DNA of 64,000 nt from Chloroflexota bacterium. GTDB taxonomy: Bacteria; Chloroflexota; Dehalococcoidia; GIF9; UBA5629. Positions within the stretch are counted from its first letter, which is position 1; each line of letters begins with the position of its first letter. The notes below the pieces were generated by a model. It was not told the DNA's origin. It did not search any database and saw only the letters and a list, made by a program, of their open reading frames with translations. The translations under genes and the position numbers were made by a program. Below are positions 1-64,000 of this stretch, one piece after another. The DNA lies in NCBI GenBank assembly GCA_016865855.1, contig VGNX01000004.1:1-64000 (forward strand). The letters run 5' to 3'.

Positions 1-560
1 TGTCTATGGGATTTGGCAGAGCGTCCCACTAATCAACAAAAGAAGGGCAAAACTAATCAGGCTTCGGTAACACAATTTATGACGCAACCATGCCCAGTTT
101 GGTAACAGTTTATTTTGACGCAACACGTGAACGTCAGCTTTTGAAAAGGCAAGGCAGTAACATCAAATTAGAGCACTAGCCACAGTCCCTGGCAGACAAA
201 GAAATGGGGTTGGGACATCAAAGATATATGCTAGACGTTACTGAGCTTTATGACGAAGTGTTCAGTCAGGGGACCTTTTTGAGAAGGATACCGCGTTACG
301 AGCAGTTCAAGTCTATTATGATGGGCCATTTTGGGCAGTTCCCGAACTTTCGCTTGTTAATCTTTGTTCTCACCCCTTAATCCTCTTATAGCTCTCTGGT
401 GATGCTTCTACTGAAAGAAGCGAGGTCGTTCATCCTAATTACAGCTGCGGGCGCAGTGTGGTGCTGGATTCTATACGAACTCTCCTGTTTTTGTTGAAAG
501 GTATGGGGTAGTATCTGGTAGATAAAACCGATGGATAAGCACTGCTAGTGGAGGAAGACA
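1..560. other. No convincing gene
   Basis: I see no protein family, RNA gene or repeat here. A 58-codon plus-strand reading frame at 204-380 has no ribosome site and no recognisable product. The last bases carry a good ribosome site (GGAGGA) for the gene that starts at 561. Confidence 0.5.
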
Positions 561-1301
561 ATGAGACGCTACTTAAATTTCATTATTCTTGCCGTTATCC
601 TTATTGCAATCTCTGCGCTAGTATATTTTGTTCACTACTTAATTTTTCGAGATGTTCATCACATCTTTATCTACCTAGTTGGCGACCTGGCTTTCCTGCC
701 GCTTGAGGTATTCCTAGTGGTGATTGTAATTGAGCGTGTGCTGGCTCGCCGTGAGAAGCAGGCTATCATGCAAAAGCTCAATATGGTAGTGGGTGCTTTT
801 TTTAGCGAGATGGGAGCCGAGTTACTTCAAAGGCTTCTTGGTTGCTTTAAGAAAAGCAAGGATATTAGCCGACACCTTGCCATTAAGCAGAACTGAACTC
901 ACGCAGATTTCAAGAAGGCAATGGCTTTTGCTAGAGCCATTGAAGCCGAGCCGAGTTGTCACAACATCGACCTTGAAGAGTTAAAAACGTTCCTTATCCG
1001 GAAGCGGCAGTTCTTGCTGGCGCTCCTGGAAAACCCTAACCTTCTGGAGCGTGAGCGCTTTACGGATTTGCTCTGGGCGACTTTCCACTTTACTGAGGAG
1101 CTAGAGGCGCGGAAATCACTGACGGACCTTCCAGAGGCTGACATTAGACGCATCGCTGGTGATATCCAGCGGGTGTATCGTCATCTGATAGTAGAGTGGT
1201 TATCTTATGTGGAACACCTGAAATCAAGGTATCCGTATCTTTTCTCACTGGTGGCTAGAATGCATCCCTTCCAAGAGTGCCCATCGCCGGTGGTGGTATA
1301 A
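561..1301 (+). pseudogene. Two-TM membrane protein interrupted by an in-frame TGA
   Basis: One reading frame runs from ATG 561 (ribosome site GGAGGA just upstream) to the stop at 1299-1301, broken only by a TGA at 894-896. The first 111 residues hold two hydrophobic segments (about 7-29 and 36-58), then a charged cytoplasmic stretch. The 3' half is the soluble helical tail (ENPNLLE, FTDLLW, FTEEL and YPYLFSL patterns). From memory this is a conserved family of roughly 240 residues, and both halves belong to it. In family members as I recall them, the stop falls where a conserved Trp follows a HL(I/A)V-type strand, so a single TGG-to-TGA change would explain it. The alternative is two short genes (561-896 and 921-1301). 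Function unknown. Confidence 0.6.
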
Positions 1302-1373
1302 ACCTCAAAGATAGTATAATCTATACATTCAGATAAAGAACAGTGCGCATGGAGTTTTTCTGCATTAGCACTT

Positions 1374-1646
1374 GTGAGTCGGAATGATGTAGCTCAGGGC
1401 AAAATAGTCTTGGAAGCATTTGTGGTTTTGCCCGTCGAACAATCATTGGACGAGATTGAGGTGTCTTCTAAAAGTAGGAAACTAGGGCCAAGCTGGACGG
1501 ACAAAGCTAAAATCCGCATAAAGATGATGCTGGGTATGCACATCTTGCTTTGCGATAGCTGTAAGTGGGACTGGCGAAGTGCCTGCCATCATCCGGAACG
1601 GCCTAATGCCACCTGGTGCCCCGATTATGAGAAAAGGGGCACATAA
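1374..1646 (+). CDS. Small Cys-rich protein, unknown
   Basis: A 90-residue frame begins with GTG and has no obvious ribosome site. The last 40 residues carry CDSCKWDW, CHHPERPNATWCPDY and a terminal RG, a compact four-cysteine pattern that probably binds a metal. I recall similar short tails in uncharacterised anaerobe proteins. The first 50 residues are less convincing, and the true start could be an ATG near 1527 giving about 40 residues. It is a stand-alone gene facing a minus-strand gene, and nothing around it suggests a role. Confidence 0.45.
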   Translation: MSRNDVAQGKIVLEAFVVLPVEQSLDEIEVSSKSRKLGPSWTDKAKIRIKMMLGMHILLCDSCKWDWRSACHHPERPNATWCPDYEKRGT

Positions 1647-1723
1647 CTCAACCTCGGAGAGAGCTCCAGCTATTGTGAGGGATGCTCGGGGCCCCTTGAC
1701 ACAGGTGAGTATTTGGCAAACTG

Positions 1724-2071
1724 CTAGCAGCGGATCATCTTGTACTTAGCCTTTCCGCGCTCCCGGTATAAAATGAACTTAATTTTCTGCCCTTTTAGCA
1801 AATATCCTTCGCTCTGCTTACGCAGCTTTCTGAAATCGGCTAACTCCAAAAAGCTCCGAAGCAGCTCTATCTTTTCTCCGAATTCACTCTCACCTTTGCC
1901 AGCCTGCAAATAACTGCTCACCAAATTCTCAAGCTCTCTTTTGGCTACGGTTTCGATGCAATGGGAAAGGTCTGGGGCAAGCTCTATCTGGCCCATTTCT
2001 ATATCTGCAGTGATGATACTGCTTAAGATATGGAAATGCAAAATAGGCAACGGCTGCCAACTTTTTGACAC
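1724..2071 (-). CDS. Hypothetical protein
   Basis: A 115-residue minus-strand frame starting with GTG, diverging from the CNNM/CBS gene at 2134. The middle and C-terminal parts are soluble, charged and look protein-like (a helix around LSHCIETVAKRELENL and a basic end YRERGKAKYKMIRC). No domain recognised, and no good ribosome site seen. An internal ATG at 1996 is an alternative start. Confidence 0.4.
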   Translation of the reverse strand: MSKSWQPLPILHFHILSSIITADIEMGQIELAPDLSHCIETVAKRELENLVSSYLQAGKGESEFGEKIELLRSFLELADFRKLRKQSEGYLLKGQKIKFILYRERGKAKYKMIRC

Positions 2072-2133
2072 TACGATTGGTCAATGCTATGATTGTATTG
2101 AATTGCCTGGTCGAATAATCGGCTGGATTACGT

Positions 2134-3411
2134 ATGGAAAGCATTAACAGTTTATATTTAATATTGTTTCTGGTCTCCACATTGGCGGCAGCCTTCTTCT
2201 GCAGTGCTGAGACGGCTTTTATCGGTATGCAGAGGCTCCGCCTCAAGCACCTGATACATACCAATCACCCCAAAGCTAAAACCGTGGCTAAGATTGTGGA
2301 GCATCCAGAGAAGTTTCTGGCTACTGTCCTTCTGGGCATTAATTTCTTTGAGACGGCGATGGCTACTCTAGGGACGGTGATAGCTGTATCACTGTGGGGT
2401 GAGCACTTAGGGGTAGCCATAGCTACCATCGTCATAACAATACTAACCTTAGTTCTTGTTGAATTTATTCCAAAAAGCTTGAGCACCCGCTATGGAGAGA
2501 GGATAGCGTTGCTCTACGCCAGGCCAATAAAATTCATCTCGATTATCCTTTATCCATTCGTCTATGTCTTGAATCATATTGGCATAAGATTCACCAGGCT
2601 GGCTAAGGAAGGTGCCGAGCCGAGGCCAACGATTAGCGAGGAGGAATTCCGCACCGCCATTACTGTTGGTGAGGCCGAAGGGGTTTGGGAGGAAGAGGAA
2701 GCTGAGATGTTGCATAATGCCTTTGAATTCGCTGACCGGCCGGTTAGTGAGGTAATGCAGCCGCGAGCAGAGGTTACCTGGCTGAAGCAGGGAACTAGCT
2801 TAGCTGCCTTTCTTGATATCTATCGTCAATTGCCTTTCTCTCGCTTCCCTGTCTATAAAGGGACTACTGATAACGTTATCGGCGTTTTGTCGATTAAAGA
2901 CGTGCTTATGGCCCAGGCTAAAAATTCGCTGAAGGCTGATAGCCCGATTGATGAATTAGTGCGGCCGGTTCATTTTGTGCCTGAGGCCAAGCGTCTGGGC
3001 GAGCTTCTGGCTGAGATGAGGGATAACAATTACCATATGGTAGCGGTAGTTGATGAGTATGGTGGTGTGGCCGGTATAGCCACTCTGGAGCACTTGACTG
3101 CGGAGATAATGGGTGTTATTGGTGATGAACTGGCTGGCAGGGAGAAAGACTTCGTAACTATCGACGCCCATACTTTCGAGGTCGACGGCGGCCTCAGGGT
3201 GGAGGAAGTTAATGAGGAATTGGATTTAAGTTTGCCTACCGGTGATTATGAGACTGTGGCTGGTTTCATTCTGAGCCATCTGGAGCGCATTCCAAAACAG
3301 GGTGAGCACTTAAGGTATAAAGACCTAAAACTGACTATACTTGAAATGCGGGGGCGAAAGATAGAGAGGATTATGGTAACCAAGGAAAAGGATGCAGCGT
3401 CTGCGCCTTAA
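2134..3411 (+). CDS. CNNM/HlyC-CorC family membrane protein with CBS pair
   Basis: A 425-residue protein with the standard order of this family. The N-terminal DUF21/CNNM domain has several membrane segments (about 1-160). An acidic linker and the VMQPRAEVTWL hinge (about 207-217) follow, then two CBS domains (about 210-330, including the VVDEYGGVAG motif), and a C-terminal CorC/HlyC transporter-associated domain (about 345-415, ending LPTGDYETVAGFIL). Length is normal. Family members are linked to magnesium or other divalent-cation export and act in the cytoplasmic membrane with nucleotide-sensing CBS domains. The old name hemolysin is misleading. The 3' end overlaps the next gene by 20 bp, implying co-translation. 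Confidence 0.9.
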   Translation: MESINSLYLILFLVSTLAAAFFCSAETAFIGMQRLRLKHLIHTNHPKAKTVAKIVEHPEKFLATVLLGINFFETAMATLGTVIAVSLWGEHLGVAIATIVITILTLVLVEFIPKSLSTRYGERIALLYARPIKFISIILYPFVYVLNHIGIRFTRLAKEGAEPRPTISEEEFRTAITVGEAEGVWEEEEAEMLHNAFEFADRPVSEVMQPRAEVTWLKQGTSLAAFLDIYRQLPFSRFPVYKGTTDNVIGVLSIKDVLMAQAKNSLKADSPIDELVRPVHFVPEAKRLGELLAEMRDNNYHMVAVVDEYGGVAGIATLEHLTAEIMGVIGDELAGREKDFVTIDAHTFEVDGGLRVEEVNEELDLSLPTGDYETVAGFILSHLERIPKQGEHLRYKDLKLTILEMRGRKIERIMVTKEKDAASAP

Positions 3412-4033
3412 GTTTAGCCGTGGTGAAGAGCTTAAGTTCCTTTCGCACTTAGATTTGATGAGGCTTTGGGAGAGGGCTTTACGTCGGGCTGGACTCCCGT
3501 TAGCTTATTCGGAAGGTTTTACTCCTCATCCGCAGATTGCCCTGGCAGCTCCTTTATTAGTAGGTGTGACCAGTCAAGCTGAGCTAATGGATGTCTTCTT
3601 GTCCCGATGGGTGCCTCCGCAATCTTTTATGGCTCAGATAGGGAAACAGTTACCTCATGGCATCGAGCTGCTGGAGGTTTGGCCAGTCGGGCCGAAAGTT
3701 CCGTCACTTCAATCTCAGGTAAGATTTGTCGAGTATAGGGTTGAGGTAGAAACAGAAAGAGGAAGTCAGGAAGTTGAGTCAGCTTTGAAATCCTTGCTTT
3801 CAGTCAAGGAACTACCGTGGCACCATCTCAGAGATACAGGAGCCCGCTACTATGATTTGCGTGCCCTGGTAGATAACCTGTGGCTTATTGATTGCCACGA
3901 TTCTCTGTGTGTTTTGGGAATGAGATTGCGCTGCGATGAAAAAGGCGCTGGCAGGCCGGAGCAAGTGACTAAGGCTCTGGGTTTCTCTCGGCATCCTGAA
4001 TCCATCCACCGCACCAAGCTAATTCTGAGCTGA
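3392..4033 (+). CDS. DUF2344 (radical-SAM-associated) protein
   Basis: A 213-residue protein opening with a basic strand, then the FLSHLDLMRLWERALRRA and YSEGFTPHPQIALAAPL signatures of DUF2344/TIGR03936. In many bacteria this domain is fused to, or encoded right after, a B12-binding radical-SAM protein of the TIGR03960 type, often near ribosomal protein genes. Here no radical-SAM gene lies beside it. It overlaps the CNNM gene and is followed 18 bp later by the M48 protease. The biochemical role is unknown. Confidence 0.85.
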   Translation: MQRLRLKFSRGEELKFLSHLDLMRLWERALRRAGLPLAYSEGFTPHPQIALAAPLLVGVTSQAELMDVFLSRWVPPQSFMAQIGKQLPHGIELLEVWPVGPKVPSLQSQVRFVEYRVEVETERGSQEVESALKSLLSVKELPWHHLRDTGARYYDLRALVDNLWLIDCHDSLCVLGMRLRCDEKGAGRPEQVTKALGFSRHPESIHRTKLILS

Positions 4034-4051
4034 AGAGAATCTGGTTAAGTA

Positions 4052-5182
4052 ATGCAGTTAGCAGAGCCCCATCTAGATATTAAGCGTCAAGAACTGGCTA
4101 AGAAATACGCCAGGCTTATGAGACGGCTATCCTTTGTTGAGTTGGCATTAGTCGGTGCTCTGCTGTTAGTACTTGTTTTCGGTGGTGTCTCAGCCAGAAT
4201 GAGCTATTTTTTGTCTTTTCCTCAACCCTGGGCATCGGCTTTGTATTTTGTCATTTTGGCGGTCGGTTTGGGGATAATCATTATGCCGCTGACCTACTAC
4301 CAAGGCTTTATCCTGCCGCGGCGCTACGGTTTGTCAAATCAAAAGCTTGGTGCCTGGCTAACAGATAGAGCCAAAGCCTCAGCCTTGGGCTTTTTATTAG
4401 GTTTGGCGGTGGTTATTCTTCTTTACTGGTTATTGGACCGCTTCCCAGACATCTGGTGGTTGTGGGCTGGCATATTGTTATTGCTGCTCAGCTTGCTTTT
4501 AACATGGCTGACGCCGACTTTACTCTTGCCTATTTTCTTTAAGTTAGAACCTCTTGATGATGTGGAGCTTAAGCAAAGGTTGATGAATCTGGCAAAGCGG
4601 GCACAAGCCCAGATTGTTGGTATGTTTACCATGGATTTGAGCAGTAAAGGCACTACAGCTAATGCTATGTTAGCAGGTTTGGGCAAGACGAGAAGTATTA
4701 TTCTCAGTGATACTCTGCTCCAGCAATACACTGCGGAGGAGGTTGAAGTAATATTGGCACATGAATTGGGCCATCACATTCACCGGGATATTCCCAAGCT
4801 CATCGCTGTTCAAGCTGCCATGGTTTTGCTAGCCTTCTACTTGTCTGGTCTAGTTTTAAGAGCCAGTCTTGTGCCGTTTGGTTTTCAAGGGATTGCCGAT
4901 GTAGCGGCCTTTCCTCTGCTGTTTCTATCTTTAGCCGCTTTTGGCCTGATAGTAACGCCATTGATTAATGCCTATAGTCGTTATGTGGAGGGTTCGGCTG
5001 ACGAAGCCGCCCTGGAATTGACGGCCAACCCACGAGCTTTCGTCACGGCAATGACCAGGCTTACTGACCAGAATCTGACTGTAGCCGACCCCAGTCGCTG
5101 GGTAGAGATTCTATTTTATGACCATCCACCATATACTAAGCGGGTGGGTTTGGCTCACCGCTACAATCTAAAGACTTATTAA
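4052..5182 (+). CDS. M48-family membrane zinc metalloprotease (Ste24/HtpX-like)
   Basis: A 376-residue integral membrane protease. Hydrophobic segments lie at about 28-48, 60-82, 110-128, 135-160, 250-270 and 285-305. The zinc site HELGH is at 237-241, the third ligand is probably Glu313 in the YVEGSADEAA segment, and NAMLAGLGKTRSIILSDTLL just before the zinc helix is typical of M48A. Layout and length match CAAX prenyl protease 1 (Ste24)-like bacterial enzymes more than the shorter HtpX. The likely role is quality control of membrane proteins. The next gene's ribosome site overlaps its stop codon, so both are probably on one transcript. Confidence 0.88.
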   Translation: MQLAEPHLDIKRQELAKKYARLMRRLSFVELALVGALLLVLVFGGVSARMSYFLSFPQPWASALYFVILAVGLGIIIMPLTYYQGFILPRRYGLSNQKLGAWLTDRAKASALGFLLGLAVVILLYWLLDRFPDIWWLWAGILLLLLSLLLTWLTPTLLLPIFFKLEPLDDVELKQRLMNLAKRAQAQIVGMFTMDLSSKGTTANAMLAGLGKTRSIILSDTLLQQYTAEEVEVILAHELGHHIHRDIPKLIAVQAAMVLLAFYLSGLVLRASLVPFGFQGIADVAAFPLLFLSLAAFGLIVTPLINAYSRYVEGSADEAALELTANPRAFVTAMTRLTDQNLTVADPSRWVEILFYDHPPYTKRVGLAHRYNLKTY

Positions 5183-5193
5183 GGAGGTTAGCG

Positions 5194-5805
5194 ATTAGAC
5201 TCATTCTAGTTAGGCATGGTGAAACCGCTTGGAATCAGGAACGACGGATTCAGGGTGGCAGCAGTGACGTTGAGTTAAGTGAGGTGGGGAGGAAACAGGT
5301 GGAGAGGTTAGGGCTGGCGTTGAAGGAAACGGAAATCGACGCCATTTATTCCAGCCCGCTAAAGCGTGCTTTGGATACAGCACAGGCTATTGCCAGCCAG
5401 CATCAATTGACGGTGCAAGTTGAGCCTGATTTACGGGAGATGGAAGTGGGTGAGCTTGAGGGTGTATCCATAGCTGAGCTTGGTACTAGTTTTAGCCAGT
5501 TTTTGCTCCAGTGGCGTCAAGGGCAGGGCTTGGAAAAATTGCCTGGAGGTGAGAGTGTAGTTGATCTGGCGGACAGGGTGTGGGTGACCGTTCAGTTTAT
5601 AATCAAGAAGCATCAGCAGGAAACAGTAGTAGTGGTAAGCCATTTCTTCGCAGTTGTGGTCACTGTCTGCAAGGCTCTGGGATGGCCACTCACCTGCTTG
5701 GAGCGGATTAGAGTACAGACTGGCAGTATTAGTATAATTGACTTGGGAGATGGGCATCCTTACTTAGTGTCTTTGGGCGACACCTGTCATCTAAGAGAGG
5801 GTTAG
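5194..5805 (+). CDS. Histidine phosphatase (phosphoglycerate-mutase-like), apparent ATT start
   Basis: The first ATG/GTG in this frame (5284) would cut off the catalytic RHGE motif, which is encoded at 5212-5223. Upstream the frame reads IRLILVRHGETAWN, and an AAGGAGG ribosome site at 5181-5187 sits six bases before an ATT at 5194. I therefore place the start at this non-canonical ATT, giving 203 residues, normal for the family. Other residues fit: YSSPLKRALDTA, the acid around EMEVGELEG, and the second catalytic His in VSHFF. The substrate is unknown; alpha-ribazole phosphatase or a broad phosphatase are options. Translation of the following tilS begins one base after its stop. Confidence 0.82.
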   Translation: MRLILVRHGETAWNQERRIQGGSSDVELSEVGRKQVERLGLALKETEIDAIYSSPLKRALDTAQAIASQHQLTVQVEPDLREMEVGELEGVSIAELGTSFSQFLLQWRQGQGLEKLPGGESVVDLADRVWVTVQFIIKKHQQETVVVVSHFFAVVVTVCKALGWPLTCLERIRVQTGSISIIDLGDGHPYLVSLGDTCHLREG

Positions 5806-5806
5806 G

Positions 5807-7234
5807 TTGGCCAGAAAAGAGAAAACGCTGGAACAAAGAGTCGTCAACTTTATCCAGGAGCATAATCTTTTTTCAGCCGGTGACAAGCTGGTAGTGGCGG
5901 TGTCCGGGGGGGCCGACTCGGTGTGTTTGCTCCATATCCTGGCGCAGTGGCAAAGAGAGCTGGGTGTGGAACTGCATGTAGCTCATCTCAATCACCAACT
6001 TCGAGGTGCCGAATCTGATTCTGATGCCAGTTATGTTTCTGATTTGGCACATAAGCTTGGTGTGCCGGCGACGATTGAGCGTCGAGACGTGGCAGCATAT
6101 CGTGACCAAAAAGGTGGCTCATTAGAGGAAGCTGCCCGGGAGGTGCGCTATAGCTTTCTAGTTGAGGTAACTAGGGGGATAGGTACCTCTAAGGTGGCGG
6201 TGGGACATGCCCGTGACGACCATATTGAGACCGTTATGATGCATTTACTGCGTGGGGTGGGCACAGCGGGACTGCGTGGTCTGCAGCCTCATTCCGTATT
6301 GCAATACAGCGAAAATGGCGGCCAGCTTGAAGTAGTGCGACCATTGCTTGAGGTTACCCGGCAGGAAACATTGGGCTACTGCCAGCGATACAACCTGGCT
6401 CCGCGGAGCGATTCCTCCAACGTATCGCTTTCTTTCCTTAGAAACCGTGTCCGCCTTGAGCTGCTACCCATGCTTAGAAGTTACAACCCTGGCGTTGACA
6501 AAGCTTTGCTCAGGCTGGCGGATATTGCTGGAGATGACACCTCTTTTATTGAGGAACAAGCCTCATTGCTGTGGAAGGAGTTAGCCAGGGAGGAAGGTGA
6601 CGTAATCTATTTGGATATAAGCAAGATGGTTACTTCGCCGCGTGCTATGCAAAGACAAATCTTTAGAAGGGCAGTCAAGCAACTTCGAGGTAATCTTAAG
6701 GATGTTGAGGCTGGCCACATTGAGGCGATGATGGATTTCCTATCGAAACCAGCGGGTAAAAAATTGTGCCTGCCGGATGGCTTGACGTTGTCTACGGAGT
6801 ATGGTCGTCTGGTTTTGGCCTTAGTTCAGGCTTCAATATGCCCATTACCTCCTCTTAAAGGTATATCCAATATTAATATTCCCGGCGAAACCGATTTGCC
6901 TAGCTGGCGGGTTAGAGCTGATATAATTCAAGAGGTGGTTGGCGACGACAATGGTCTTGTTGCCAGCTTTGATTTGGATAAGGTTGGAAAAGAATTGACA
7001 GTGCGACGACGCAGGCCGGGTGACCGTTTTCAACCTTTGGGTATGAGTCAAACCAAGAAGCTCCAGGACTTTATGGTTGATTCCAAGATTCCCCGTTCCT
7101 GGAGAGACCGAGTACCATTGATTTGCTCACCTAAGCAAATATTGTGGGTAGTTGGTTGGAGAATAGATGATAGGGTTAAGGTTACTGAAAACACGAAGGA
7201 GATCCTGCGGCTACAGTTTGAAAGGTTAACCTGA
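5807..7234 (+). CDS. tilS: tRNA(Ile)-lysidine synthetase
   Basis: A 475-residue enzyme with the ATP-pyrophosphatase P-loop SGGADS at 33-38, the NHQLRG and GHARDDHIETVMMHLLRG motifs of the catalytic domain, and the TilS-specific C-terminal domain with RRRRPGDRFQPLGM and KLQDFMVDSKIPR. It converts C34 of the CAU-anticodon tRNA-Ile to lysidine so that the tRNA reads AUA. The start is TTG at 5807, with AGAGAGGG upstream and the previous stop touching it. The Smr gene begins on the last base of its stop codon. Essential in most bacteria. Confidence 0.95.
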   Translation: MARKEKTLEQRVVNFIQEHNLFSAGDKLVVAVSGGADSVCLLHILAQWQRELGVELHVAHLNHQLRGAESDSDASYVSDLAHKLGVPATIERRDVAAYRDQKGGSLEEAAREVRYSFLVEVTRGIGTSKVAVGHARDDHIETVMMHLLRGVGTAGLRGLQPHSVLQYSENGGQLEVVRPLLEVTRQETLGYCQRYNLAPRSDSSNVSLSFLRNRVRLELLPMLRSYNPGVDKALLRLADIAGDDTSFIEEQASLLWKELAREEGDVIYLDISKMVTSPRAMQRQIFRRAVKQLRGNLKDVEAGHIEAMMDFLSKPAGKKLCLPDGLTLSTEYGRLVLALVQASICPLPPLKGISNINIPGETDLPSWRVRADIIQEVVGDDNGLVASFDLDKVGKELTVRRRRPGDRFQPLGMSQTKKLQDFMVDSKIPRSWRDRVPLICSPKQILWVVGWRIDDRVKVTENTKEILRLQFERLT

Positions 7235-7488
7235 TGGCAGTGGATTTGGAGTTACGTTTACGGCGGCTCACGGTAGATGAAGCCTTGCCAAGGCTTGACC
7301 AGTATCTTAATGCCGCCTTCATGGCTGGCTTGCCTTCTGTGCGCATTGTCCATGGCAAGGGGACGGGAGTGCTGCGTCAAGCAGTACATGAGACGCTGGC
7401 AGAACATCCTCTGGTCAAGTCCTTCCGGTATGGTGACTGGGGTGAGGGAGGGGCAGGGGTCACAATAGTTGAGCTGGCGAATCATTAG
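7234..7488 (+). CDS. Stand-alone Smr domain protein
   Basis: An 84-residue protein that is essentially one Smr domain. It has LDQYLNAAFMAGLPSVRIVHGKGTGVLR, with the characteristic HGKGTG, and ends EGGAGVTIVEL exactly as the C terminus of MutS2. Smr domains cleave or bind nucleic acid, and in MutS2 they act on collided ribosomes or recombination intermediates. Here the MutS ATPase part is absent and the gene is translationally coupled to tilS by a one-base overlap. It could be a genuine orphan Smr or the relic end of a mutS2 gene. Confidence 0.85.
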   Translation: MAVDLELRLRRLTVDEALPRLDQYLNAAFMAGLPSVRIVHGKGTGVLRQAVHETLAEHPLVKSFRYGDWGEGGAGVTIVELANH

Positions 7489-7533
7489 ATTGTGTTTTAT
7501 TCTAGCAAAAACCGGCTCGAAAGGAGGTAAGTT

Positions 7534-8196
7534 ATGAGCAAAATAGGTGAACGGCGTGAGCGATTGCCACTGCGTTTCCCCTTTGGAAAAGCGGTGGAGA
7601 ACCTTCGTTCCACATGTTTAAGCCGCGAAGACTACGACCCGGCCACATTATTTGTCTGGGGTCAGATGATGGCTCTGGGGGTATTGCGAATATTGCAGGC
7701 GGTCGAGGAGCGCTTCGGTGCTGAAGGACAGGAGGTATGCAGACGTGCTATAAACGACTTGGGAAGGGGAATCTTTCTAGAGATGGCTTCAGGGGTTGAG
7801 ATCCCGGCACATTTGAGCGATATAGAGGTGGCTTCATTGATGACTAGCTGGATTAACGAGGTCCTTTATGCTTCTATCGAGGAAGCTTTTATCAAGAACG
7901 AAGATAAAGCGGGCTTTCACATTTGTTACTGCCCGCACCAGGACGTTTATCGTCCCTTCGATTGCCGGGTGCAGCGATATTTTGTCGAGGGAACTATGCA
8001 GGCGGCACGAGAGCTATGGGGAGACAAGGGCAATTTCGATGCTTTCTTTCGTTATTCCATTCCCCAGGGTCGCGACACCTGTCTTTTTGAGATGAAGCGC
8101 AGAGAAGGGGAAGCAGACCGCTGGAGGCAGTATAGTGAGGAACTTCAGCACCGCGCCCTGGAACGGGTAAAGCGTAAGAAGCGAGAGAAAAAATAA
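7534..8196 (+). CDS. L-2-amino-thiazoline-4-carboxylate hydrolase-like protein
   Basis: A 220-residue soluble protein with an excellent ribosome site (AAAGGAGG) before ATG 7534. The segment FHICYCPHQDVYRPFDCRVQRYFVEGTMQAA resembles the conserved cysteine-containing core of the ATC-hydrolase family, many of whose members in anaerobes have unknown substrates. A basic tail (RVKRKKREKK) ends the protein. The family assignment rests on remembered motifs and is moderate; the substrate is not inferable. It is followed closely by the chagasin-like lipoprotein. Confidence 0.6.
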   Translation: MSKIGERRERLPLRFPFGKAVENLRSTCLSREDYDPATLFVWGQMMALGVLRILQAVEERFGAEGQEVCRRAINDLGRGIFLEMASGVEIPAHLSDIEVASLMTSWINEVLYASIEEAFIKNEDKAGFHICYCPHQDVYRPFDCRVQRYFVEGTMQAARELWGDKGNFDAFFRYSIPQGRDTCLFEMKRREGEADRWRQYSEELQHRALERVKRKKREKK

Positions 8197-8223
8197 AGTT
8201 CTGTAAAAGAAAATAAGGAGGTT

Positions 8224-8607
8224 GTGATGAAAAAGCTCTTATTCCTGGGCACGATGCTAATGTCTGCAGTCTTCTTGGTAGTTGGCTGTGCTGATGGAGG
8301 AAAAGTATATACTGACCCAGCGCAGACAATTAGCGCTGGCATTAACCATGAGTTTATCATCGCGTTGGACTCGAATCCCACCACTGGCTATAACTGGGAG
8401 GAACGCCATGATGCTACCATGCTCGGCTTAGTGAAAAGTAAATATGAGCCAGATAAAAAGGCACCAGGCCTGGTTGGCGCTGGCGGGACTCAATATTTCA
8501 GGTTCAAGGCGCTGAAGGCGGGTAGAACTGAAATAACCCTTACCTATAAGCGGCCCTGGGAGACGAGTAGCACCACGCAGAAGATATTCAAGGTTGACAT
8601 AAAGTAA
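8224..8607 (+). CDS. Chagasin-like (I42) cysteine protease inhibitor, lipoprotein
   Basis: A 127-residue exported protein with AAGGAGG just upstream of ATG 8224. A lysine-led hydrophobic signal ends in a lipobox (VVGC, lipidated Cys21). The mature part shows all three chagasin inhibitory loops: NPTTGYNW at 50-57, a GxGG loop at about 84-87, and RPWE at 109-112. Such inhibitors block papain-type cysteine proteases. In bacteria they are thought to protect the envelope or target proteases from other organisms. No papain-family protease is seen nearby. Confidence 0.88.
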   Translation: MMKKLLFLGTMLMSAVFLVVGCADGGKVYTDPAQTISAGINHEFIIALDSNPTTGYNWEERHDATMLGLVKSKYEPDKKAPGLVGAGGTQYFRFKALKAGRTEITLTYKRPWETSSTTQKIFKVDIK

Positions 8608-8665
8608 AGCTAAGTTAAGCATGAGTTTTTGGGAATTTGCCGCATAATTGTACAGAGAAAAGGCA

Positions 8666-9916
8666 ATGGGCACTAAGGCTGTAGCTGTCCACAAACAAAT
8701 GTGGTATGAAGAGGGTGAGCTGCAGTTGACATTCCCCGAGTCATGGGAGGTAGTGCCGTGCCTGATGAATGGGCACGACGCTCTCCAGATAACGCCGGAA
8801 AAGATAAGGGCTGCCTTTGATAATTCTATAGGCAGTCCTAAGCTCAGAGAACTCGCCAGAGGGAAAAATGAGGTGGCAATAATCTTCGATGATATCTCGC
8901 GTCCTACAAGAGTCGCCGATTTGGTCCCTTACGTCCTGGAAGAATTAGAGGCAGCAGGCATTCCTGATGGGGCTATCAGATTCATCTGTGCTACCGGTGC
9001 CCACGGCGCTCATACCTTTCAGGATTTTCAGAAGAAGCTAGGCAAGGAGATAATGGATAGGTTCCCGGTTTACAACCATAATGCATACGAGAACTGCACG
9101 TATGTCGGCGAGACTTCGAGAGGGACCAAACTTTCTGTTAATTCCGAGGTAATGAGCTGTGGCTTGAAAATCGGCATTGGCTCGGTAATCCCTCATGGTC
9201 AGACTGGTTTTGGCGGCGGCGGAAAAATTATCCTACCCGGCATAGCCTCTATGGACTCGATTGAGGCCTTTCATTTGTTGGAGATAAAAGCTAAGGAAGC
9301 TGGGCAGGGAAATATCGTAGGTCCGGGCAATTATGCTGAAAATCCTATGGTGCAGGATTTTAACGAGGCAGCAAAGATGGTAGGTCTCGACTTCAAGATT
9401 GACACCATAATCAACGGTAGAGGAGAACCCTGTGCCATATTTATGGGTGAGCCTCAAACTGAATACTATAAGGCTGTGCAATTTGCAGTGCCGCACTATG
9501 CTACGAAAGCTGTCCCGGGAGCCGATGTTGTCGTGGTCAATAGCTATAGCAAAGGCAATGAAGCCATAGTCGGCTTGCTGATAGGCATACCGATGTTGAT
9601 AGGGAAGGGCGGTGACCTGGTATTAATCATGGATTGCCCGGCCGGCCAGGTGGTGCATTATTTGCTGGGTAGTTTTGGCAAAAGCAGAAGAGGACGCTTG
9701 TTTAGCGCGGTTAATTTTCAGCTACCGTGGTTAAAAAGGTTTGTGGTGTTGTCGCCACAGTTTGAGAAATCTATGACCGATTGGCTGGCTATACCTGATA
9801 CTATATGGGTAAAAAGCTGGCCTGAGGTTATGGATATTCTTAAGCAGGATTTTCCAGGTGGTGCCAAGGTGGCGGTTATTCCTGATGGCACTATTCAGTA
9901 CCTGTTGTGGTCTTAG
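8666..9916 (+). CDS. LarA-family protein (nickel-pincer lactate racemase homologue, DUF2088)
   Basis: About 416 residues from ATG 8666; an in-frame TTG at 8648 also exists and neither has a clear ribosome site. LarA landmarks are present: DDISRPTR at 75-82, the GAHGAH loop around residues 111-116, and HGQTGFGGGGKIILPG with His177 and Lys187, the lysine that carries the nickel-pincer nucleotide in LarA. Members interconvert lactate or other 2-hydroxyacid enantiomers. Cofactor genes larB, larC and larE are not in this window. A LUD protein and a LutBA-type fusion follow on the same strand, which suggests a hydroxyacid-utilisation set (inference). Confidence 0.82.
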   Translation: MGTKAVAVHKQMWYEEGELQLTFPESWEVVPCLMNGHDALQITPEKIRAAFDNSIGSPKLRELARGKNEVAIIFDDISRPTRVADLVPYVLEELEAAGIPDGAIRFICATGAHGAHTFQDFQKKLGKEIMDRFPVYNHNAYENCTYVGETSRGTKLSVNSEVMSCGLKIGIGSVIPHGQTGFGGGGKIILPGIASMDSIEAFHLLEIKAKEAGQGNIVGPGNYAENPMVQDFNEAAKMVGLDFKIDTIINGRGEPCAIFMGEPQTEYYKAVQFAVPHYATKAVPGADVVVVNSYSKGNEAIVGLLIGIPMLIGKGGDLVLIMDCPAGQVVHYLLGSFGKSRRGRLFSAVNFQLPWLKRFVVLSPQFEKSMTDWLAIPDTIWVKSWPEVMDILKQDFPGGAKVAVIPDGTIQYLLWS

Positions 9917-9943
9917 CTTTGCAGTTTCTAAAGGAGGCTGGAC

Positions 9944-10669
9944 ATGACTGCAGCAACTACCGAACTTATGGAGCAATTTAAAGCAGAGGCTTCCAGGGCT
10001 GGTGTTGTGGTGCATGAGGCCAGAGATGCAGAGGAGACAAGGAATTGTGTGCTGATGCTGGCGCAGGAACGTAATGTGAGATGTGTAGTTAAGTCGAAGT
10101 CTAAAGTGGCTGGTGAGATTGGGTTGAGAGAGCACCTTGAAAAGGCTGGCATCGGGGTAAAAGAAACTGACCTTGAGGAGTGGATTGCGCAGCTGGCCGG
10201 GCAGACGACGGTTAGGCAAAGAACCATTGAGCAGGTGGCTGAGCTTATATCTCAGGGGATAGGTGAGAAGCTGAAATCTGACCCTAAGGTTCTATTAAGC
10301 GCTGCTCACCGTGCATTAAGGCAATCTTGTATTGATGCCGACATGGGTATATCAGAGGCTGATTTTGCCATAGCTGAGACCGGAACTTTGGTTATCGTGG
10401 GCAATGAAGGAAATACTCGTTTGGTGGCTGTTTTGCCTCGTATGCATGTGACGATGGTTGACTGTGAAAACCTTGTTCCAACTTTGGATGATGCTGCTGC
10501 CAGGCTTAAGTCGCTTGCCAAGAAGGCACCAGGTCAGAGAATGCTGAGCTATGTTACTTATATCACCGGCAGAAACACTACTGCCGATATACCTGGAGCC
10601 ATATTCGTCAGGGCTCAAGGCCCTGAAGAAGAGCATATCGTGCTGGTACACAAGGATGTGGGTAAATGA
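9944..10669 (+). CDS. LUD-domain protein (LutC-like position)
   Basis: A 241-residue LUD domain (formerly DUF162) with an AAAGGAGG ribosome site. The core GISEADFAIAETGTLVIVGNEGNTRL is the family's signature, where the AETGT segment lines the nucleotide-sugar or substrate site. It is strikingly similar along its whole length to the N-terminal LUD part of the next gene, far closer than LutC and LutB normally are, so it looks like a duplicated and trimmed copy. It has no Fe-S motifs of its own. It probably works with the neighbouring Fe-S protein in hydroxyacid oxidation. Confidence 0.85.
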   Translation: MTAATTELMEQFKAEASRAGVVVHEARDAEETRNCVLMLAQERNVRCVVKSKSKVAGEIGLREHLEKAGIGVKETDLEEWIAQLAGQTTVRQRTIEQVAELISQGIGEKLKSDPKVLLSAAHRALRQSCIDADMGISEADFAIAETGTLVIVGNEGNTRLVAVLPRMHVTMVDCENLVPTLDDAAARLKSLAKKAPGQRMLSYVTYITGRNTTADIPGAIFVRAQGPEEEHIVLVHKDVGK

Positions 10670-10704
10670 GACGGTTTGAGATTGGTTGCCCGTTTATTAA
10701 CCAG

Positions 10705-10731
10705 TGTAGTTGCGACCTTTTAAGGTCGCTA
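10705..10731. repeat. Partial family-A hairpin
   Basis: A single hairpin (GCGACC, four-base TTTT loop, GGTCGC) preceded by GTAG, matching half of the two-hairpin family-A repeat found elsewhere in the window. It lies between the LUD gene and the LutBA-like fusion, where it could also attenuate read-through. Confidence 0.6.
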
Positions 10732-10790
10732 GGGTGGGGCTTAGGCCAAAAAGGGCGAAAGCATTACGGTCATGCAATGCGAGGTGCAAT

Positions 10791-12944
10791 ATGAGCAGAG
10801 CAATGGCTAAGCGGGTACACAAGGCATTGGCGGATGAGAATTTACAGGCTGCTCTTACTAGATTGATGGCTCTGATTAAAATAGCTCGCCAGATAGCATT
10901 TACCGGCGTTGATTTTGATTCTTTAAGCAAGGAAATCCGTAGCGTTAAAGAGAACTCCATTGCTAATCTTCCACAGCTTGTGGAGCAGTTCAAGACAGAA
11001 GCTAGCAGGGCTGGTGCCGTGGTCTATGAAGCCAAAAATGCTGAAGATGCCAATAATTATCTGCTTAAGCTGTCGCAGGAACGCAATGTGAAACATATCG
11101 TCAAGTCGAAATCGATGTTGGGTGAGGAAATTGGATTGAGAGAGCATCTTGAGAAAGCTGGCATTGAGGTAACGGAGACTGACATCGGTGAGTGGATTGT
11201 CCAGCTAGCTGGAGAAAGGCCAGCGCATATAGTAGGGCCAGCGATACATAAGACTATTGAGCAGGTGGCTGAGCTTATATCCAGGGCAACTGGTGAGAAA
11301 TTGGAGCCTGACCCTAAGCTTCTGCTGAATGCCTCGCGCCGTGCCTTAAGGCAATCCTATATAGATGCCGACATGGGTATTTCAGGGGCTAATATTGCCA
11401 TAGCTGAGACCGGAACCTTAGTCATCGTGACCAATGAGGGGAATGGCTGCATGGCGACCACTTTACCTCCTGTTCATGTGGCGGTGGTTGGCTATGAAAA
11501 GATAGTTTCCAGCTGGGAGGATGCTGCTGCCATATTCATGCTTCTCAGCAGATCCGTCGTGGGTATGAAGATGCCAGTATATATCTCTCATATCACTGGC
11601 CCCAGTTATACTGACGCTATTCCGGGGGCGCCATTGTTGGGTGCTGGTGGCCCCGGTGAAGTTCATATTGTCCTGGTGGATAACGGCCGCTGGCGAATGA
11701 GGGAATCTGTTGACTTCAGAGAGGCATTATATTGCATTAAGTGTGGTGCCTGCCTTAATGTCTGCCCGGTTTTCGCCTCGCTCGCTGGCCAGACCTACGG
11801 CTACATATACCAGGGTGGTATTGGCGCTATATTGACGGCATTTTTACATGGCATGGACAAGGCGGAAGACGTAGCGAGCTTATGCCTGGACTGCATGGCC
11901 TGTAAGGAAGCTTGCCCTGCCCGAATTGATATACCGCGAATGATAACGCGGTTAAGAGCCAAGCTGGAACAAGAAAAAGGTTTGCCGTGGATGAGCAAGA
12001 TAGTCTATCGAAGCATCTTGAGGCACCCGCAGAGATTGGATAGAGCGGTAAAAATTGGCGCATTCTTGCAGCGGCCGTTTACTGATAAGGACTCTGTGGT
12101 TAGGCGTCTTCCTTACCCGTTGAATTCGCTGACTCAGGCTATTAGCCTTCCAGCGCTATCCTATCAGCCGTTACGCGACAGGTTAAAGGATTACTCGTCG
12201 CCCAGAGCGGTTGATAAGCCTAAGGTGGCTTTTTATTCCGGTTGCATTGCCGCCTATGCCTATCCTGAAATTGGTGAAGATGTGCTGAAGGTCTTGAAAG
12301 AATGCGGTGCTGAGCCTTATTACCCGGTGGGGCAGGCATGTTGTGGTGCTCCGGCATTTTTTGGTGGCGATGCTGAAACCGCCTTGAGTTTAGCCAAAAC
12401 AAACATTGCTGCTCTTGAGGAGATGAACCTGGATTATATCGTTACCGTATGCCCCGGCTGTGCCGCTGTGCTGCAGCAGAAGTATCTAGAGTTGACTGCT
12501 GCCGAGCCAGAGTTGAACAGGCGAGCCAGAGCCATATCTAGCAAAATTCGTGATTTCTCGCAGCTAGTCGTTGAACTCACCCCATCGGCGGAGAAAAAAC
12601 CCTCGCGAGGCCAGAAGGTTACTTACCACGACCCCTGTCATTTGAAACGAGGGATAAGCATCTTCAGTGAACCCAGGCAGCTTCTCGAAAGGGAGGGCTT
12701 CGAACTGGTGGAGATGGCTGATGCTGATGTCTGCTGTGGCTTTGGTGGCCATGTTGTGCTTGCCTACCCGGAGCTATCTGCGTCGGTCCTGAAGCGGAAG
12801 CTGGATAACATAGAAGCCGCCGGTGTTGACACTGTGGTTACCAACTGCCTACCTTGCGTTCTCCAGCTCAGAGGCGGTCTAGACAAGCGCCAAAGCAAAG
12901 TCAAAGTAATGCACAGTGCCGAACTTCTGGCGAGGTCCTTGTAA
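10791..12944 (+). CDS. LutB/LutA-type fusion: LUD, ferredoxin and two CCG domains
   Basis: I start it at ATG 10791 because GAGGTG lies five bases upstream; the frame stays open further 5' but through repeat-like DNA. The 717 residues carry a helical N terminus, a LUD domain (about 60-290), two 4Fe-4S motifs (CIKCGACLNVCP near 314 and CLDCMACKEACP near 364), then two cysteine-rich CCG modules (CCGAP near 517 and CPGC near 554; DPCHLKRG near 613 and CCGFGG near 648). CCG modules of this kind in LutA, GlpC and HdrB hold special Fe-S clusters. LutB and LutA are usually separate proteins; here one chain combines them. Likely a lactate or other 2-hydroxyacid dehydrogenase passing electrons to quinone or another Fe-S partner; the substrate is inferred from the LarA neighbour. 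Confidence 0.85.
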   Translation: MSRAMAKRVHKALADENLQAALTRLMALIKIARQIAFTGVDFDSLSKEIRSVKENSIANLPQLVEQFKTEASRAGAVVYEAKNAEDANNYLLKLSQERNVKHIVKSKSMLGEEIGLREHLEKAGIEVTETDIGEWIVQLAGERPAHIVGPAIHKTIEQVAELISRATGEKLEPDPKLLLNASRRALRQSYIDADMGISGANIAIAETGTLVIVTNEGNGCMATTLPPVHVAVVGYEKIVSSWEDAAAIFMLLSRSVVGMKMPVYISHITGPSYTDAIPGAPLLGAGGPGEVHIVLVDNGRWRMRESVDFREALYCIKCGACLNVCPVFASLAGQTYGYIYQGGIGAILTAFLHGMDKAEDVASLCLDCMACKEACPARIDIPRMITRLRAKLEQEKGLPWMSKIVYRSILRHPQRLDRAVKIGAFLQRPFTDKDSVVRRLPYPLNSLTQAISLPALSYQPLRDRLKDYSSPRAVDKPKVAFYSGCIAAYAYPEIGEDVLKVLKECGAEPYYPVGQACCGAPAFFGGDAETALSLAKTNIAALEEMNLDYIVTVCPGCAAVLQQKYLELTAAEPELNRRARAISSKIRDFSQLVVELTPSAEKKPSRGQKVTYHDPCHLKRGISIFSEPRQLLEREGFELVEMADADVCCGFGGHVVLAYPELSASVLKRKLDNIEAAGVDTVVTNCLPCVLQLRGGLDKRQSKVKVMHSAELLARSL

Positions 12945-13123
12945 GTAACGTGGTTGGGTTAGGTGTCTAGTGAACAATCTGACGACTTAGTACCTTGTCC
13001 ATGCATAAACCAAAAACAGAGCGCCATCAGATAGGACGGACCGGAAGAAGTTGAAAATCAAGTCCAGCCTCAAGAGTGGCCGCCTCTTTCAGTCTGACTG
13101 CAATAACATGGCGGGCAGTGCTC

Positions 13124-13783
13124 TCAGATTAAGCTTGCCCGTTTGAGTTCTTTCACTATGGTCGCTGTGTCTTCGGCTTCCATAAAGTCAGCCAGCGCAT
13201 ATTTCTTACCGATTCCATTCAAAGAAGTACCGATAAACAAACTCTTCACCTCATCTGCTATCCAGTACCGATCGTGAAAGTCCTTTGTCATTTTATGGAC
13301 GACATTGATTTCGGGGTTCAGGTCTATCAAAACAGACTTGATATCCTTATACAATGCTCTATCGTGGTCCGGTTTCGTGATGAATCTTACCATGGCAACC
13401 TTGGGAATAACTAAGCCAAAGATTTCTCTAAATGTACCTAGATACTCCTCTCTATCGGATGGCTTCACCGAGAAAAAGTACTGATCTACGATTGTCAGAT
13501 CCTTTGAGGGTGATAAGACTTGCAAGTAATTGCTCAGAACTTTGATATGCAGGTCTATGCTGCCCATCTTTGGAAGAACCGCTTCTTGAAGTCTCTCTAG
13601 TGAGAGGATGTACCTTGGCCCTTTCTCCATGATCAGTTTGTGGCACATCTCCAAACAGTAAGTGTCAACATCGAGTATATAAACCTCAATACCACGCTGT
13701 TGTAGACGATTGCCCAATTCCTTCAAGAGTTTTGCCTCAATGGGTTTGTCAGACTTTAGTGTTAGCGTCTCTCGATACATCAT
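13124..13783 (-). CDS. Phospholipase-D-like (MIT C-terminal type) domain protein
   Basis: A 219-residue protein. The start is the first of two ATGs at 13783, preceded by AAGGAGG at good spacing. The C-terminal half has HDRYW at 170-174 and FIGTSLNGIGKKYAL at about 183-197, a single half-site resembling the PLD-like domain found after MIT domains and in some bacterial accessory proteins. A canonical HKD lysine is not present. The N-terminal half is unrecognised. It is the last gene of a minus-strand cluster with a methyltransferase-endonuclease fusion, a context suggesting genome defence or mobile-element biology (inference). Confidence 0.65.
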   Translation of the reverse strand: MMYRETLTLKSDKPIEAKLLKELGNRLQQRGIEVYILDVDTYCLEMCHKLIMEKGPRYILSLERLQEAVLPKMGSIDLHIKVLSNYLQVLSPSKDLTIVDQYFFSVKPSDREEYLGTFREIFGLVIPKVAMVRFITKPDHDRALYKDIKSVLIDLNPEINVVHKMTKDFHDRYWIADEVKSLFIGTSLNGIGKKYALADFMEAEDTATIVKELKRASLI

Positions 13784-13860
13784 ATGTAGGCCTCCTTTGT
13801 AGTGGTGACCGTATTGCACTTTCCACGAGTTGCCACAATAATGAAGCACGGGATACTTCG

Positions 13861-14298
13861 TTACAATGTGACCCTTTCCTTTAGTTTTTCTAGGCGGTCA
13901 AGTAAACGCAAGCTACTCGTTGACGTTTGAGGTAGTTTCCAAAAAACAGAATCAAACCACTTCGTACAGACTTCATATGCTCCCTTATAGTTCTTTTGTT
14001 TTGAGTATAAGACCGCTAATCGTTCATAGCAGACTGGCAAGTCAACGCCACCTTGAATCGCGGTTTCCGGTATTCGAATTTCCCTTTCTACGTCTCCTCG
14101 TTCCTTCATTTCCATTGCCTTGCCATAAAGACTCTCGGAAAGAGCCATTACTTTGGGTGCTTCTTTATAGTAGTCTGGAAAAAGTTCTCTAGAGACCTCC
14201 ACTGCTTCAGCATAGTTTTGCTTACAAAGGTCAAGGAATTCCCGTTTACGGTCTTGTTCCAGGAGTTCAACCATTTTCGCTTTTAGTGTGCTCGTCAT
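13861..14298 (-). CDS. Small helical (TPR-like) protein, unknown
   Basis: A 145-residue protein from ATG 14298, which has AGGAGAGGA directly upstream; the frame extends further 5' without a good start. It is all-helical in appearance, with segments like LPVCYERLAVLYSKQKNYKGAYEVCTKWF that resemble a tetratricopeptide pair. No catalytic motif. It lies 77 bp upstream of the PLD-like gene on the same strand, so the two may be partners. Confidence 0.6.
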   Translation of the reverse strand: MTSTLKAKMVELLEQDRKREFLDLCKQNYAEAVEVSRELFPDYYKEAPKVMALSESLYGKAMEMKERGDVEREIRIPETAIQGGVDLPVCYERLAVLYSKQKNYKGAYEVCTKWFDSVFWKLPQTSTSSLRLLDRLEKLKERVTL

Positions 14299-14377
14299 TC
14301 CTCTCCTTATGTAGGTACAGTTTGACATAGCGGTTTGAGCCATTGCGACAAGGACTATGCACGACAGGACAAACTGG

Positions 14378-14530
14378 CTACTTAAGCAGCTTCCGCAATG
14401 ACCTACCGGTAGCTTTGCCGGCTGCCCGTCTTGCTACACGTTTACCTACCTTGCCTTTCTTGACTGCGTTAACGTCACCCAGGAGCCGTGCTGCTTTATA
14501 AAGAAATCCCCTTGTCTTTCCGATGCTCAT
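14378..14530 (-). CDS. 50-residue basic conserved small protein
   Basis: A short gene from ATG 14530 (GGGAGAAG ribosome site) to TAG at 14378. The 50 residues are strongly basic: they open MSIGKTRGFLYKAARLLGDV, continue NAVKKGKVGKRVARR and finish with AAGKATGRSLRKLLK. I recognise this pattern (MSIGK...GDVNAV.KGK.GKR..RR..GKATGR) as a small conserved hypothetical family found in many bacteria and often placed among restriction or phage genes. The role is unknown; nucleic-acid binding is plausible from charge. Confidence 0.75.
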   Translation of the reverse strand: MSIGKTRGFLYKAARLLGDVNAVKKGKVGKRVARRAAGKATGRSLRKLLK

Positions 14531-14545
14531 AACTTCTCCCCATGT

Positions 14546-14908
14546 TCAGCGTTGTTTCTTTCTCACCAGTTTTCTGGCCTTCTCGAAGCCGCTATATGTC
14601 AACATGAACAGACATCCGTCCACGTGATAAATATAGTCACGTCTACAAAGACGCTTGAACGCTTCAACGTATTTGGCAGCATAAGCAGGGTCGTTGGTGT
14701 CAAGAAATTCCTTGTTTCCCACCCTTACCCAAGGTCCTGGGATTTCGTTAAGAGACATGAGTAAAAACTGGCCATGATGAGCGGAAGCTCTTAGTAATTC
14801 GCTCTCCGTCTCAGAAAGCCTTCTCTTCTTGTATTCCTCTACGGCCTTTCCACCTGCATGAGCAGCCTGACATAAAGCCACGCAAGCTGCAATAATCTCC
14901 ATAATCAT
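14546..14908 (-). CDS. Hypothetical small protein
   Basis: A 120-residue protein starting at ATG 14908 after a G-rich ribosome site. It has a short hydrophobic N terminus (IIAACVALCQAAHAGG), a basic KKRR stretch, then a soluble domain including SETESELLRASAHHGQFLLMS and a winged-helix-like end (FKRLCRRDYIYHVDGCLFMLTYSGFEKARKLV). No family recognised. It sits 15 bp upstream of the 50-residue basic gene and 51 bp downstream of the methyltransferase fusion, so it is probably co-transcribed with both. Confidence 0.6.
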   Translation of the reverse strand: MIMEIIAACVALCQAAHAGGKAVEEYKKRRLSETESELLRASAHHGQFLLMSLNEIPGPWVRVGNKEFLDTNDPAYAAKYVEAFKRLCRRDYIYHVDGCLFMLTYSGFEKARKLVRKKQR

Positions 14909-14959
14909 AATCCACCCCCCATGTTTCCCTCGGTCCGGTAAGCTCTTCGTCTCCCGTGG

Positions 14960-16444
14960 TTAGATAGTAAATTTCTGCTGGTCTTCTGTACTTACCCGTC
15001 GCCGTTGCGCTCGCTTGAATGTCGCTGTCGGCGCCATGCGTGGGTACTGGGCTTCTTTCCCCTCCAGCAATTCTTTGATAGTAAGTATCTGTATCCGGGG
15101 GTACTGGTGACCCGGGAAGCTCTCTGGTTCGTAGAAACCACCAGCGGCAGCTTCCTGTAGCATGGGCTTTGTCGGCTCTTCCAGGGTGATGAGTATGCCG
15201 ATGGGAGACTTCTCCCGCTCCAGAACGCCCTTCAAGTCACGGACATAGGCGGCATTGATATGACCGCTTTTTACTTGCACCACCACTGTCTTTGCTTTGC
15301 CACTGTTATCATCAAAGAAGTTGATATAGCCATCCACCCCACGGTCAGCGCCCTTGCGCTTGTCCTGTGCGGGTCGGGCATCAACTAGACCCAGAGCCCA
15401 CCACTCAAACTGATAGCGGTTTTCCTCTGTGAGTGCCCTGGCACTGGACAAGTCTTTAGGGTCACCGATAACCTCATAGGGGGAGAGGTCAGGGCCGAAG
15501 GTGTCATGAAGCCGGTGGCGCATAAGGCTGATGGCAAGGTGGGTAATATCTATGCCAATCCAGCGACGCTTGAGTCGTTCAGCCACGATAACAGTAGTCC
15601 CGCAGCCGCAGAAGGGGTCAAGTACTAGGCCACCATCATTACTGCTAGCTGCAATAATGCGTTCCAACAGGGCTTCAGGTTTTTCAGTGGGGAAGAGCTG
15701 TTTAATTGGAGGGACTCGTCCGATGTCCCATACATCATCTTGGCGAACACCAGTAGAATCTTCAGTTGCCATTTGTGAGGGTATTCGCCGGCCTGTTTCA
15801 TCATGACCGGAGATAATTTTTGCCGTACCAAATCGTTTTAGAGTCGATGGGGCACGTTCCATATAAAGCTGATTGAAGACTCTTTCGTTCTTTTGGGAAC
15901 GTGAATAGAAAAGCAGGATATCATGGTTTCTCTGGAAGGTGAATTTACCGCTGGGCCACTTTCGATAGTGCCAGATAATTTCATTAAGAAATTGTTTCGC
16001 CCCAAAAGTCGCATCCATTAGCATCTTCAAGTAGTGGCTGGCTGTGGGGTCGCAGTGCAGGTAGATACTCCCGGTTAGCTTAAGTACCCGGCGCAGCTCT
16101 ACCATCCGTTGCGCCATCATGGTAAGGTACGCCATCATGTCATTCTGGCCCAGAAACGCCCGCAGAGCTTGCAGCAAATCGGCCAGTTTCCTTGGCCCTT
16201 CCTTTACTACCTCTTGGTAGGCATACTCTGATTCCATACTCCAGTGCCAAGTATCCTCAAAGGCGGTAATCTGTGCCGCTGACTTCTCTCCACCTTTCTC
16301 TTGAAAGAGCACGTTGTAGGTGGCGTTGGAATTAAAGGGTGGGTCCAGGTAAATGAGGTCAACGGTCTCCGAAGCTACGTGTTCACGCAGGATATCGAGG
16401 TTATCCCCGAAGTAGAGCTTGTTTTTCCAATTGCCCGTCTCCAT
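14960..16444 (-). CDS. DNA methyltransferase fused to an Mrr-like PD-(D/E)XK domain
   Basis: A 494-residue protein. The N-terminal part is an amino-methyltransferase of the beta order: catalytic DPPF at 34-37 comes first, and the S-adenosylmethionine motif DPFCGCGTT (276-284) comes last. A second domain at about 340-440 has Glu347, Asp371 in RGVDG and QVK at 390-392, the spacing of an Mrr-type PD-(D/E)XK nuclease. Methylation and cleavage in one chain would make it a single-polypeptide restriction-modification enzyme, although the usual target-recognition region is short. It heads a minus-strand cluster of five genes. No separate restriction or specificity subunit is nearby. Methylated base (N4-C or N6-A) cannot be told from the motif alone. 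Confidence 0.8.
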   Translation of the reverse strand: METGNWKNKLYFGDNLDILREHVASETVDLIYLDPPFNSNATYNVLFQEKGGEKSAAQITAFEDTWHWSMESEYAYQEVVKEGPRKLADLLQALRAFLGQNDMMAYLTMMAQRMVELRRVLKLTGSIYLHCDPTASHYLKMLMDATFGAKQFLNEIIWHYRKWPSGKFTFQRNHDILLFYSRSQKNERVFNQLYMERAPSTLKRFGTAKIISGHDETGRRIPSQMATEDSTGVRQDDVWDIGRVPPIKQLFPTEKPEALLERIIAASSNDGGLVLDPFCGCGTTVIVAERLKRRWIGIDITHLAISLMRHRLHDTFGPDLSPYEVIGDPKDLSSARALTEENRYQFEWWALGLVDARPAQDKRKGADRGVDGYINFFDDNSGKAKTVVVQVKSGHINAAYVRDLKGVLEREKSPIGILITLEEPTKPMLQEAAAGGFYEPESFPGHQYPRIQILTIKELLEGKEAQYPRMAPTATFKRAQRRRVSTEDQQKFTI

Positions 16445-16780
16445 AAGGTCTCTCCATTCGGCGGCTAATCTTCGTAACTTTCGATCATGCTTGGTTTTGT
16501 GAGTATTCTACCCCCATTTCACGCCTTTTAGCAACAAGACGACAAATGGGGGTTGCAATTTTTAGCATGGCGAAAACCGCCACCTAGCTTGGGCACAATG
16601 ACCACCTGCTCAACAAAACTGACTTTTACCTCGGTCAAAGTTAAGCGAACTGTGTGAGCTACAGACCAGTTGTTCCTCGGTTATTGGGCTAGTTAGCCAC
16701 CTTGACAGCAAGTGAGCTGGGATTTAACATAGCGACGGCATTTGACTTTGATTGGTACACAATTCGAAAGGTGGTGAATT
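16445..16780. other. Intergenic region between divergent genes
   Basis: About 335 bp separating the methyltransferase fusion from the DinB-like gene. The only clear structure is a 9-bp inverted repeat (CCCCCATTT at 16511-16519 and AAATGGGGG at 16544-16552) with a 24-base loop. Its arms could pair in RNA or bind a dimeric protein. I see no small gene. Confidence 0.5.
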
Positions 16781-17551
16781 ATGCAAGAAATAGTAACAGA
16801 CTTGAAAGCAGAACAGGAAGCTCTGGATAATTTTCTGTGTACCCTTAAAGATTGGCAGTGGGATCTGCCGACTCCAGCAGAAGAATGGTCAGTCAGGGAC
16901 TCCGTTTCACACATTGCTCACATTGATGAGGTTGCTGTTTCATTTCTTCAGGGGGATTATGCTGCATTGGATGAAGCAGCTAAGATTGGCATGAGTTTTA
17001 ACGAAATCGGTCCCGAGAGGGGGCGGGCAATGAAACCTTCACAAATCCTGGAATGGTGGAGGGACATACGCAGGACGTTAGGTGATCATCTTATGAAAAC
17101 TGATCCTAAAGCGAGGATTCCCTGGTTCGGGCCGCCTATGGGAGCACGTGCCTTTGCTACGGCACGATTTATGGAAACCTGGGCCCATGGGCTCGATTGC
17201 TATGATGCAGCAGGTGTTGAACCTGTTGATACAGACCGACTGCGCCATGTAGCCATGATTGCATACCTGGCAATGCCCTATGCCTATACCGTAAACGGTC
17301 TGGAAGTGACGAGTACTCCTATTAGAATAGAATTGGTGCTTCCATCCGGGGAAACCTGGAGCAGAGGTTCCGATGATGCGGACAATATCATCCGTGGAAC
17401 AGCAAGTGAGTTCTGCCGTGTGGCAGTTCGAAGAAGACATTGGAAGGATACAAAATTAGAAGTGGTGGGTGATGAGGCAAGGCGTTATATTGAGATTGCT
17501 CAGACGTATGCTGGTCCACCTGGCTCCGGTCGGAAGCCCAAAAGTCAATAG
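16781..17551 (+). CDS. TIGR03084-like metal-binding DinB-fold protein
   Basis: A 256-residue soluble protein with AAAGGTGG upstream of ATG. The opening (DLKAEQEALDNFLCTLKDWQW, TPAEEWSVRDSVSHIAHIDEVAV) is the N-terminal helical bundle of the mycothiol-dependent maleylpyruvate isomerase/DinB superfamily, with His44-type ligands in SHIAHID and a later HGLDCYD segment completing the metal site. The full length matches the TIGR03084 family. The reaction is unknown; relatives are thiol-dependent transferases or isomerases. No operon partner. Confidence 0.75.
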   Translation: MQEIVTDLKAEQEALDNFLCTLKDWQWDLPTPAEEWSVRDSVSHIAHIDEVAVSFLQGDYAALDEAAKIGMSFNEIGPERGRAMKPSQILEWWRDIRRTLGDHLMKTDPKARIPWFGPPMGARAFATARFMETWAHGLDCYDAAGVEPVDTDRLRHVAMIAYLAMPYAYTVNGLEVTSTPIRIELVLPSGETWSRGSDDADNIIRGTASEFCRVAVRRRHWKDTKLEVVGDEARRYIEIAQTYAGPPGSGRKPKSQ

Positions 17552-17564
17552 ATTTAGACCGTCC

Positions 17565-18431
17565 CTAAGGCGAGGTCTCTTTAGCTATTAGCTTCTTGTA
17601 GGCTGACATAAGCCGCTGGGTTAAGGCACCTGGTTTTCCAGAGCCGATGGGCTTATCGTCTAGCCGGGTCAGGGGCATGAGTTCAAGTATGGAATTGGTC
17701 AAGAAAGCCTCGTCAGCTCTGAGCAGTTCTCCCAGCTCGACCTGTCTCACCACCGGCATTATTCCCATCGATTGAGCCAGCTCCAGAGCAGCTTCCCGAG
17801 TAATTCCAGGCAAAGCGCCACTTTCTGTAGAAGGTGTAGCCAGCATCTCACCGCTTACTATGAAGATATTGGTGGTGCTGCCTTCAGCCATAAAGCCTCT
17901 TTCGTTGAGCAGCAGCGCTTCGTCGGCACCGGCTGCCCTAGCTTCCTGCCGGGCTAAGACATTTTCCAGATAGCAGGTGGACTTGAGTCTTGAGAGCGGC
18001 GACTGGCTGTTGCGTCGCCAGGATAACAGGACTGCCGTGTAGCCTCGCTCATAACTTTCAGGTGTCAGGGGTACGAGTTTCCGGGCAACAATGAATACGG
18101 TAATGCCACTGCATGTATCCGGGTTAGGGGTTATATCACCCTCGCCGGCCGATACCGTGAGCCTGAGACGGGCTTCAGCGAGGTTGTTGGCTTTTAGAAC
18201 GGCATAGCAAGCTTTCTCCAGGTTGAAAGAAGTTAGCTTGGCAGCTATGCTTATGGTCTCGGCTGCATGGTGAAGTCGGGCCAGGTGGCGGTCAAGGCGA
18301 AAAATGGAGCCGCCATAAGCCCGCATTGTCTCGAAAAGTCCGTAGCCGTAAAGGAAACCGTGGTCGAAGGGGGATAGCTTAGCCTGAGAGCGGGGAATCA
18401 AATCGCCGTTGAGGTAAATAATTTCTTCCAT
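17565..18431 (-). CDS. pabC: Aminotransferase class IV, probably 4-amino-4-deoxychorismate lyase
   Basis: A 288-residue fold-type IV PLP enzyme (LSPFDHGFLYGYGLFETMRAYGG at the N terminus; KSTCYLENVLARQEA with the Schiff-base lysine; LNERGFMAEGSTTNIFIV later). Sequence alone does not separate PabC from branched-chain or D-amino-acid aminotransferases, but it lies nine bases downstream of pabA in a pabB-pabA-pabC order, so aminodeoxychorismate lyase, which releases p-aminobenzoate and pyruvate, is the best call. The window has a separate ilvE, which supports a specialised role here. Confidence 0.82.
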   Translation of the reverse strand: MEEIIYLNGDLIPRSQAKLSPFDHGFLYGYGLFETMRAYGGSIFRLDRHLARLHHAAETISIAAKLTSFNLEKACYAVLKANNLAEARLRLTVSAGEGDITPNPDTCSGITVFIVARKLVPLTPESYERGYTAVLLSWRRNSQSPLSRLKSTCYLENVLARQEARAAGADEALLLNERGFMAEGSTTNIFIVSGEMLATPSTESGALPGITREAALELAQSMGIMPVVRQVELGELLRADEAFLTNSILELMPLTRLDDKPIGSGKPGALTQRLMSAYKKLIAKETSP

Positions 18432-18440
18432 TTGTGGACT

Positions 18441-19022
18441 CTAAGGCCATACAGGCTCGGTAAAACGGAGGAAATTGGCCAGCAGGTCATGGCCTACTTC
18501 AGTAAGTATGGATTCAGGATGTATCTGGGCTCCCTCGACTACGTAATCTTTATGTCTTACCCCCATTATCTCCCCTTCCTGGGTTCGGGCAGTGACCTTG
18601 AGGCAGGAAGGCAAACCTTCCGGTTTAATAATCAAGGAGTGGTAACGGGCTGCAGGGAAGGGATTCTCTATGCCCTCGTAGATAGTTTCGCCATCGTGAT
18701 AGATGAGAGACGTCTTCCCATGGACTGGCACTGAGGCTCGCCCGACGATGCCGCTGTAGACATGGCCGATGCACTGATGTCCGAGGCAGACGCCTAGTAT
18801 GGGGATTTTGCCGCCGAAGTGAAGTATCATGTCGTTGGAAATGCCAGCCTCTAGAGGGGTACATGGCCCCGGAGAAATGACTATATGGCTGGGAGCAAGC
18901 TCTTCGATTTCAGCTAGGGTGATTTGGTCGTTGCGATAGACCAGCGGCTCCCAACCCAACTCCCCTAGGTATTGAGCCAGATTGTAAACGAAAGAGTCGT
19001 AGTTGTCGATGACCAGTATCAT
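18441..19022 (-). CDS. pabA: Glutamine amidotransferase of aminodeoxychorismate/anthranilate synthase
   Basis: A 193-residue class-I glutamine amidotransferase with the nucleophile Cys79 in GVCLGHQ and the His168/Glu170 pair in IHPES, the complete triad. DNYDSFVYN at the N terminus is typical of PabA/TrpG. It supplies ammonia to the chorismate-binding subunit. Its ATG overlaps the stop of pabB by four bases, so the two subunits are made together. Because the partner looks like PabB rather than TrpE, I call it PabA; it might serve both enzymes, as in Bacillus. Confidence 0.9.
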   Translation of the reverse strand: MILVIDNYDSFVYNLAQYLGELGWEPLVYRNDQITLAEIEELAPSHIVISPGPCTPLEAGISNDMILHFGGKIPILGVCLGHQCIGHVYSGIVGRASVPVHGKTSLIYHDGETIYEGIENPFPAARYHSLIIKPEGLPSCLKVTARTQEGEIMGVRHKDYVVEGAQIHPESILTEVGHDLLANFLRFTEPVWP

Positions 19023-20461
19023 TTGGTCTTCACAGCCACTCTAGGTGCCAACCGAAGCGCCTGAATCAGCGCCTTTGCCTTATCCAGAGTTTCCTGATAT
19101 TCTGCCTCAGCATTGGAATCGTAAATAATGCCGCCACCGACCTGAAAGTAAGCTTTACTGCCCTTAATTATAAAGGTGCGGATAACTATGTTGAGGTCGA
19201 GGTTGCGGCCGAAGCCCAGATAGCCGATGGCGCCGGTGTAGACGCTTCTTCTTGTTGGCTCAAGTTCATCGATAATTTCCATAGCCCGCACCTTGGGGGC
19301 GCCGGTGATAGAGCCGCCGGGGAAAGTAGCTTTGAGTAAGTCAATGCGGTTCTTGTCTGGGCGTAGCTTACCGATAACGGTGGAAGTCAAATGAAAGACG
19401 CTAGGAAAGGTCTCAAGGATAGCCAGCTCGGTAACTTTAACCGTGCCGTATTGACAGACTCTGCCTAAATCATTTCTCTCCAGGTCAACAATCATCACAT
19501 TCTCGGCGCGGTCTTTGAGGCTGTTAAGCAGCTCTTGTGCTAGCATGGTATCTTCAACCGGGTTCTTGCCTCTTGGTCTGGTGCCTTTTATCGGTCGTGT
19601 CTCTACCCAATCACCATTGACATGAAGGAATCTCTCCGGCGAGGCGCTGACGATGGTTATGCCATCAAAGTTGAGGTAGCTGGCGAAAGGTGCCGGGTTT
19701 ATCTGCCTCAAACGTCGGTAAAGCTCATAAGGAGGAACGGTCAAATCGGTCTCGAAACGCTGGGAAAGATTCACCTGAAACACATCACCGTCAGCGATAT
19801 ACTCTCTGACCCGGTCCACAGCTTTCATATAGCCTTCAGGAGTGAAATTGGACTTGAGCGCAGCTTCAGTTGTACTTTTAATATTCGACGAGTTAGTCCT
19901 GGAGATATGTGGCGGGGCCGAAGATAGGCCACCCTTCATCTCCTCAAGACGCAGTTTGGCTCTTTTAAGTCTCTGGCTCTCATCGAGTTCGGGGAAGCCT
20001 GTGGAGGCGATGTAAGCTTTGCCTTCCACGTTGTCAAAGGCAAGGATGGTATCATAGAAACCGAAATAGCTTTCCGGCAGCTTCAGGTCATCTATGGCTG
20101 TGGTTGGGAGGTGCTCAATGAAATGACACAGGTCATAGCTGAGATAGCCCACGGCACCGCCCCAGAATGGGACAGGTGCCGGGAAAAAATCCAGTCGATA
20201 TGTTTCCAGTAACTTACCCAGGACATCGAATGGATTGCCCTGTTCACTTTTCTGCTTGTCTTGCCATAAAAGGGTGACCTGATTGCCCCGGCTTCTCATC
20301 ACCAGAAACGGGTCAATTCCAATGAAGGAGTACCTCCCCAGCCTTTGAGGGTCCATGCCGCTATCGAGGAAGAAGCTGTGTAGCTCATCATGGAGTAGTT
20401 CAAAGATTTCAGGAGCAGTTAAAGGAGTATGAATTTCCTCGATTAGTGGGTAACGGCTCAT
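19019..20461 (-). CDS. pabB: Aminodeoxychorismate synthase component I
   Basis: About 480 residues with the full chorismate-binding fold. The key point is VETRPIKGTRPRG: PabB has PIKGT with a covalent-intermediate lysine, whereas TrpE has PIAGT, so this is PabB. Other marks are DRAENVMIVDLERNDLGRVC, FPGGSITGAPKVRAMEIIDELEP and GAIGYLGFG. I choose ATG 20461 because a TATAAT box lies at 20472-20477 on the minus strand, so transcription should begin close to this ATG; an upstream ATG at 20470 would be too near the -10. First gene of pabB-pabA-pabC. Confidence 0.92.
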   Translation of the reverse strand: MSRYPLIEEIHTPLTAPEIFELLHDELHSFFLDSGMDPQRLGRYSFIGIDPFLVMRSRGNQVTLLWQDKQKSEQGNPFDVLGKLLETYRLDFFPAPVPFWGGAVGYLSYDLCHFIEHLPTTAIDDLKLPESYFGFYDTILAFDNVEGKAYIASTGFPELDESQRLKRAKLRLEEMKGGLSSAPPHISRTNSSNIKSTTEAALKSNFTPEGYMKAVDRVREYIADGDVFQVNLSQRFETDLTVPPYELYRRLRQINPAPFASYLNFDGITIVSASPERFLHVNGDWVETRPIKGTRPRGKNPVEDTMLAQELLNSLKDRAENVMIVDLERNDLGRVCQYGTVKVTELAILETFPSVFHLTSTVIGKLRPDKNRIDLLKATFPGGSITGAPKVRAMEIIDELEPTRRSVYTGAIGYLGFGRNLDLNIVIRTFIIKGSKAYFQVGGGIIYDSNAEAEYQETLDKAKALIQALRLAPRVAVKTK

Positions 20462-20471
20462 TATTGCCATG

Positions 20472-20477
20472 ATTATA
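20472..20477 (-). promoter_or_regulatory. -10 box immediately upstream of pabB
   Basis: A perfect TATAAT on the minus strand ends ten bases before ATG 20461, with no ribosome site between, which implies a leaderless or nearly leaderless mRNA. The -35 is weak (TTCCAA at 17-bp spacing). Confidence 0.55.
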
Positions 20478-20560
20478 CATCTAGCTGGATTAGATTGGAA
20501 TATCCACAGTTCACCAAGATTCTTGTATTTTTATTCGGCATTTGTAGGAGCGCATTGACC

Positions 20561-20589
20561 TTGACAGACAATGCAATATGTGCTAGACT
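20561..20589 (+). promoter_or_regulatory. Sigma-70 promoter of the merR gene
   Basis: TTGACA at 20561-20566, a 17-bp spacer, and TAGACT at 20584-20589. It lies about 135 bp upstream of the MerR start and diverges from pabB. Confidence 0.6.
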
Positions 20590-20725
20590 TTTTCTACCTT
20601 AACGTAAACTGGCAAATGTCTCAAAAGGTTTAGGTAAGTAACAATCGTTTACACACAGACAGTCTGTAAGCAAGTGTGGTAGTTGGAGCTTTGCTGTTGC
20701 TGTAGTTAGAAACCCAGGAGGGATA

Positions 20726-21127
20726 GTGAAAACAGAAACGATAGCGCCGTCTAAGAAAGCGACCATGAGCATTGGTGAGTTGGCCCAGCGAATGGACATA
20801 ACTACTCGTACAGTGCGCTACTATGAGGAGATGGGGCTACTCGTGGGGGCGATTCGCGCACCAAACGGTCGCCGAATCTATAATGAGGAACACCTTTATC
20901 AACTACGCCTTGTACGACGTGGTAAACTACTCCTGGGGCTATCGCTGGCCGAAATCAAAGAGCTGGTCGAAGTGTTCAGGCAGACTGGCACTGAAAAGAG
21001 CGTTATCCGGCGCAGTATTGAGATCTTAACGTCTCATCTTGATGAGGTGGAAGACAAGCTGAAAAAACTAGAAAGCTATCATGCCTTGCTGGCTGGAGAA
21101 ATCAAACGAGTGAAAGGACTATTGTAA
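20726..21127 (+). CDS. MerR-family transcriptional regulator
   Basis: A 133-residue regulator with a GTG start after AGGAGGGA. The MerR winged helix (MSIGELAQRMDITTRTVRYYEEMGLL, then PNGRRIYNEEHLYQLRLVRRGKLLGLSL) covers about 12-80, and a long coiled-coil dimer helix (VEDKLKKLESYHALLAGEI) ends the protein. No cysteine pattern for metals and no effector domain are visible. It is the first gene of a plus-strand run with methylmalonyl-CoA mutase 93 bp downstream, so it may control that pathway (inference). Confidence 0.88.
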   Translation: MKTETIAPSKKATMSIGELAQRMDITTRTVRYYEEMGLLVGAIRAPNGRRIYNEEHLYQLRLVRRGKLLLGLSLAEIKELVEVFRQTGTEKSVIRRSIEILTSHLDEVEDKLKKLESYHALLAGEIKRVKGLL

Positions 21128-21220
21128 GGTTAGCTAATCGACCTGGGCTGTGGCACACGAGAAACGTGTACTTCCCAGTGTCTCGAAGACTATAGATATA
21201 ATTTTGCGTGAGGATTAAAG

Positions 21221-21637
21221 ATGGCAGATTCCATTCGTGTTCTTCTAGGTAAGATCGGCCTGGATGGTCATGACAGGGGCATCAGGATGGTGGCGGCCTG
21301 GTTGCGCGATGGGGGCATGGAGGTGGTCTATGTGGGAACGCACCAAACGGCCGAAAGGATAGCCAGAGCCGCCAGCGAGGAAGACGCGGATGTCATCGGG
21401 TTAAGCTTTCAGGGCGCTGACCATGCGCCCCTCTGCAAGCAAATGCTGGAGCAGATGAAGGCGCATGGCTTACAGGACAGGCTCCTAATTGTTGGTGGCA
21501 ACATCCCTCGCGCTGACATTCCGCTGCTGAAAGAGATGGGTGTGGATGCAATTTTTGCCAGTGGCACTCCAATGAGTAAATCGGTGGCATATATTCAAGA
21601 GAATGCACGCAAAAAACGCAGTAAGGAGGCGAAATGA
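21221..21637 (+). CDS. Methylmalonyl-CoA mutase, B12-binding subunit
   Basis: A 138-residue cobalamin-binding domain with the base-off signature GLDGHDRG (His17 is the axial cobalt ligand), followed by the expected IGLSFQGADHAP and VGGNIPRADIPLLKEMGVDAIFASGT segments. It is a separate small subunit rather than part of the large chain, the arrangement found in archaea and some Chloroflexota and Actinobacteria. Its ATGA overlap with the next gene couples it to the catalytic subunit. Together they interconvert R-methylmalonyl-CoA and succinyl-CoA. Confidence 0.93.
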   Translation: MADSIRVLLGKIGLDGHDRGIRMVAAWLRDGGMEVVYVGTHQTAERIARAASEEDADVIGLSFQGADHAPLCKQMLEQMKAHGLQDRLLIVGGNIPRADIPLLKEMGVDAIFASGTPMSKSVAYIQENARKKRSKEAK

Positions 21638-23301
21638 CAACACAAGAGATAAAGAGCCGGTACTTTCAAGGGGCGCGGAGGAAGGAAACCTGGTCAGGGA
21701 TTCCCTTAAAGACAGTTTACACCCCGGAGGACATAAAAGATATCGATTATGCTCGTTCCATAGGTAACCCCGGGGAGTATCCATACAGGAGGGGTATTTA
21801 TCCTGATATGTACCGTGGGCGTCTGTGGAGCCAGCGGCAGATAACAGGCTGTCCCACTCCCAAGATGACCAATGAGAGATTAAGATATTTGCTCAGCAGT
21901 GGCGAGAGTGCCATCAACATCATCGGTGACCAGCCGACTCAAATTGGAATCGATTCCGACCATCCCTGGGCCGAGGGTTCTGTCGGCCGGGTTGGGGTGC
22001 CTGTCGATACCATGGAGGACATGCGGCAGATATTGGATGGCATCCCTCTAGACCAGGTTAGCACCATGCTGACTCTGGTGACTCCTCTTGCTCTTCCCTC
22101 CTACATGGTTCTTGCCGAGGAGCAGGGTATTGCACCTTCTGAGCTTAGAGCCACCAGCCCGATGGTTCCGCCGGTGCTTGGAGCTCCGGTGTGTATGTAC
22201 GGAGGTAGGGAATGGTGGTTTGATATGGCCAAACGGCAGATGAAGGAGTTTATAGACAAGCTGGAGTACATGAATAAGAAGTACCCCAAGATCTATGTGG
22301 CTAACTACAACGCGTATAATATTCGGGAGACCGGCGTTGGTGCTGCCGAGGAAGTAGCCTGGATCTTTGCTAATGCCTTTGAAGGGTTGAAGCTAATAAC
22401 TGAGCGGGGGGTGGACATAGACGCGGTGGCGCCCAAGGTCAGTATTACCTTCAGCGTTATGATAGACATTCTTGAAGAGGCAGCCAAGTTCAGGGCAGCC
22501 AGAGCCATTTGGGCCCGCACACTGAAGGAAAAATTCGGGGCTAAAGACCCACGGTCGCTGAGGCTGAAGTATCACGTCAACACGGCTGGGATCATTATGG
22601 AGCGCCAGCAGGCGACGATAAACGTTATCCGCGCTGCTTATGCTGCACTGGCAGCGGTCCTCGGAGGCACGCAGTCTCTGCAAGTAGCCGGCTATGACGA
22701 GCCTATCGCTATTCCGACAGAGGAAGCGGCTACCCTCGCTGTAAGGACACAGCAAATCCTGGCTAATGAGACAGGGGTTGCCACTGTGGCTGACCCGCTG
22801 GCCGGCTCTTATTACGTAGAGAGCCTGACCCAGCAGCTAGAAGAAAAGATGCAGAAGATTCTCGATACCATTGAGGAGAAAGGCGGTATGACAGCAGCTA
22901 TATCTAGTGGTTACATAGACAGGGAGATGGAGGCGGCTTGGTTCAAGTACCAGAAGGAAGTGGAAGCCAAAGAACGAATTGTAGTTGGCGTCAACGAGTT
23001 CACCATTCCTGAGGAGCAGGATGCTGACGTGGCGGTTTACCTTAGCAATGTGGACTTCGCCCTGGTGCAAAGCCATATAGAAGGCCTGAAGGAGTTCAAG
23101 CGGACTCGCGACCAGGCTAAAGTGAAAAAAGCTTTGGAAAATATGCTCCATGCCACTGAAAATGATGCCCCTGATATCTGTGAGTATGAGAAAGAATGCT
23201 GCAAGGCTGGCTGTACCACTGGAGAGCTGAATGGGGTCAAGCGAATGGGCATTGGACTTCCCTACGACCCACTAGGGGTGCTTGAGTACCCGTTCTCCTG
23301 A
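21634..23301 (+). CDS. Methylmalonyl-CoA mutase, catalytic subunit
   Basis: A 555-residue TIM-barrel subunit. Landmarks are YTPEDIKDIDY, GEYPYRRGIYPDMYRGRLWSQRQITG (the substrate tunnel), a CoA-binding barrel and HVNTAGIIMERQQATINVIRAAYAALAAVLGGTQSLQVAGYDE, then the PTEEAATLAVRTQQILANETGV helix. Length is right for the split form without the B12 domain. It overlaps the B12 subunit by four bases. The C terminus has an unusual cluster of cysteines (CEYEKECCKAGC), which I do not recall as a general feature and which could bind a metal. The pathway partner sucCD lies 1.4 kb away. Confidence 0.94.
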   Translation: MTTQEIKSRYFQGARRKETWSGIPLKTVYTPEDIKDIDYARSIGNPGEYPYRRGIYPDMYRGRLWSQRQITGCPTPKMTNERLRYLLSSGESAINIIGDQPTQIGIDSDHPWAEGSVGRVGVPVDTMEDMRQILDGIPLDQVSTMLTLVTPLALPSYMVLAEEQGIAPSELRATSPMVPPVLGAPVCMYGGREWWFDMAKRQMKEFIDKLEYMNKKYPKIYVANYNAYNIRETGVGAAEEVAWIFANAFEGLKLITERGVDIDAVAPKVSITFSVMIDILEEAAKFRAARAIWARTLKEKFGAKDPRSLRLKYHVNTAGIIMERQQATINVIRAAYAALAAVLGGTQSLQVAGYDEPIAIPTEEAATLAVRTQQILANETGVATVADPLAGSYYVESLTQQLEEKMQKILDTIEEKGGMTAAISSGYIDREMEAAWFKYQKEVEAKERIVVGVNEFTIPEEQDADVAVYLSNVDFALVQSHIEGLKEFKRTRDQAKVKKALENMLHATENDAPDICEYEKECCKAGCTTGELNGVKRMGIGLPYDPLGVLEYPFS

Positions 23302-23335
23302 AATGAAACCTAACTAGAAGAAGATATCGTTAAAC

Positions 23336-23371
23336 AAAGTCTCGTCGCCTCAGGTGGCGAGACTTTGCTTT
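23336..23371 (+). terminator. Terminator after methylmalonyl-CoA mutase
   Basis: Perfect 9-bp stem AAAGTCTCG/CGAGACTTT with extra pairing in the loop region, followed by GCTTTT. It lies between two convergent transcription units and may work in both directions. Confidence 0.7.
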
Positions 23372-24016
23372 TCAGACTTCGATGAACTGATTTAACCCCC
23401 TGCGAGCCTCAAGTCCATAAGCCTGAGTCCAGGCGTCATATATCTTGTCCAAAGGGATATTTTCATAACGCCCATGGTCTTGGAGATATTCAATATGCGG
23501 ATTTCCGTCTAAGTCATGGGAGGGCAACAAAGCATCGTGTTTACCATCAAACTCCACCGGGATGAGCCGATTCTCCTGGCATACCTTTAGCTCGAAAGTG
23601 GGCGCAGCTTTAACCCATTTCCCGTCAATATACAGCTCATTATAGCCGTGGTAGGGGAAAAGGTTTGTGCCCAGCACCTCTTTTATTTTGGTGGGAACGC
23701 GATGATTTCGAATATCAACGAAGTGTACAAGCGCAGGTATGCCCACAGCTCGAGCTAAGGTAGCCAGTAAAATTGCTTTTTGTATGCACATTCCTCCTCT
23801 CGCCTTCAATATCTTGCTTGCCTGGTAGGATTCCAGAACACCGACCGGTAGATGCGGGATAAACTTAATCTTATCCCTTACAAAATAGAAAAGGCTTCTG
23901 GCTTTGTCGCTAGCCTCCTCGTATCCTTTGGTTATGTCCTTCGCCTTTTCTTCTATTGACTTGTTGCCAAAGTCAAACGTAGGTGTAGATTTCAGCCACT
24001 TTTCCATTTCGTTCAT
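23372..24016 (-). CDS. Transglutaminase-like protein (second copy)
   Basis: A 214-residue protein with a transglutaminase/cysteine-protease core: Cys77 in GGMCIQKA, RAVGIPALVHFVDIRNH, and His123 in YHGYNELYI. The usual third residue (Asp of DPT) is replaced in AAPTFEL, so it may be a catalytically altered or non-canonical member. No signal peptide or membrane segment, so cytoplasmic. It is collinear with the next gene upstream (24032-24694), the product of a tandem duplication. Fifteen bases separate them, and both follow sucCD. Substrate unknown. Confidence 0.8.
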   Translation of the reverse strand: MNEMEKWLKSTPTFDFGNKSIEEKAKDITKGYEEASDKARSLFYFVRDKIKFIPHLPVGVLESYQASKILKARGGMCIQKAILLATLARAVGIPALVHFVDIRNHRVPTKIKEVLGTNLFPYHGYNELYIDGKWVKAAPTFELKVCQENRLIPVEFDGKHDALLPSHDLDGNPHIEYLQDHGRYENIPLDKIYDAWTQAYGLEARRGLNQFIEV

Positions 24017-24031
24017 TTTATATCTTTCCTT

Positions 24032-24694
24032 TTACCTCTCCTGCGCCTTTTCTAACTCCTTCAAGCGGTTCAGCCGCTCCTGGGCAGCCATCCCGTAGTG
24101 TTTCAACCAGGCAGCGAGTATTTCGTCTACAGGTACATCCACGCGATGTCCATGGTCTGCGGCGTATTCGATGTGCAACTTCCCATCCATATTGTGCGAC
24201 GGGAATATGGCATCATTTTTGCCATCGAATTCCACCGGTATGATTCTGTTCTCCTGGCACATTTTCAGGTCGAAAGCCGGTGTAGCCTTAACCCATGTCC
24301 CTTTGATGTATAGCTCGGTGTAACCGTGGTAGCTAAACAAGTTTGTACCCATAACTTTAAGCAATCTATCGGAAATAAGATAATTCCGAATATCAGCAAG
24401 GTGTAGACGAGCCGGGATGCCCACGGCTCGAGCAAAGGCAGCCAGGACAGCCGCCTTTTCAACGCAAAATCCCTGCCCCCTTTCTAATGTCTTGCTTGCT
24501 CGGTAATTTTCCAGAACCTCGAGAGGCACGAATGGGTTGTATTTAATCTCATCCCTTACCCAAAAGAAAAGGCTTTTAGCTTTGTCTGTAGTTTCACGCT
24601 TGCCCCTGATTAGGTTCTGGGCCTTTTCTTTTATCGACGGATTGTCACTGTCGATTGTAGCTGTGGATTTAAGGTACCTTTCCATTTGGTCCAT
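24032..24694 (-). CDS. Transglutaminase-like protein (first copy)
   Basis: A 220-residue paralogue of the next gene downstream. Cys77 (GQGFCVEKA) and His123 (YHGYTELYI) are conserved at identical positions, and TPAFDL stands where the DPT acid motif is expected, so Asp142 could act as a shifted third residue. It begins only two bases after the stop of sucD, so it is almost certainly translated from the sucC-sucD mRNA. No export signal. Role unknown; the tight link to a central-metabolism enzyme is the best clue. Confidence 0.8.
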   Translation of the reverse strand: MDQMERYLKSTATIDSDNPSIKEKAQNLIRGKRETTDKAKSLFFWVRDEIKYNPFVPLEVLENYRASKTLERGQGFCVEKAAVLAAFARAVGIPARLHLADIRNYLISDRLLKVMGTNLFSYHGYTELYIKGTWVKATPAFDLKMCQENRIIPVEFDGKNDAIFPSHNMDGKLHIEYAADHGHRVDVPVDEILAAWLKHYGMAAQERLNRLKELEKAQER

Positions 24695-24696
24695 GA

Positions 24697-25569
24697 TTAT
24701 TTCGCCAACACTTTCTTCAGGGTGAGCCCGATTTCAGCGGGGCTGGGGGCTATGATGGCTCCGGCGTTGGCCAGGGCTGCTATTTTATCCTGGGCTCTGC
24801 TTGAGCTGCCGCTGATTATAGCTCCGGCGTGCCCCATTCTCTTGCCCAGTGGAGCTGTAGCTCCGGCGACAAAGGCGACCACTGGCTTGGTCATCTTCTC
24901 CTTGATGAATTGAGCGGCTTCCTGCTCTGCGGTGCCGCCGATTTCGCCAATAAGTATCACCGCCTTGGTATCCTTGTCTTTCTGGAACAGCTTCAATATG
25001 TCGACAAAAGTGCTGCCGGGCAGTGGGTCACCGCCGATACCAACGCAGGTGGATTGGCCGATGCCGAAGCTGGTTAGCTGGGCAACTGCTTCGTAGGTCA
25101 GAGTGCCGCTGCGGGAAACAACGCCAACGTTGCCCTGAAGATGAATATCGCCGGCCATAAGCCCTGCCTTACATTTTCCGGGTGAGATGAGGCCGGGGCA
25201 GTTTGGGCCGATAAGTCGGGTTGACTTATCTTTGAGATAATTGTGTACCATCACCATATCTAAAACCGGAATGCCTTCGGTGATACATACGACTAGCAGA
25301 ATGCCAGCATCGGCGGCTTCCAGAATGGCATCAGCGGCAAAGGCAGGAGGTACAAAAATCATGCTGGCATTGGCTCTGGTTTCTTTTACTGCTGTTTCTA
25401 CGGTGTTAAAGACGGGTACGCCTAATATCTCACTGCCTCCCTTCCCTGGGGTAACGCCAGCAACCACCTTAGTGCCGTACTCAATGCACCGCTGCGTGTG
25501 AAAACTGCCCTCACTCCCGGTTATTCCCTGGACAAGCAAGCGAGTTTTTTCATCAATCAGTATACTCAT
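24697..25569 (-). CDS. sucD: Succinyl-CoA synthetase, alpha subunit
   Basis: A 290-residue subunit of normal length. [13 protein letters not shown] is the CoA-binding N terminus, [16 protein letters not shown] the middle signature, and GHAGAIISG holds the phosphorylated His247. It forms the catalytic heterodimer with SucC, making ATP or GTP from succinyl-CoA or the reverse. The start overlaps sucC by four bases. Next to methylmalonyl-CoA mutase, it links methylmalonyl-CoA to succinate. Confidence 0.95.
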
Positions 25570-26738
25570 TTGCTGCCTCCTTTAGCGGCTTCTACCGCTT
25601 TGCGGGCGGCATCATAAAAATCTGTTGCCTCAACAAACTTTATTCCAGATTCAGCTATGATGCGCTTGCCATCATCAACGTTTGTTCCAGCCAGTCTGAT
25701 GACCAGGGGCAGCCGGCAATCCATTTGTTTGTGAGCTTCGACTATGCCCTGAGCAATAACATCTACCCTTGTTATGCCGCCAAAAATGTTAACCAGTATT
25801 GCCTTGACGTTAGGGTCGGTGGTAAAGATCTTGAAGGCGTTGACAACGCGGTTAGCGTCATTAACGGTGCCGGTATCAAGAAAATTAGCTGGCCTACCAC
25901 CGGCCTGAGTGATGAGGTCCATGACTGCCATGGCTAAGCCAGCCCCGTTGACCATACAGCCGATGTTGCCATCCATTTTAATATAATTCTTAATACCTAG
26001 TTCGTTAGCCTTGGCTTCAAGCGGGTCCTCCTGTTCCACATCGTGAAGCTGCTCGATGTCACTGTGGCGGAAAAGAGCATTATCATCGAAGTTCAGCTTG
26101 GCATCGAGGGCCAGAAGCTCGCCATCGGTGGTAACAACCAGGGGGTTAATTTCGGCTAAGGAGCAGTCTTTGGCTTGGAAGAGTTTATATAAGTTTGTCA
26201 TCAGGCTGGTGGCTGGTCTTATGTGGGTTGAGTTTAGGTTCATCCCATAAGCCAGTTTGCGCCTCTGAAAGGACTGGAAGCCAGCCGCCTGGTCAATATA
26301 GACCTTGAGGATTTTCTCCGGGCTTACCCGAGCTACTTCCTCGATATCCATGCCGCCGGCTTCACTGGCCATCATCACTGGCATCCTGCTGGCGCCATCA
26401 ACGATGATGCTGAGATAAAGCTCACGTTGGATGCTGACCGCCTTCTCTATAAGGACTTTGCTCACCGGTACCCCTTCTGGGGTCGTCTGATGTGTCACAA
26501 GTCTGGTGCCGAGCATCTGCGCCGCCAACTTTTCTGCCTCTTCCGGGGTGTTAGCCACCTTTATGCCTCCGGCTTTACCTCTGCCGCCAGCGTAAACTTG
26601 AGCCTTAATTGCCACCTTGCCTTCAAGCTCAGCAGCTATCCTTTTAGCTTCGGCCGGTGTAGTGGCTACTCCACCTCGCGGGACCGGGATGCCGAATTCA
26701 GACAGCAGCGCCTTGGCCTGATATTCGTGGATTTTCAT
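25566..26738 (-). CDS. sucC: Succinyl-CoA synthetase, beta subunit
   Basis: A 390-residue ATP-grasp subunit with an AAAGGAGGAATC ribosome site. Motifs include [11 protein letters not shown] at the N terminus, [16 protein letters not shown] (nucleotide loop), [28 protein letters not shown] (metal site), and [13 protein letters not shown] with FLDTG and [14 protein letters not shown] at the C-terminal ligase part. First gene of a four-gene operon (sucC, sucD and two transglutaminase-like genes). Specificity for ATP or GTP cannot be read from the sequence by eye. Confidence 0.95.
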
Positions 26739-26792
26739 CCAGATTCCTCCTTTTATATATGATTTCGGCGATTAACGGAGATTACAGCGCTC

Positions 26793-26880
26793 TGGCGGAG
26801 GGGGTGGGATTCGAACCCACGTTCGCTTGCGCGAAAACGGTTTTCAAGACCGCCGCCATAGTCCACTCGGCCACCCCTCC
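26793..26880 (-). tRNA. tRNA-Ser (anticodon UGA)
   Basis: Minus-strand tRNA with a 7-bp acceptor (GGAGGGG/CCCCUCC), D arm with GGCCGAGUGG, anticodon loop CUUGAAA giving UGA, a long class-II variable arm (UUCGC/GCGAA), a TUCGAAUC T-loop and an encoded CCA. The long variable arm and discriminator G are the serine identity marks. It reads UCA and, by wobble, other UCN codons. Confidence 0.95.
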
Positions 26881-26930
26881 AAAACCATCCTAGTATAGGA
26901 AATCGGATTTCGTTTGGCAACCTTGCGTAT

Positions 26931-27083
26931 TGTCATTCTGAAGGAGCGGAGCGACTGAAGAATCTCCTCTTCAGAATAAACCCTGTCCTAAAATGTAGCC
27001 CCGACCCTTTAGGGTCGGGTGCCCGAGGCTAAAGCCTCGGGGCTACATGTTTGGCGAGATTCTTCGCTCTGCTCAGAATGACA
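26931..27083. repeat. Family-B palindromic repeat with nested family-A element
   Basis: The ends are TGTCATTCTGAAGG and the complementary CTCAGAATGACA, with GAAGAATCTC and GAGATTCTTCG arms inside. The middle is a complete family-A element. Fills most of the space between the tRNA and the flavoprotein gene. Confidence 0.85.
26993..27048 (-). repeat. Family-A double-hairpin repeat (inverted copy)
   Basis: ATGTAG and CTACAT ends enclose two hairpins: CCCGACCC-TTTA-GGGTCGGG and CCCGAGGC-TAAA-GCCTCGGG. Compared with the copy near 33.4 kb it is in the opposite orientation, and the stem bases have changed in a compensatory way (C-G instead of G-C). Confidence 0.85.
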
Positions 27084-27149
27084 GTGCAAAAGGCTCCCTT
27101 ATCGTGGCAATAGAATATGATGCTATAATTGAGCCCCAGGAGGTGACCA

Positions 27150-27824
27150 ATGGAAATCAACGTGTTAGGAATATGTGGCAGCCCTATTAAAGGCGGTAAC
27201 ACCGAGGCTTTTCTTAAGGAGAGCCTCAAGGCTGCTGAAGCCACTGGCGATGTTAAGGCCAAGCTGATAACCCTGGCTGGCAAAGACATAAAGGACTGCC
27301 GTCACTGTAACTGGTGCGTCAGGAAGCAGGAAGAGGGAAAGCCCTGTGCTCAACAGGATGATATGGTAGAGATATATCCAGAGCTGTTAGAAGCTGATGC
27401 CCTGTTGCTGGCTACCCCTGTTTATATCGGTCGGCTTTCTGGGTATATGGCTTGCTTTACTGACAGGCTTCGGGTTTTTGCCTGGGGTAATGTTTACCGA
27501 GGAAAACTGGGGAGTAAAGTAGGCGGTGCTTTGGCTGTTTCTTGGGGAAGGAACTATGGCATAGAGACGGCGCTGCTCAGTATCCTCTCTGCTCTTTTTA
27601 TGATGGGATTGATACCAGTGGGTCCTCCCCATGGTTATGGCTCACCCTTTGGCGCCGCTGGCTTGGCCAGCGAGCATGGCACAGGAAAGTTCAATCCTGA
27701 GGACAAGCTCGGCGTACTGCGAGACGAATATGGTATTAAGGGAGTACAGGCTCTAGGGAAGCGGGTTGCTGAAATCACCAAGTTAATCAAAGCTGGAGAA
27801 GCCGCGCTTAGCCGCCTTTTTTGA
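27150..27824 (+). CDS. Iron-sulfur flavoprotein / NADPH-FMN reductase family
   Basis: A 224-residue flavodoxin-fold protein with a CAGGAGGTG ribosome site. GICGSPIKGGNTEAF is the FMN phosphate loop, and the compact cysteine motif CRHCNWCVRKQEEGKPC (about 50-66) matches the 4Fe-4S site of archaeal and anaerobe iron-sulfur flavoproteins. TPVYIGRLSGYMACFTDRL is the conserved flavin strand. It likely shuttles electrons between ferredoxin and a small acceptor or reduces oxygen species; partners unknown. Stands alone between repeats. Confidence 0.87.
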   Translation: MEINVLGICGSPIKGGNTEAFLKESLKAAEATGDVKAKLITLAGKDIKDCRHCNWCVRKQEEGKPCAQQDDMVEIYPELLEADALLLATPVYIGRLSGYMACFTDRLRVFAWGNVYRGKLGSKVGGALAVSWGRNYGIETALLSILSALFMMGLIPVGPPHGYGSPFGAAGLASEHGTGKFNPEDKLGVLRDEYGIKGVQALGKRVAEITKLIKAGEAALSRLF

Positions 27825-27890
27825 TTATCTTTTCTCTGCTTAGCGATGTCGAATGGCTTAAGAGACCGTTTAGCAATGATTTATTCTGGA

Positions 27891-27916
27891 TGTAGTTGCG
27901 ACTCTTTAGGGTCGCA
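27891..27916. repeat. Partial family-A hairpin
   Basis: One hairpin with GTAG in front (GCGACTC-TTTA-GGGTCGC, with a wobble pair), in the gap between convergent genes, where it may also act in termination. Confidence 0.6.
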
Positions 27917-27940
27917 CTGGCTATGGATAATGGTGCCGAA

Positions 27941-29506
<1,566 letters not shown>

Positions 29507-29784
29507 GCTATCACCATTCTCCGATTATTTCGGTACCTTTAGCGTTTCTTTGTGTCTTCTCTTTAGATTTGCAGAACATTCTGAAAACCTTCTCTATTAT
29601 ACACCTAGCCAAAGCATAAAGTAGAATGTCAGTTTATGACCGCATACCAAGACTATTCAGAAGCAAGGGGAAAACGGCTTGTTTGGCTGTATTTGACAGG
29701 AAGCGGGCTTATCATGGAGCTTTACCTCGTTTGGGCCGGACTAGAGATGTAATTGAGCAATGTAGAAGGTTGAAGGGCAGTAGA
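29507..29784. other. Intergenic, nothing coding seen
   Basis: A 278-bp gap between the two zinc-ribbon/thioredoxin genes. A minus-strand TATAAT near 29593-29598 may drive the downstream paralogue. I see no gene or repeat. Confidence 0.5.
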
Positions 29785-31491
29785 CTAGTCGAGAGACTTG
29801 AGTATGTTTTCTACTTCCTCTTTGCTGGTGAACCGTCCAATCTTGATTTCTCTGATAATTCCATCTGAGTCGATGAAAACGGTTTTGGGTACCGTCCAGA
29901 CATGATAGTCCTTGCTCGTTTTATCATCCATGTCAAGCAGGATGGGGAATGTGAAACGCCCTACTTTGCCGAAATGTTTGTCTTCAGTATCGAAATATTT
30001 AGCTTCAAGCTTCTCAATGCGGTCTGCCCTACCGTCAATGCATACAGTAAATACAACCAAGTCTGAATCCTCGCTGTTCTTATTAGCCAACTTGGTGTCT
30101 TCATAAATCGCCCGAATGCCAGGAGACTCCCCTATACAGGCTCCACAGAAAGTATTCCAGAAGTTGAGCATAATCTTCTTCTTGCCTATATAGTTACTTA
30201 GAGTCTCTATCTTACCTTCTTTATTAGGCGATTCTGGATTATCGTCGTGATAGTATGGCAAGGTGAAATCAAGAGTTCGCTTGCCGACTTCATAGCCGAC
30301 TGGGATATCGCTGAGAGTTTTGAATGTCTTAGTCGACGTAGGTTGTGGGTTTACGTTTCCGCATTTGTCTTGTGACTTTACCTTGAAGTAATAGGTTGTG
30401 TTGGCTTCCAGTGCGGATAAGCGGGCACTATGGCTATCGGCAAACTCTTTACTTGACGGACCGGGCAAGTCGCAATCCTGTGTCTTGCCGTAATATATCT
30501 GGTATGTGGTGGGCTCGTCCGTTTTCCAGGTTATGGTGGTGCCTATGTCAGAAACCTTGGGCACACGGACTTCTGAAATCGCTGGTGGCGTTGTATCTTT
30601 AAGCTTGAAATGTGCGGTGACGCTTTTATTCGAGTCCATGACAATATTGATAGTCTCCGATGAACCTGAAGCACCATCCCAGTAGCTAAACGTGTAGCAA
30701 CCGTTAGGATCGGGGGTAGCCGTGAGCTCGACTCGAATGCCCTCTGGGTATGTACCAGTGTCCGAAGGTGGTTCTACGTCGATGCTGTTGCCCTTTCCTT
30801 CAGGAGCCACATTTGTGCTCAGGGCATATGTTTTGGCTGGAGTAGGAGGTAGGATGGGTGGTTGATTGCCAGGTTCGGCACTTTGGCTAACGAATCGTGT
30901 GACGTTGATGCCTCCCAGGATGAGGCCACTAAGTACAGTGCCAACTAGCAGACTGGCTAGAACTGGTCTTACAAAACGCCTCAGCGGGGGAAAATTCCAC
31001 TCTCTTCGCTCGGCCTTTGCTATTTCTCTTAGGAGCGGACTTCGTGTTGGTGAGATGCCCCCCTTCTTTGGTGGAAGGGATGGTACTTTATCTATAAATG
31101 GTGCTGCTGGTGCAACAGGCCTCGCTGCTGTTGGTGCTATGCCCGTCGGTGCAGCACTTGCGGCTCGATACTTGGCGCCAAGAAGGCCACAGCTTGGACA
31201 ATCTTTGTGAGCAGTGTTGACGCTAGTGCCACATTTGGGGCAGGTATACCGGAGCTTGGCTTGAGGAGATTCGTCCAATTTCTTGGACGCAGGCCTCTGT
31301 GACCGGGCTTTCTGTCTCTCTTTCCACAGGTGGTAATTAGGGTCTTCCCAGCCACAGTACGGGCAGATTTTGCCGTCAAAAATGTGAGCTTTAGGGCATA
31401 ATCTTGCATCACAATTTGGGCATAAAAGCTCACCTAAATTGTCTTTCTTTACCTGCACGTGGCACTTGGGACATAATATTATCCTTTGCAC
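29785..31491 (-). CDS. Paralogous zinc-ribbon / InlB-like repeat / FN3 / thioredoxin protein
   Basis: A 568-residue relative of the preceding mosaic. Order: zinc ribbons (CPKC, CPNC, CPYCGW, then CPKCG and CPSCG by residue 101), Pro/Ala-rich linker, membrane helix (175-196), a divergent InlB/Big-type repeat (222-296, ending FSYWDGASGSS and VTAHFK), an FN3 domain (300-392) and a thioredoxin-like domain with CGAC at 449-452 in the WNTFCGACIGE context. The redox motif differs from the paralogue (CGAC against CVPC), suggesting different redox potential or partner. The thioredoxin part also carries longer insertions. Both are probably anchored with the redox domain outside. Confidence 0.82.
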   Translation of the reverse strand: MQRIILCPKCHVQVKKDNLGELLCPNCDARLCPKAHIFDGKICPYCGWEDPNYHLWKERQKARSQRPASKKLDESPQAKLRYTCPKCGTSVNTAHKDCPSCGLLGAKYRAASAAPTGIAPTAARPVAPAAPFIDKVPSLPPKKGGISPTRSPLLREIAKAERREWNFPPLRRFVRPVLASLLVGTVLSGLILGGINVTRFVSQSAEPGNQPPILPPTPAKTYALSTNVAPEGKGNSIDVEPPSDTGTYPEGIRVELTATPDPNGCYTFSYWDGASGSSETINIVMDSNKSVTAHFKLKDTTPPAISEVRVPKVSDIGTTITWKTDEPTTYQIYYGKTQDCDLPGPSSKEFADSHSARLSALEANTTYYFKVKSQDKCGNVNPQPTSTKTFKTLSDIPVGYEVGKRTLDFTLPYYHDDNPESPNKEGKIETLSNYIGKKKIMLNFWNTFCGACIGESPGIRAIYEDTKLANKNSEDSDLVVFTVCIDGRADRIEKLEAKYFDTEDKHFGKVGRFTFPILLDMDDKTSKDYHVWTVPKTVFIDSDGIIREIKIGRFTSKEEVENILKSLD

Positions 31492-31672
31492 GCGATCCTC
31501 ATTACGCGTTTATTTCGCGTTTCTCTTGAATATGGCACTTTGTGTTTTCGGGTGATTCGGACAACATGCCTTCCCTAAATTATACACATAGAGAAGCCGA
31601 AATGAAATTATCTAGTGTTGGGAAGTCTGTCTGTTAACCCGGTATCGAGAGTGGAAAGTTGTTCAGGGACTA

Positions 31673-32023
31673 TTATTTTGGTCTCGGTTTACTGATGGCG
31701 CTGGTCTGCATAGGACCAACATAGCCACAACTGCGGCGATTTGAGCAATGCCCGTAGGCTTTGCTAGCTCTGGTGCCACAGCGGGGGCATGTGTATCGCG
31801 ACATTGTACCTGCAGTTTTCTTTTGCCTTTGCTTTGTAGTATCTTGCTGTACTGTCGGTGGGTCAACTATTACTGGTTTGCCTGCAGCATTTGTATCTTG
31901 CAGATACATATCTTTGTGTTCCATGGAGCCGATGAAGCCACACTTCGGGCAGTTTCCAAACTGGACGTTAAGTTTGGCAGCACATTGGGGGCAAGCGTAG
32001 CGAGGCTTGGAATCGTGTTGCAT
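31673..32023 (-). CDS. Double zinc-ribbon protein following serS
   Basis: A 116-residue protein with two zinc ribbons: CPQCAAKL with CPKCGFIG, and CPRCGTRA with CSNRRSCGYVGPM (the last ligand pair is spaced unusually). No membrane segment. It starts five bases after the stop of serS, so the two are on one mRNA. The ribbons resemble those of the two nearby membrane mosaics (Y.CP.CG...  NCPKCGF.G), so all three probably share ancestry. A role with the ribosome, RNA or another protein is possible but not shown. Confidence 0.7.
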   Translation of the reverse strand: MQHDSKPRYACPQCAAKLNVQFGNCPKCGFIGSMEHKDMYLQDTNAAGKPVIVDPPTVQQDTTKQRQKKTAGTMSRYTCPRCGTRASKAYGHCSNRRSCGYVGPMQTSAISKPRPK

Positions 32024-32028
32024 CAGTT

Positions 32029-33294
32029 TTAGCTCTTATTGATTATCTCCGTACCCATGTATGGTTTTAGTGCTTCAGGCACCTTTATGCTGCCATCGGC
32101 TTGTTGATAGTTCTCCAATATGGCAATGAACACACGGGGTAAAGCCAGCCCTGAGCCGTTCAGGGTGTGGACGAAGCTGGGCTTGGCATCTGGTGCTGGA
32201 CGGTAGCGAATGTTTGCCCGCCTGGCTTGGAAGTCACCGCAGTTGCTACATGAACTGACCTCCAGCCATTCACTGCAGCCGGGAGCCCACAATTCGATAT
32301 CGAATGACTTGACCGAGGCAAAGCCCAGGTCACCGGTACATAGCTGTACTACGCGATAAGGGATGCCTAACCGTTGACACACATCTTCAGCATCTCGCAC
32401 CAGCTTGTCCAATTCCTGGTCCGAGGCTTCTGGCTTAGTGAACTTGTAGAGCTCGACCTTGTCAAATTGGTGACCTCTCTTGATGCCTCTGGTGTCCTTG
32501 CCGGCTGTCATCTTCTCTCGACGGAAGCAAGCAGTATAGGCGGCATAGTAAAGAGGCAAAGTGCCCGGCGGCAGGATTTCATCGCGATGCAAATTGGTCA
32601 AGGGCACTTCAGCGGTGGGCACAAACCAGAAATCGTCTTCTTCATCATGGTAGAGGTTATCGGCAAATTTGGGCAAATTGCCTGAGCCAAACATGCATTC
32701 ACGTTTAACCATGAAAGGTGGGTAAATTTCTGTGTAGCCGTGCTCCTTTGTATGTAGGTCAAGCATGAAGGCGATGAGCGCTCTTTGGAGACGAGCCCCT
32801 TGACCCTTGAGGACATAAAAGCGGCTGCCGGAAAGCTTGACACCGCGCTGGAAATCGATAATGTCTAGCTTTTCGCCCAGTTCCCAATGGGGTAGCGGTG
32901 TGAAGGAAAAGTCTGCTGGCTCACCCCAGGAGCGCACCACCATGTTGTCCTGTGCATCTTTGCCAACAGGTACATCAGCCGCCGGGATGTTAGGTAACCG
33001 CAGGAGAAAGTCTTCAAGCTCAGATTCAACCCGACATATTTCCGCCTCCAGGGAAGTGATTTTTTCACCAAGTTGGCGCATATCGGCAATAAGCTGAGGC
33101 GGCTTATCTGCCATACTGCCCAATTGTTTGCTGACTTCATTGCGCTGGGCTCGGAGCGTTTCCATTTCGTGGAGAAACTGGCGGCGCCGCTCGTCGAGGC
33201 TTAGGATTTGCTCAAGCGGAGCACTCTCTCCTCGCTTTTCCAAAGCCTGACGGATTAAGTCAGGATTATCGCGGATCAGTTTGATATCGAGCAT
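32029..33294 (-). CDS. serS: Seryl-tRNA synthetase
   Basis: A 421-residue class-II synthetase of normal size. N-terminal MLDIKLIRDNPDLIRQALEKRG starts the long coiled-coil tRNA-binding arm (about 30-100). Catalytic motifs are GSRFYVLKGQGARLQRALI, motif 2 ACFRREKMTAGKDTRGIKRGHQFDKVE and motif 3 ALPRVFIAILENYQQADG. It charges tRNA-Ser, one copy of which lies at 26.8 kb. Upstream DNA carries only dispersed repeats; I do not see a T-box leader. Confidence 0.96.
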   Translation of the reverse strand: MLDIKLIRDNPDLIRQALEKRGESAPLEQILSLDERRRQFLHEMETLRAQRNEVSKQLGSMADKPPQLIADMRQLGEKITSLEAEICRVESELEDFLLRLPNIPAADVPVGKDAQDNMVVRSWGEPADFSFTPLPHWELGEKLDIIDFQRGVKLSGSRFYVLKGQGARLQRALIAFMLDLHTKEHGYTEIYPPFMVKRECMFGSGNLPKFADNLYHDEEDDFWFVPTAEVPLTNLHRDEILPPGTLPLYYAAYTACFRREKMTAGKDTRGIKRGHQFDKVELYKFTKPEASDQELDKLVRDAEDVCQRLGIPYRVVQLCTGDLGFASVKSFDIELWAPGCSEWLEVSSCSNCGDFQARRANIRYRPAPDAKPSFVHTLNGSGLALPRVFIAILENYQQADGSIKVPEALKPYMGTEIINKS

Positions 33295-33332
33295 GATAAA
33301 ACAGCCCTTTTTGTGAGTATTTTATAGTTTTT

Positions 33333-33526
33333 TGTCATTCTGAGCGAAGCGAAGAATCTCGCCAAACATGTAGTTGCGAGGCTTTAGCCTCGCCTAAAGC
33401 GACCCTAAAGGGTCGCGGCTACATTGGTGGGATAAATGAGCCGCCCTGTGCATGTCATCCTGAGCAAAGCGAAGGAACTCAAAGCAATATGAGATTCTTC
33501 GGTCGCACTGCTCCCTCAGAATGACA
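33333..33526. repeat. Family-B repeat containing a family-A element
   Basis: Starts TGTCATTCTGAGCGAAG with GAAGAATCTC, includes a family-A double hairpin, an internal GTCATCCTGAGCAAAG copy, and ends with GAGATTCTTCGG and CTCAGAATGACA. It looks like at least three overlapping units between lysS and serS. Confidence 0.85.
33368..33424 (+). repeat. Family-A double-hairpin repeat
   Basis: ATGTAG, hairpin GCGAGGC-TTTA-GCCTCGC, linker, hairpin GCGACCC-TAAA-GGGTCGC, then CTACAT. Used as the reference copy for the family. Confidence 0.88.
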
Positions 33527-33557
33527 CTCTGACTGTTAATGAACAACCTCCTTTTTA

Positions 33558-35063
33558 TCATTTTGTCTTCAGTTGTGGGAAGAGGATAATCTCACGGATG
33601 GATTGTTTATCAGCAAACAGCATTACCAAGCGGTCAATACCAACTCCGAGACCGCCAGTAGGCGGCATGCCATATTCCAGGGCTAGGAGAAAATCATCAT
33701 CAATAGCCTCGGCTTCTGGCTCCTTGTCACCCAATTTCGCCAGCATTAGCTCGGCGGACTGCATCTCTCTTTGCTCATGGAAGCGTTTTCTCTGTTCCAG
33801 CGGGTCATTGAGTTCGGTAAAGGCATTAGCGATTTCCATGCCGCCGATAAAAGCCTCGAAGCGCTCCACTAAGCGGTCATTATCTCGCTTGCTTTTGGCT
33901 AGAGGTGACATCTCTACCGGATAATCTACAAGAAAGGTGGGTTGCATCAGGCTAGGTTCAACAGAGGTGGAGATAAGCTCATCTACCAGCCTGCCTCTGT
34001 CCTTGTTGGGGTCAACTTCCAGTCCCAATTGTTCCATCCTCATCCGCAACGACTTAGCATCGGGGTGGTTCTCAAAGTCGATGCCACAATGCTTCTTAAT
34101 TGCTTCACGCAGGTAGATTCTTCGCCACGGAGGTTCGAGGTTGACAAGTTCTTCACCGAACTTAACTTCAGTCTTGCCCATGACTTCCCTGGCAATAAAG
34201 CATACCATATCTTCAACCATCTTCATCATATCATTGTAGTCGGCATAGGCTTCATAGATTTCCACCATGGTAAATTCAGGATTATGTCTGGTGGATATAC
34301 CTTCGTTGCGGAATACGCGACCGATCTCGTAGACTTTATCGAAGCCGCCTATTATTAGCCGTTTTAGGTAAAGCTCCAGAGCGATGCGAAGGTATAGGTC
34401 TTGATTCAGGGCTTGGTGGTGAGTTTTGAAGCGTCGAGCTAGAGCCCCGCCTGCCACTGGCTGTAATACTGGTGTTTCCACCTCAATAAATCCTTGCTCG
34501 TTTAGAAAGCGTCTAAGGGCTGAGATAATCTGGCTCCGCAGCCTGAAAACAGGCTTAACTTCTTCATTGGAGATTAAGTCGAGATACCGTTGCCGGTAGC
34601 GCTTTTCAACATCAACCAGCCCGTGCCATTTCTCAGGCAATGGTTGAAGAGATTTGGCCAATAGAGTGAAGTCATTTACCTCAAGGGTGATTTCGCCGGT
34701 CTTGGTTCGAAAAAGCTTACCTTTGGCACCGATGATATCGCCGATATCGATTTCGTGAAGAAACTCATACCTTTCCTTACCGAGGAGGTTATGGCTAAAA
34801 TAAAGTTGAATTTTGCCCGAACCATCGCGAATATCGAAGAAGGCAATCTTTCCCATGAAGCGAATGGATGTAATTCGGCCGGCGAGGCTCAATTCTGGGC
34901 TCGGGATGGTCTGCGGGCTTGATTCTATTTGCTCATAGAGGGGCACTGCTTCTTGGGTGGTGTGGCTGCGGTGATATGAATGAGGATACGGATTTACTCC
35001 TTGTCCTCGAATCCTTTCTAGTTTTTCAAGGCGCTGTTGGGCAATGTGCTTTAATCTTGCCAT
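33558..35063 (-). CDS. lysS: Lysyl-tRNA synthetase (class II)
   Basis: About 501 residues from ATG 35063 (a TTG at 35066 precedes it). The N-terminal OB-fold anticodon-binding domain (LAGRITSIRFMGKIAFFDIRDGSGKIQLYF) and the class-II core are complete: FRLRSQIISALRRFLNEQGFIEVETPVL (motif 1), ARRFKTHHQALNQDLYLRIALELYLKRLIIGGFDKVYEIGRVFRNEGISTRHNPEFTMVEIYEAYADY (motif 2) and GLGVGIDRLVMLFAD (motif 3). Single gene, no regulatory leader seen; a terminator separates it from greA upstream. Confidence 0.96.
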   Translation of the reverse strand: MARLKHIAQQRLEKLERIRGQGVNPYPHSYHRSHTTQEAVPLYEQIESSPQTIPSPELSLAGRITSIRFMGKIAFFDIRDGSGKIQLYFSHNLLGKERYEFLHEIDIGDIIGAKGKLFRTKTGEITLEVNDFTLLAKSLQPLPEKWHGLVDVEKRYRQRYLDLISNEEVKPVFRLRSQIISALRRFLNEQGFIEVETPVLQPVAGGALARRFKTHHQALNQDLYLRIALELYLKRLIIGGFDKVYEIGRVFRNEGISTRHNPEFTMVEIYEAYADYNDMMKMVEDMVCFIAREVMGKTEVKFGEELVNLEPPWRRIYLREAIKKHCGIDFENHPDAKSLRMRMEQLGLEVDPNKDRGRLVDELISTSVEPSLMQPTFLVDYPVEMSPLAKSKRDNDRLVERFEAFIGGMEIANAFTELNDPLEQRKRFHEQREMQSAELMLAKLGDKEPEAEAIDDDFLLALEYGMPPTGGLGVGIDRLVMLFADKQSIREIILFPQLKTK

Positions 35064-35141
35064 CAATATTTAACATCCCTTGAAAAATTCGCTGCTCTTT
35101 TGTATCCCATCAGCTCTCCAATTTGGTGATGCCCCCGGGAT

Positions 35142-35169
35142 CCCAGAAAAAATCGAAGATTTTTCTGGG
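35142..35169 (-). terminator. Terminator between greA and lysS
   Basis: A perfect 10-bp stem (CCCAGAAAAA with TTTTTCTGGG) and 8-base loop in the gap, just downstream of greA on its strand. It sits inside further GC-rich self-complementary sequence. Confidence 0.7.
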
Positions 35170-35189
35170 TGGAGCTCCTGGGCAGATAG

Positions 35190-35657
35190 TTAAGTTACGT
35201 CCATTATCAGGAGCCTAAGTACTCCAGCCGGGGTTGTCACCTCAACTTCGTCGCCGATTTTTCTACCCAGCAGGGCTTTCCCTACCGGTGATTCGTTGGA
35301 AATCTTGCCCTCAACAGGATTAGCTTCAGTACTACCTACGATGGAAAATTGCTCTATCTTGCCGTCCTGGTTTTGGATAAGCACCTTGTCGCCTATCTCC
35401 ACTACGCCTAGCAAAGCTGGCGACTCTATAACTGTAGCGTTCTTGACGATATTCTCCAGCATAAGTATTCTGCCCTCGACAAAAGCTTGGTCATTCTTGG
35501 CATCTTCATATTCAGCGTTGTTCTCAGTGCCTCCCATCTCCCGGGCGCGCTTAATCTTGCTGGCTACCTCCTGCCTTCGTACTGAAAGCAGGTGCTCCAG
35601 CTCAGATTGGAGCTTAGCCAAGCCCTCTTGGGTGATAAGGATTTTCTTTTGGCCCAT
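35190..35657 (-). CDS. greA: Transcription elongation factor GreA
   Basis: 155 residues starting MGQKKILITQEGL, with GGGAGA upstream of ATG 35657; the longer frame 5' of it is not needed. The N-terminal antiparallel coiled coil carries the tip acids in MGGTENNAEYEDAKNDQAFVEGRI, which enter the RNA polymerase channel to stimulate cleavage of backtracked RNA. The C-terminal FKBP-like domain ends ISNESPVGKALLGRKIGDEVEVTTPAG. Length is normal. It precedes lysS on the same strand. Confidence 0.95.
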   Translation of the reverse strand: MGQKKILITQEGLAKLQSELEHLLSVRRQEVASKIKRAREMGGTENNAEYEDAKNDQAFVEGRILMLENIVKNATVIESPALLGVVEIGDKVLIQNQDGKIEQFSIVGSTEANPVEGKISNESPVGKALLGRKIGDEVEVTTPAGVLRLLIMDVT

Positions 35658-35868
35658 GTGATGTCTCCCGTCTCGAAAGCTAGTAAAAAAACTGAGAGTT
35701 TGGGAACCCTCAGTTGACGTTGAAGTTCGACACATATTATAGGCTGTTTTGGCTTGATTGTAAAGAGCGACGCAAGATAATATAATTAAACGGTGTTTGA
35801 CAACCTACTTCCCTGATCTCCTTCCCTTACTAAGGGAAGGAGAAATGTAGGTTAGAGATTGTTTACTA

Positions 35869-35966
35869 ATGTAGTAGCGAGGCTTTAGCCTCGCTGAACT
35901 CGACCCTAAAGGGTCGAGGCTACATGTAAGTTGGTGACAGGTGGCCCTAAAGGGTTGCAGCTACAT
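35869..35966 (+). repeat. Family-A double hairpin plus a trailing half copy
   Basis: 35869-35925 is a full element (AGCGAGGC-TTTA-GCCTCGCT and TCGACCC-TAAA-GGGTCGA, the closing pair here being T-A). 35941-35966 repeats the second hairpin in decayed form with CTACAT. It lies upstream of the DRTGG gene. Confidence 0.82.
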
Positions 35967-36057
35967 TAGATATAGATGTTGATAAAAACTTTCTTGAGGG
36001 TGACAGTAAAATTGCTCAGGGTGACAGTCATACAATTGGATAGGTAGGAGAGAGAGC

Positions 36058-37116
36058 ATGGTTGCTTTATATATAACGTCTATGGGAGCCGCCGGAAAAA
36101 CAGCCTTTTGTGCTGGAATTGGCAGAAAGTTGCTTGACCGAGGGATAAAGGTGGGCTTTGTTATACCAGTCCAGCTTTTTGAGACCAGCAACGCCGATGG
36201 TTATGATGATGCCGCTTTTATTAAGGAAATCTTCGAGTTGACAGAATCTAGCGAGCAGCTTTGTCCTATTCGTTTGTCCCAGCGTGAATTATGGCGAAGC
36301 TTGACCGACGAGGTAGCAGACTTTACACAAAAGCTTAAGCAGGTATATCGTAAGATATCACGGGGTAAAGACGTCGTCATTATGGAGGGATTCGGCAATT
36401 TGGACGTAGATAAAATCTCTGCTCTGGCTTGCTACACGATTGCCGAAACCTTGGAGGCTAGGGTGATTATTGTGCTCCGTTATTCCTCGACTTTAGATGT
36501 GTCGAAGATTGTGCAAATAGGTAAAAAGCTAGGGCAGCAGCTGCTGGGAGTTGTTATTAACCTTGTGCCCAAGTCCAAGATGGAAACAGTGAGACAAGAG
36601 TTGACTGCCTTATTTAACGAAGCTGGAATCAAAGTCCTGGGTATACTTCCTGAGGTTCGGAGCTTGCTTGGAGTAAGCATCGGCGAGCTGGCTAAAATTC
36701 TTGATGGCGAGGTCTTGACTTCTCCAGAGAACACTGACGATATAGTAGAGAATATAATGCTAGGGGCTATGACTCTTGACTCTGGGGTAGAGTATTTTGC
36801 TCGTAAGACAAACAAGGCGGCAGTGATTCGTGGCGAACGTCCTGATATGCAGCTAGCTGCTTTGGAAACTTCAACCAAGTGCCTCATTATTACCAATAAT
36901 GTGAAGCCTTTGCCCCCTGTTATCTCTCAGGCTGAGGAAAAGCATGTGCCTATAATATTGGTGAAGCAGGATGCTTCCGCAGCTATAGCCGGCATTGAGG
37001 AGGCTCTAACCAAAGCGCACTTTCGCTATTCACAGAAGCTGCAGAAGTTCGAGGAGCTTCTAGATTGCTATTTTGACTTCAAAGCTTTTTATTCAGAGCT
37101 TGGCCTGAAAGCTTAA
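36058..37116 (+). CDS. BioD-like P-loop protein with DRTGG domain (phosphotransacetylase-related)
   Basis: A 352-residue protein. The N-terminal P-loop domain (about 1-210) resembles dethiobiotin synthetase/CobB folds, with a degenerate Walker A in TSMGAAGKTAF and the IMEGFGN strand. The C-terminal DRTGG domain (about 215-335; VIRGERPDMQLAALETSTKCLIITNN) is also found attached to phosphotransacetylase and some CBS proteins and is probably a ligand sensor. Despite annotations such as phosphotransacetylase family, the acetyltransferase domain itself is missing. In anaerobes these stand-alone proteins may regulate acetyl-phosphate metabolism (inference). Confidence 0.82.
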   Translation: MVALYITSMGAAGKTAFCAGIGRKLLDRGIKVGFVIPVQLFETSNADGYDDAAFIKEIFELTESSEQLCPIRLSQRELWRSLTDEVADFTQKLKQVYRKISRGKDVVIMEGFGNLDVDKISALACYTIAETLEARVIIVLRYSSTLDVSKIVQIGKKLGQQLLGVVINLVPKSKMETVRQELTALFNEAGIKVLGILPEVRSLLGVSIGELAKILDGEVLTSPENTDDIVENIMLGAMTLDSGVEYFARKTNKAAVIRGERPDMQLAALETSTKCLIITNNVKPLPPVISQAEEKHVPIILVKQDASAAIAGIEEALTKAHFRYSQKLQKFEELLDCYFDFKAFYSELGLKA

Positions 37117-37215
37117 TATTAGTCCCTTCCTCCACGGCTGGAATATGGGGGTGTTTGCTTATTATCCAGCCTTTATTCAGTGGTTTCCTGTTTATTCTGA
37201 CCGGTCTTTAACCGT

Positions 37216-37420
37216 TGTCATTCTGAGGGAGCCCTTCGCCTCTTGTCATCCTAGGGGAGTCCTTCGCCTCTTGTCATCCTGAGGGAGCAAAGCGGCCGAA
37301 GGATCTGGCTCAGGATAAATTCCGCGACCGAAGAACATCGTTTAAGGAAAATCCGTGAAAGGAGGCGTCTGGATTCTTCGCTACGCTCAGAATGACAGGA
37401 AAGAGGCTCAGAATGACAGG
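37216..37420. repeat. Compound family-B repeats
   Basis: At least three copies of a TGTCATTCTGAGGGAG-type end (37216, 37246, 37275) run into GCGGCCGAAGGATC, and two CTCAGAATGACAGG ends close the array near 37388-37420. This 200-bp stretch looks like repeated insertion or slippage of the same element. Confidence 0.8.
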
Positions 37421-37442
37421 AAAAGGTTCAGGCTGTTTACTA

Positions 37443-37503
37443 ATGTAGTTGCGAGGCTAAAGCCTCGCAACAAAAGACGACCCTAAAGGGTCGCAGCTAC
37501 ATT
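37443..37503 (+). repeat. Family-A double-hairpin repeat
   Basis: GCGAGGC-TAAA-GCCTCGC, then CGACCC-TAAA-GGGTCG, with ATGTAG and CTACATT ends. The first loop is TAAA, not TTTA as in other forward copies, i.e. the loop has flipped while the stem stayed. Confidence 0.85.
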
Positions 37504-37564
37504 GGAAAGTAGATTGTCAAAGATTACTAATACATATTCTCAGGCTTAGAATGGCAGACGTGAT

Positions 37565-37786
37565 TTAAGTAACCCTCAGGATCTCTCTGGCGTGTTGAGC
37601 CAAAGAAGATGGTACCTGTACCTCTACCTGACCTAAGCCATCGATAGTGAGACCGTAAACGACCCCGGCGCTTTCATAACGAAGCATAGCTGGAACGCCT
37701 TCGCTTTCAAGGCGTCCTTTCACAATTTCTGCCTCTGGCTGTCCGCTGGCTATGTAAACTGTAATTAGTTCGGTGTTTTCAGGCAA
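37565..37786 (-). CDS. DUF2007 small protein
   Basis: A 73-residue protein matching the DUF2007 (putative signal-transducing) family: LITVYIASGQPEAEIVKGRLESEGVPAMLRYESA followed by VEVQVPSSLAQHAREIL. It is a compact two-strand/two-helix fold that other proteins carry as a C-terminal add-on. Role unknown. Repeats lie on both sides and no operon partner exists. Confidence 0.82.
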   Translation of the reverse strand: MPENTELITVYIASGQPEAEIVKGRLESEGVPAMLRYESAGVVYGLTIDGLGQVEVQVPSSLAQHAREILRVT

Positions 37787-37812
37787 GACTTGGTTCCTGG
37801 GATTGTGTACTA

Positions 37813-37842
37813 ATGTAGTGCGAGGCTTTAGCCTCGCTACAC
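37813..37842 (+). repeat. Single-hairpin family-A copy
   Basis: ATGTAG, GCGAGGC-TTTA-GCCTCGC, CTACAC: only one of the two hairpins, with both outer ends present, so a minimal unit or an internal deletion. Confidence 0.75.
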
Positions 37843-38111
37843 AGTTACTGAAAAACGAAGTTTGTCACGGTTAACCGGATAAAAGCGACTCTGTGAAGGG
37901 TCGTACTGCATCTAAGATAAATCTAAGGTCTGGTGAGCAGAGAAGCCGCGCAGGTTTGAATCGGGACATTAGCTGCGTGGGTTTATAAAAATAGTGCCAT
38001 AACACGACACATACAAGGAATTTAAACCCTGACCGAGGATTAACACTACCCTCGGCCAGGGCTTCACTGTCTAAACCTTTAACTTCTCGGAAAGATATTC
38101 TATCTACAGTT
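37843..38111. other. Intergenic, decayed repeat only
   Basis: A 270-bp region downstream of the Cys-rich gene. It holds one faint half repeat near 37890-37912 and a possible hairpin around CCTGACCGAGG / CCTCGGCCAGG (38028-38061) that may terminate the Cys-rich gene. No coding potential seen. Confidence 0.45.
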
Positions 38112-38783
38112 TTACTTCGGTGCGCAATTCTGGCTGGAGAAACAGTTGTCCTGCAGAGCCCAAGTGAGTGCGCAGCATTCGGTGTGCGTGGAGCCGGTAA
38201 TTCCCCAGTTGCCACCTTTGTTGCCACCATAGCAGTCGCTGGTTCCGAAGTGGTTGAGGTGATTATCGTTGATTCTTGGATGAGTACCGATGGTAGCAGC
38301 AGCCCAACTCTTGTTGGCGAAGGCGAGGCTTTTTCCCCAGCAGCAGCAACAACTCGCTTGTTTATATGTCGGCTGGGCCGGGCATTCAATGCTCTCCTGA
38401 CCTGTGGCTGGACATGCTTCTGCAGCCAAGGAAGCTTCACATGCTACCGGATCGTCGCAGGTGGCAAGGGCACCCGGGTCTTCAGTTCGACAAGCGGGAC
38501 AACCACCAAGGCAGCTGTTTGGATCCCGCGGGCAGTTTACACCGAAAAAGTTGTTGCACCAGCCGGTAGGACCACACAGGCCTGACAGCCGTGACATGGC
38601 CTGGATTGGAGTCCTTCCCCAGTTCTGTAGGTAGAGATGCCAGGAGTTCGGATTGTCCTGCCATTTTACCTTATCCCAGGCACAGTTGGCCAGACCAGCG
38701 TAAGTATCCTCGGCAAACGCGGCGGCTGGCATCACCAGGGCTACTGTCAGCACCAAAGCAAACAAAATACCGACGATTTTCAA
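38112..38783 (-). CDS. Secreted cysteine-rich protein, unknown
   Basis: A 223-residue protein whose TTG start is set by a GGAGG seven bases upstream. A clear signal peptide (KIVGILFALVLTVALVMPAAAFA, cleavage near 24-26) precedes a mature part with 20 cysteines in about 200 residues, including a CCCC run and CC pairs, plus many Trp, Asn and Gly residues. No known domain comes to mind. The even cysteine count suggests disulfide knots or metal-cluster binding outside the cell. The TlpA-like thioredoxins at 28-31 kb could help fold it, but this is speculation. Flanked by repeats, so a single-gene unit. Confidence 0.75.
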   Translation of the reverse strand: MKIVGILFALVLTVALVMPAAAFAEDTYAGLANCAWDKVKWQDNPNSWHLYLQNWGRTPIQAMSRLSGLCGPTGWCNNFFGVNCPRDPNSCLGGCPACRTEDPGALATCDDPVACEASLAAEACPATGQESIECPAQPTYKQASCCCCWGKSLAFANKSWAAATIGTHPRINDNHLNHFGTSDCYGGNKGGNWGITGSTHTECCALTWALQDNCFSSQNCAPK

Positions 38784-38885
38784 GTTATTACCTCCATTCT
38801 AAGTTTTGCTTCTAAAAGGTTCGACCACCCTTTACCAAACGATTTTACAGGGTCAAAACGCTTTTGTCAATAGGTCTACGGGGTC

Positions 38886-38914
38886 TTGAAAATCATTTTT
38901 GCAAAATATACAAT
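38886..38914 (+). promoter_or_regulatory. Promoter of speD-speE
   Basis: TTGAAA, 17-bp spacer, TACAAT, about 80 bp upstream of the speD start. Confidence 0.6.
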
Positions 38915-38993
38915 TACAGTTTGCTGCAGTTGATTCTCCAGCAGATTGGAGGTGAGAACTTCGTTAATTAAAATCTAAAGGAGGGACGGTGAT

Positions 38994-39371
38994 TTGAATG
39001 CTCTCGGAAGACACTTACTACTAGAACTGAAAAATTGTAATCTGGAGGTGCTTAATGACTTAGATTTTCTTAAACGTTGTCTTCATGATGCCGCTGAGCA
39101 AATTGGAGCTACCGTAGTTAATGAATGTTTCTATGAATTTAGCCCTCACGGCATAAGCGGCGTGTTAGTTATCTCTGAATCTCATCTGTGCATTCATACT
39201 TGGCCGGAATATGGTTATGCCGCTGTAGATATATTTACTTGCGGGGATTCTGTTAGGCCTGAGCTAGCTGTCAAACCACTTGTGGAAAAGCTGGGGTCGA
39301 AGAATCCCTCTTTTATTGAGTTGAAAAGGGGTATCTTACAAAATAATCGAGTTGGCTGTGAGCTGAAATGA
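38994..39371 (+). CDS. speD: S-adenosylmethionine decarboxylase proenzyme
   Basis: A 125-residue bacterial-type SpeD. The TTG start has GGAGGGA upstream. The self-cleavage and pyruvoyl site is Glu62-Ser63 in VISESHLCIHTWPE, with the conserved processing His68, and Cys83 in DIFTCGD as proton donor. It provides decarboxylated AdoMet for spermidine synthesis. Its end overlaps speE by four bases (ATGA), the expected pairing. Confidence 0.95.
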   Translation: MNALGRHLLLELKNCNLEVLNDLDFLKRCLHDAAEQIGATVVNECFYEFSPHGISGVLVISESHLCIHTWPEYGYAAVDIFTCGDSVRPELAVKPLVEKLGSKNPSFIELKRGILQNNRVGCELK

Positions 39372-40294
39372 ACGACCCAGATAATCCTGACAAACGTGAA
39401 TGGCTATATGACGAGGTCAGTCCTGATCTTGCCCAGCTCCATAGGATTAAGAAGGTAATATATTCAGGGCGAACCGAATTCCAGTCAGTTGATATCGTTG
39501 ATACTGGGAGCTTCGGCATTTGTCTCGTGCTGGATGGTAAGATTCAGTCCAGCGAGCGGGATGAATTCATCTATCACGAAGCCCTGGTTCATCCGGCGAT
39601 GCTCAGTCACGCGTGTCCTGAGACGGTCTTTATTGCTGGTGGTGGTGAGGGAGCTACTCTGCGCGAGGTGCTGGCTCATAAGACGGTAAAAAGAGTAGTC
39701 ATGGTGGATATTGACAGGCAGGTTATAGACATCTGCCGCCGTTATCTTTCTTTATTTCATCAGAGCTCTTTTGATGATTCTCGTTTGGAGCTTTGTTTCG
39801 CAGATGCCCGGAGGTACTTACAGGAGACTAATGATAGATTCGATGTTGTCATAATCGACCTGGTTGAGCCCCTGGAAGAGGGGCCAGCTTGTTTATTATA
39901 TACTCAGGAGTTTTATCAGCTAGTTAAAGAAAGGCTGAATCCAGGTGGTATCATGTCTGTCCAGTCTGGAGCTTCTGGCTGGACTAACTTACAAAATTTC
40001 GCCGAAATCATCAACACTTTGGAAAGTGTTTTTGCTATAGTCTGTCCGTATCAAGCTTATGTTCCTTCCTTCGTTGACCTGTGGGGGTTCGCTACAGCGT
40101 CACAAAGTATCAATCCCACTGAACTATTATCTGAGGGTGTAGACCGTAGAATTGCGGCTCGACTGTTGAGGAAGCCAAAATCATACGATGGTCTGACTCA
40201 TCAGTCGTTATTCACCCTGCCCAAGCACATCCGCCATCAGTTAGCCATTACAAAAAGAATCATTACCGACAAGAAACCCATTGTTGGCCATTAA
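39368..40294 (+). CDS. speE: Spermidine synthase
   Basis: A 308-residue aminopropyltransferase. Motifs are FGICLVLDGKIQSSERDEFIYHEALVHPAML, VFIAGGGEGATLREVLAHKTVKRVVMVDID (AdoMet-type nucleotide site), DARRYLQETNDRFDVVIIDLVEP (catalytic Asp strand) and the C-terminal gatekeeper region. It transfers an aminopropyl group from decarboxylated AdoMet to putrescine. The expected product is spermidine, although agmatine-using relatives exist in other lineages. Coupled to speD. Confidence 0.94.
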   Translation: MNDPDNPDKREWLYDEVSPDLAQLHRIKKVIYSGRTEFQSVDIVDTGSFGICLVLDGKIQSSERDEFIYHEALVHPAMLSHACPETVFIAGGGEGATLREVLAHKTVKRVVMVDIDRQVIDICRRYLSLFHQSSFDDSRLELCFADARRYLQETNDRFDVVIIDLVEPLEEGPACLLYTQEFYQLVKERLNPGGIMSVQSGASGWTNLQNFAEIINTLESVFAIVCPYQAYVPSFVDLWGFATASQSINPTELLSEGVDRRIAARLLRKPKSYDGLTHQSLFTLPKHIRHQLAITKRIITDKKPIVGH

Positions 40295-40305
40295 GGTTGT
40301 GACGG

Positions 40306-40324
40306 GGCCTGTACATCTCAGGCC
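40306..40324. terminator. Possible bidirectional terminator hairpin
   Basis: GGCCTG and CAGGCC with a seven-base loop, in the 32-bp gap between the convergent speE and acyl-CoA synthetase genes. Confidence 0.5.
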
Positions 40325-40326
40325 TG

Positions 40327-41736
40327 TTATTGCTCAAGGCGCGATTTGAACTTGGCGTAACTGGCAGCGATACCGAGAGCTTTGGCCGCAGTTTCGAGAT
40401 TGAGGTAAGTCGGTAATCCCAGAGCTTCTAGCTGGCGTGTCAACTCTTCTTTAGCGGACAATTTTGGCCCGTAAATCCAGATCGCCATCGGTTTTGAGCC
40501 CTGTTGCTTTAGCCGGCGAAACGCATCTGATGTGTCTAATGCGTCAGCAGCTAAGGCGGCCCAAAGGACGATGATTGCGCAGTCTACGCTGTCATCGGCT
40601 AGCACTGTGGCTATCACCGATTCAAGCGCCTGGGGGAAGTCACTAATGAAAGGTGCCACCTGACCGATATCAACAGGGTTGCTGACCAGTCTGGGAGATA
40701 TTTTGGCTAGCCTATCAATCGTGGCTGAAGATAGCTGAGCAATGACCAGTCCGTTCTCCATGGCGGCATCGATTGCCATTATACCGGCTGCACCGGATAC
40801 GGTGACAATAGCAAGTCGATTGCCTGTGGGCAATGGTTGGGAGGCGAAGACCTTTGGTATGTCCAGAAATTCTTGCCAAGTGTTGAGTCGAACAATCCCC
40901 GCCTGTGTAAAAGCACTATCGTAAATTTGGTCAGTTCCCGCTAGCGAGCCGGTATGGGAGGCCACAGCTTTGGCAGCCGCTTGGCTTCGACCTGGTTTAA
41001 GAATCAGTACTGGTTTGTCTACAACTATCCTGCGGGCTATATCTATAAATTGCCGGCTATCCTTTATATCTTCTAAGTGCATGGCGATGACCCTTGTCTC
41101 TGGGTCTACCGCCAGATACTCAAGGAGGTCAATTTCATTGACATCGCATTTATTGCCGAAGTCACATATCTTGCTGATAGGATAGCCGTAGTCTTCAAGG
41201 GGCAATGCCTGGGCACCGACAATGCCAGTCTGGGAAGCATAAGCTACAGATCCTCTCTGGATTTTGTTGTAGCCTGTAAAATAAGGGGTGGTCACCAGGC
41301 AATTAGCGGTGTTGGTGATGCCTATTGTATTCGGTCCGATAATGCGAAGCCCAGCATTGCGGGCAATATTCATGACATGCTGCTGGAGTTTAGCTCCTTC
41401 CCTGTTTGTCTCGGCAAAGCCATCGGATACAATGATGGCCGCTTTTATCCCCTTTTGGGCGCATTGCTCGATAACAGTTGGCACTACTTGTGACGGCGTA
41501 ATGACAATGACCAGGTCTATGCTGTCAGCCACATGGTTGATCGTAGGATAGACTGGCATGCCTAAAACTTCGCTGTAGTATGGGTTGACGGGATAAATAT
41601 GGCCTGAGAACCTGAAGTTAAGCAGGTTCTTGATCACCCCGTAGCCGCCTGACCACTCCTCCTTGAACGACCCGATTACGGCAACATTGCGAGCTTCGAA
41701 AAATGTCGCCAGGTTACCTTTTGTCTTCAATTCCAT
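40327..41736 (-). CDS. NDP-forming acyl-CoA synthetase, alpha-type subunit
   Basis: A 469-residue protein with the CoA-binding domain (NVAVIGSFKEEWSGGYGVIKNLL and YPVNPYYSEVLGMPVYPTI at about 14-70), the succinyl-CoA-ligase-like domain with the phospho-His segment AVASHTGSLAGTDQIYDSAF, and a C-terminal subdomain that includes the NPVDIG strand. This is the alpha part of acetate-CoA ligase (ADP-forming), which makes ATP from acyl-CoA. The ATP-grasp beta part is not in the window, so it must be encoded elsewhere or the protein acts alone in sensing. Last gene of the PAC2-HEAT-GNAT set. Confidence 0.87.
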   Translation of the reverse strand: MELKTKGNLATFFEARNVAVIGSFKEEWSGGYGVIKNLLNFRFSGHIYPVNPYYSEVLGMPVYPTINHVADSIDLVIVITPSQVVPTVIEQCAQKGIKAAIIVSDGFAETNREGAKLQQHVMNIARNAGLRIIGPNTIGITNTANCLVTTPYFTGYNKIQRGSVAYASQTGIVGAQALPLEDYGYPISKICDFGNKCDVNEIDLLEYLAVDPETRVIAMHLEDIKDSRQFIDIARRIVVDKPVLILKPGRSQAAAKAVASHTGSLAGTDQIYDSAFTQAGIVRLNTWQEFLDIPKVFASQPLPTGNRLAIVTVSGAAGIMAIDAAMENGLVIAQLSSATIDRLAKISPRLVSNPVDIGQVAPFISDFPQALESVIATVLADDSVDCAIIVLWAALAADALDTSDAFRRLKQQGSKPMAIWIYGPKLSAKEELTRQLEALGLPTYLNLETAAKALGIAASYAKFKSRLEQ

Positions 41737-41774
41737 TGTCCAGGTTGCGCTCTATTCTCTTTGAGTTTTAGGTT

Positions 41775-42338
41775 CTACTTCGTTTGCCTTTCCGGTTCAG
41801 CTGGACGGTGGATTTCCATGATTATAAAGGTGTGGTCTCCGCGAGTGAGCTGTCCGCAGGTGGTGAAACCGCATTTTTGGAAGCACTTCTGCGCCCGAAT
41901 GTTACAATTTAAGGTCTTGAGGTGGATCCTTCTCAGGTTAGTTTGCGAAAAGATGTGATTAAGTGAGGTGAGTAGGGCATCAGCCCCGTAACCACGGTTC
42001 CAGTAAGCCCGGTCACCAATCATGATGCCTATCTCGGCCTCCTTTTTGGTTTCATCTATATTAAAGTAACTAAAATTGCCAATGTGTCTGCCGTCCAGAG
42101 TTTCAATGGCGAAACGGTAGCTTCGATTTGGGCGGTATAGTTCCTCAACGTAGTTTTCTAAGAATTCTTCAAAAGAACATAATATGGGAGTAGCAGCATC
42201 GAGACGGCATAGCTCAGCATCTCGCCGCCAGCTATAGTCATTGGCAGCGTCCTGTAAACGCTTTGGACGTAGCTTAACTTTGCTGCCAGTTAACAGTGGT
42301 GGCCTGGTTGGGGCTGAAAAAATAGAGGGTCTTCGCAA
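41775..42338 (-). CDS. GNAT-family N-acetyltransferase (RimJ/RimL type)
   Basis: About 187 residues. LLTGSKVKLRPKRLQDAANDYSW starts the domain, with RFAIETLDGRHIGNFSYFNIDETKKEAEIGIMIGDRAYWNRGYGADALLTSLNHIF (acetyl-CoA loop RGYG) and LKTLNCNIRAQKCFQKCGF at the end. It fits the RimJ/RimL or spermidine N-acetyltransferase group. The 5' end overlaps the HEAT gene by 49 bp in another frame, so the true start may be a little further in. Substrate unknown. Confidence 0.85.
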   Translation of the reverse strand: MRRPSIFSAPTRPPLLTGSKVKLRPKRLQDAANDYSWRRDAELCRLDAATPILCSFEEFLENYVEELYRPNRSYRFAIETLDGRHIGNFSYFNIDETKKEAEIGIMIGDRAYWNRGYGADALLTSLNHIFSQTNLRRIHLKTLNCNIRAQKCFQKCGFTTCGQLTRGDHTFIIMEIHRPAEPERQTK

Positions 42339-43240
42339 AAGTGTATCTCCTCCAAGGCTGATTTGGCTGCCTGACAGATTCTGGGTTGAGGATTTTTCGC
42401 CAGCTTGTTCAAGGCTTGTTTAGCTTGCTCGCCACCTATTTGACCTAATGCCTTTATAGCTGCCTCTTGAACCTGGCAGTCTTCGTCTTTAATCAACTTT
42501 AGGAGGTGAAGCACAGCCTCTTCAGCACCAAGTTCGCCGCAGGCATTAGCAGCCTCGTAACGTATCTCAGCTTCATTACTGTTTAACTCAGTCATTAAAG
42601 TAGTCAGCCATGCGGAATCGCAATTGCGCCCCATGGCATATATTGCGCTAGCTTTGAGCTTAACATCATCGGTATGATAGGCTTGCTCTATAAGTTCTTT
42701 AACTCGTGGCGAACTGAACGGAGAAACAGCCTCTAAAGCTCGACGCTTCACTCCGGCAGTTTCCACCTTGTTTTCCAAGACCTCTAACAAAGCAGTGTAT
42801 ATCTTGTCTTTGTAGTGAGTGGGAAGCTTGCCTAGTTCGACTAGAAGGGCAAATTTGCCTAGGGCTATGGCTGCTGCTGCCCGCACTTTAGCAGAATTGT
42901 CTTCTTTCAAAGCCCGCAGTAGCGGGGTGATGAGAAGGTAGTTTTCTTCTCCGTCTAAACCAGCGATGGCTTGGGTTCTAATGGTTTCGTCCGGGTCGCT
43001 GAGGCAGAAAACGAAGACGCCACTGAAATCGAGCCTAAAGTCAACCTCGCTGAGGTGAACAAGCTGAGAGATGACCTGATGCCGTCGTTCTGCATCTGCA
43101 TTTGCCCAGATTTCTTCCAGGAACTTGAGCTCTTCGCTACCGAGGTCGGACAAATAGACCAGTTTAGAGCTAGCTACAGGCTTGCTTGAATCAGATATTT
43201 CCGCGATATGCTGCATTCGGGGGGATAATTCTGCTGCCAT
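42290..43240 (-). CDS. HEAT-repeat protein
   Basis: A 316-residue protein made almost wholly of HEAT/PBS-lyase repeats from about residue 70, for example IRTQAIAGLDGEEN, VRAAAAIALGKFA, LKASAIYAMGRNC, IRYEAANACGELG and VQEAAIKALGQIG. Such solenoids bind partner proteins. It follows PAC2 with no gap (its first base is next to the PAC2 stop), so the two are coupled and may interact. The last 20 residues have a CEDPLFFQPQPGHHC end. No membrane segment. Function unknown. Confidence 0.82.
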   Translation of the reverse strand: MAAELSPRMQHIAEISDSSKPVASSKLVYLSDLGSEELKFLEEIWANADAERRHQVISQLVHLSEVDFRLDFSGVFVFCLSDPDETIRTQAIAGLDGEENYLLITPLLRALKEDNSAKVRAAAAIALGKFALLVELGKLPTHYKDKIYTALLEVLENKVETAGVKRRALEAVSPFSSPRVKELIEQAYHTDDVKLKASAIYAMGRNCDSAWLTTLMTELNSNEAEIRYEAANACGELGAEEAVLHLLKLIKDEDCQVQEAAIKALGQIGGEQAKQALNKLAKNPQPRICQAAKSALEEIHFCEDPLFFQPQPGHHC

Positions 43241-44056
43241 CTATTCGTTTTCCTCTTCGTCTCCGTCCTCGTCTTCCAATTCCTCTTCTTCTGGTGGCCA
43301 CACAGGTTTGGTGTAACGGTCAATGAACTCACCCATAGCTTCAGCGGCTAGTTTCTTCATTTCCTCGTCTGATTCCTTGGCCAGTTTGGCAAGTTCGGAT
43401 AGATTGATGTTAATGTCTAGCATCTTGGTCAGTATGTCAAGTACTACCAGAGAGGCTTTTGGATTGGGTATTCGAGTAGTGTACATAGGTACCTCGCCCA
43501 ACAGGCAGATACCTTCAAAACCCATCTCTTTGGCTACCCCCAGAAACAAGCCATTAAGTCCAGCAATTTGAATGTCGCCGCGAAGAATGACGTCATATTT
43601 TCTTAATACCTCGAGGAGTTTTTGGTTTGTGGCAGCCCCCCAGACCTTTGGTTTTTCAGTGTGGTGAATTCGGGCAATGGCTGCAGCACAGGTATATACC
43701 CTTTTGACTTTGAGTTTTTGACTCACGTCTAGAACACAGCTAGCCAACTCGTAGCCTTTGAAGCTGGGTTGCTCATCGCTGATAAACAAGACTAGATCTC
43801 TGCCGGAGGTGGGATTGTGCCAATGATAGAATTTACTTTCCGGGAATTGAGGCGCTTCTATTATGTTGCCTTTGACCATAATGCCGATAGGGTCGAAGAA
43901 ATCGAAGGGCTCGATTTCTCCAATCTCCTCAGCATTCAGCTTGTCCTTAATATACTTGGCAACTATAAGTGCCACGTTCCCAATCCCGGGCCAAGCTGCA
44001 ATCAGGTCACATGCCTTAAGACGTGGTTCTTTGTAAAACTTGACTGCGCTTTTCAT
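43241..44056 (-). CDS. PAC2-family (proteasome-assembly-chaperone-like) protein
   Basis: A 271-residue PAC2 fold (CDLIAAWPGIGNVALIVAKYIKD at the N terminus; GLNGLFLGVAKEMGFEGICLLGEVPMYTTRIPNPKASLVVLDIL near 165-210), then a helical segment and a very acidic tail (EEEELEDEDGDEEENE). In archaea relatives help proteasome assembly, but bacterial homologues occur without proteasomes and their function is unclear. It leads an operon PAC2-HEAT-GNAT-acyl-CoA synthetase. The acidic tail is unusual and might mimic nucleic acid or bind a basic partner. Confidence 0.83.
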   Translation of the reverse strand: MKSAVKFYKEPRLKACDLIAAWPGIGNVALIVAKYIKDKLNAEEIGEIEPFDFFDPIGIMVKGNIIEAPQFPESKFYHWHNPTSGRDLVLFISDEQPSFKGYELASCVLDVSQKLKVKRVYTCAAAIARIHHTEKPKVWGAATNQKLLEVLRKYDVILRGDIQIAGLNGLFLGVAKEMGFEGICLLGEVPMYTTRIPNPKASLVVLDILTKMLDININLSELAKLAKESDEEMKKLAAEAMGEFIDRYTKPVWPPEEEELEDEDGDEEENE

Positions 44057-44118
44057 ATACCTACCTCCGCAAGGTTCTAGAATTGCTACCCTGCTTTTGT
44101 GGCTACAGTCTTCAATTT

Positions 44119-44177
44119 TGTAGGGACAGACCTTCAGGTCTGTCCGCTTCGGACAGGTCTAAAGACCTGTCCCTACA
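44119..44177. repeat. Divergent family-A-like double-hairpin repeat
   Basis: TGTAG and CTACA ends with hairpins GGACAGACC-TTCA-GGTCTGTCC and GGACAGGTC-TAAA-GACCTGTCC. The architecture and loop positions equal family A, but the stem sequences are entirely different. It lies between PmbA and PAC2 and may double as a terminator. Confidence 0.75.
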
Positions 44178-44203
44178 TTTCTTGTCCAGTAAAGTTCTGA
44201 TTG

Positions 44204-45508
44204 TTACCCTGCCTTTGAGGCTACTGACAAGCTAGAGCAGTAGAGGCAGGGGGTCAATAGAAAACCTTCGACCCACCTTGTGTCATTCCCTATTGCTTCA
44301 AGCTGTTTTAAAACCTGATACACATTGCCGGCGACCATGGTGTCTTTTACTCTGCCTGTTATTTCCCCGTTTTCTATCTTATAGCCCAGCAAAACATTGC
44401 CGCTAAAGTCCCCGTTTAGTATGTTTCCCTGCTCAGCGCCTATTAGTAACTCTACCGCCAAACCCTCCTTTATATCTCTTACCATATCCCAGAAGGAAGC
44501 ATCACCTTTACCTATAACCAAGGAGCTTGGCGAAGGTGTCGGCAAACCACCATGGCGGCTGCCATTTCCGGTGCTTTGTGTATTAGCCAGGGCTGCTGTC
44601 TGCAAATCGTAGATGAAATGTGACACCACCCCTTGGTCAACAAGCGGTATTCGCTGGCTTGGCACACCCTCATCGTCGCAAGGATAACTGGCTACCTGGT
44701 AGGGTAAGGTAGCATCATCCCACAAGGAGAAATTTTTGTCAAAAACTTGCTCTCCCAGTTTGTCCTTTAGTGGTGAAGCTCTGTCAAAAACCAATTTACC
44801 ATTGAAAGCTGACACTAAGGGGGCGATCAGGGAGCTAGCTACGCCATGTGGTGTAAAAATCACCGGCATTGACTTGGTTGATATACTGACATTTCTCTTG
44901 GCTAGCTCTAGCTGCTTGATTACCTCTTCAGCTATCGGTCTGAAATCAAGAATTGGGTGACACGAACTATGGCTATCACCAACGAAGAGCATATCCTCGT
45001 CCTTAATAAGGACACCTTCAAAGCTCAGACTGAAGAAGCTCTTGTTGTAGCTGGTCTCGCCACCTTCGGAGTTGATGATATGGACTGAAGCAATTCCTCT
45101 AGTTATTGATGATTCGCATAGAATGTCTGAAGTATGTTGTTTTATTGTGGCGATAATTTGTTCTCCGAGCTCGACCATATCATCGATAGTTACCGCGCCT
45201 ATCTGTAAATCAAAGGTATCTATCTTGGGATAAGCCTTTGGGTTGGGAAAGTTGAATTTGGCAGGCATGCCAAATTGACATGTCTCCACTGCCATTTCAA
45301 CCAGCGTCCTTGACTCGATAAAGCCACTAGCCTGAGCGAAGCCGACCTTTCCGCCTTTGATGAGTCTTAGAGCAGTCCTGGTACTTTCCTTGTCCTGGAT
45401 TTGCTTTAGCCGATTAGCTTCGAAATGAATAGGAGTCACTTTAGTGGAGATTTGAAACACCTCAGCCTGTTCAGCTACTTTTTTGGCCTGTGACAGAATG
45501 TCTTCCAT
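44204..45508 (-). CDS. pmbA: TldE/PmbA-type subunit
   Basis: A 434-residue TldD/PmbA-family protein without the metal-binding HExxxH motif, as expected for the inactive TldE partner. HFEANRLKQIQDKEST, GGKVGFAQASGF and INSEGGETSYNKSFFSLSFEGVLI near the middle are characteristic. In E. coli and archaea TldD and TldE form a heterodimeric protease that finishes peptide antibiotic maturation and degrades unfolded peptides. It follows tldD with its start on the last base of that gene. Confidence 0.88.
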   Translation of the reverse strand: MEDILSQAKKVAEQAEVFQISTKVTPIHFEANRLKQIQDKESTRTALRLIKGGKVGFAQASGFIESRTLVEMAVETCQFGMPAKFNFPNPKAYPKIDTFDLQIGAVTIDDMVELGEQIIATIKQHTSDILCESSITRGIASVHIINSEGGETSYNKSFFSLSFEGVLIKDEDMLFVGDSHSSCHPILDFRPIAEEVIKQLELAKRNVSISTKSMPVIFTPHGVASSLIAPLVSAFNGKLVFDRASPLKDKLGEQVFDKNFSLWDDATLPYQVASYPCDDEGVPSQRIPLVDQGVVSHFIYDLQTAALANTQSTGNGSRHGGLPTPSPSSLVIGKGDASFWDMVRDIKEGLAVELLIGAEQGNILNGDFSGNVLLGYKIENGEITGRVKDTMVAGNVYQVLKQLEAIGNDTRWVEGFLLTPCLYCSSLSVASKAG

Positions 45509-46866
45509 TAACTACCCCCGACCAGACAACGGCGGATTCTTATGTGAGGGCTGCCATTGGAAACAGGTAAAGGTGACTGTTCGCGTTTGCCGCAGCCACC
45601 ACCCTGATTCATCTGCAGGTCATTGCCGATGGCATCTATGTTGCCCAGAGTGACGAAGATATTGCCGCTGAGCATTACCGGGTGAAGTAACTCTGCTATC
45701 TTGCCATTGCGAATCATATAAGCTTCGGCGGCAGAGAAAGTAAACATCTCCAGGCTGGTTGTACCTCCGTACCAGTCCTTGGCATAGATACCTTCTTTGA
45801 TGTCGCTGATAATATCTTCAAAAGGTAGTGTTCCGAGTTCAATATAGGTATTGGTCATTCTGACTATCGGTGGGAAAAGATAGTTAATTGCCCGGGCATT
45901 GCCCGTGGTTTTTTCTCCCATTTTGGCAGCCGTTTCTCGGGAGTGGAGCCTACCTTCGAGGATACCTTCTCTGATGAGATATGTCTTTGTTGCTAGGATG
46001 CCTTCATCGTCGTATTTATAGCTGCCCCGCAGTCCGGGAACAGCAGCACCATCAACAATATTTAGGTGCTTGTCGCCAAATTTTCGGCCAAGGACCATGA
46101 TGTCTTGTAGTCGCTTGTTTTCGTAGACGTGGTCTGCCTCGGACAAATGTCCGAAGGCTTCGTGGGCGAATACGCCAGCCAGAACGGGATCCAGGACTAC
46201 AGTATATTCGCCTCCCTTGGCCTGAGGTGCTGAAAGAAGCCTTATTGCCCGCCGTGCCATTTGCTTTACCTGCTCTTGCAATCCCTCTATAGCTGAAAAA
46301 TCGCCCTGGCTTCCTAAACTCAGACCAATCTGCTGGACTTGACCGTCTTCTGACGCTATAGCTGCTAGACGCAGGCTGATGTCTATTTTCGTTTGTTCTA
46401 TATAAGTGCCTTCAGAGTTGGCAAAGGTTATCTTCCTCTGGCTGTCATTATAGCCGATATTCGATGTTTGAATCTTAGGTGTGCTCAAGATGATGTCGTT
46501 ATACTCATCAAACAATTGCTTTTTCAAGGCCAGCGGAACAGTCATCGGATTCTTCTCTGTTTCGGCAGTTACCACGTTGATTACTGGCTCTGATTGACTG
46601 AACTTGCTAGTTTCCTTGCCGACAAGCCTTGCTTGGTTTATGGCTAACTCTACCTTGTCTCGTAGCTTGTTGACATTATTGAAGCTGACAAAGCCCCAGA
46701 CGCCTTTGACGAGAGCCCGCACGTTCCCCCCTAGGCTGGATGTTCTGCCTATCTCCTCTAACCTATTGCTGCGGTAAATAATACGCGTTGCCTTGCTTTC
46801 CTCAAGCCGAATCTCAACATAATCGGCTTTATGCCCCTTCAAAGAATTAGCAATCTCGTCCTGCAT
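45508..46866 (-). CDS. tldD: TldD metalloprotease subunit
   Basis: A 452-residue protein from ATG 46866, chosen because GAGGG lies seven bases upstream; the frame extends about 20 codons further. The zinc motif HEAFGH is at 235-240. The nearby AGVFAHEAFGHLSEADHV and LRGSYKYDDEGI segments and the C-terminal TSLEMFTFSAAEAYMIRNGK match TldD. Catalytic partner of PmbA/TldE. No ribosomally made peptide precursor is recognised nearby, so general peptide degradation is the likely use. Confidence 0.9.
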   Translation of the reverse strand: MQDEIANSLKGHKADYVEIRLEESKATRIIYRSNRLEEIGRTSSLGGNVRALVKGVWGFVSFNNVNKLRDKVELAINQARLVGKETSKFSQSEPVINVVTAETEKNPMTVPLALKKQLFDEYNDIILSTPKIQTSNIGYNDSQRKITFANSEGTYIEQTKIDISLRLAAIASEDGQVQQIGLSLGSQGDFSAIEGLQEQVKQMARRAIRLLSAPQAKGGEYTVVLDPVLAGVFAHEAFGHLSEADHVYENKRLQDIMVLGRKFGDKHLNIVDGAAVPGLRGSYKYDDEGILATKTYLIREGILEGRLHSRETAAKMGEKTTGNARAINYLFPPIVRMTNTYIELGTLPFEDIISDIKEGIYAKDWYGGTTSLEMFTFSAAEAYMIRNGKIAELLHPVMLSGNIFVTLGNIDAIGNDLQMNQGGGCGKREQSPLPVSNGSPHIRIRRCLVGGS

Positions 46867-46986
46867 CTTGTTGCCCTCTAGAGCCCATGTATTGTAGCCT
46901 GTGGCTGCGGCCAAAGGCAAGCGAAGCAATTCAATCTTGGTAAGATGGTGAAGTTCAACTTAAGAGATTGTTTACGAATGGTAAGC

Positions 46987-47081
46987 TGTCATTCTGAGGG
47001 AGCAAGGCGACCGAAGAATCTAGCTCAGGCCGAACTCTGTGAAGCAGAGGGCCTAGATTCTTCGCTTCGCTCAGAATGACA
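46987..47081. repeat. Family-B palindromic repeat
   Basis: TGTCATTCTGAGGGAG, GAAGAATCTAG, a 10-bp inner hairpin (CTCTG...CAGAG), CTAGATTCTTCG and CTCAGAATGACA: a single clean 95-bp element with both arms. The rest of the gap to the SWIM gene has nothing recognisable. Confidence 0.85.
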
Positions 47082-47159
47082 TTCAGGTCCTTACTAGACA
47101 TTTTCAGCGTAATAGACTTTTTCGAAGTCCAGATATATACTTATTGCGGAGGTATTTAG

Positions 47160-47426
47160 ATGCAGTCCAGTCTCATTGGAAAGGTTGAGAAGGCCAAGCG
47201 CTATGCCCAAGAACCCGACCGTGTTACCCTTTCAGAATTCTCCGCAGATTTTCGCGGTGAGCATAACAGCTATACTGTAACTTATAAATGTAATAAATGG
47301 CACTGCACCTGTCATTTCTTCTCTCAATGGGAGACTTGCAGCCATACAATGGCATTACAGCGGCTTTTCGCAGGAGTATTACCTAAGGAGGCAGTTGCTC
47401 CTCCTGCTGCTGACCTCACCGGCTGA
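47160..47426 (+). CDS. Small SWIM zinc-finger protein
   Basis: An 88-residue protein with GCGGAGG upstream of ATG. YTVTYKCNKWHCTCHFFSQWETCSHTMALQRL (about 38-69) is a complete SWIM motif (C-x-C-xn-C-x-H). SWIM domains bind DNA or protein in SWI2/SNF2 ATPases and transposases, but here the motif stands alone with only short flanks. Its 3' end overlaps the convergent folC by 11 bp. Role unknown. Confidence 0.82.
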   Translation: MQSSLIGKVEKAKRYAQEPDRVTLSEFSADFRGEHNSYTVTYKCNKWHCTCHFFSQWETCSHTMALQRLFAGVLPKEAVAPPAADLTG

Positions 47427-48756
47427 CATCTGCCGCCATTGCCCTAGTGACGTAATCTATTGCCTCAGCTACAACAAAGAGGGAACCTGTAATCAGGATA
47501 AGGTCTGTCTTTTGAGCTACAGCCAGAGCCTGAGATAAAGCCTTAGAAACATTTTCAATTATATCTACTTTAATGTCCAGCTTGGCAAACTCCTCGACCA
47601 GTACCGATATAGAGGCTGCCCTGGGATGAGAAGAGCTGGTAACGATAACGGTGTCAGCGAGAGATTTGAGTTCTCGTGCCATCCCGAGAATATCTTTATC
47701 GCACGAGGTGCCAAAGATAACAAAGCACTTATCAAAGTGGAAGAGATTCTTTATAGCTTCTACCAATTTTCTCATTGAATAAGCATTGTGAGCTCCATCA
47801 ACGACCACCATCGGCTCACGGCTCAAAATCTGAAGCCTGCCCGGCCAGCTTACTTGGCTGAATCCCTGGGCCATGTTTTTGGCTGAGATCTTTGCTCCTA
47901 GGCAAACTAAGGCTTCTAAAGCGGCTAAAGCTGTAGCTGCGTTCTCCAGTTGATGGTCTCCGAGCAGAGGAATGGCCAAGTGGTAATTTCCGGTTTTGCC
48001 TTGAACTGTCAAGGCTTGTAGATGTAAGTCCCCACCTGTTTTTTGCCAAGTGATGTCTTTGCCGGCTTGAATTAATCTTGCGCCTTGTTGTTGGCAGACC
48101 TGCCTAATTACTTTAGCCGCTTCGTCAACTTGTGGAGAACTGACTACAATGCATCCGGGCTTAATTATGCCCGCCTTCTCGGCAGCTATCTTGGCAACGG
48201 TGTCACCCAGAATCTCGGTGTGGTCGAGGCTAATTGAGGTAATGACGCAGACGTCAGCTTTGGCTACATTGGTGGCATCGAGCCTGCCCCCCAAGCCTAC
48301 CTCAAGCACCTGGAAATCCACCTGGCTGTTTTTAAAATAAGCAAAGACGATGGCTGTCAATATCTCGAATGTGGTCAGTTCACCATAGGCAGCTTCCTTG
48401 TTTACTTTTTCAACAATTGGCTTGAGTTCTGTTACCAAAGCAGCAAAATTAGCCTCGGAAATCATAGTGCTGTTAATTCTGATGCGTTCTCTCAAACTAT
48501 GGAGGTGGGGTGAGGTGAATAGCCCTGTCTTGTAGCCGGCGGCGATGAGCACTTGAGAAATCATGGCTGCGGAGCTTCCCTTGCCCTTGGTGCCGGCTAT
48601 GTGTACTGTCCTTGTTCCGAGATGGGGGTTGCCTAACGGCTGCAGCAGCCTTTCCATCCGCCTTAAGTCATAATTAGCCGATGTGTAAGCAATGCCCGGG
48701 ATTTTCTCGTAGTCAGTGAAACTTAAGATGTAGTCTTCAGCCTGGCGATAGTTCAT
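47416..48756 (-). CDS. folC: Folylpolyglutamate / dihydrofolate synthase
   Basis: About 446 residues from ATG 48756. The Mur-ligase-type P-loop is HIAGTKGKGSSAAM. TGLFTSPHLHSLRERIRIN is the folate-binding loop, LEVGLGGRLDATN the second domain signature, and VVDGAHNAYS the glutamate-ligase domain. It adds glutamate to dihydropteroate and/or folates, so together with pabABC at 18-20 kb it supports an intact folate pathway. A TATAAT box lies ten bases before the ATG, with no ribosome site between, suggesting a leaderless mRNA. Confidence 0.93.
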   Translation of the reverse strand: MNYRQAEDYILSFTDYEKIPGIAYTSANYDLRRMERLLQPLGNPHLGTRTVHIAGTKGKGSSAAMISQVLIAAGYKTGLFTSPHLHSLRERIRINSTMISEANFAALVTELKPIVEKVNKEAAYGELTTFEILTAIVFAYFKNSQVDFQVLEVGLGGRLDATNVAKADVCVITSISLDHTEILGDTVAKIAAEKAGIIKPGCIVVSSPQVDEAAKVIRQVCQQQGARLIQAGKDITWQKTGGDLHLQALTVQGKTGNYHLAIPLLGDHQLENAATALAALEALVCLGAKISAKNMAQGFSQVSWPGRLQILSREPMVVVDGAHNAYSMRKLVEAIKNLFHFDKCFVIFGTSCDKDILGMARELKSLADTVIVTSSSHPRAASISVLVEEFAKLDIKVDIIENVSKALSQALAVAQKTDLILITGSLFVVAEAIDYVTRAMAADVSR

Positions 48757-48766
48757 TTGAAGTCTT

Positions 48767-48772
48767 ATTATA
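48767..48772 (-). promoter_or_regulatory. -10 box directly upstream of folC
   Basis: Perfect minus-strand TATAAT ending ten bases before the ATG; predicted start of transcription is about three bases from the codon. Confidence 0.55.
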
Positions 48773-49012
48773 TCACCAGCCAAGTAGCAACGCGTAGTGC
48801 TAGACTTTAGCCTCGCCGAGCCCCTGCCAGTGATTCTTTAAGGTCACTCGAATTAGCCATCTTTGGCGTGTGTTAACCAAGAACAGTGAAGTGCTATTTG
48901 CTGCTGTGGCTGGTGTTCCTTAAACAAGGCGTCCGGTGCCTCCATTGCTAACTGCACAAGCCGTCAGTTAGTATGTTGTTACGTTACGAATCCTTAGGTA
49001 TGCAGCATCCAG

Positions 49013-49492
49013 TTACGACACTGCGGTGGGAGCTGATACTGAAGAGCCAGTCTTTCTTGAAAGCCGTGAAGAGGTAAGAAATAGTACACCAGAGATAAGG
49101 AAGGGTAAGGCAGGTGCCCAAAAGATGGGGCTGCTCCACCAACCCTTTCCTATATACCATGCAAAAACCCAGTAGTATAATGGACTGAGGCCTACACAAG
49201 CCCAGTATAGGGATAAGTTAAGACTTATTAGGACATAAGCTAGAATTAGCAGTAAGCCCCCAATTCTTTCTCGCCACCAAGATGTAATAAAACCACCCAC
49301 TGCGATTATAACAGGCATAATTACAAAAAGGAAATCTCCTGTGTCTAACTTGAATCCCCCATCTTGAATTAACATAATAGCAATAGCATCACCAGCTACC
49401 ATTATAAAGGAGAATGCTGTAATAACTAACCCAATTACTCGTGCTGCCCACCTTATTCCTTTCGCTATACCGTTACGGTTAGTCCGTGACAT
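49013..49492 (-). CDS. Four-TM membrane protein, unknown
   Basis: About 159 residues from ATG 49492, where GAGGA lies six bases upstream. Four hydrophobic segments lie at about 17-40, 52-72, 76-98 and 112-135. A short basic N terminus (SRTNRNGIAKGI) and an ITSWWRERIGGLLLILAYVLI pair recall small membrane proteins of unknown function in many bacteria. No catalytic residues. Stand-alone gene. Confidence 0.7.
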   Translation of the reverse strand: MSRTNRNGIAKGIRWAARVIGLVITAFSFIMVAGDAIAIMLIQDGGFKLDTGDFLFVIMPVIIAVGGFITSWWRERIGGLLLILAYVLISLNLSLYWACVGLSPLYYWVFAWYIGKGWWSSPIFWAPALPFLISGVLFLTSSRLSRKTGSSVSAPTAVS

Positions 49493-49714
49493 TGGTTTCC
49501 TCATTACAGCAAGCCACAATCCCCTTTAGACTGGCTTTTGTATATTGTAGCAGCTTGACCCTTCATCGCCAAACTCTTGTTTCCCTGTGCAACAGCAACC
49601 AATAACTATCCGTGCGGTTATTACAACTCCTAGCCTGTTAGTTTTTACATGCGTGTCAATTAACAAATAGCCAGATTGTTACTCGACTTGTTGCCTCTTG
49701 CAATGTGAAAATTT

Positions 49715-49912
49715 TCAAGCCCGCATTTTAGGGAGCGGGATATCCAGCTGCCGACATATCTTTCTGGCTAGGATAATTTCTATGTCCCGATGACGGGGGA
49801 CGGTGGCAAGATGCCCGTTCTCTGGATTTAGGAAAGCTGAATGTTTGGCGCCCTCTCGGTGGAGGATACATCCTTCTTTTCTGAGGTGATTGAGGAGGTC
49901 ACGGCGTTTCAC
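49715..49912 (-). CDS. hicA: HicA-type toxin
   Basis: A 65-residue HicA fold with a double-stranded-RNA-binding-like core and catalytic His24 in REGAKHSAFLNP, then VPRHRDIE and a helix. HicA cleaves mRNA. It is four bases downstream of the hicB-like gene, the order hicB-hicA seen in many systems. Intact length suggests a functional toxin. Confidence 0.87.
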   Translation of the reverse strand: MKRRDLLNHLRKEGCILHREGAKHSAFLNPENGHLATVPRHRDIEIILARKICRQLDIPLPKMRA

Positions 49913-49916
49913 AAGG

Positions 49917-50135
49917 TTATACCTGAACCTGAATCTTTCTCTTCAGGATTTTTCCAGCTATACCTTTGCTCCTTAGTTCATGCTGGCTTTCCAGTATAAG
50001 TTGGACCGCCTCTTTTAGATTTTCTTGGACTTCTTTGATTGTCCTTCCTTGGCTAAAAGCTCCCGGAACTGCCTCTACCCATCCAATGTACCACCTGTCA
50101 CGCTTCTCAATGGTAGCTTCAAATGTCCGTTCCAT
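49917..50135 (-). CDS. hicB: HicB-type antitoxin
   Basis: A 72-residue partial-RNase-H fold (ATIEKRDRWYIGWVEAVPGAFSQGRTIKEVQENLKEAVQLILE) typical of HicB N domains. The usual C-terminal DNA-binding part is absent, so autoregulation, if any, must use another mechanism. AAGGAGG precedes the start, and a minus-strand TATAAT lies at 50158-50163. Confidence 0.87.
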   Translation of the reverse strand: MERTFEATIEKRDRWYIGWVEAVPGAFSQGRTIKEVQENLKEAVQLILESQHELRSKGIAGKILKRKIQVQV

Positions 50136-50157
50136 CCACGACCTCCTTGTTTGTAAG

Positions 50158-50163
50158 ATTATA
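50158..50163 (-). promoter_or_regulatory. -10 box of hicBA
   Basis: TATAAT on the minus strand 22 bases before the hicB start; the -35 is poor. Confidence 0.4.
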
Positions 50164-50254
50164 TAGCGGCCAGAGATGTAAAGTCTACCTTTCCCTTGTT
50201 ACTAAAGGGCAAAGCCTCCAAATATCTCAGGTTGTAAAACGGGATTACGGCGGC

Positions 50255-50284
50255 TTGGATACCTTGACTTCTTTAAGTTATAAT
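50255..50284 (+). promoter_or_regulatory. Promoter of pyrF, very short leader
   Basis: TTGGAT, 18-bp spacer, TATAAT ending 16 bases before GTG 50301. No ribosome site lies in between. Confidence 0.6.
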
Positions 50285-50300
50285 TTGGCTTGAGTACAAC

Positions 50301-51107
50301 GTGAATTTTACCGATAAGCTTCTGGCGGCTAGACGTCGAAATAAGAGTCTGCTTTGTGTTGGGCTTGACCCAGACCCTGGGCTGATGCCCAAAGTAAGCC
50401 TTCTGGAGTTTAATAAGGCTATCGTTGATGCTACCGCCGACCTGGTATGTGCTTATAAGCCCAATCTGGCTTTCTATGAAGCGTTAGGTATCGACGGGCT
50501 TAAGCTTTTACAGAAGACAATTGAGCATATACCTGCCAATATTCCCATCATCGGCGATGGTAAGCGAGGTGATATCGGCAACACAACTAAAGCCTACGCT
50601 AAAGCCCTTTTTGTAACATTTGGCTTCGATGCCGCTACGGTCAGCCCTTACCTCGGTTTTGATTCAGTTGAACCGTTCATCGAATATAAGGATAAGGGGG
50701 TTTTTATCCTGTGCCGGACGTCTAACCCCGGGGCGGTGGATTTTCAGAACTTGGTTAACGCTCAAGGTATACCGCTATATGAGGCAGTAGCTCGGAAAGC
50801 CAAAGAGTGGAATATCCAGGGCAATATTGGTTTGGTGGTCGGGGCTACTTATCCTGATGAGTTGAAAGCTATTCGAAAGCTGTGTCCAGAGATGCCGCTT
50901 CTTATCCCGGGCATAGGGGCGCAGGGTGGTGACCTGGCTTCGGCGGTCAAATATGGGATTGACGTCCAAGGAGAAAAAGCGATTATCGCTGTCTCACGGC
51001 AAATTCTTTATGCTTCTCAAGGAAAAGACTTTGCTCAAGCTGCCCGGCATAGTGCACAAGAGCTGCGTGATAATATCAATAAATTAGTTAGCCAGATTAT
51101 CCGCTAA
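50301..51107 (+). CDS. pyrF: Orotidine 5'-phosphate decarboxylase (type 2)
   Basis: A 268-residue enzyme of the longer type-2 PyrF group. The catalytic DGKRGD (Asp86, Lys88, Asp91) is followed by IGNTTKAYA. FILCRTSNPGA and LVVGATYPDELKAIRKLCP match the phosphate-binding end, and PGIGAQGGD the last strand. It forms UMP. Start GTG, with no ribosome site; the promoter -10 ends 16 bases upstream. DUF951 follows five bases later. Confidence 0.94.
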   Translation: MNFTDKLLAARRRNKSLLCVGLDPDPGLMPKVSLLEFNKAIVDATADLVCAYKPNLAFYEALGIDGLKLLQKTIEHIPANIPIIGDGKRGDIGNTTKAYAKALFVTFGFDAATVSPYLGFDSVEPFIEYKDKGVFILCRTSNPGAVDFQNLVNAQGIPLYEAVARKAKEWNIQGNIGLVVGATYPDELKAIRKLCPEMPLLIPGIGAQGGDLASAVKYGIDVQGEKAIIAVSRQILYASQGKDFAQAARHSAQELRDNINKLVSQIIR

Positions 51108-51112
51108 GAGGT

Positions 51113-51331
51113 ATGGAAATAGAGTTCGGCGATGTGGTCCGCTTACGGAAAAAGCATCCTTGTGGGGGTGATGAATGGCAGGTGGTGAGGGTGGGGGCTG
51201 ATATTCGGATAAAGTGCCTAAAGTGCCAGAGGCAGGTTCTTCTGGAACGAGCAACCTTTGAGCGCCGAATGAAAGCCTTGGTCTCAAGAGGTCAGCCGGC
51301 AACTGAAGCCAATGCTGAGCCTGCTATCTAA
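51113..51331 (+). CDS. DUF951 small protein
   Basis: A 72-residue DUF951 protein: GDVVRLRKKHPCGGDEWQVVRVGADIRIKCLKCQRQVLL has the conserved Cys set (one Cys in PCGG, two in CLKC) likely to bind zinc. RNA or ribosome contact has been suggested for the family, but its function is not settled. It sits five bases after pyrF, so it is probably on the same mRNA. Confidence 0.85.
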   Translation: MEIEFGDVVRLRKKHPCGGDEWQVVRVGADIRIKCLKCQRQVLLERATFERRMKALVSRGQPATEANAEPAI

Positions 51332-51338
51332 AGGTTTT

Positions 51339-51367
51339 TTGTTTTTTGCATATTGTTGTGATAGAAT
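51339..51367 (+). promoter_or_regulatory. Promoter of the marR-type gene
   Basis: TTGTTT, 17-bp spacer, TAGAAT, about 105 bp upstream of the start. Confidence 0.5.
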
Positions 51368-51472
51368 CAATTTATAAGGTAAAAAATTTATTCTTGGAGA
51401 ACTAATTTACCGAGTTGGATGTTGGATCTATCGGGCGTTTAGTTAATTTTGAATTTCAAGAAGGAGGACATC

Positions 51473-51955
51473 ATGCCAGAAGTTTCAGATATAGACCGGG
51501 ACTACAACTTGTGGGTTTTGCTGCATCAGGTGAGCGACATAATATTCAACGCCAGGGAAGAGGAACTGCGGCAATATAACCTTCCAGCCACACAGGCTGA
51601 GGTTCTGTTTGTTATTAAGGCTATCGGTGATAAGGTGACCCCGGCCCAGATATCACGGATGATATTCCGACGTCCTCACTCGGTTTCTGGCATTTTAGAC
51701 AGGATGACAAAGGCCGGACTCGTGAAGAAAACCAAGGACTTGCACAGGAGGAACTTAGTAAGGGTCACCGTGACCGCGAAAGGGCAGCAAGCTTATAAAC
51801 AGGCCCTGAAAAGGAAGTCCGTTCAGAAGATAATGTCTTCCCTTTCTGAAGGCGAGCGCCAGAAACTGAAGTCCCTCTTGGAAACATTGCGGAATAAGGG
51901 TCTTAAGGAACTTGGGATTGACCCTAAGAAGCTACCATCCCCGAAGTTTGTGTGA
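51473..51955 (+). CDS. MarR-family transcriptional regulator
   Basis: 160 residues from ATG 51473, which has AAGGAGGAC upstream; a TTG at 51449 lacks that. Winged helix around TQAEVLFVIKAIGDKVTPAQISRMIFRRPHSVSGILDRMTKAGLVKKTKDLHRRNLVRVTVTAKGQQ (about 42-110), with dimer helices on both sides. The inducer is unknown. No efflux or catabolic gene is adjacent; dinB follows after a hairpin. Confidence 0.88.
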   Translation: MPEVSDIDRDYNLWVLLHQVSDIIFNAREEELRQYNLPATQAEVLFVIKAIGDKVTPAQISRMIFRRPHSVSGILDRMTKAGLVKKTKDLHRRNLVRVTVTAKGQQAYKQALKRKSVQKIMSSLSEGERQKLKSLLETLRNKGLKELGIDPKKLPSPKFV

Positions 51956-51983
51956 GACCCGAAAAACTTAGTTAGTCTGGCTT

Positions 51984-52010
51984 TGTAGTGCGAGGCTGAA
52001 GCCTCGCACT
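51984..52010 (+). terminator. Hairpin after marR, made of a family-A half repeat
   Basis: GTGCGAGGC-TGAA-GCCTCGCAC, a perfect 9-bp stem, followed by TAATCTTTT. It is derived from family A (GTAG end present) but here looks recruited as the MarR-gene terminator. Confidence 0.6.
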
Positions 52011-52033
52011 AATCTTTTACATTGAGGTTTTCC

Positions 52034-52062
52034 TTGTCAGCTTTCCGCCTCTGGTCTATAAT
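52034..52062 (+). promoter_or_regulatory. Promoter of dinB, -10 overlapping the apparent start
   Basis: TTGTCA at 52034-52039, 17-bp spacer, TATAAT at 52057-52062. The TTG at 52062 shares the last base of the -10, so the real start must be further on (GTG 52074). Confidence 0.65.
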
Positions 52063-52073
52063 TGGTGTTGAAC

Positions 52074-53291
52074 GTGAATCGTTGCATTTTGCATATTGAC
52101 CTGGATGCTTTCTTTGTTTCCGTAGAGCAAGTACTGGCTCCAGACTTGCGTAGTAAGCCGGTAGTAGTTGGCGGGCGGCCTGACCGCCGTGGTGTGGTAG
52201 CCTCAGCTTCTTACGAAGCCCGTGTTTTCGGCATTCGGGCTGGCATGCCTCTGGCCCAGGCTTATTGTCTCTGCCCTAAGGCAATTTTTCTTCAGGGTAG
52301 CTTTCCTGCCTATCGCGATGCATCGGGAAGATTTATGGAGATTCTGGCTGATTTTTCGCCTTGCTTGGAGCCAGCAGGACTGGACGAGGCTTATCTTGAT
52401 GTTACCGGCTGTGAAGCTTATGGTACCCCACGTCAGCTAGCATTGCGCATAAAGGAGCGTGTCAAGAAGGAGCTTAAGCTGATTGCTTCGGTGGGTGTGG
52501 CCAGTTGTAAAGTGGTGGCTAAGATTGCTTCTGACTTAGGTAAGCCAGATGGCCTGGTTGAAGTGGCTGCAGGACAAGAAAAGGACTTCTTAGTGCCATT
52601 GCCTGCAGCCAGCTTACCTGGCGTTGGTAAAAAAACAGAACAGGCATTGAAGGCGATAGGCATAAGTACTATCGGCCAATTGGCAACCTTGTCACCTGAA
52701 GCAATCAATAATCGTTTTGGTGCTGCTGGAGTGATGATTCATCATTATGCCAATGGCATAGATAACCGGGAAGTGGAACCGCCCGGCGAGGCTAAATCTA
52801 TTAGCCGAGAAACCACTTTTGCTGAAGATACCTTGGATCGAGCCTTTCTTCAAGCTATCCTGCGTTATCTCTGTGAGAGAGTCGGTGCTGAGCTGCGCCA
52901 AGAGAGCAAACATGCCAGAACTATAACCTTAAAATTGAGATATGCTGATTTTGAAACCATTACCCGTCGTATTAGTTCGAAAGAAGTTACAGACGCGGAT
53001 GAAGTCATCTTTGCTGGAGCAGTTAAGTTGCTTGAGCAAGCTCTGGCTAGAAAGCGGAAACTGGTGCGACTTATTGGCGTTGGAGTATCAAACTTGGTCA
53101 GTTATGGCAAGCAACTTTATTTGCTTGATTCTGGGTCGCAGCGACTGTGGCATCTAGATAAGGCTATCGACCGTATCCGCAAAAAATATGGCTTTACCGC
53201 CATTCAAACTGGACGCACCTTATTACTTAAGGACATTTTTGCTAGCCGCGAAGGTGATTACATATTGGAGACCCCATCGCTTTCCCGTTAA
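52074..53291 (+). CDS. dinB: DNA polymerase IV
   Basis: About 405 residues. Y-family signatures: CILHIDLDAFFVSVE at the N terminus (catalytic Asp pair), VVASASYEARVFGIRAGMP, LDEAYLDV (palm carboxylates), SVGVASCKVVAKIASDLGKPDG, helix-hairpin LPGVGKKTEQALKAIG, and a little-finger domain ending DRIRKKYG. The last residues (LLLKDIFASREGDYILETPSLSR) do not show a clear beta-clamp motif. I start at GTG 52074, because the promoter -10 ends at 52062; upstream TTG/GTG codons would be in or beside it. Translesion synthesis enzyme; near lexA but with no LexA box seen by me. Confidence 0.92.
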   Translation: MNRCILHIDLDAFFVSVEQVLAPDLRSKPVVVGGRPDRRGVVASASYEARVFGIRAGMPLAQAYCLCPKAIFLQGSFPAYRDASGRFMEILADFSPCLEPAGLDEAYLDVTGCEAYGTPRQLALRIKERVKKELKLIASVGVASCKVVAKIASDLGKPDGLVEVAAGQEKDFLVPLPAASLPGVGKKTEQALKAIGISTIGQLATLSPEAINNRFGAAGVMIHHYANGIDNREVEPPGEAKSISRETTFAEDTLDRAFLQAILRYLCERVGAELRQESKHARTITLKLRYADFETITRRISSKEVTDADEVIFAGAVKLLEQALARKRKLVRLIGVGVSNLVSYGKQLYLLDSGSQRLWHLDKAIDRIRKKYGFTAIQTGRTLLLKDIFASREGDYILETPSLSR

Positions 53292-53313
53292 GCTTATTTT
53301 TATCAATCCTACT

Positions 53314-53390
53314 TGTCATTGCGAGCGAAGCGAAGCAATCCCAGCGTCTCGCTCTTAGATTGCTTCAGCGCTGCGCGCTTCGCAATGACA
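53314..53390. repeat. Family-B repeat, ATTGCGAGC variant
   Basis: TGTCATTGCGAGCGAAG with GAAGCAATC, an inner inverted segment, GATTGCTTC and CGCAATGACA. This variant of the family-B palindrome is one I recall from many environmental genomes. It lies downstream of dinB. Confidence 0.85.
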
Positions 53391-53411
53391 GGGAAGTGAG
53401 TAGTATTAAGC

Positions 53412-53440
53412 TTGTTTTTATCAGGGGTCAAGGTTATAAT
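53412..53440 (+). promoter_or_regulatory. Promoter of ilvE
   Basis: TTGTTT, 17-bp spacer, TATAAT, 48 bases before the start. Confidence 0.6.
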
Positions 53441-53488
53441 TAAACCTAACTTTTTCATATTGAAATTTGGAGAAAAAGGAGGGTAGAG

Positions 53489-54430
53489 ATGCCCCCATAT
53501 GCTTATTTTCGCAAGCAGTTTGTGCCCCTTGCCGAAGCCAAAATTGGTATTCTAACCCATGCTCTGCATTATGGTACCGCTTGTTTTGAGGGCATTCGCG
53601 GCAACTGGAATGATGAGCAAGAGCAATTGTTTTTGTTCCGTGTTAAAGACCATTATGAGCGGATGCTTAAAGGCTGTCGCATTTTGAAGATAAACCTCCC
53701 TTATTCGGCTGACGAGATGTGCCAGTTAACCGTGAAGCTGGTGGAAAAGAGCGGCTACCGTGAAGACGTCTATATCCGCCCCTTGGCTTACAAGAGTTCT
53801 GAAGCTATCGGAGTTCGCCTGCACAATTTAGACGATGATTTTTTTATCATAGTCGCCACATTGCCTGCTTATCTTGATGCTGAGGAAGGGGTTCGCTGCT
53901 GTACCTCTTCCTGGAGGCGCGTTGATGATACTATGATTCCAGCTAGGGGCAAGATCACCGGAATTTACGTGAACAGTGCTCTGGCTAAGACCGAGGCCAA
54001 CGAGCTAGGTTTTGATGAGGCAATTTTATTGAACCATGATGGCCATGTCTCTGAGGGCAGCGGTGAGAATATCTTCCTTGTCCTGGGTGGTAAGCTGGTA
54101 ACGCCGCAAAGCTCCGATAATATCCTGATGGGCATTACTCGAGATACTGTTATGCAATTGGCTCGGAATGAGATGGGCATAGAGACTGCAGAAAGGTCGG
54201 TTGACCGCAGCGAGCTCTATGTTGCTGATGAGGCATTTTTTACTGGTACTGCCGCTCACGTAAGTCCTATCCTGGAAATTGACCATCGCCGGATAGGCAA
54301 CGGTGAGATAGGGAAGGTGACCAAAGAATTACAGCGCCTCTATTTTGAGGTGATAAAGGGTAAAAATCCTAAATATCTCCATTGGTGCACTCCGGCATAT
54401 TCTAAACTGGTAAAGACCAGACAGAGTTAA
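53489..54430 (+). CDS. ilvE: Branched-chain amino acid aminotransferase
   Basis: A 313-residue fold-type IV PLP enzyme with AAAGGAGGG upstream. THALHYGTACFEGIRGN, YIRPLAYKS, KITGIYVNSALAKTEANELGFDEAILLNHDGHVSEGSGENIFLV (PLP lysine Lys155) and GITRDTVMQLAR. Longer and closer to IlvE than the window's other class-IV aminotransferase, which sits in the pab operon. Interconverts valine, leucine and isoleucine with their 2-oxoacids. Confidence 0.92.
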   Translation: MPPYAYFRKQFVPLAEAKIGILTHALHYGTACFEGIRGNWNDEQEQLFLFRVKDHYERMLKGCRILKINLPYSADEMCQLTVKLVEKSGYREDVYIRPLAYKSSEAIGVRLHNLDDDFFIIVATLPAYLDAEEGVRCCTSSWRRVDDTMIPARGKITGIYVNSALAKTEANELGFDEAILLNHDGHVSEGSGENIFLVLGGKLVTPQSSDNILMGITRDTVMQLARNEMGIETAERSVDRSELYVADEAFFTGTAAHVSPILEIDHRRIGNGEIGKVTKELQRLYFEVIKGKNPKYLHWCTPAYSKLVKTRQS

Positions 54431-54591
54431 CCTCGAGGGTTGCCAAATCGTACCGCCAATCTGACTGCAATCTTCGGCTATCTGCTGGTTTTATCCGCGG
54501 GCTTATAGAGACTGTCCGAAAACTCTAACTAGCAATCTGTCTCTCCCACTTTGCGGGAAAAATTATAGCTCATTGGTGATACACATTAAAC

Positions 54592-54646
54592 ATGTAGCCC
54601 CGAGGCTTTAGCCTCGGGAGCCCGACCCTAAAGGGTCGGGACTACA
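54592..54646 (+). repeat. Family-A double-hairpin repeat
   Basis: ATGTAG, CCCGAGGC-TTTA-GCCTCGGG, CCCGACCC-TAAA-GGGTCGGG, CTACA. Same orientation as the 33.4-kb copy but with C-G in place of G-C at the stem base, like the 27.0-kb copy. Confidence 0.88.
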
Positions 54647-54689
54647 GTTTCGGACAGCCTGTATATTGTTGTATTGGTTGAGAAGGGGG

Positions 54690-55253
54690 CTAACGGAGCT
54701 CTATTCGCAGTGCTTTTAGCAGGTAGAGGAGACGGCAACTTTCTTCCAAAGTTGTAGTGTAGTGGTAGGCCTCTTCAAGCAGTTGACCGGCAGCAAAACT
54801 TCCATGACCACGTACCAGGACGATTTTGTGTGTTGTGAGTGCCTCGGCTATTTCTTCCGCGAACTCTCCGGGCTTTACAGTCGTTCCCCAACCCAGAACC
54901 GGCACTCTTGACAGTATTAGACTTCCTTCGACATCGCAAGGAATGATTTCTTGCTCGGAAAAAGACAGGGCAACCGCATGAGCAGGGTGGGCATGTACTA
55001 TAGCCGAGGCCGGCGTGCGTTTATAAACGGCACGATGGGCTGCCAGTTCTGTTGAGGCTAGGGGTGTAAACCGGTCATTCTTATTGATCCTGGTTTCTAC
55101 GAGGTCATGTTCTTCAAGGCAACCCAGCATGCTGCTCCGATGAGTGATGCATAGGCGTTCTCCCAGTCTAATGCTGAGATTACCACTGTGAGAGGACACC
55201 AGACCTCGGGCACAGAGGTCACGTCCAACAGCCTGAAACTGAGAAACCAGCAT
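54690..55253 (-). CDS. Class II aldolase/adducin family protein
   Basis: A 187-residue FucA/AraD-type zinc enzyme: SSHSGNLSIRLGERLCITHRSSMLG, STELAAHRAVYKRTPASAIVHAHPAHAVALS (HxH zinc ligands), VRGHGSFAAGQLLEEAYHYTTTLEESCRLL (third His). Members include L-fuculose-phosphate aldolase, ribulose-phosphate epimerase and methylthioribulose-1-phosphate dehydratase; the substrate is not clear. Last gene of the rel-rpsT-lexA operon. Confidence 0.85.
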   Translation of the reverse strand: MLVSQFQAVGRDLCARGLVSSHSGNLSIRLGERLCITHRSSMLGCLEEHDLVETRINKNDRFTPLASTELAAHRAVYKRTPASAIVHAHPAHAVALSFSEQEIIPCDVEGSLILSRVPVLGWGTTVKPGEFAEEIAEALTTHKIVLVRGHGSFAAGQLLEEAYHYTTTLEESCRLLYLLKALRIELR

Positions 55254-55305
55254 CTATCTTACTTTTACACTAATTTTGTGCTGAAAGTCAAACTGAAGAT
55301 TTCCA

Positions 55306-55950
55306 TCAGGCTAGCTGACGAATCACGGTAATAACCTTGCCCTGGATTTCTACATTATCAGGAGTGGTATAAATCGGTTGCATTTGGGTATTTGCCGGTT
55401 CGAGGCGAATACGGTTAGCCTCTCTGAACAATCTTTTGAGGGTGACTTCCTTTTCAGCTTTGAGCCAAGCGGCTACCATATCGCCGTTTTCAGCGTTGCT
55501 CACGTATTCCATCAAGACGATATCGCCGTCCTTTATCAGGGCGTCAATCATGGAGGTCCCTTTTACCCTAAGAGCATAGACCCTCTGTTTACCCCGCGTC
55601 AAATCCTCAGTAACCTCTAATTCTTCAGAGGCAACTGTGTCCCAGGTTTCTGAGTGAGGAACAGGAATTGGCTCACCGGCGGCTATTTCGCCTATTATCG
55701 GTACGGAGATGGTATTGCGATAGCTTCGCCGATTAGTCAAAAGTTCGATGCCGCGTGATATATCTGCATGGCGGCGAATATAACCCGCTGCCTCCAGCCT
55801 CGTCAGGTTGTAGGCGACTACCGAGGTGGAGCTTATCTCGCAGCCGCTGACAATGTCCCTGACTGAGGGCGGGTAGCCTCTGGAGTCAAGAAACTTTCGA
55901 GTAAAGTTGAGGATGCGTTTCTGTTTTGGTGACAGCGCTTTACTAGTCAT
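55306..55950 (-). CDS. lexA: LexA repressor
   Basis: 214 residues. The N-terminal winged helix is LSPKQKRILNFTRKFLDSRGYPPSVRDIVSGCEISSTSVVAYNLTRLEAAGYI. The autocleavage site is Ala91-Gly92 in IAAGEP, and the catalytic dyad Ser133 (GTSM) and Lys172 (VTLKRL). Complete SOS repressor. The recognition helix differs enough from E. coli that its operator may be lineage-specific; I found no clear shared palindrome at lexA and dinB by eye. In operon with rpsT and rel. Confidence 0.93.
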   Translation of the reverse strand: MTSKALSPKQKRILNFTRKFLDSRGYPPSVRDIVSGCEISSTSVVAYNLTRLEAAGYIRRHADISRGIELLTNRRSYRNTISVPIIGEIAAGEPIPVPHSETWDTVASEELEVTEDLTRGKQRVYALRVKGTSMIDALIKDGDIVLMEYVSNAENGDMVAAWLKAEKEVTLKRLFREANRIRLEPANTQMQPIYTTPDNVEIQGKVITVIRQLA

Positions 55951-55983
55951 GACAAATGTTGGCGCAACTAATCAAATTACTTT

Positions 55984-56292
55984 TCAGGCTGTGTCAGCAC
56001 CGGTTGTCTTCTGTTCAGCAATGCTGGAAAGCTTGGCTTGATTAAACTTCTTCATCAAGCGTGACTTACGCCTGGCGGCCGTATTAGGGTGGATGGCCCC
56101 CTTTTTGGCAGCTCTGTCGAGGGCACTTGTGGCAGCCACCACAGCTTGTTGGGCCGACTCAAGCTCGTTGCTTGAAATAAGCTTCTCCGCCCTAGTCAAA
56201 TGGGTCTTGGTAGCACTTTTAACCGACTTATTTCGTAGTCGCTTTCTTTCTGCTGCTCGTGCTGCTTTTTCTGCTGATTTACTTCTGGGCAA
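55984..56292 (-). CDS. rpsT: 30S ribosomal protein S20
   Basis: 102 residues from a TTG at 56292, where AAAGGAGG lies six bases upstream and the protein begins PRSKSAEKAARAAERKRLRNKS, exactly like other S20. The longer reading from 56310 is not needed. Basic three-helix protein of the small subunit; NTAARRKSRLMKKFNQ is the conserved end. Fourteen bases downstream of rel, so stringent response and ribosome genes are linked. Confidence 0.94.
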   Translation of the reverse strand: MPRSKSAEKAARAAERKRLRNKSVKSATKTHLTRAEKLISSNELESAQQAVVAATSALDRAAKKGAIHPNTAARRKSRLMKKFNQAKLSSIAEQKTTGADTA

Positions 56293-56306
56293 ATCTGCCT
56301 CCTTTC

Positions 56307-58463
56307 TCAAGAACTAAGACTGGCTTTGGCTTGGCTGACTCTCGTGGCGCTTATAACACCACGTACACCTTGGATTCTGGACAATACTTGAGTTAACTGA
56401 GCCATATTTGCGATTTCAAGAGTAGCAAGTACGGCAGTAATTTCATTATGATATGTTGTGCTTATACTGGCTATATTTACTTTGGCCTCGGCGATAATAG
56501 TAGTGATATCCCGAAGCAAGCCTACTCTATCCCAGGCGTCGATTTGTACATCGACAGGGTAAACATCCTGTATCTCTCCCCAGCTCACCTCGATGAGGCG
56601 TCTCTTGTCTTCGACATTGATAACATTTATGCAGTCTTTGCGATGCACGGTAATCCCCTGGCTCCGAGTAATATAACCTATAATGTGGTCGCCAGGCAAG
56701 GGATTGCAGCAACGGGCTAATTGAGTAAGTAAGTCACCCACGCCTAGAACCTGAATTCCTGCCGTGGTCGTCTTTTCGGTGCGTACGGTTTTGGTTACAG
56801 CAGGGGTTTCTTCTGGTTCTACGGCCAGCTTGAGCGCCAACTGATGTGGAGTAATGCCACCATAGCCAATAGCTGCCAGAAAATCATCAGAGCTTTCACA
56901 ATTGAACAATCGTGCTGTTTCTTCAATGTTGGTTATGGCTATGTCTAGCCGCTTGAGTTCTCTGTCCAGAATCTGTCTGCCGCGTTCTATGTTCTGCGTT
57001 CGTTCCTGTTTCTTAAACCATTGTCGAATTTTTTCTCGGGCATGTGAAGTCTTGACAAATCCTAAGTCAGGGTTGAGCCAGTCAAGGCTGGGGCCTTTGC
57101 CGGCCTTAGCAGTCATAATTTCTATGATTTCGCTATTCTTAAGTTCGTAGTTTAAGGGCACGAGCCTGCCGTTCACCTTGGCGCCTATACAGCGATGTCC
57201 TAACTCGGTATGGATACGATAGGCGAAATCAAGGGGTGTGGCACCCTTGGGCAGAGCTTTTATTTCACCTTTGGGTGTATAAACAAAGACCTGGTCAATG
57301 AAGACTTCTGTTTTTAACGATTCGAGGAATTCCTCGCTGCCAAGCTCGCCCTGCCACTCAATTAACTGGCGTAGCCAGGCCATCTTGTCTTCAAAGCGCG
57401 TATCCTGGCTGGCACCTTCCTTATAGCACCAGTGGGCAGCTACTCCAAAATCGGCGGTTCGGTGCATATCATAGGTCCGAATTTGTATTTCCAGCGGAGT
57501 TGTGCCCTGACATAGCACAGTGGTGTGCAATGACTGATATCCGTTGCCTTTAGGATTAGCGATAAAATCGTTAAACTCTTCGGGAAGAGGATGCCACAGG
57601 TTGTGGATAACACCTAGTGCTTTATAGCAATCTGGGATTGTATCTACCAGTACCCGGACAGCGAACAGGTCATGAATGTCGTTGAAATCTCTGCCTTGAG
57701 CTGCATATCGGTTCAGTTTATTGTAAATGCTGTAGATGTGCTTCGGCCTACCTATGATTTCCGCCTTTATATCAGCTTTATCCAGTTCTCGCCTTAGTAT
57801 TTGGGTAATCTCATTTATAAAAGCTTCTCGTTGTGTCCGGCGGGTGGCTATCAAGCGAGCCACTTTATGATATTGGCGCGGCTCCAGGTAACGGAAGGAT
57901 AAGTCCTCCAGTTGCCACTTTATTTGCCAGATACCCAGGCGGTGAGCAAGGGGCGCATATATCTCCAGTGTCTCTTGGGCAATGCTGCGCCGTTTCTCTG
58001 GTGATAGAACTCCTAAGGTGTGCATATTGTGTAGTCTATCGGCTAGTTTTATAAACACCACCCTCAAGTCCTCGGCCATAGCGATCAGCATCTTTCGCAG
58101 GTTTTGAGCTTGAGATTCTCGTTTGCTGGCTTCGCCCCGACGCAAGGATAATCTACCCAGTTTGGTGGTGCCGTCAACGAGCTTGCTTACTTCCGGGCCA
58201 AATTTAGCCTCGATTTTGGCCAAGGGCACTCCACAATCTTCGGGCACGTCGTGGAGTAAGGCTGCGACTAAAGTGGCGGCATCAAGCTGGAGGTCAGCTA
58301 ACATCATGGCGGTCTGTAACGGGTGGTCTAGATATGGATCGCCGGACTTCCGTACCTGCCCTTTATGAGCGTTTAAGGCGAAGTCATACGCTGTCTCAAT
58401 TAAAGCCACTTTCTCCGGAGACAGGTATTCTTTAGCTTTCTTTATGAGGGCACCAGCGTCCAT
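56307..58463 (-). CDS. rel: RelA/SpoT-type (p)ppGpp synthetase/hydrolase
   Basis: A 718-residue long RSH. HD hydrolase domain with intact HD at 71-72 and the neighbouring ED (LLHDVPEDCG). The synthetase domain has RYAAQGRDFNDIHDLFAVRVLVD and NPKGNGYQSLHT. Further on are the TGS domain (EVFIDQVFVYTPKGEIKALPKGATPLDFAY), zinc-finger and ACT domains at the end. The motif before NGYQSLHT is EEFND, nearer the EXDD than the RXKD type, although the hydrolase site looks active. First gene of an operon with rpsT, lexA and an aldolase gene. Confidence 0.93.
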   Translation of the reverse strand: MDAGALIKKAKEYLSPEKVALIETAYDFALNAHKGQVRKSGDPYLDHPLQTAMMLADLQLDAATLVAALLHDVPEDCGVPLAKIEAKFGPEVSKLVDGTTKLGRLSLRRGEASKRESQAQNLRKMLIAMAEDLRVVFIKLADRLHNMHTLGVLSPEKRRSIAQETLEIYAPLAHRLGIWQIKWQLEDLSFRYLEPRQYHKVARLIATRRTQREAFINEITQILRRELDKADIKAEIIGRPKHIYSIYNKLNRYAAQGRDFNDIHDLFAVRVLVDTIPDCYKALGVIHNLWHPLPEEFNDFIANPKGNGYQSLHTTVLCQGTTPLEIQIRTYDMHRTADFGVAAHWCYKEGASQDTRFEDKMAWLRQLIEWQGELGSEEFLESLKTEVFIDQVFVYTPKGEIKALPKGATPLDFAYRIHTELGHRCIGAKVNGRLVPLNYELKNSEIIEIMTAKAGKGPSLDWLNPDLGFVKTSHAREKIRQWFKKQERTQNIERGRQILDRELKRLDIAITNIEETARLFNCESSDDFLAAIGYGGITPHQLALKLAVEPEETPAVTKTVRTEKTTTAGIQVLGVGDLLTQLARCCNPLPGDHIIGYITRSQGITVHRKDCINVINVEDKRRLIEVSWGEIQDVYPVDVQIDAWDRVGLLRDITTIIAEAKVNIASISTTYHNEITAVLATLEIANMAQLTQVLSRIQGVRGVISATRVSQAKASLSS

Positions 58464-58574
58464 CTCAATCCCGCTACGCTAGTATGATAATGCAAACAAA
58501 GCGGCAGATGCAAATTCAGACTTACTCGGCAATTTTGTCTCAATCGCTAATATTCACAGAAACCTCATGCGGTC

Positions 58575-58596
58575 TTCATAAAATGTTCACATTCGC
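58575..58596 (+). promoter_or_regulatory. Pho-box-like direct repeat upstream of rrf2
   Basis: TTCATA at 58575 and TTCACA at 58586, 11 bp apart, the phasing of PhoB/OmpR-family operators. The 25 bp from 58575 match 21 of 25 positions of a site at 63613. Confidence 0.5.
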
Positions 58597-58709
58597 CTGC
58601 TGTTGTTTGTAACTGCAAGGGCAACTATGGCGGCTGTGGCTATGGTGTCTAGCTTTTTGATGGACCAACCCACTATTTTATGAAGATGACGCTGTGAGCC
58701 TCCAAAGGC

Positions 58710-58738
58710 TTGACAACCTTTCCATTGTATTGTATACT
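58710..58738 (+). promoter_or_regulatory. Promoter of the rrf2-type regulator
   Basis: TTGACA, 17-bp spacer, TATACT: a near-consensus sigma-70 promoter 37 bases before the gene. Confidence 0.75.
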
Positions 58739-58740
58739 TT

Positions 58741-58759
58741 GTTGACCATAATAGTCAAC
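58741..58759 (+). promoter_or_regulatory. Operator palindrome, probably Rrf2 autoregulation
   Basis: Perfect inverted repeat GTTGAC-CATAATA-GTCAAC lying over the predicted start of transcription. Confidence 0.65.
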
Positions 58760-58775
58760 ATAATGAGGTAAGGTT

Positions 58776-59219
58776 ATGAAACTATCTACCAGAGGTCGGT
58801 ATGGCACCAGGGTGTTGTTGGATCTGGCTCTGCATCAGAGAGGAGGCCCGGTTCCGTTGAAAGACATCGCTAAGAGGGAAGAAATCTCGCTTTTGTATTT
58901 GGAGCATTTGGTCACTCCCCTTATAGCGGCGGGGCTAATAAGAAGCACGCGGGGTGCTCGTGGTGGCGTCTGTTTGGCCAGGTCACCTGAGGAGATAAAA
59001 CTTAGCGAAGTGGTTGGGCTGCTTGAAGGCTCGATTGCTCCGGTCGACTGTGTTGATGACCCTAAAGCGTGCTCTCGTTCTGACCTTTGTGTTACCCGCG
59101 ATATATGGGTTGAACTGAAAGAGGCAATGGATGGGGTTTTAGAGTCTAAAACCTTGCATGACCTGGTAGAGATGCAAAAGAAGAAAGGTAGAACAAATAT
59201 GGTAGTGTATGACATTTAA
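58776..59219 (+). CDS. Rrf2-family regulator (CymR/IscR-like)
   Basis: A 147-residue Rrf2 winged helix (MKLSTRGRYGTRVLLDLALHQRGGPVPLKDIAKREEISLLYLEHLV ... STRGARGGVCLAR) with the three-cysteine IscR-type motif C-x7-C-x5-C (DCVDDPKACSRSDLC, about 89-103) that can hold a Fe-S cluster. It is placed just upstream of cysK, which also fits CymR, the cysteine-responsive Rrf2 protein. The operator and promoter above suggest self-repression. The end of its coding sequence is partly duplicated at 63753-63830. Confidence 0.9.
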   Translation: MKLSTRGRYGTRVLLDLALHQRGGPVPLKDIAKREEISLLYLEHLVTPLIAAGLIRSTRGARGGVCLARSPEEIKLSEVVGLLEGSIAPVDCVDDPKACSRSDLCVTRDIWVELKEAMDGVLESKTLHDLVEMQKKKGRTNMVVYDI

Positions 59220-59228
59220 ACTACCCAG

Positions 59229-59366
59229 GAACACAGTGTCCATATCTTTGAGCTTTTATAGAACCTGAATAGTCAGGGACTGACCTTAATTATAGTCACT
59301 CACAATCTGGAAGTGGCGAAAATAGCTCATAAGGTAATCCATTTAAGAGATAGTGAAATTGTCTAA
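59229..59366 (+). pseudogene. Relic of a MacB-type ABC-transporter ATPase C terminus
   Basis: Between rrf2 and cysK one frame reads HIFELL, a TAG at 59259-59261, then NLNSQGLTLIIVTHNLEVAKIAHK and ends VIHLRDSEIV plus TAA at 59364-59366. This is the switch-His (VTH) and last strand of a LolD/MacB ATPase, without Walker A, signature or Walker B regions. The remainder of the gene is missing, so it is a fossil left by deletion. It begins right after a spacer that also follows the Rrf2-tail copy at 63.8 kb. Confidence 0.8.
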
Positions 59367-59407
59367 AAACTTTCAATGTTTATTAAAAACACTGAGGAGG
59401 TGAACCA

Positions 59408-60421
59408 ATGGCAAAGGTAGCTCAAAAAGTTGAGAAACTTCGATACAAGACTATAGAGATTCCAAAGCTAACCAGGGGTATAGCCAAGGACTCCACTGAG
59501 TTAATCGGGAACACGCCACTGGTCAGGTTGAACCGGATAACTAAGGGTGCAAAAGCAGAGGTAGTAGCAAAGCTCGAGTCCTTTAATCCTATAGGGAGCG
59601 TGAAGGACAGGATAGGTGTGTCAATGATTGTTGATGCCGAGGAGAAGGGGCTAATTAACAAAGACACGGTGATTGTCGAGCCTACCAGCGGCAACACTGG
59701 TATTTCTCTGGCTTTCGTCTGCGCTGCTAGAGGGTATAAGCTCATCCTTACTATGCCCGATACTATGTCTATGGAAAGGAGGCAGCTCCTAGCTATTTTT
59801 GGAGCGGAGCTGGTGCTAACTCCTGGGGTGGAGGGGATGCCGGGGGCAGTGAGGAGGGCGGAACAACTGGTGGCAGAGAACACGAAATATTTTATGCCGC
59901 AGCAGTTCAAGAACCCAGTAAATCCAGAGGTGCATCGCCTGACCACGGCTGAGGAGATCTGGAGGGATACCGATGGTAGAGTGGATATCCTGGTAGCTGG
60001 GGTTGGGACCGGCGGCACCATTACCGGCGTGGCCGAGGTGATAAAGAAAAGAAAAGCCGATTTTAAAGCTATTGCTGTTGAGCCGGCCGATTCACCTGTT
60101 CTTTCCGGTGGCAAACCTGGCCCGCATAAAATCCAGGGCATCGGTGCCGGTTTTGTTCCAGATGTTATGAGATTAGACCTTGCTGATGAGATTATTAAGG
60201 TTATCAACGAGGATGCTGGAATAATGGCCAGAAGGCTAGCTAGAGAAGAGGGGATACTAGGAGGCATATCCTCGGGAGCAGCCACTTGGGCAGCGCTAGA
60301 GGTTGCTAAAAGGCCGGAGAATGTTGGGAAGCTTATAGTGGTAGTCCTGCCCGATACGGGAGAACGCTATCTCAGCACTTGGCTTTTTCAGGAGCAATTC
60401 AATTCCGCATCCAATATCTAA
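59408..60421 (+). CDS. cysK: Cysteine synthase (O-acetylserine sulfhydrylase)
   Basis: A 337-residue fold-type II PLP enzyme with GAGGAGGTG upstream. Lys66 in SVKDRIG binds [25 protein letters not shown] and [18 protein letters not shown] line the active site. About 28 residues longer at the N terminus than usual CysK. Condenses O-acetylserine, made by CysE downstream, with sulfide. Confidence 0.93.
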
Positions 60422-60509
60422 AGGTGATGGAATCCAGGTAGCAAGCGCTAAGTTCGGCAAAGGCAATAATAGCAAACTTGAATAACCAAGCAAAGAAGGA
60501 GGTAAAAAC

Positions 60510-60980
60510 ATGCTGCACATAAGTCGGTATTTAGCGATGGTAGTACTGATTCTAGCTGCGGTGTCTGTTGCTATAGGAGCCACGTTCATTTTCCAGGCAG
60601 TTGACAAGGAAGCCTGGATGAAGGAGGCAATGCGGGCAGAAAAGGTGACTTTCGGCGTCCCGGAAGCTGCGGCGAAAGCTGGCGATGTAATCGATACAGC
60701 AGAAGAAGCGCAGGCTGCTGCTGACACTATCAGAGAACATCGTCACAGCATAGCCCCAACCTATCAGGAGCTGTTGGACGGAGGTAAATACGACCCCACC
60801 AACCCCAAGCACCTGACCTATTCACAGGCCATAAACATGGAGAACTACTTGTATCTTTCTGTTCTGGGTTTTGGTGTTACCACTGCGCTTATGGGCGCCG
60901 GGGTCTTTATGATTCTAGCCGGGATAGCCTTTAGCGCCACCGGGATGGTGTTGCTCAGATTGGCAAGAAGAATATCCTAG
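60510..60980 (+). CDS. Two-TM membrane protein, unknown
   Basis: A 156-residue protein with AAGGAGG upstream of ATG. Membrane segments at about 8-28 and 126-152 flank an external or periplasmic helical stretch rich in Ala/Glu (EAWMKEAMRAEKVTFG, AEEAQAAADTIREHRH, LTYSQAINMENYLYLSVLGFG). I do not recognise a family. Its position inside the cysK-cysE run suggests a link with sulfur or amino acid uptake, but this is inference. Confidence 0.7.
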   Translation: MLHISRYLAMVVLILAAVSVAIGATFIFQAVDKEAWMKEAMRAEKVTFGVPEAAAKAGDVIDTAEEAQAAADTIREHRHSIAPTYQELLDGGKYDPTNPKHLTYSQAINMENYLYLSVLGFGVTTALMGAGVFMILAGIAFSATGMVLLRLARRIS

Positions 60981-61041
60981 ACAGGCTAGGTATAGGTACC
61001 CGATTGCGAAGGAACAAAAATGATGAGGGAGGTAAAAGCAG

Positions 61042-61542
61042 ATGGCACTTGTCGATACTTTGAAAGGTTCTGAGCTCTTTGGGGGGTTGGAGGTAAGTCA
61101 CCTAGAAAAGGTGGCGAATCTATGCCGGGGAAGCTCCTACCGAAAAGATGAGACGATCTTCAGAGAGGGAGACGAAGCCAAGGAACTCTATGTTCTGGCA
61201 GATGGTAGAGTGGCACTGGAGATGGAGGTACGTCCTCTGCCTGACCGTCCCGGCATACCTACTGCAGTGGAGGTGGTCACTGAGGGTGAGACCTTTGGCT
61301 GGTCGGCGCTGGTTGAGCCTTACGTATATACTCTATCTGCACGGTGCCTGGCTCCTTGTAGGGTTCTGGCTATCAATGGTGACATGGTCCGTGGAATCAT
61401 GGCTGACGACCTCTACCTCGGCTATGAGTTGATGAAACGATTGACAAAGATTATCTCCTTACGGCTTTCGAATACTAGGCTTCGCCTTACGAGTGGGTTG
61501 GGTCTAGTCTTGCTGGATAAGGAGCTAAAGCCATCCAAGTAA
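61042..61542 (+). CDS. Cyclic-nucleotide-binding-domain protein without DNA-binding part
   Basis: A 166-residue protein. Residues about 10-140 are a CRP-like effector domain (LFGGLEVSHLEKVANLC, IFREGDEAKELYVLADGRVAL, EVVTEGETFGWSALVEPYVYTLSARCLAPCRVLAI). The usual helix-turn-helix is missing, so it may sense a ligand through protein contacts. The classical phosphate-cassette Arg is not evident, so cyclic nucleotide may not be the ligand. AGGGAGG precedes the start. Between the membrane gene and cysE. Confidence 0.82.
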   Translation: MALVDTLKGSELFGGLEVSHLEKVANLCRGSSYRKDETIFREGDEAKELYVLADGRVALEMEVRPLPDRPGIPTAVEVVTEGETFGWSALVEPYVYTLSARCLAPCRVLAINGDMVRGIMADDLYLGYELMKRLTKIISLRLSNTRLRLTSGLGLVLLDKELKPSK

Positions 61543-61716
61543 TCGGTTTTCGAGTTTGAAACTGGCTGCTTGTAAGCAGCCAAGGGAGTAACAAACGATG
61601 GTGAACTCACGGTATCAGCTTTACCTGATACAAGTTAGGGCTACTTATTCGCCTAGTTTTTACGTCAACTTATCGAATTCGCGCTCAGCACACAAAGGTG
61701 AACTAGGACGGTTATT
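61543..61716. other. Leader region of cysE with two hairpins and a 43-codon frame
   Basis: A perfect 8-bp hairpin (GGCTGCTT and AAGCAGCC, 61564-61581) and a 7-bp one (GTATCAG and CTGATAC, 61612-61631). A 43-codon frame from ATG 61599, after AGGGAG, runs into the cysE start. This could be a regulatory leader; nothing matches a known riboswitch. Confidence 0.4.
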
Positions 61717-62433
61717 TTGTTTAACACTTTGAGAGAGGATATTCGAACAGTATTTGATAAAGACCCGGCGGCGCGAAGCATGCCCGAGGTTATCTTCTGC
61801 TATCCCGGGCTGCACGCCGTTTGGTTTCATCGTTTGGCTCATTTTCTCTGGCGCCATAAGCTCCGGTTTCCGGCTCGCTTTATCTCGCATATCAGCCGCT
61901 TTCTAACCGGTATTGAAATCCACCCCGGAGCCAAAATAGGCAGGCGCTTCTTTATAGACCATGGTGCAGGGGTGGTAATTGGAGAGACGGCTGAGATAGG
62001 GGATGACGTGTTGATGTATCAGGGGGCAGTCTTGGGCGGGACGAGTTTGAAGAGGGAAAAGCGTCACCCTACTATCGGCAATAATGTGGTGATAGGTACG
62101 GGAGCAATAGCGCTAGGTGCTATTACCATCGGTAGTGGTGCCAGGATTGGTTCCGGTTCAGTAGTAGTGAGACCAGTGCCGCCCGGTGCCACAGTGGTGG
62201 GAATCCCGGGAAGAGTGGTCGAGGACGGCCATGCTCCGCTTACGAATCTGGAGCACGGTAAGTTGCCTGACCCGGTGGCTGAAGCTATCAGGCTGGTCTT
62301 GAGAAAGCAAGATTTATTTGAGCAGCGCCTCAGGAAGCTGGAGAATTCCAGCGGGGTAGCGGTTCTTGAGAACGAATTGGAGGAGATGAAGATGAGAGTC
62401 ATGAGTGAATTCAGTGAAGGAGATGGAATATGA
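61717..62433 (+). CDS. cysE: Serine O-acetyltransferase
   Basis: A 238-residue left-handed beta-helix acetyltransferase from a TTG start. [30 protein letters not shown] and [50 protein letters not shown] are the CysE signatures (catalytic His pair included). A longer C-terminal helix than usual, [27 protein letters not shown], lacks the usual Ile terminus that plugs CysK, so complex formation is uncertain. Overlaps the next gene by four bases. Confidence 0.93.
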
Positions 62434-63572
62434 GGTTTGAAACATTAGCTATTCATGCCGGGGAAAGGCCAGACAAGGCGTTCGGCGCCATCTCGGTGCC
62501 CATATATCAAACATCGACCTTTGCGTTTGAAGACGTGGGTAAAACGAGGGGCTATGATTACTCCCGCACGGCAAATCCGACGAGAAAGGTTCTGGAGGAT
62601 ACCCTTGCCCAACTGGAAGGGGGAAAGGCAGGGTTTGCTTTTGCCACCGGCATGGCCGCTGAGACGACGGTTGTGCACCTATTAAAGGCGGGCGACCATG
62701 TAATCTCAGGTGATGATGTCTATGGAGGCACTTACCGGCTCTTTCAAAATGTGATGCATGACCTGGGGTTGGAATTTACCTTCCTGAGAATGAATAAAAG
62801 ACAAGCGATTGAACAGGCAATAAAACCAAACACCAGGATGATATGGATAGAGACACCATCAAATCCGTTACTTAATATAACCGATGTTGAGATAGTGGTC
62901 GATATTGCTAAGAAACACGACATATTGACAGTTATAGATAATACCTTTGCCACTCCTTATTTTCTCAGGCCTATAGAATATGGAGTTGACCTGGTTGTTC
63001 ATTCCACGACCAAGTATCTGAATGGGCATTGTGATGTTGTCGGCGGTGCTGTAGTTACTACCACTGATGAATTGACCCAGAAGGTTCAATTTCTGCTCAA
63101 TGCTATGGGAACCTGTGCCTCCCCTTTTGACTGCTGGCTGGTGCTTCGTGGGATTCAAACATTGCCCCTGCGGATGAAAAAACATGAGGAAAATGCTATG
63201 GCTGTGGCAAGTTATCTTCAAAGTCACAAAGCTGTCAGTAGGGTGTTGTATCCCTGCATTGAATCTCATCCCGGGCATGAGATCGCCAAAAGGCAGATGA
63301 AAGGGTTTGGCGGAGTGGTTTCCTTTGAATTAAAAGGGGGCATCAAGGCGGTAGATAACTTTCTAAAAAGGCTAAAGGTGTTCTCTCTGGCGGAATCACT
63401 CGGTGGAGTTGCTTCGCTGGCTGAGCACCCGGCAACGATGAGCCATGCCTCAATGCCCCCTGATTACAGGGCAAAAATAGGTATCAGTGATAGTTTAATA
63501 CGGTTATCAGTAGGCCTGGAGAACATCGATGATTTGATTGCTGATTTGGAACAATCACTCAAGCCCAAATAA
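62430..63572 (+). CDS. Trans-sulfuration PLP enzyme (cystathionine gamma-synthase/lyase family)
   Basis: A 380-residue Cys/Met metabolism enzyme. [75 protein letters not shown] with PLP Lys195, and [21 protein letters not shown]. Gamma-synthase, gamma-lyase and homocysteine-forming variants cannot be separated by eye. Being coupled by ATGA to cysE and near cysK, it links cysteine with homocysteine or methionine. Confidence 0.9.
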
Positions 63573-63590
63573 AGACCTAAGTTAATGAGG

Positions 63591-63634
63591 TTCACCAGAT
63601 TTTCATCATAAATTCATAATATTTTCATAATCGC
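63591..63634 (+). promoter_or_regulatory. Four 11-bp-phased TTCA direct repeats
   Basis: TTCAC at 63591, then TTCAT at 63602, 63613 and 63624: four consecutive half-sites exactly 11 bp apart, the pattern of a PhoB/OmpR-family operator. It lies about 50 bp upstream of the truncated ABC-permease start. Confidence 0.6.
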
Positions 63635-63682
63635 CTGTTATTATTCAAGAATTACGGCAAAATAGAACTGGAAGGAGAGACG

Positions 63683-63823
63683 ATGAAACTATATCAAGTG
63701 GTTGTGAAGGATGTGATATGCAGAAAAGGACGAGTATTATTCGCTAGTCGGGGTTTTAGGAAAAAACCTTGCATCTCTGATAGACATGCAGAAGAAAGGG
63801 ACAGCAGACATGGTAATGTATGA
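63683..63823 (+). pseudogene. Truncated ABC-transporter permease fused to rrf2 debris
   Basis: ATG 63683 (GGAGAG ribosome site) opens MKLYQVVVKDVICRKGRVLFAS, which I recognise as the N terminus of a MacB/FtsX-type permease of this lineage. After about 21 codons the similarity ends and the frame reads through other sequence to TGA 63821-63823 (46 residues). Probably non-functional. Confidence 0.65.
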
Positions 63824-63830
63824 TATTTGA
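63753..63830 (+). pseudogene. Fragment of a second Rrf2 regulator
   Basis: In another frame the DNA reads VLGKNLASLIDMQKKGTADM then VMYDI and a stop, clearly the C terminus of an Rrf2 protein (the intact gene ends DLVEMQKKKGRTNMVVYDI). The spacer after the stop (GGAACACAGTG) is also shared. Only the last 25 codons are present. Confidence 0.8.
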
Positions 63831-63884
63831 ACTTTTAAGGAACACAGTGCCCATTAAAAGCAATGTGAACAGGAGAGTATAAGA

Positions 63885-64000
63885 GTGAGCAAGAAAATTT
63901 TGGTATCAATTTTACTTTTTGGCTTAATTGTGACTGTGGTAGGTTGCAGTCAGGCAGGTACTACGTCTGATACTTCAGCCGGTAATTCGAGCGTTGTGAC
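63885..64000 (+). CDS. Lipoprotein, 5' part only
   Basis: A GTG start at 63885 with AGGAGAG upstream opens MSKKILVSILLFGLIVTVVGC, a lipoprotein signal with lipobox VVGC, then a Ser/Thr-rich linker (SQAGTTSDTSAGNSS). The window ends inside the gene. It may be the substrate-binding or accessory lipoprotein of the ABC transporter whose relics are nearby. Confidence 0.75.
   Translation, partial: MSKKILVSILLFGLIVTVVGCSQAGTTSDTSAGNSSVV

Follow-up and report, generated by a model that had tools for sequence, protein, structure and literature searches.

The four TTCA half-sites that follow one another at exact 11-bp steps at positions 63591-63634 of the window (the whole stretch of 64,000 nucleotides analysed here, from a Chloroflexota bacterium) form, as judged by comparative sequence analysis, a real and conserved operator of a known kind for which a candidate regulator and a regulon can be named. 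According to our main reading, to which we assign a probability of roughly 80%, this array would be the operator of an OmpR/CreB-type response regulator encoded at C55:7421-8107, which would govern its own operon as well as FtsX-permease/LolD-ATPase targets and would operate by class-II activation. Judging from its named relatives, the genome appears to belong to a Dehalococcoidia family (Chloroflexota) represented by metagenome assemblies. The array and its promoter element are:

63591-63634, plus strand: four-fold 11-bp-phased operator (four TTCA), predicted to have stood ancestrally at the promoter of a MacB/FtsX-type permease gene, homologous sites being found before permease-1 operons in G019, G025 and G026
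63636-63644, plus strand: extended -10 element TG-T-TATTAT, read from the sequence, with TAnnnT invariant at the same distance in 15 aligned promoters

The units of the array read TTCACCAGATT (63591), TTCATCATAAA (63602), TTCATAATATT (63613) and TTCATAATCGC (63624), which confirms the positions and the spacing of one helical turn given in a preliminary description of this DNA; such an arrangement is far from chance. No other four-fold array of a 4-mer with three or more different letters occurs in the window (periods 9-13); order-2 Markov simulations lead to an expectation of 0.05 per window (0.025 at period 11), and the frequency of TTCA predicts 8e-5 four-fold TTCA arrays per window and 0.002 per genome. 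Pattern searches of the entire genome (2.0 Mb) with TTCA-N7-TTCA-N7-TTCA returned two matches, both within this array, and none for the reversed control. Allowing at most one mismatch uncovered one further array beyond the pair found in the window, on the minus strand at C55:8616-8652; with a tolerance of three mismatches the 21 genome matches were at background level (17 in the controls). The second array of the window and the elements around it are:

58553-58596, plus strand: second four-fold array, between relA/spoT and rrf2, found at the same position in the related genome G003
58601-58606, plus strand: -10 belonging to the second array, degenerate: TGTTGT here and TATTGT in G003
58710-58738, plus strand: separate rrf2 promoter TTGACA-N17-TATACT, read from the sequence
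58741-58759, plus strand: inverted repeat GTTGAC-N7-GTCAAC just 3' of the rrf2 -10, largely kept in G003

The units of this second array are TTCACAGAAAC, CTCATGCGGTC, TTCATAAAATG and TTCACATTCGC, the second one reading CTCA; the preliminary description had under-counted it as a two-half-site relative. The third array is located about 50 bp before the gene of a small Cys/Gly-rich membrane protein, followed in order by the genes of an OmpR-family response regulator, a histidine kinase and a cation-efflux protein; the counterpart of this locus in G003 carries a ZIP-family gene between the kinase and cation-efflux genes. All three arrays are followed on their 3' side by CCTG and then, at equal distance, by a -10-like hexamer.

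The association between array and regulator is borne out by related genomes. Each of the 17 C55-regulator orthologs (at least 66% identity) with enough upstream DNA is preceded by the array, at 525-740 bp from the regulator gene and before the small protein where its gene is recognisable, against none of 10 paralogous regulators. Two additional regulator-operon sites in G026 and G029 bring the total to 19 genomes of the same family in which the array precedes an OmpR-family regulator/kinase operon, and the proposal that these repeats constitute a response-regulator operator gains support from this placement and from the CreB tag match described below. The site is present in 20 of the 21 genomes encoding the regulator versus three of the nine that lack it (Fisher p 0.0009). 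The pattern TTCAYN17TTCAYN6TTCAY has 42 exact matches in the family compared with one for the reversed-pattern control; it was substituted for an earlier pattern of four TTCA plus GCCTG that missed several regulator promoters since unit 2 is loose. Applied beyond the family, this three-unit pattern also matches a recurrent conserved stretch (TTCATAGCCAAGAAAAGTGG...), probably coding, and matches there were left uncounted. Placement of the repeats is non-random, and the rrf2 site is kept before its gene in one relative, G003. In an alignment of 15 promoters thinned of close relatives, units 1, 3 and 4 always read TTCA (2.00 bits), a constancy owed in part to selection since ortholog sites were chosen as the best TTCA score within up to 1500 bp, and unit 2 is loose; mean information is 0.76 bits in the spacers and 0.19 bits in the upstream flank. 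The -10 TAnnnT, which begins 15 bp 3' of the first base of the last TTCA, never varies in its T, A and T, and this element, which was unused in finding the sites, is free of the selection effect, as is the paralog control.

The candidate regulator combines a receiver and a Trans_reg_C domain (PF00072 + PF00486). Its best NCBIfam model is CreB, with 252.6 bits and thus below the cut-off of 273, and its DNA-binding domain resembles that of CreB more than do those of the other two OmpR-type regulators of the genome (74.7 bits versus 61.2 and 48.9). The recognition helices of the two proteins, YERTIDAHIKNIRQK in the C55 regulator and YDRTVDTHIKTLRAK in CreB, are closely similar. The cre/blr tag, TTCACnnnnnnTTCAC (PMC3660660), of E. 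coli CreB and Aeromonas BlrA shares with the array a TTCAC/T half-site, an 11-bp direct repeat and a regulator of the OmpR family; as a positive control, the exact tag was recovered upstream of E. coli creD. At all aligned sites, units 3-4 read TTCAY-N6-TTCAY and match this tag if Y is allowed at position 5. E. coli CreB activates genes that include the membrane protein gene creD. Here, by contrast, two tags stand in tandem with four half-sites, the second of them loose, the regulator is only 39% identical to CreB, the kinase is not CreC-like (141 bits versus a cut-off of 356, with BaeS scoring higher), creD was not found in the genome by a PF06123 search (assembly 91% complete) and the target genes are different. 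The C55 regulator would so appear to be CreB-like in its working, yet it is not classed as CreB. The envelope-stress system BaeSR offers another comparison: among the models matched by the regulator and the kinase, BaeR and BaeS stand near the top, exporters are among the targets and the BaeR recognition helix, RTIDSHIKNLR, is nearly the same as that of the C55 regulator. Both proteins nevertheless score far below the corresponding cut-offs (230 of 380 and 254 of 500 bits) and the periplasmic loop of the C55 kinase is short, with about 45 residues. Metal sensing by conserved cysteines of the kinase loop was considered and is not firmly supported, as these cysteines differ among orthologs.

The TATTAT hexamer at 63639 lies 15 bp from the start of the last TTCA of the array. 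Reading of the sequence revealed no TTGACA-like -35 at this promoter, none is conserved among the aligned array promoters, and the extended TGn motif is seen in the genus and near relatives. The promoter is probably live because it retains four perfect half-sites, the TG-T-TATTAT element and a good ribosome-binding site further 3'. An array placed before a -10 that lacks a -35 corresponds to the class-II activation arrangement of PhoB-like proteins. We propose that phosphorylated regulator monomers would bind head-to-tail on the TTCAY half-sites, one per 11-bp turn, the four half-sites accommodating two tandem dimers and amounting to a doubled cre/blr tag. At a promoter with an extended -10 and no -35, the array would occupy roughly positions -60 to -17, and the bound regulator would recruit RNA polymerase in place of the -35 element. 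In this manner the regulator would control its own operon, comprising the small Cys/Gly-rich membrane protein, the regulator itself and the kinase, in addition to the FtsX-permease/LolD-ATPase transporter operons. We infer that the C55 regulator binds the array, that it activates rather than represses, and that the stimulus is a metal/thiol or an envelope signal.

The same regulator might instead act as a repressor occluding the -35 to -17 region of the extended -10 promoter, since half-site 4 falls at -27 to -24, inside the -35/-10 spacer and downstream of the -35 position, and extended -10 promoters can function without a -35. Cre/blr tags and Pho boxes of such geometry mostly activate, which counts against repression. 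With no competing -35 conserved and a CreBC regulon that is mostly activated (PMC3962086), we consider repression unlikely.

The genes surrounding the two window arrays have been extensively rearranged:

58776-59219, plus strand: intact rrf2 (CymR/IscR-like), PF02082
59244-59366, plus strand: 3' remnant of a LolD-like ATPase gene, left after the loss of lipoprotein-permease-ATPase from this copy
59408-60421, plus strand: intact cysK
63683-63823, plus strand: broken ORF of 46 codons, of which the first 15 or so (63683-63727) are permease-like and are followed by an out-of-frame rrf2 remnant
63750-63854, plus strand: 3' rrf2 remnant and intergenic DNA, 77% identical to 59133-59243
63885-64000, plus strand: start of a lipoprotein gene (149 aa, OB-fold-like; runs to C4:64334)

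The unbroken order site-rrf2-lipoprotein-permease-ATPase-cysK is encountered in G003. In the first copy of the window, rrf2 is joined without interruption to the final ~40 codons of the ATPase gene, after which comes cysK. The second copy continues beyond the window, where the lipoprotein gene is followed by an FtsX-type permease, a LolD-like ATPase, a truncated cysK of 275 aa (C4:66237-67064) ending just before an intact second permease gene, and a second ATPase. The duplicated ATPase-3'/cysK segments (59244-60231 and C4:66073-67060) are 82.5% identical. Duplication within the lineage is favoured by the protein identities, 91% between the two cysK copies against 83% between the intact copy and its G003 counterpart. 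The start of the 63683 ORF is homologous to the intact permease C4:67077, which carries the MacB_PCD (PF12704) and FtsX (PF02687) domains, and a 45-bp alignment links it to L037:11078. The array had been described as standing beside a truncated permease in a rearranged envelope or uptake operon; both points were correct, the rearrangement consisting of duplicated, partly deleted rrf2-lipoprotein-permease-ATPase-cysK modules. Since synteny with G003 is preserved on both flanks, a chimeric assembly (contamination estimate 5%) is unlikely. The genes following metB lead to permease 1 in G011, which suggests that metB-permease 1 is an old neighbourhood. The permease gene once served by the 63591 promoter is now broken and joined to an rrf2 remnant, and transcription from the intact promoter would most likely cross the 46-codon stub and continue into lipoprotein-permease-ATPase and beyond.

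A neighbourhood so full of duplicated and decayed gene pieces, together with the degenerate -10 of the rrf2 copy, could indicate that the two window arrays are merely an old rrf2/permease promoter copied along with its module and now functionless. We find this very improbable: the two window copies have little in common besides their half-sites and GCCTG, a third copy on another contig precedes an intact regulator operon, and in the 63591 copy all four half-sites are perfect and the extended -10 is good. Moreover, the array is kept across genera while its flanks are not, sites in many genera sharing half-sites and little else, so that local duplication alone was rejected. Binding of the arrays by Rrf2 was rejected as well, since rrf2 possesses a separate palindrome (58741-58759), a probable Rrf2 autoregulatory site, and most arrays lie far from rrf2. 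The leader extending from the second array to rrf2 (58620-58690) is strongly conserved with G003 and may contain an 18-codon ORF (MAAVAMVSSFLMDQPTIL).

The Pho boxes of PhoB/PhoP in E. coli, B. subtilis and Streptomyces, and the sites of M. tuberculosis PhoP (TCACAGC-N4), resemble the array in their head-to-tail 11-bp direct repeats, present in several copies before the -10 and occupied by tandem dimers (PMC4832192). On its 7-bp motifs with 4-bp spacers, M. tuberculosis PhoP forms tandem dimers, and trimers or tetramers on longer arrays (PMC4832192). The Streptomyces Pho box GTTCACC-N4 resembles only the first unit. A Pho box controlling a phosphate regulon through the PhoB/PhoP-type regulator of this genome would match the array in its four 11-bp direct repeats, and contig C50 indeed encodes an OmpR-type regulator with a PhoR-like kinase and a pst-phoU cluster, but we reject this scarcely credible reading since pstS of the same genome (L034:6244) and a second promoter of the pho/pst locus (L034:5606) each carry four 11-bp repeats of TTWAMA and not TTCA, pattern search detected no TTCA array before the pst genes of this genome, and the arrays occur without phosphate genes. 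A PhoB/OmpR target had originally been envisaged: the OmpR family has held and PhoB has not, the closest known analogue being CreB. The TTWAMA repeats (G000, C50) represent the real Pho boxes of the genome, with the geometry of the TTCA array and a different half-site.

Returning to the CreB-like operator, its predicted regulon extends to several other targets. Sites are located before lipoprotein-permease-ATPase operons in G015, G024 and G029 (via rrf2 in G003), before operons encoding DUF6803-permease-ATPase-FtrD-like lipoprotein (permease 1) in G019, G025 and G026, and before two lone homologs of the small protein (G013, G019). About five of nine genomes have a site at their permease-2 operon and the site is absent from the permease-1 operons of G011, G012, G014 and G022; the locations of transporter sites are only partly conserved. 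In G023 a site (L154:3229) separates the gene of a SHOCT protein from that of a copper-translocating P-type ATPase whose N-terminus is rich in His and Met, which hints at copper or some other metal as the possible signal. FetABCD of the Campylobacter fetMP-fetABCDEF system (PMC10783030) similarly associates two FtsX-type permeases, an ATPase and a DUF2318/FtrD-like protein. It differs in that no FetM or FetP was seen adjoining the operons described here, which are under putative two-component operator control instead, and the FtrD-like protein of the relatives is a small lipoprotein.

Tentatively, and with more doubt than conviction, these elements could be assembled into an uncharacterised CreB-like two-component system of one Dehalococcoidia family, in which a doubled cre tag (units 1, 3 and 4 strict, unit 2 loose) would couple metal/thiol stress to FtsX-type ABC transporters, cysteine-synthesis genes and metal pumps, one promoter having been captured by a neighbouring operon when its original gene broke. 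The regulator-operator pair and its small predicted regulon are testable, in a group whose regulation has hardly been studied by experiment, and the locus would exemplify a promoter that outlived its gene and was then reused. The E. coli CreB tag may represent an old half-site common to distant OmpR-family regulators.

In sister genera, L074, L079 and L147 carry a second regulon of TTCAT-N6 arrays beside a different OmpR-type regulator (37-39% identity), so the half-site alone is insufficient to name the regulator. These arrays are found near genes for LTXXQ/Metal_resist or trypsin-like proteins, and the sites of L074 and L079 continue into GTGTTAAACT-like sequence.
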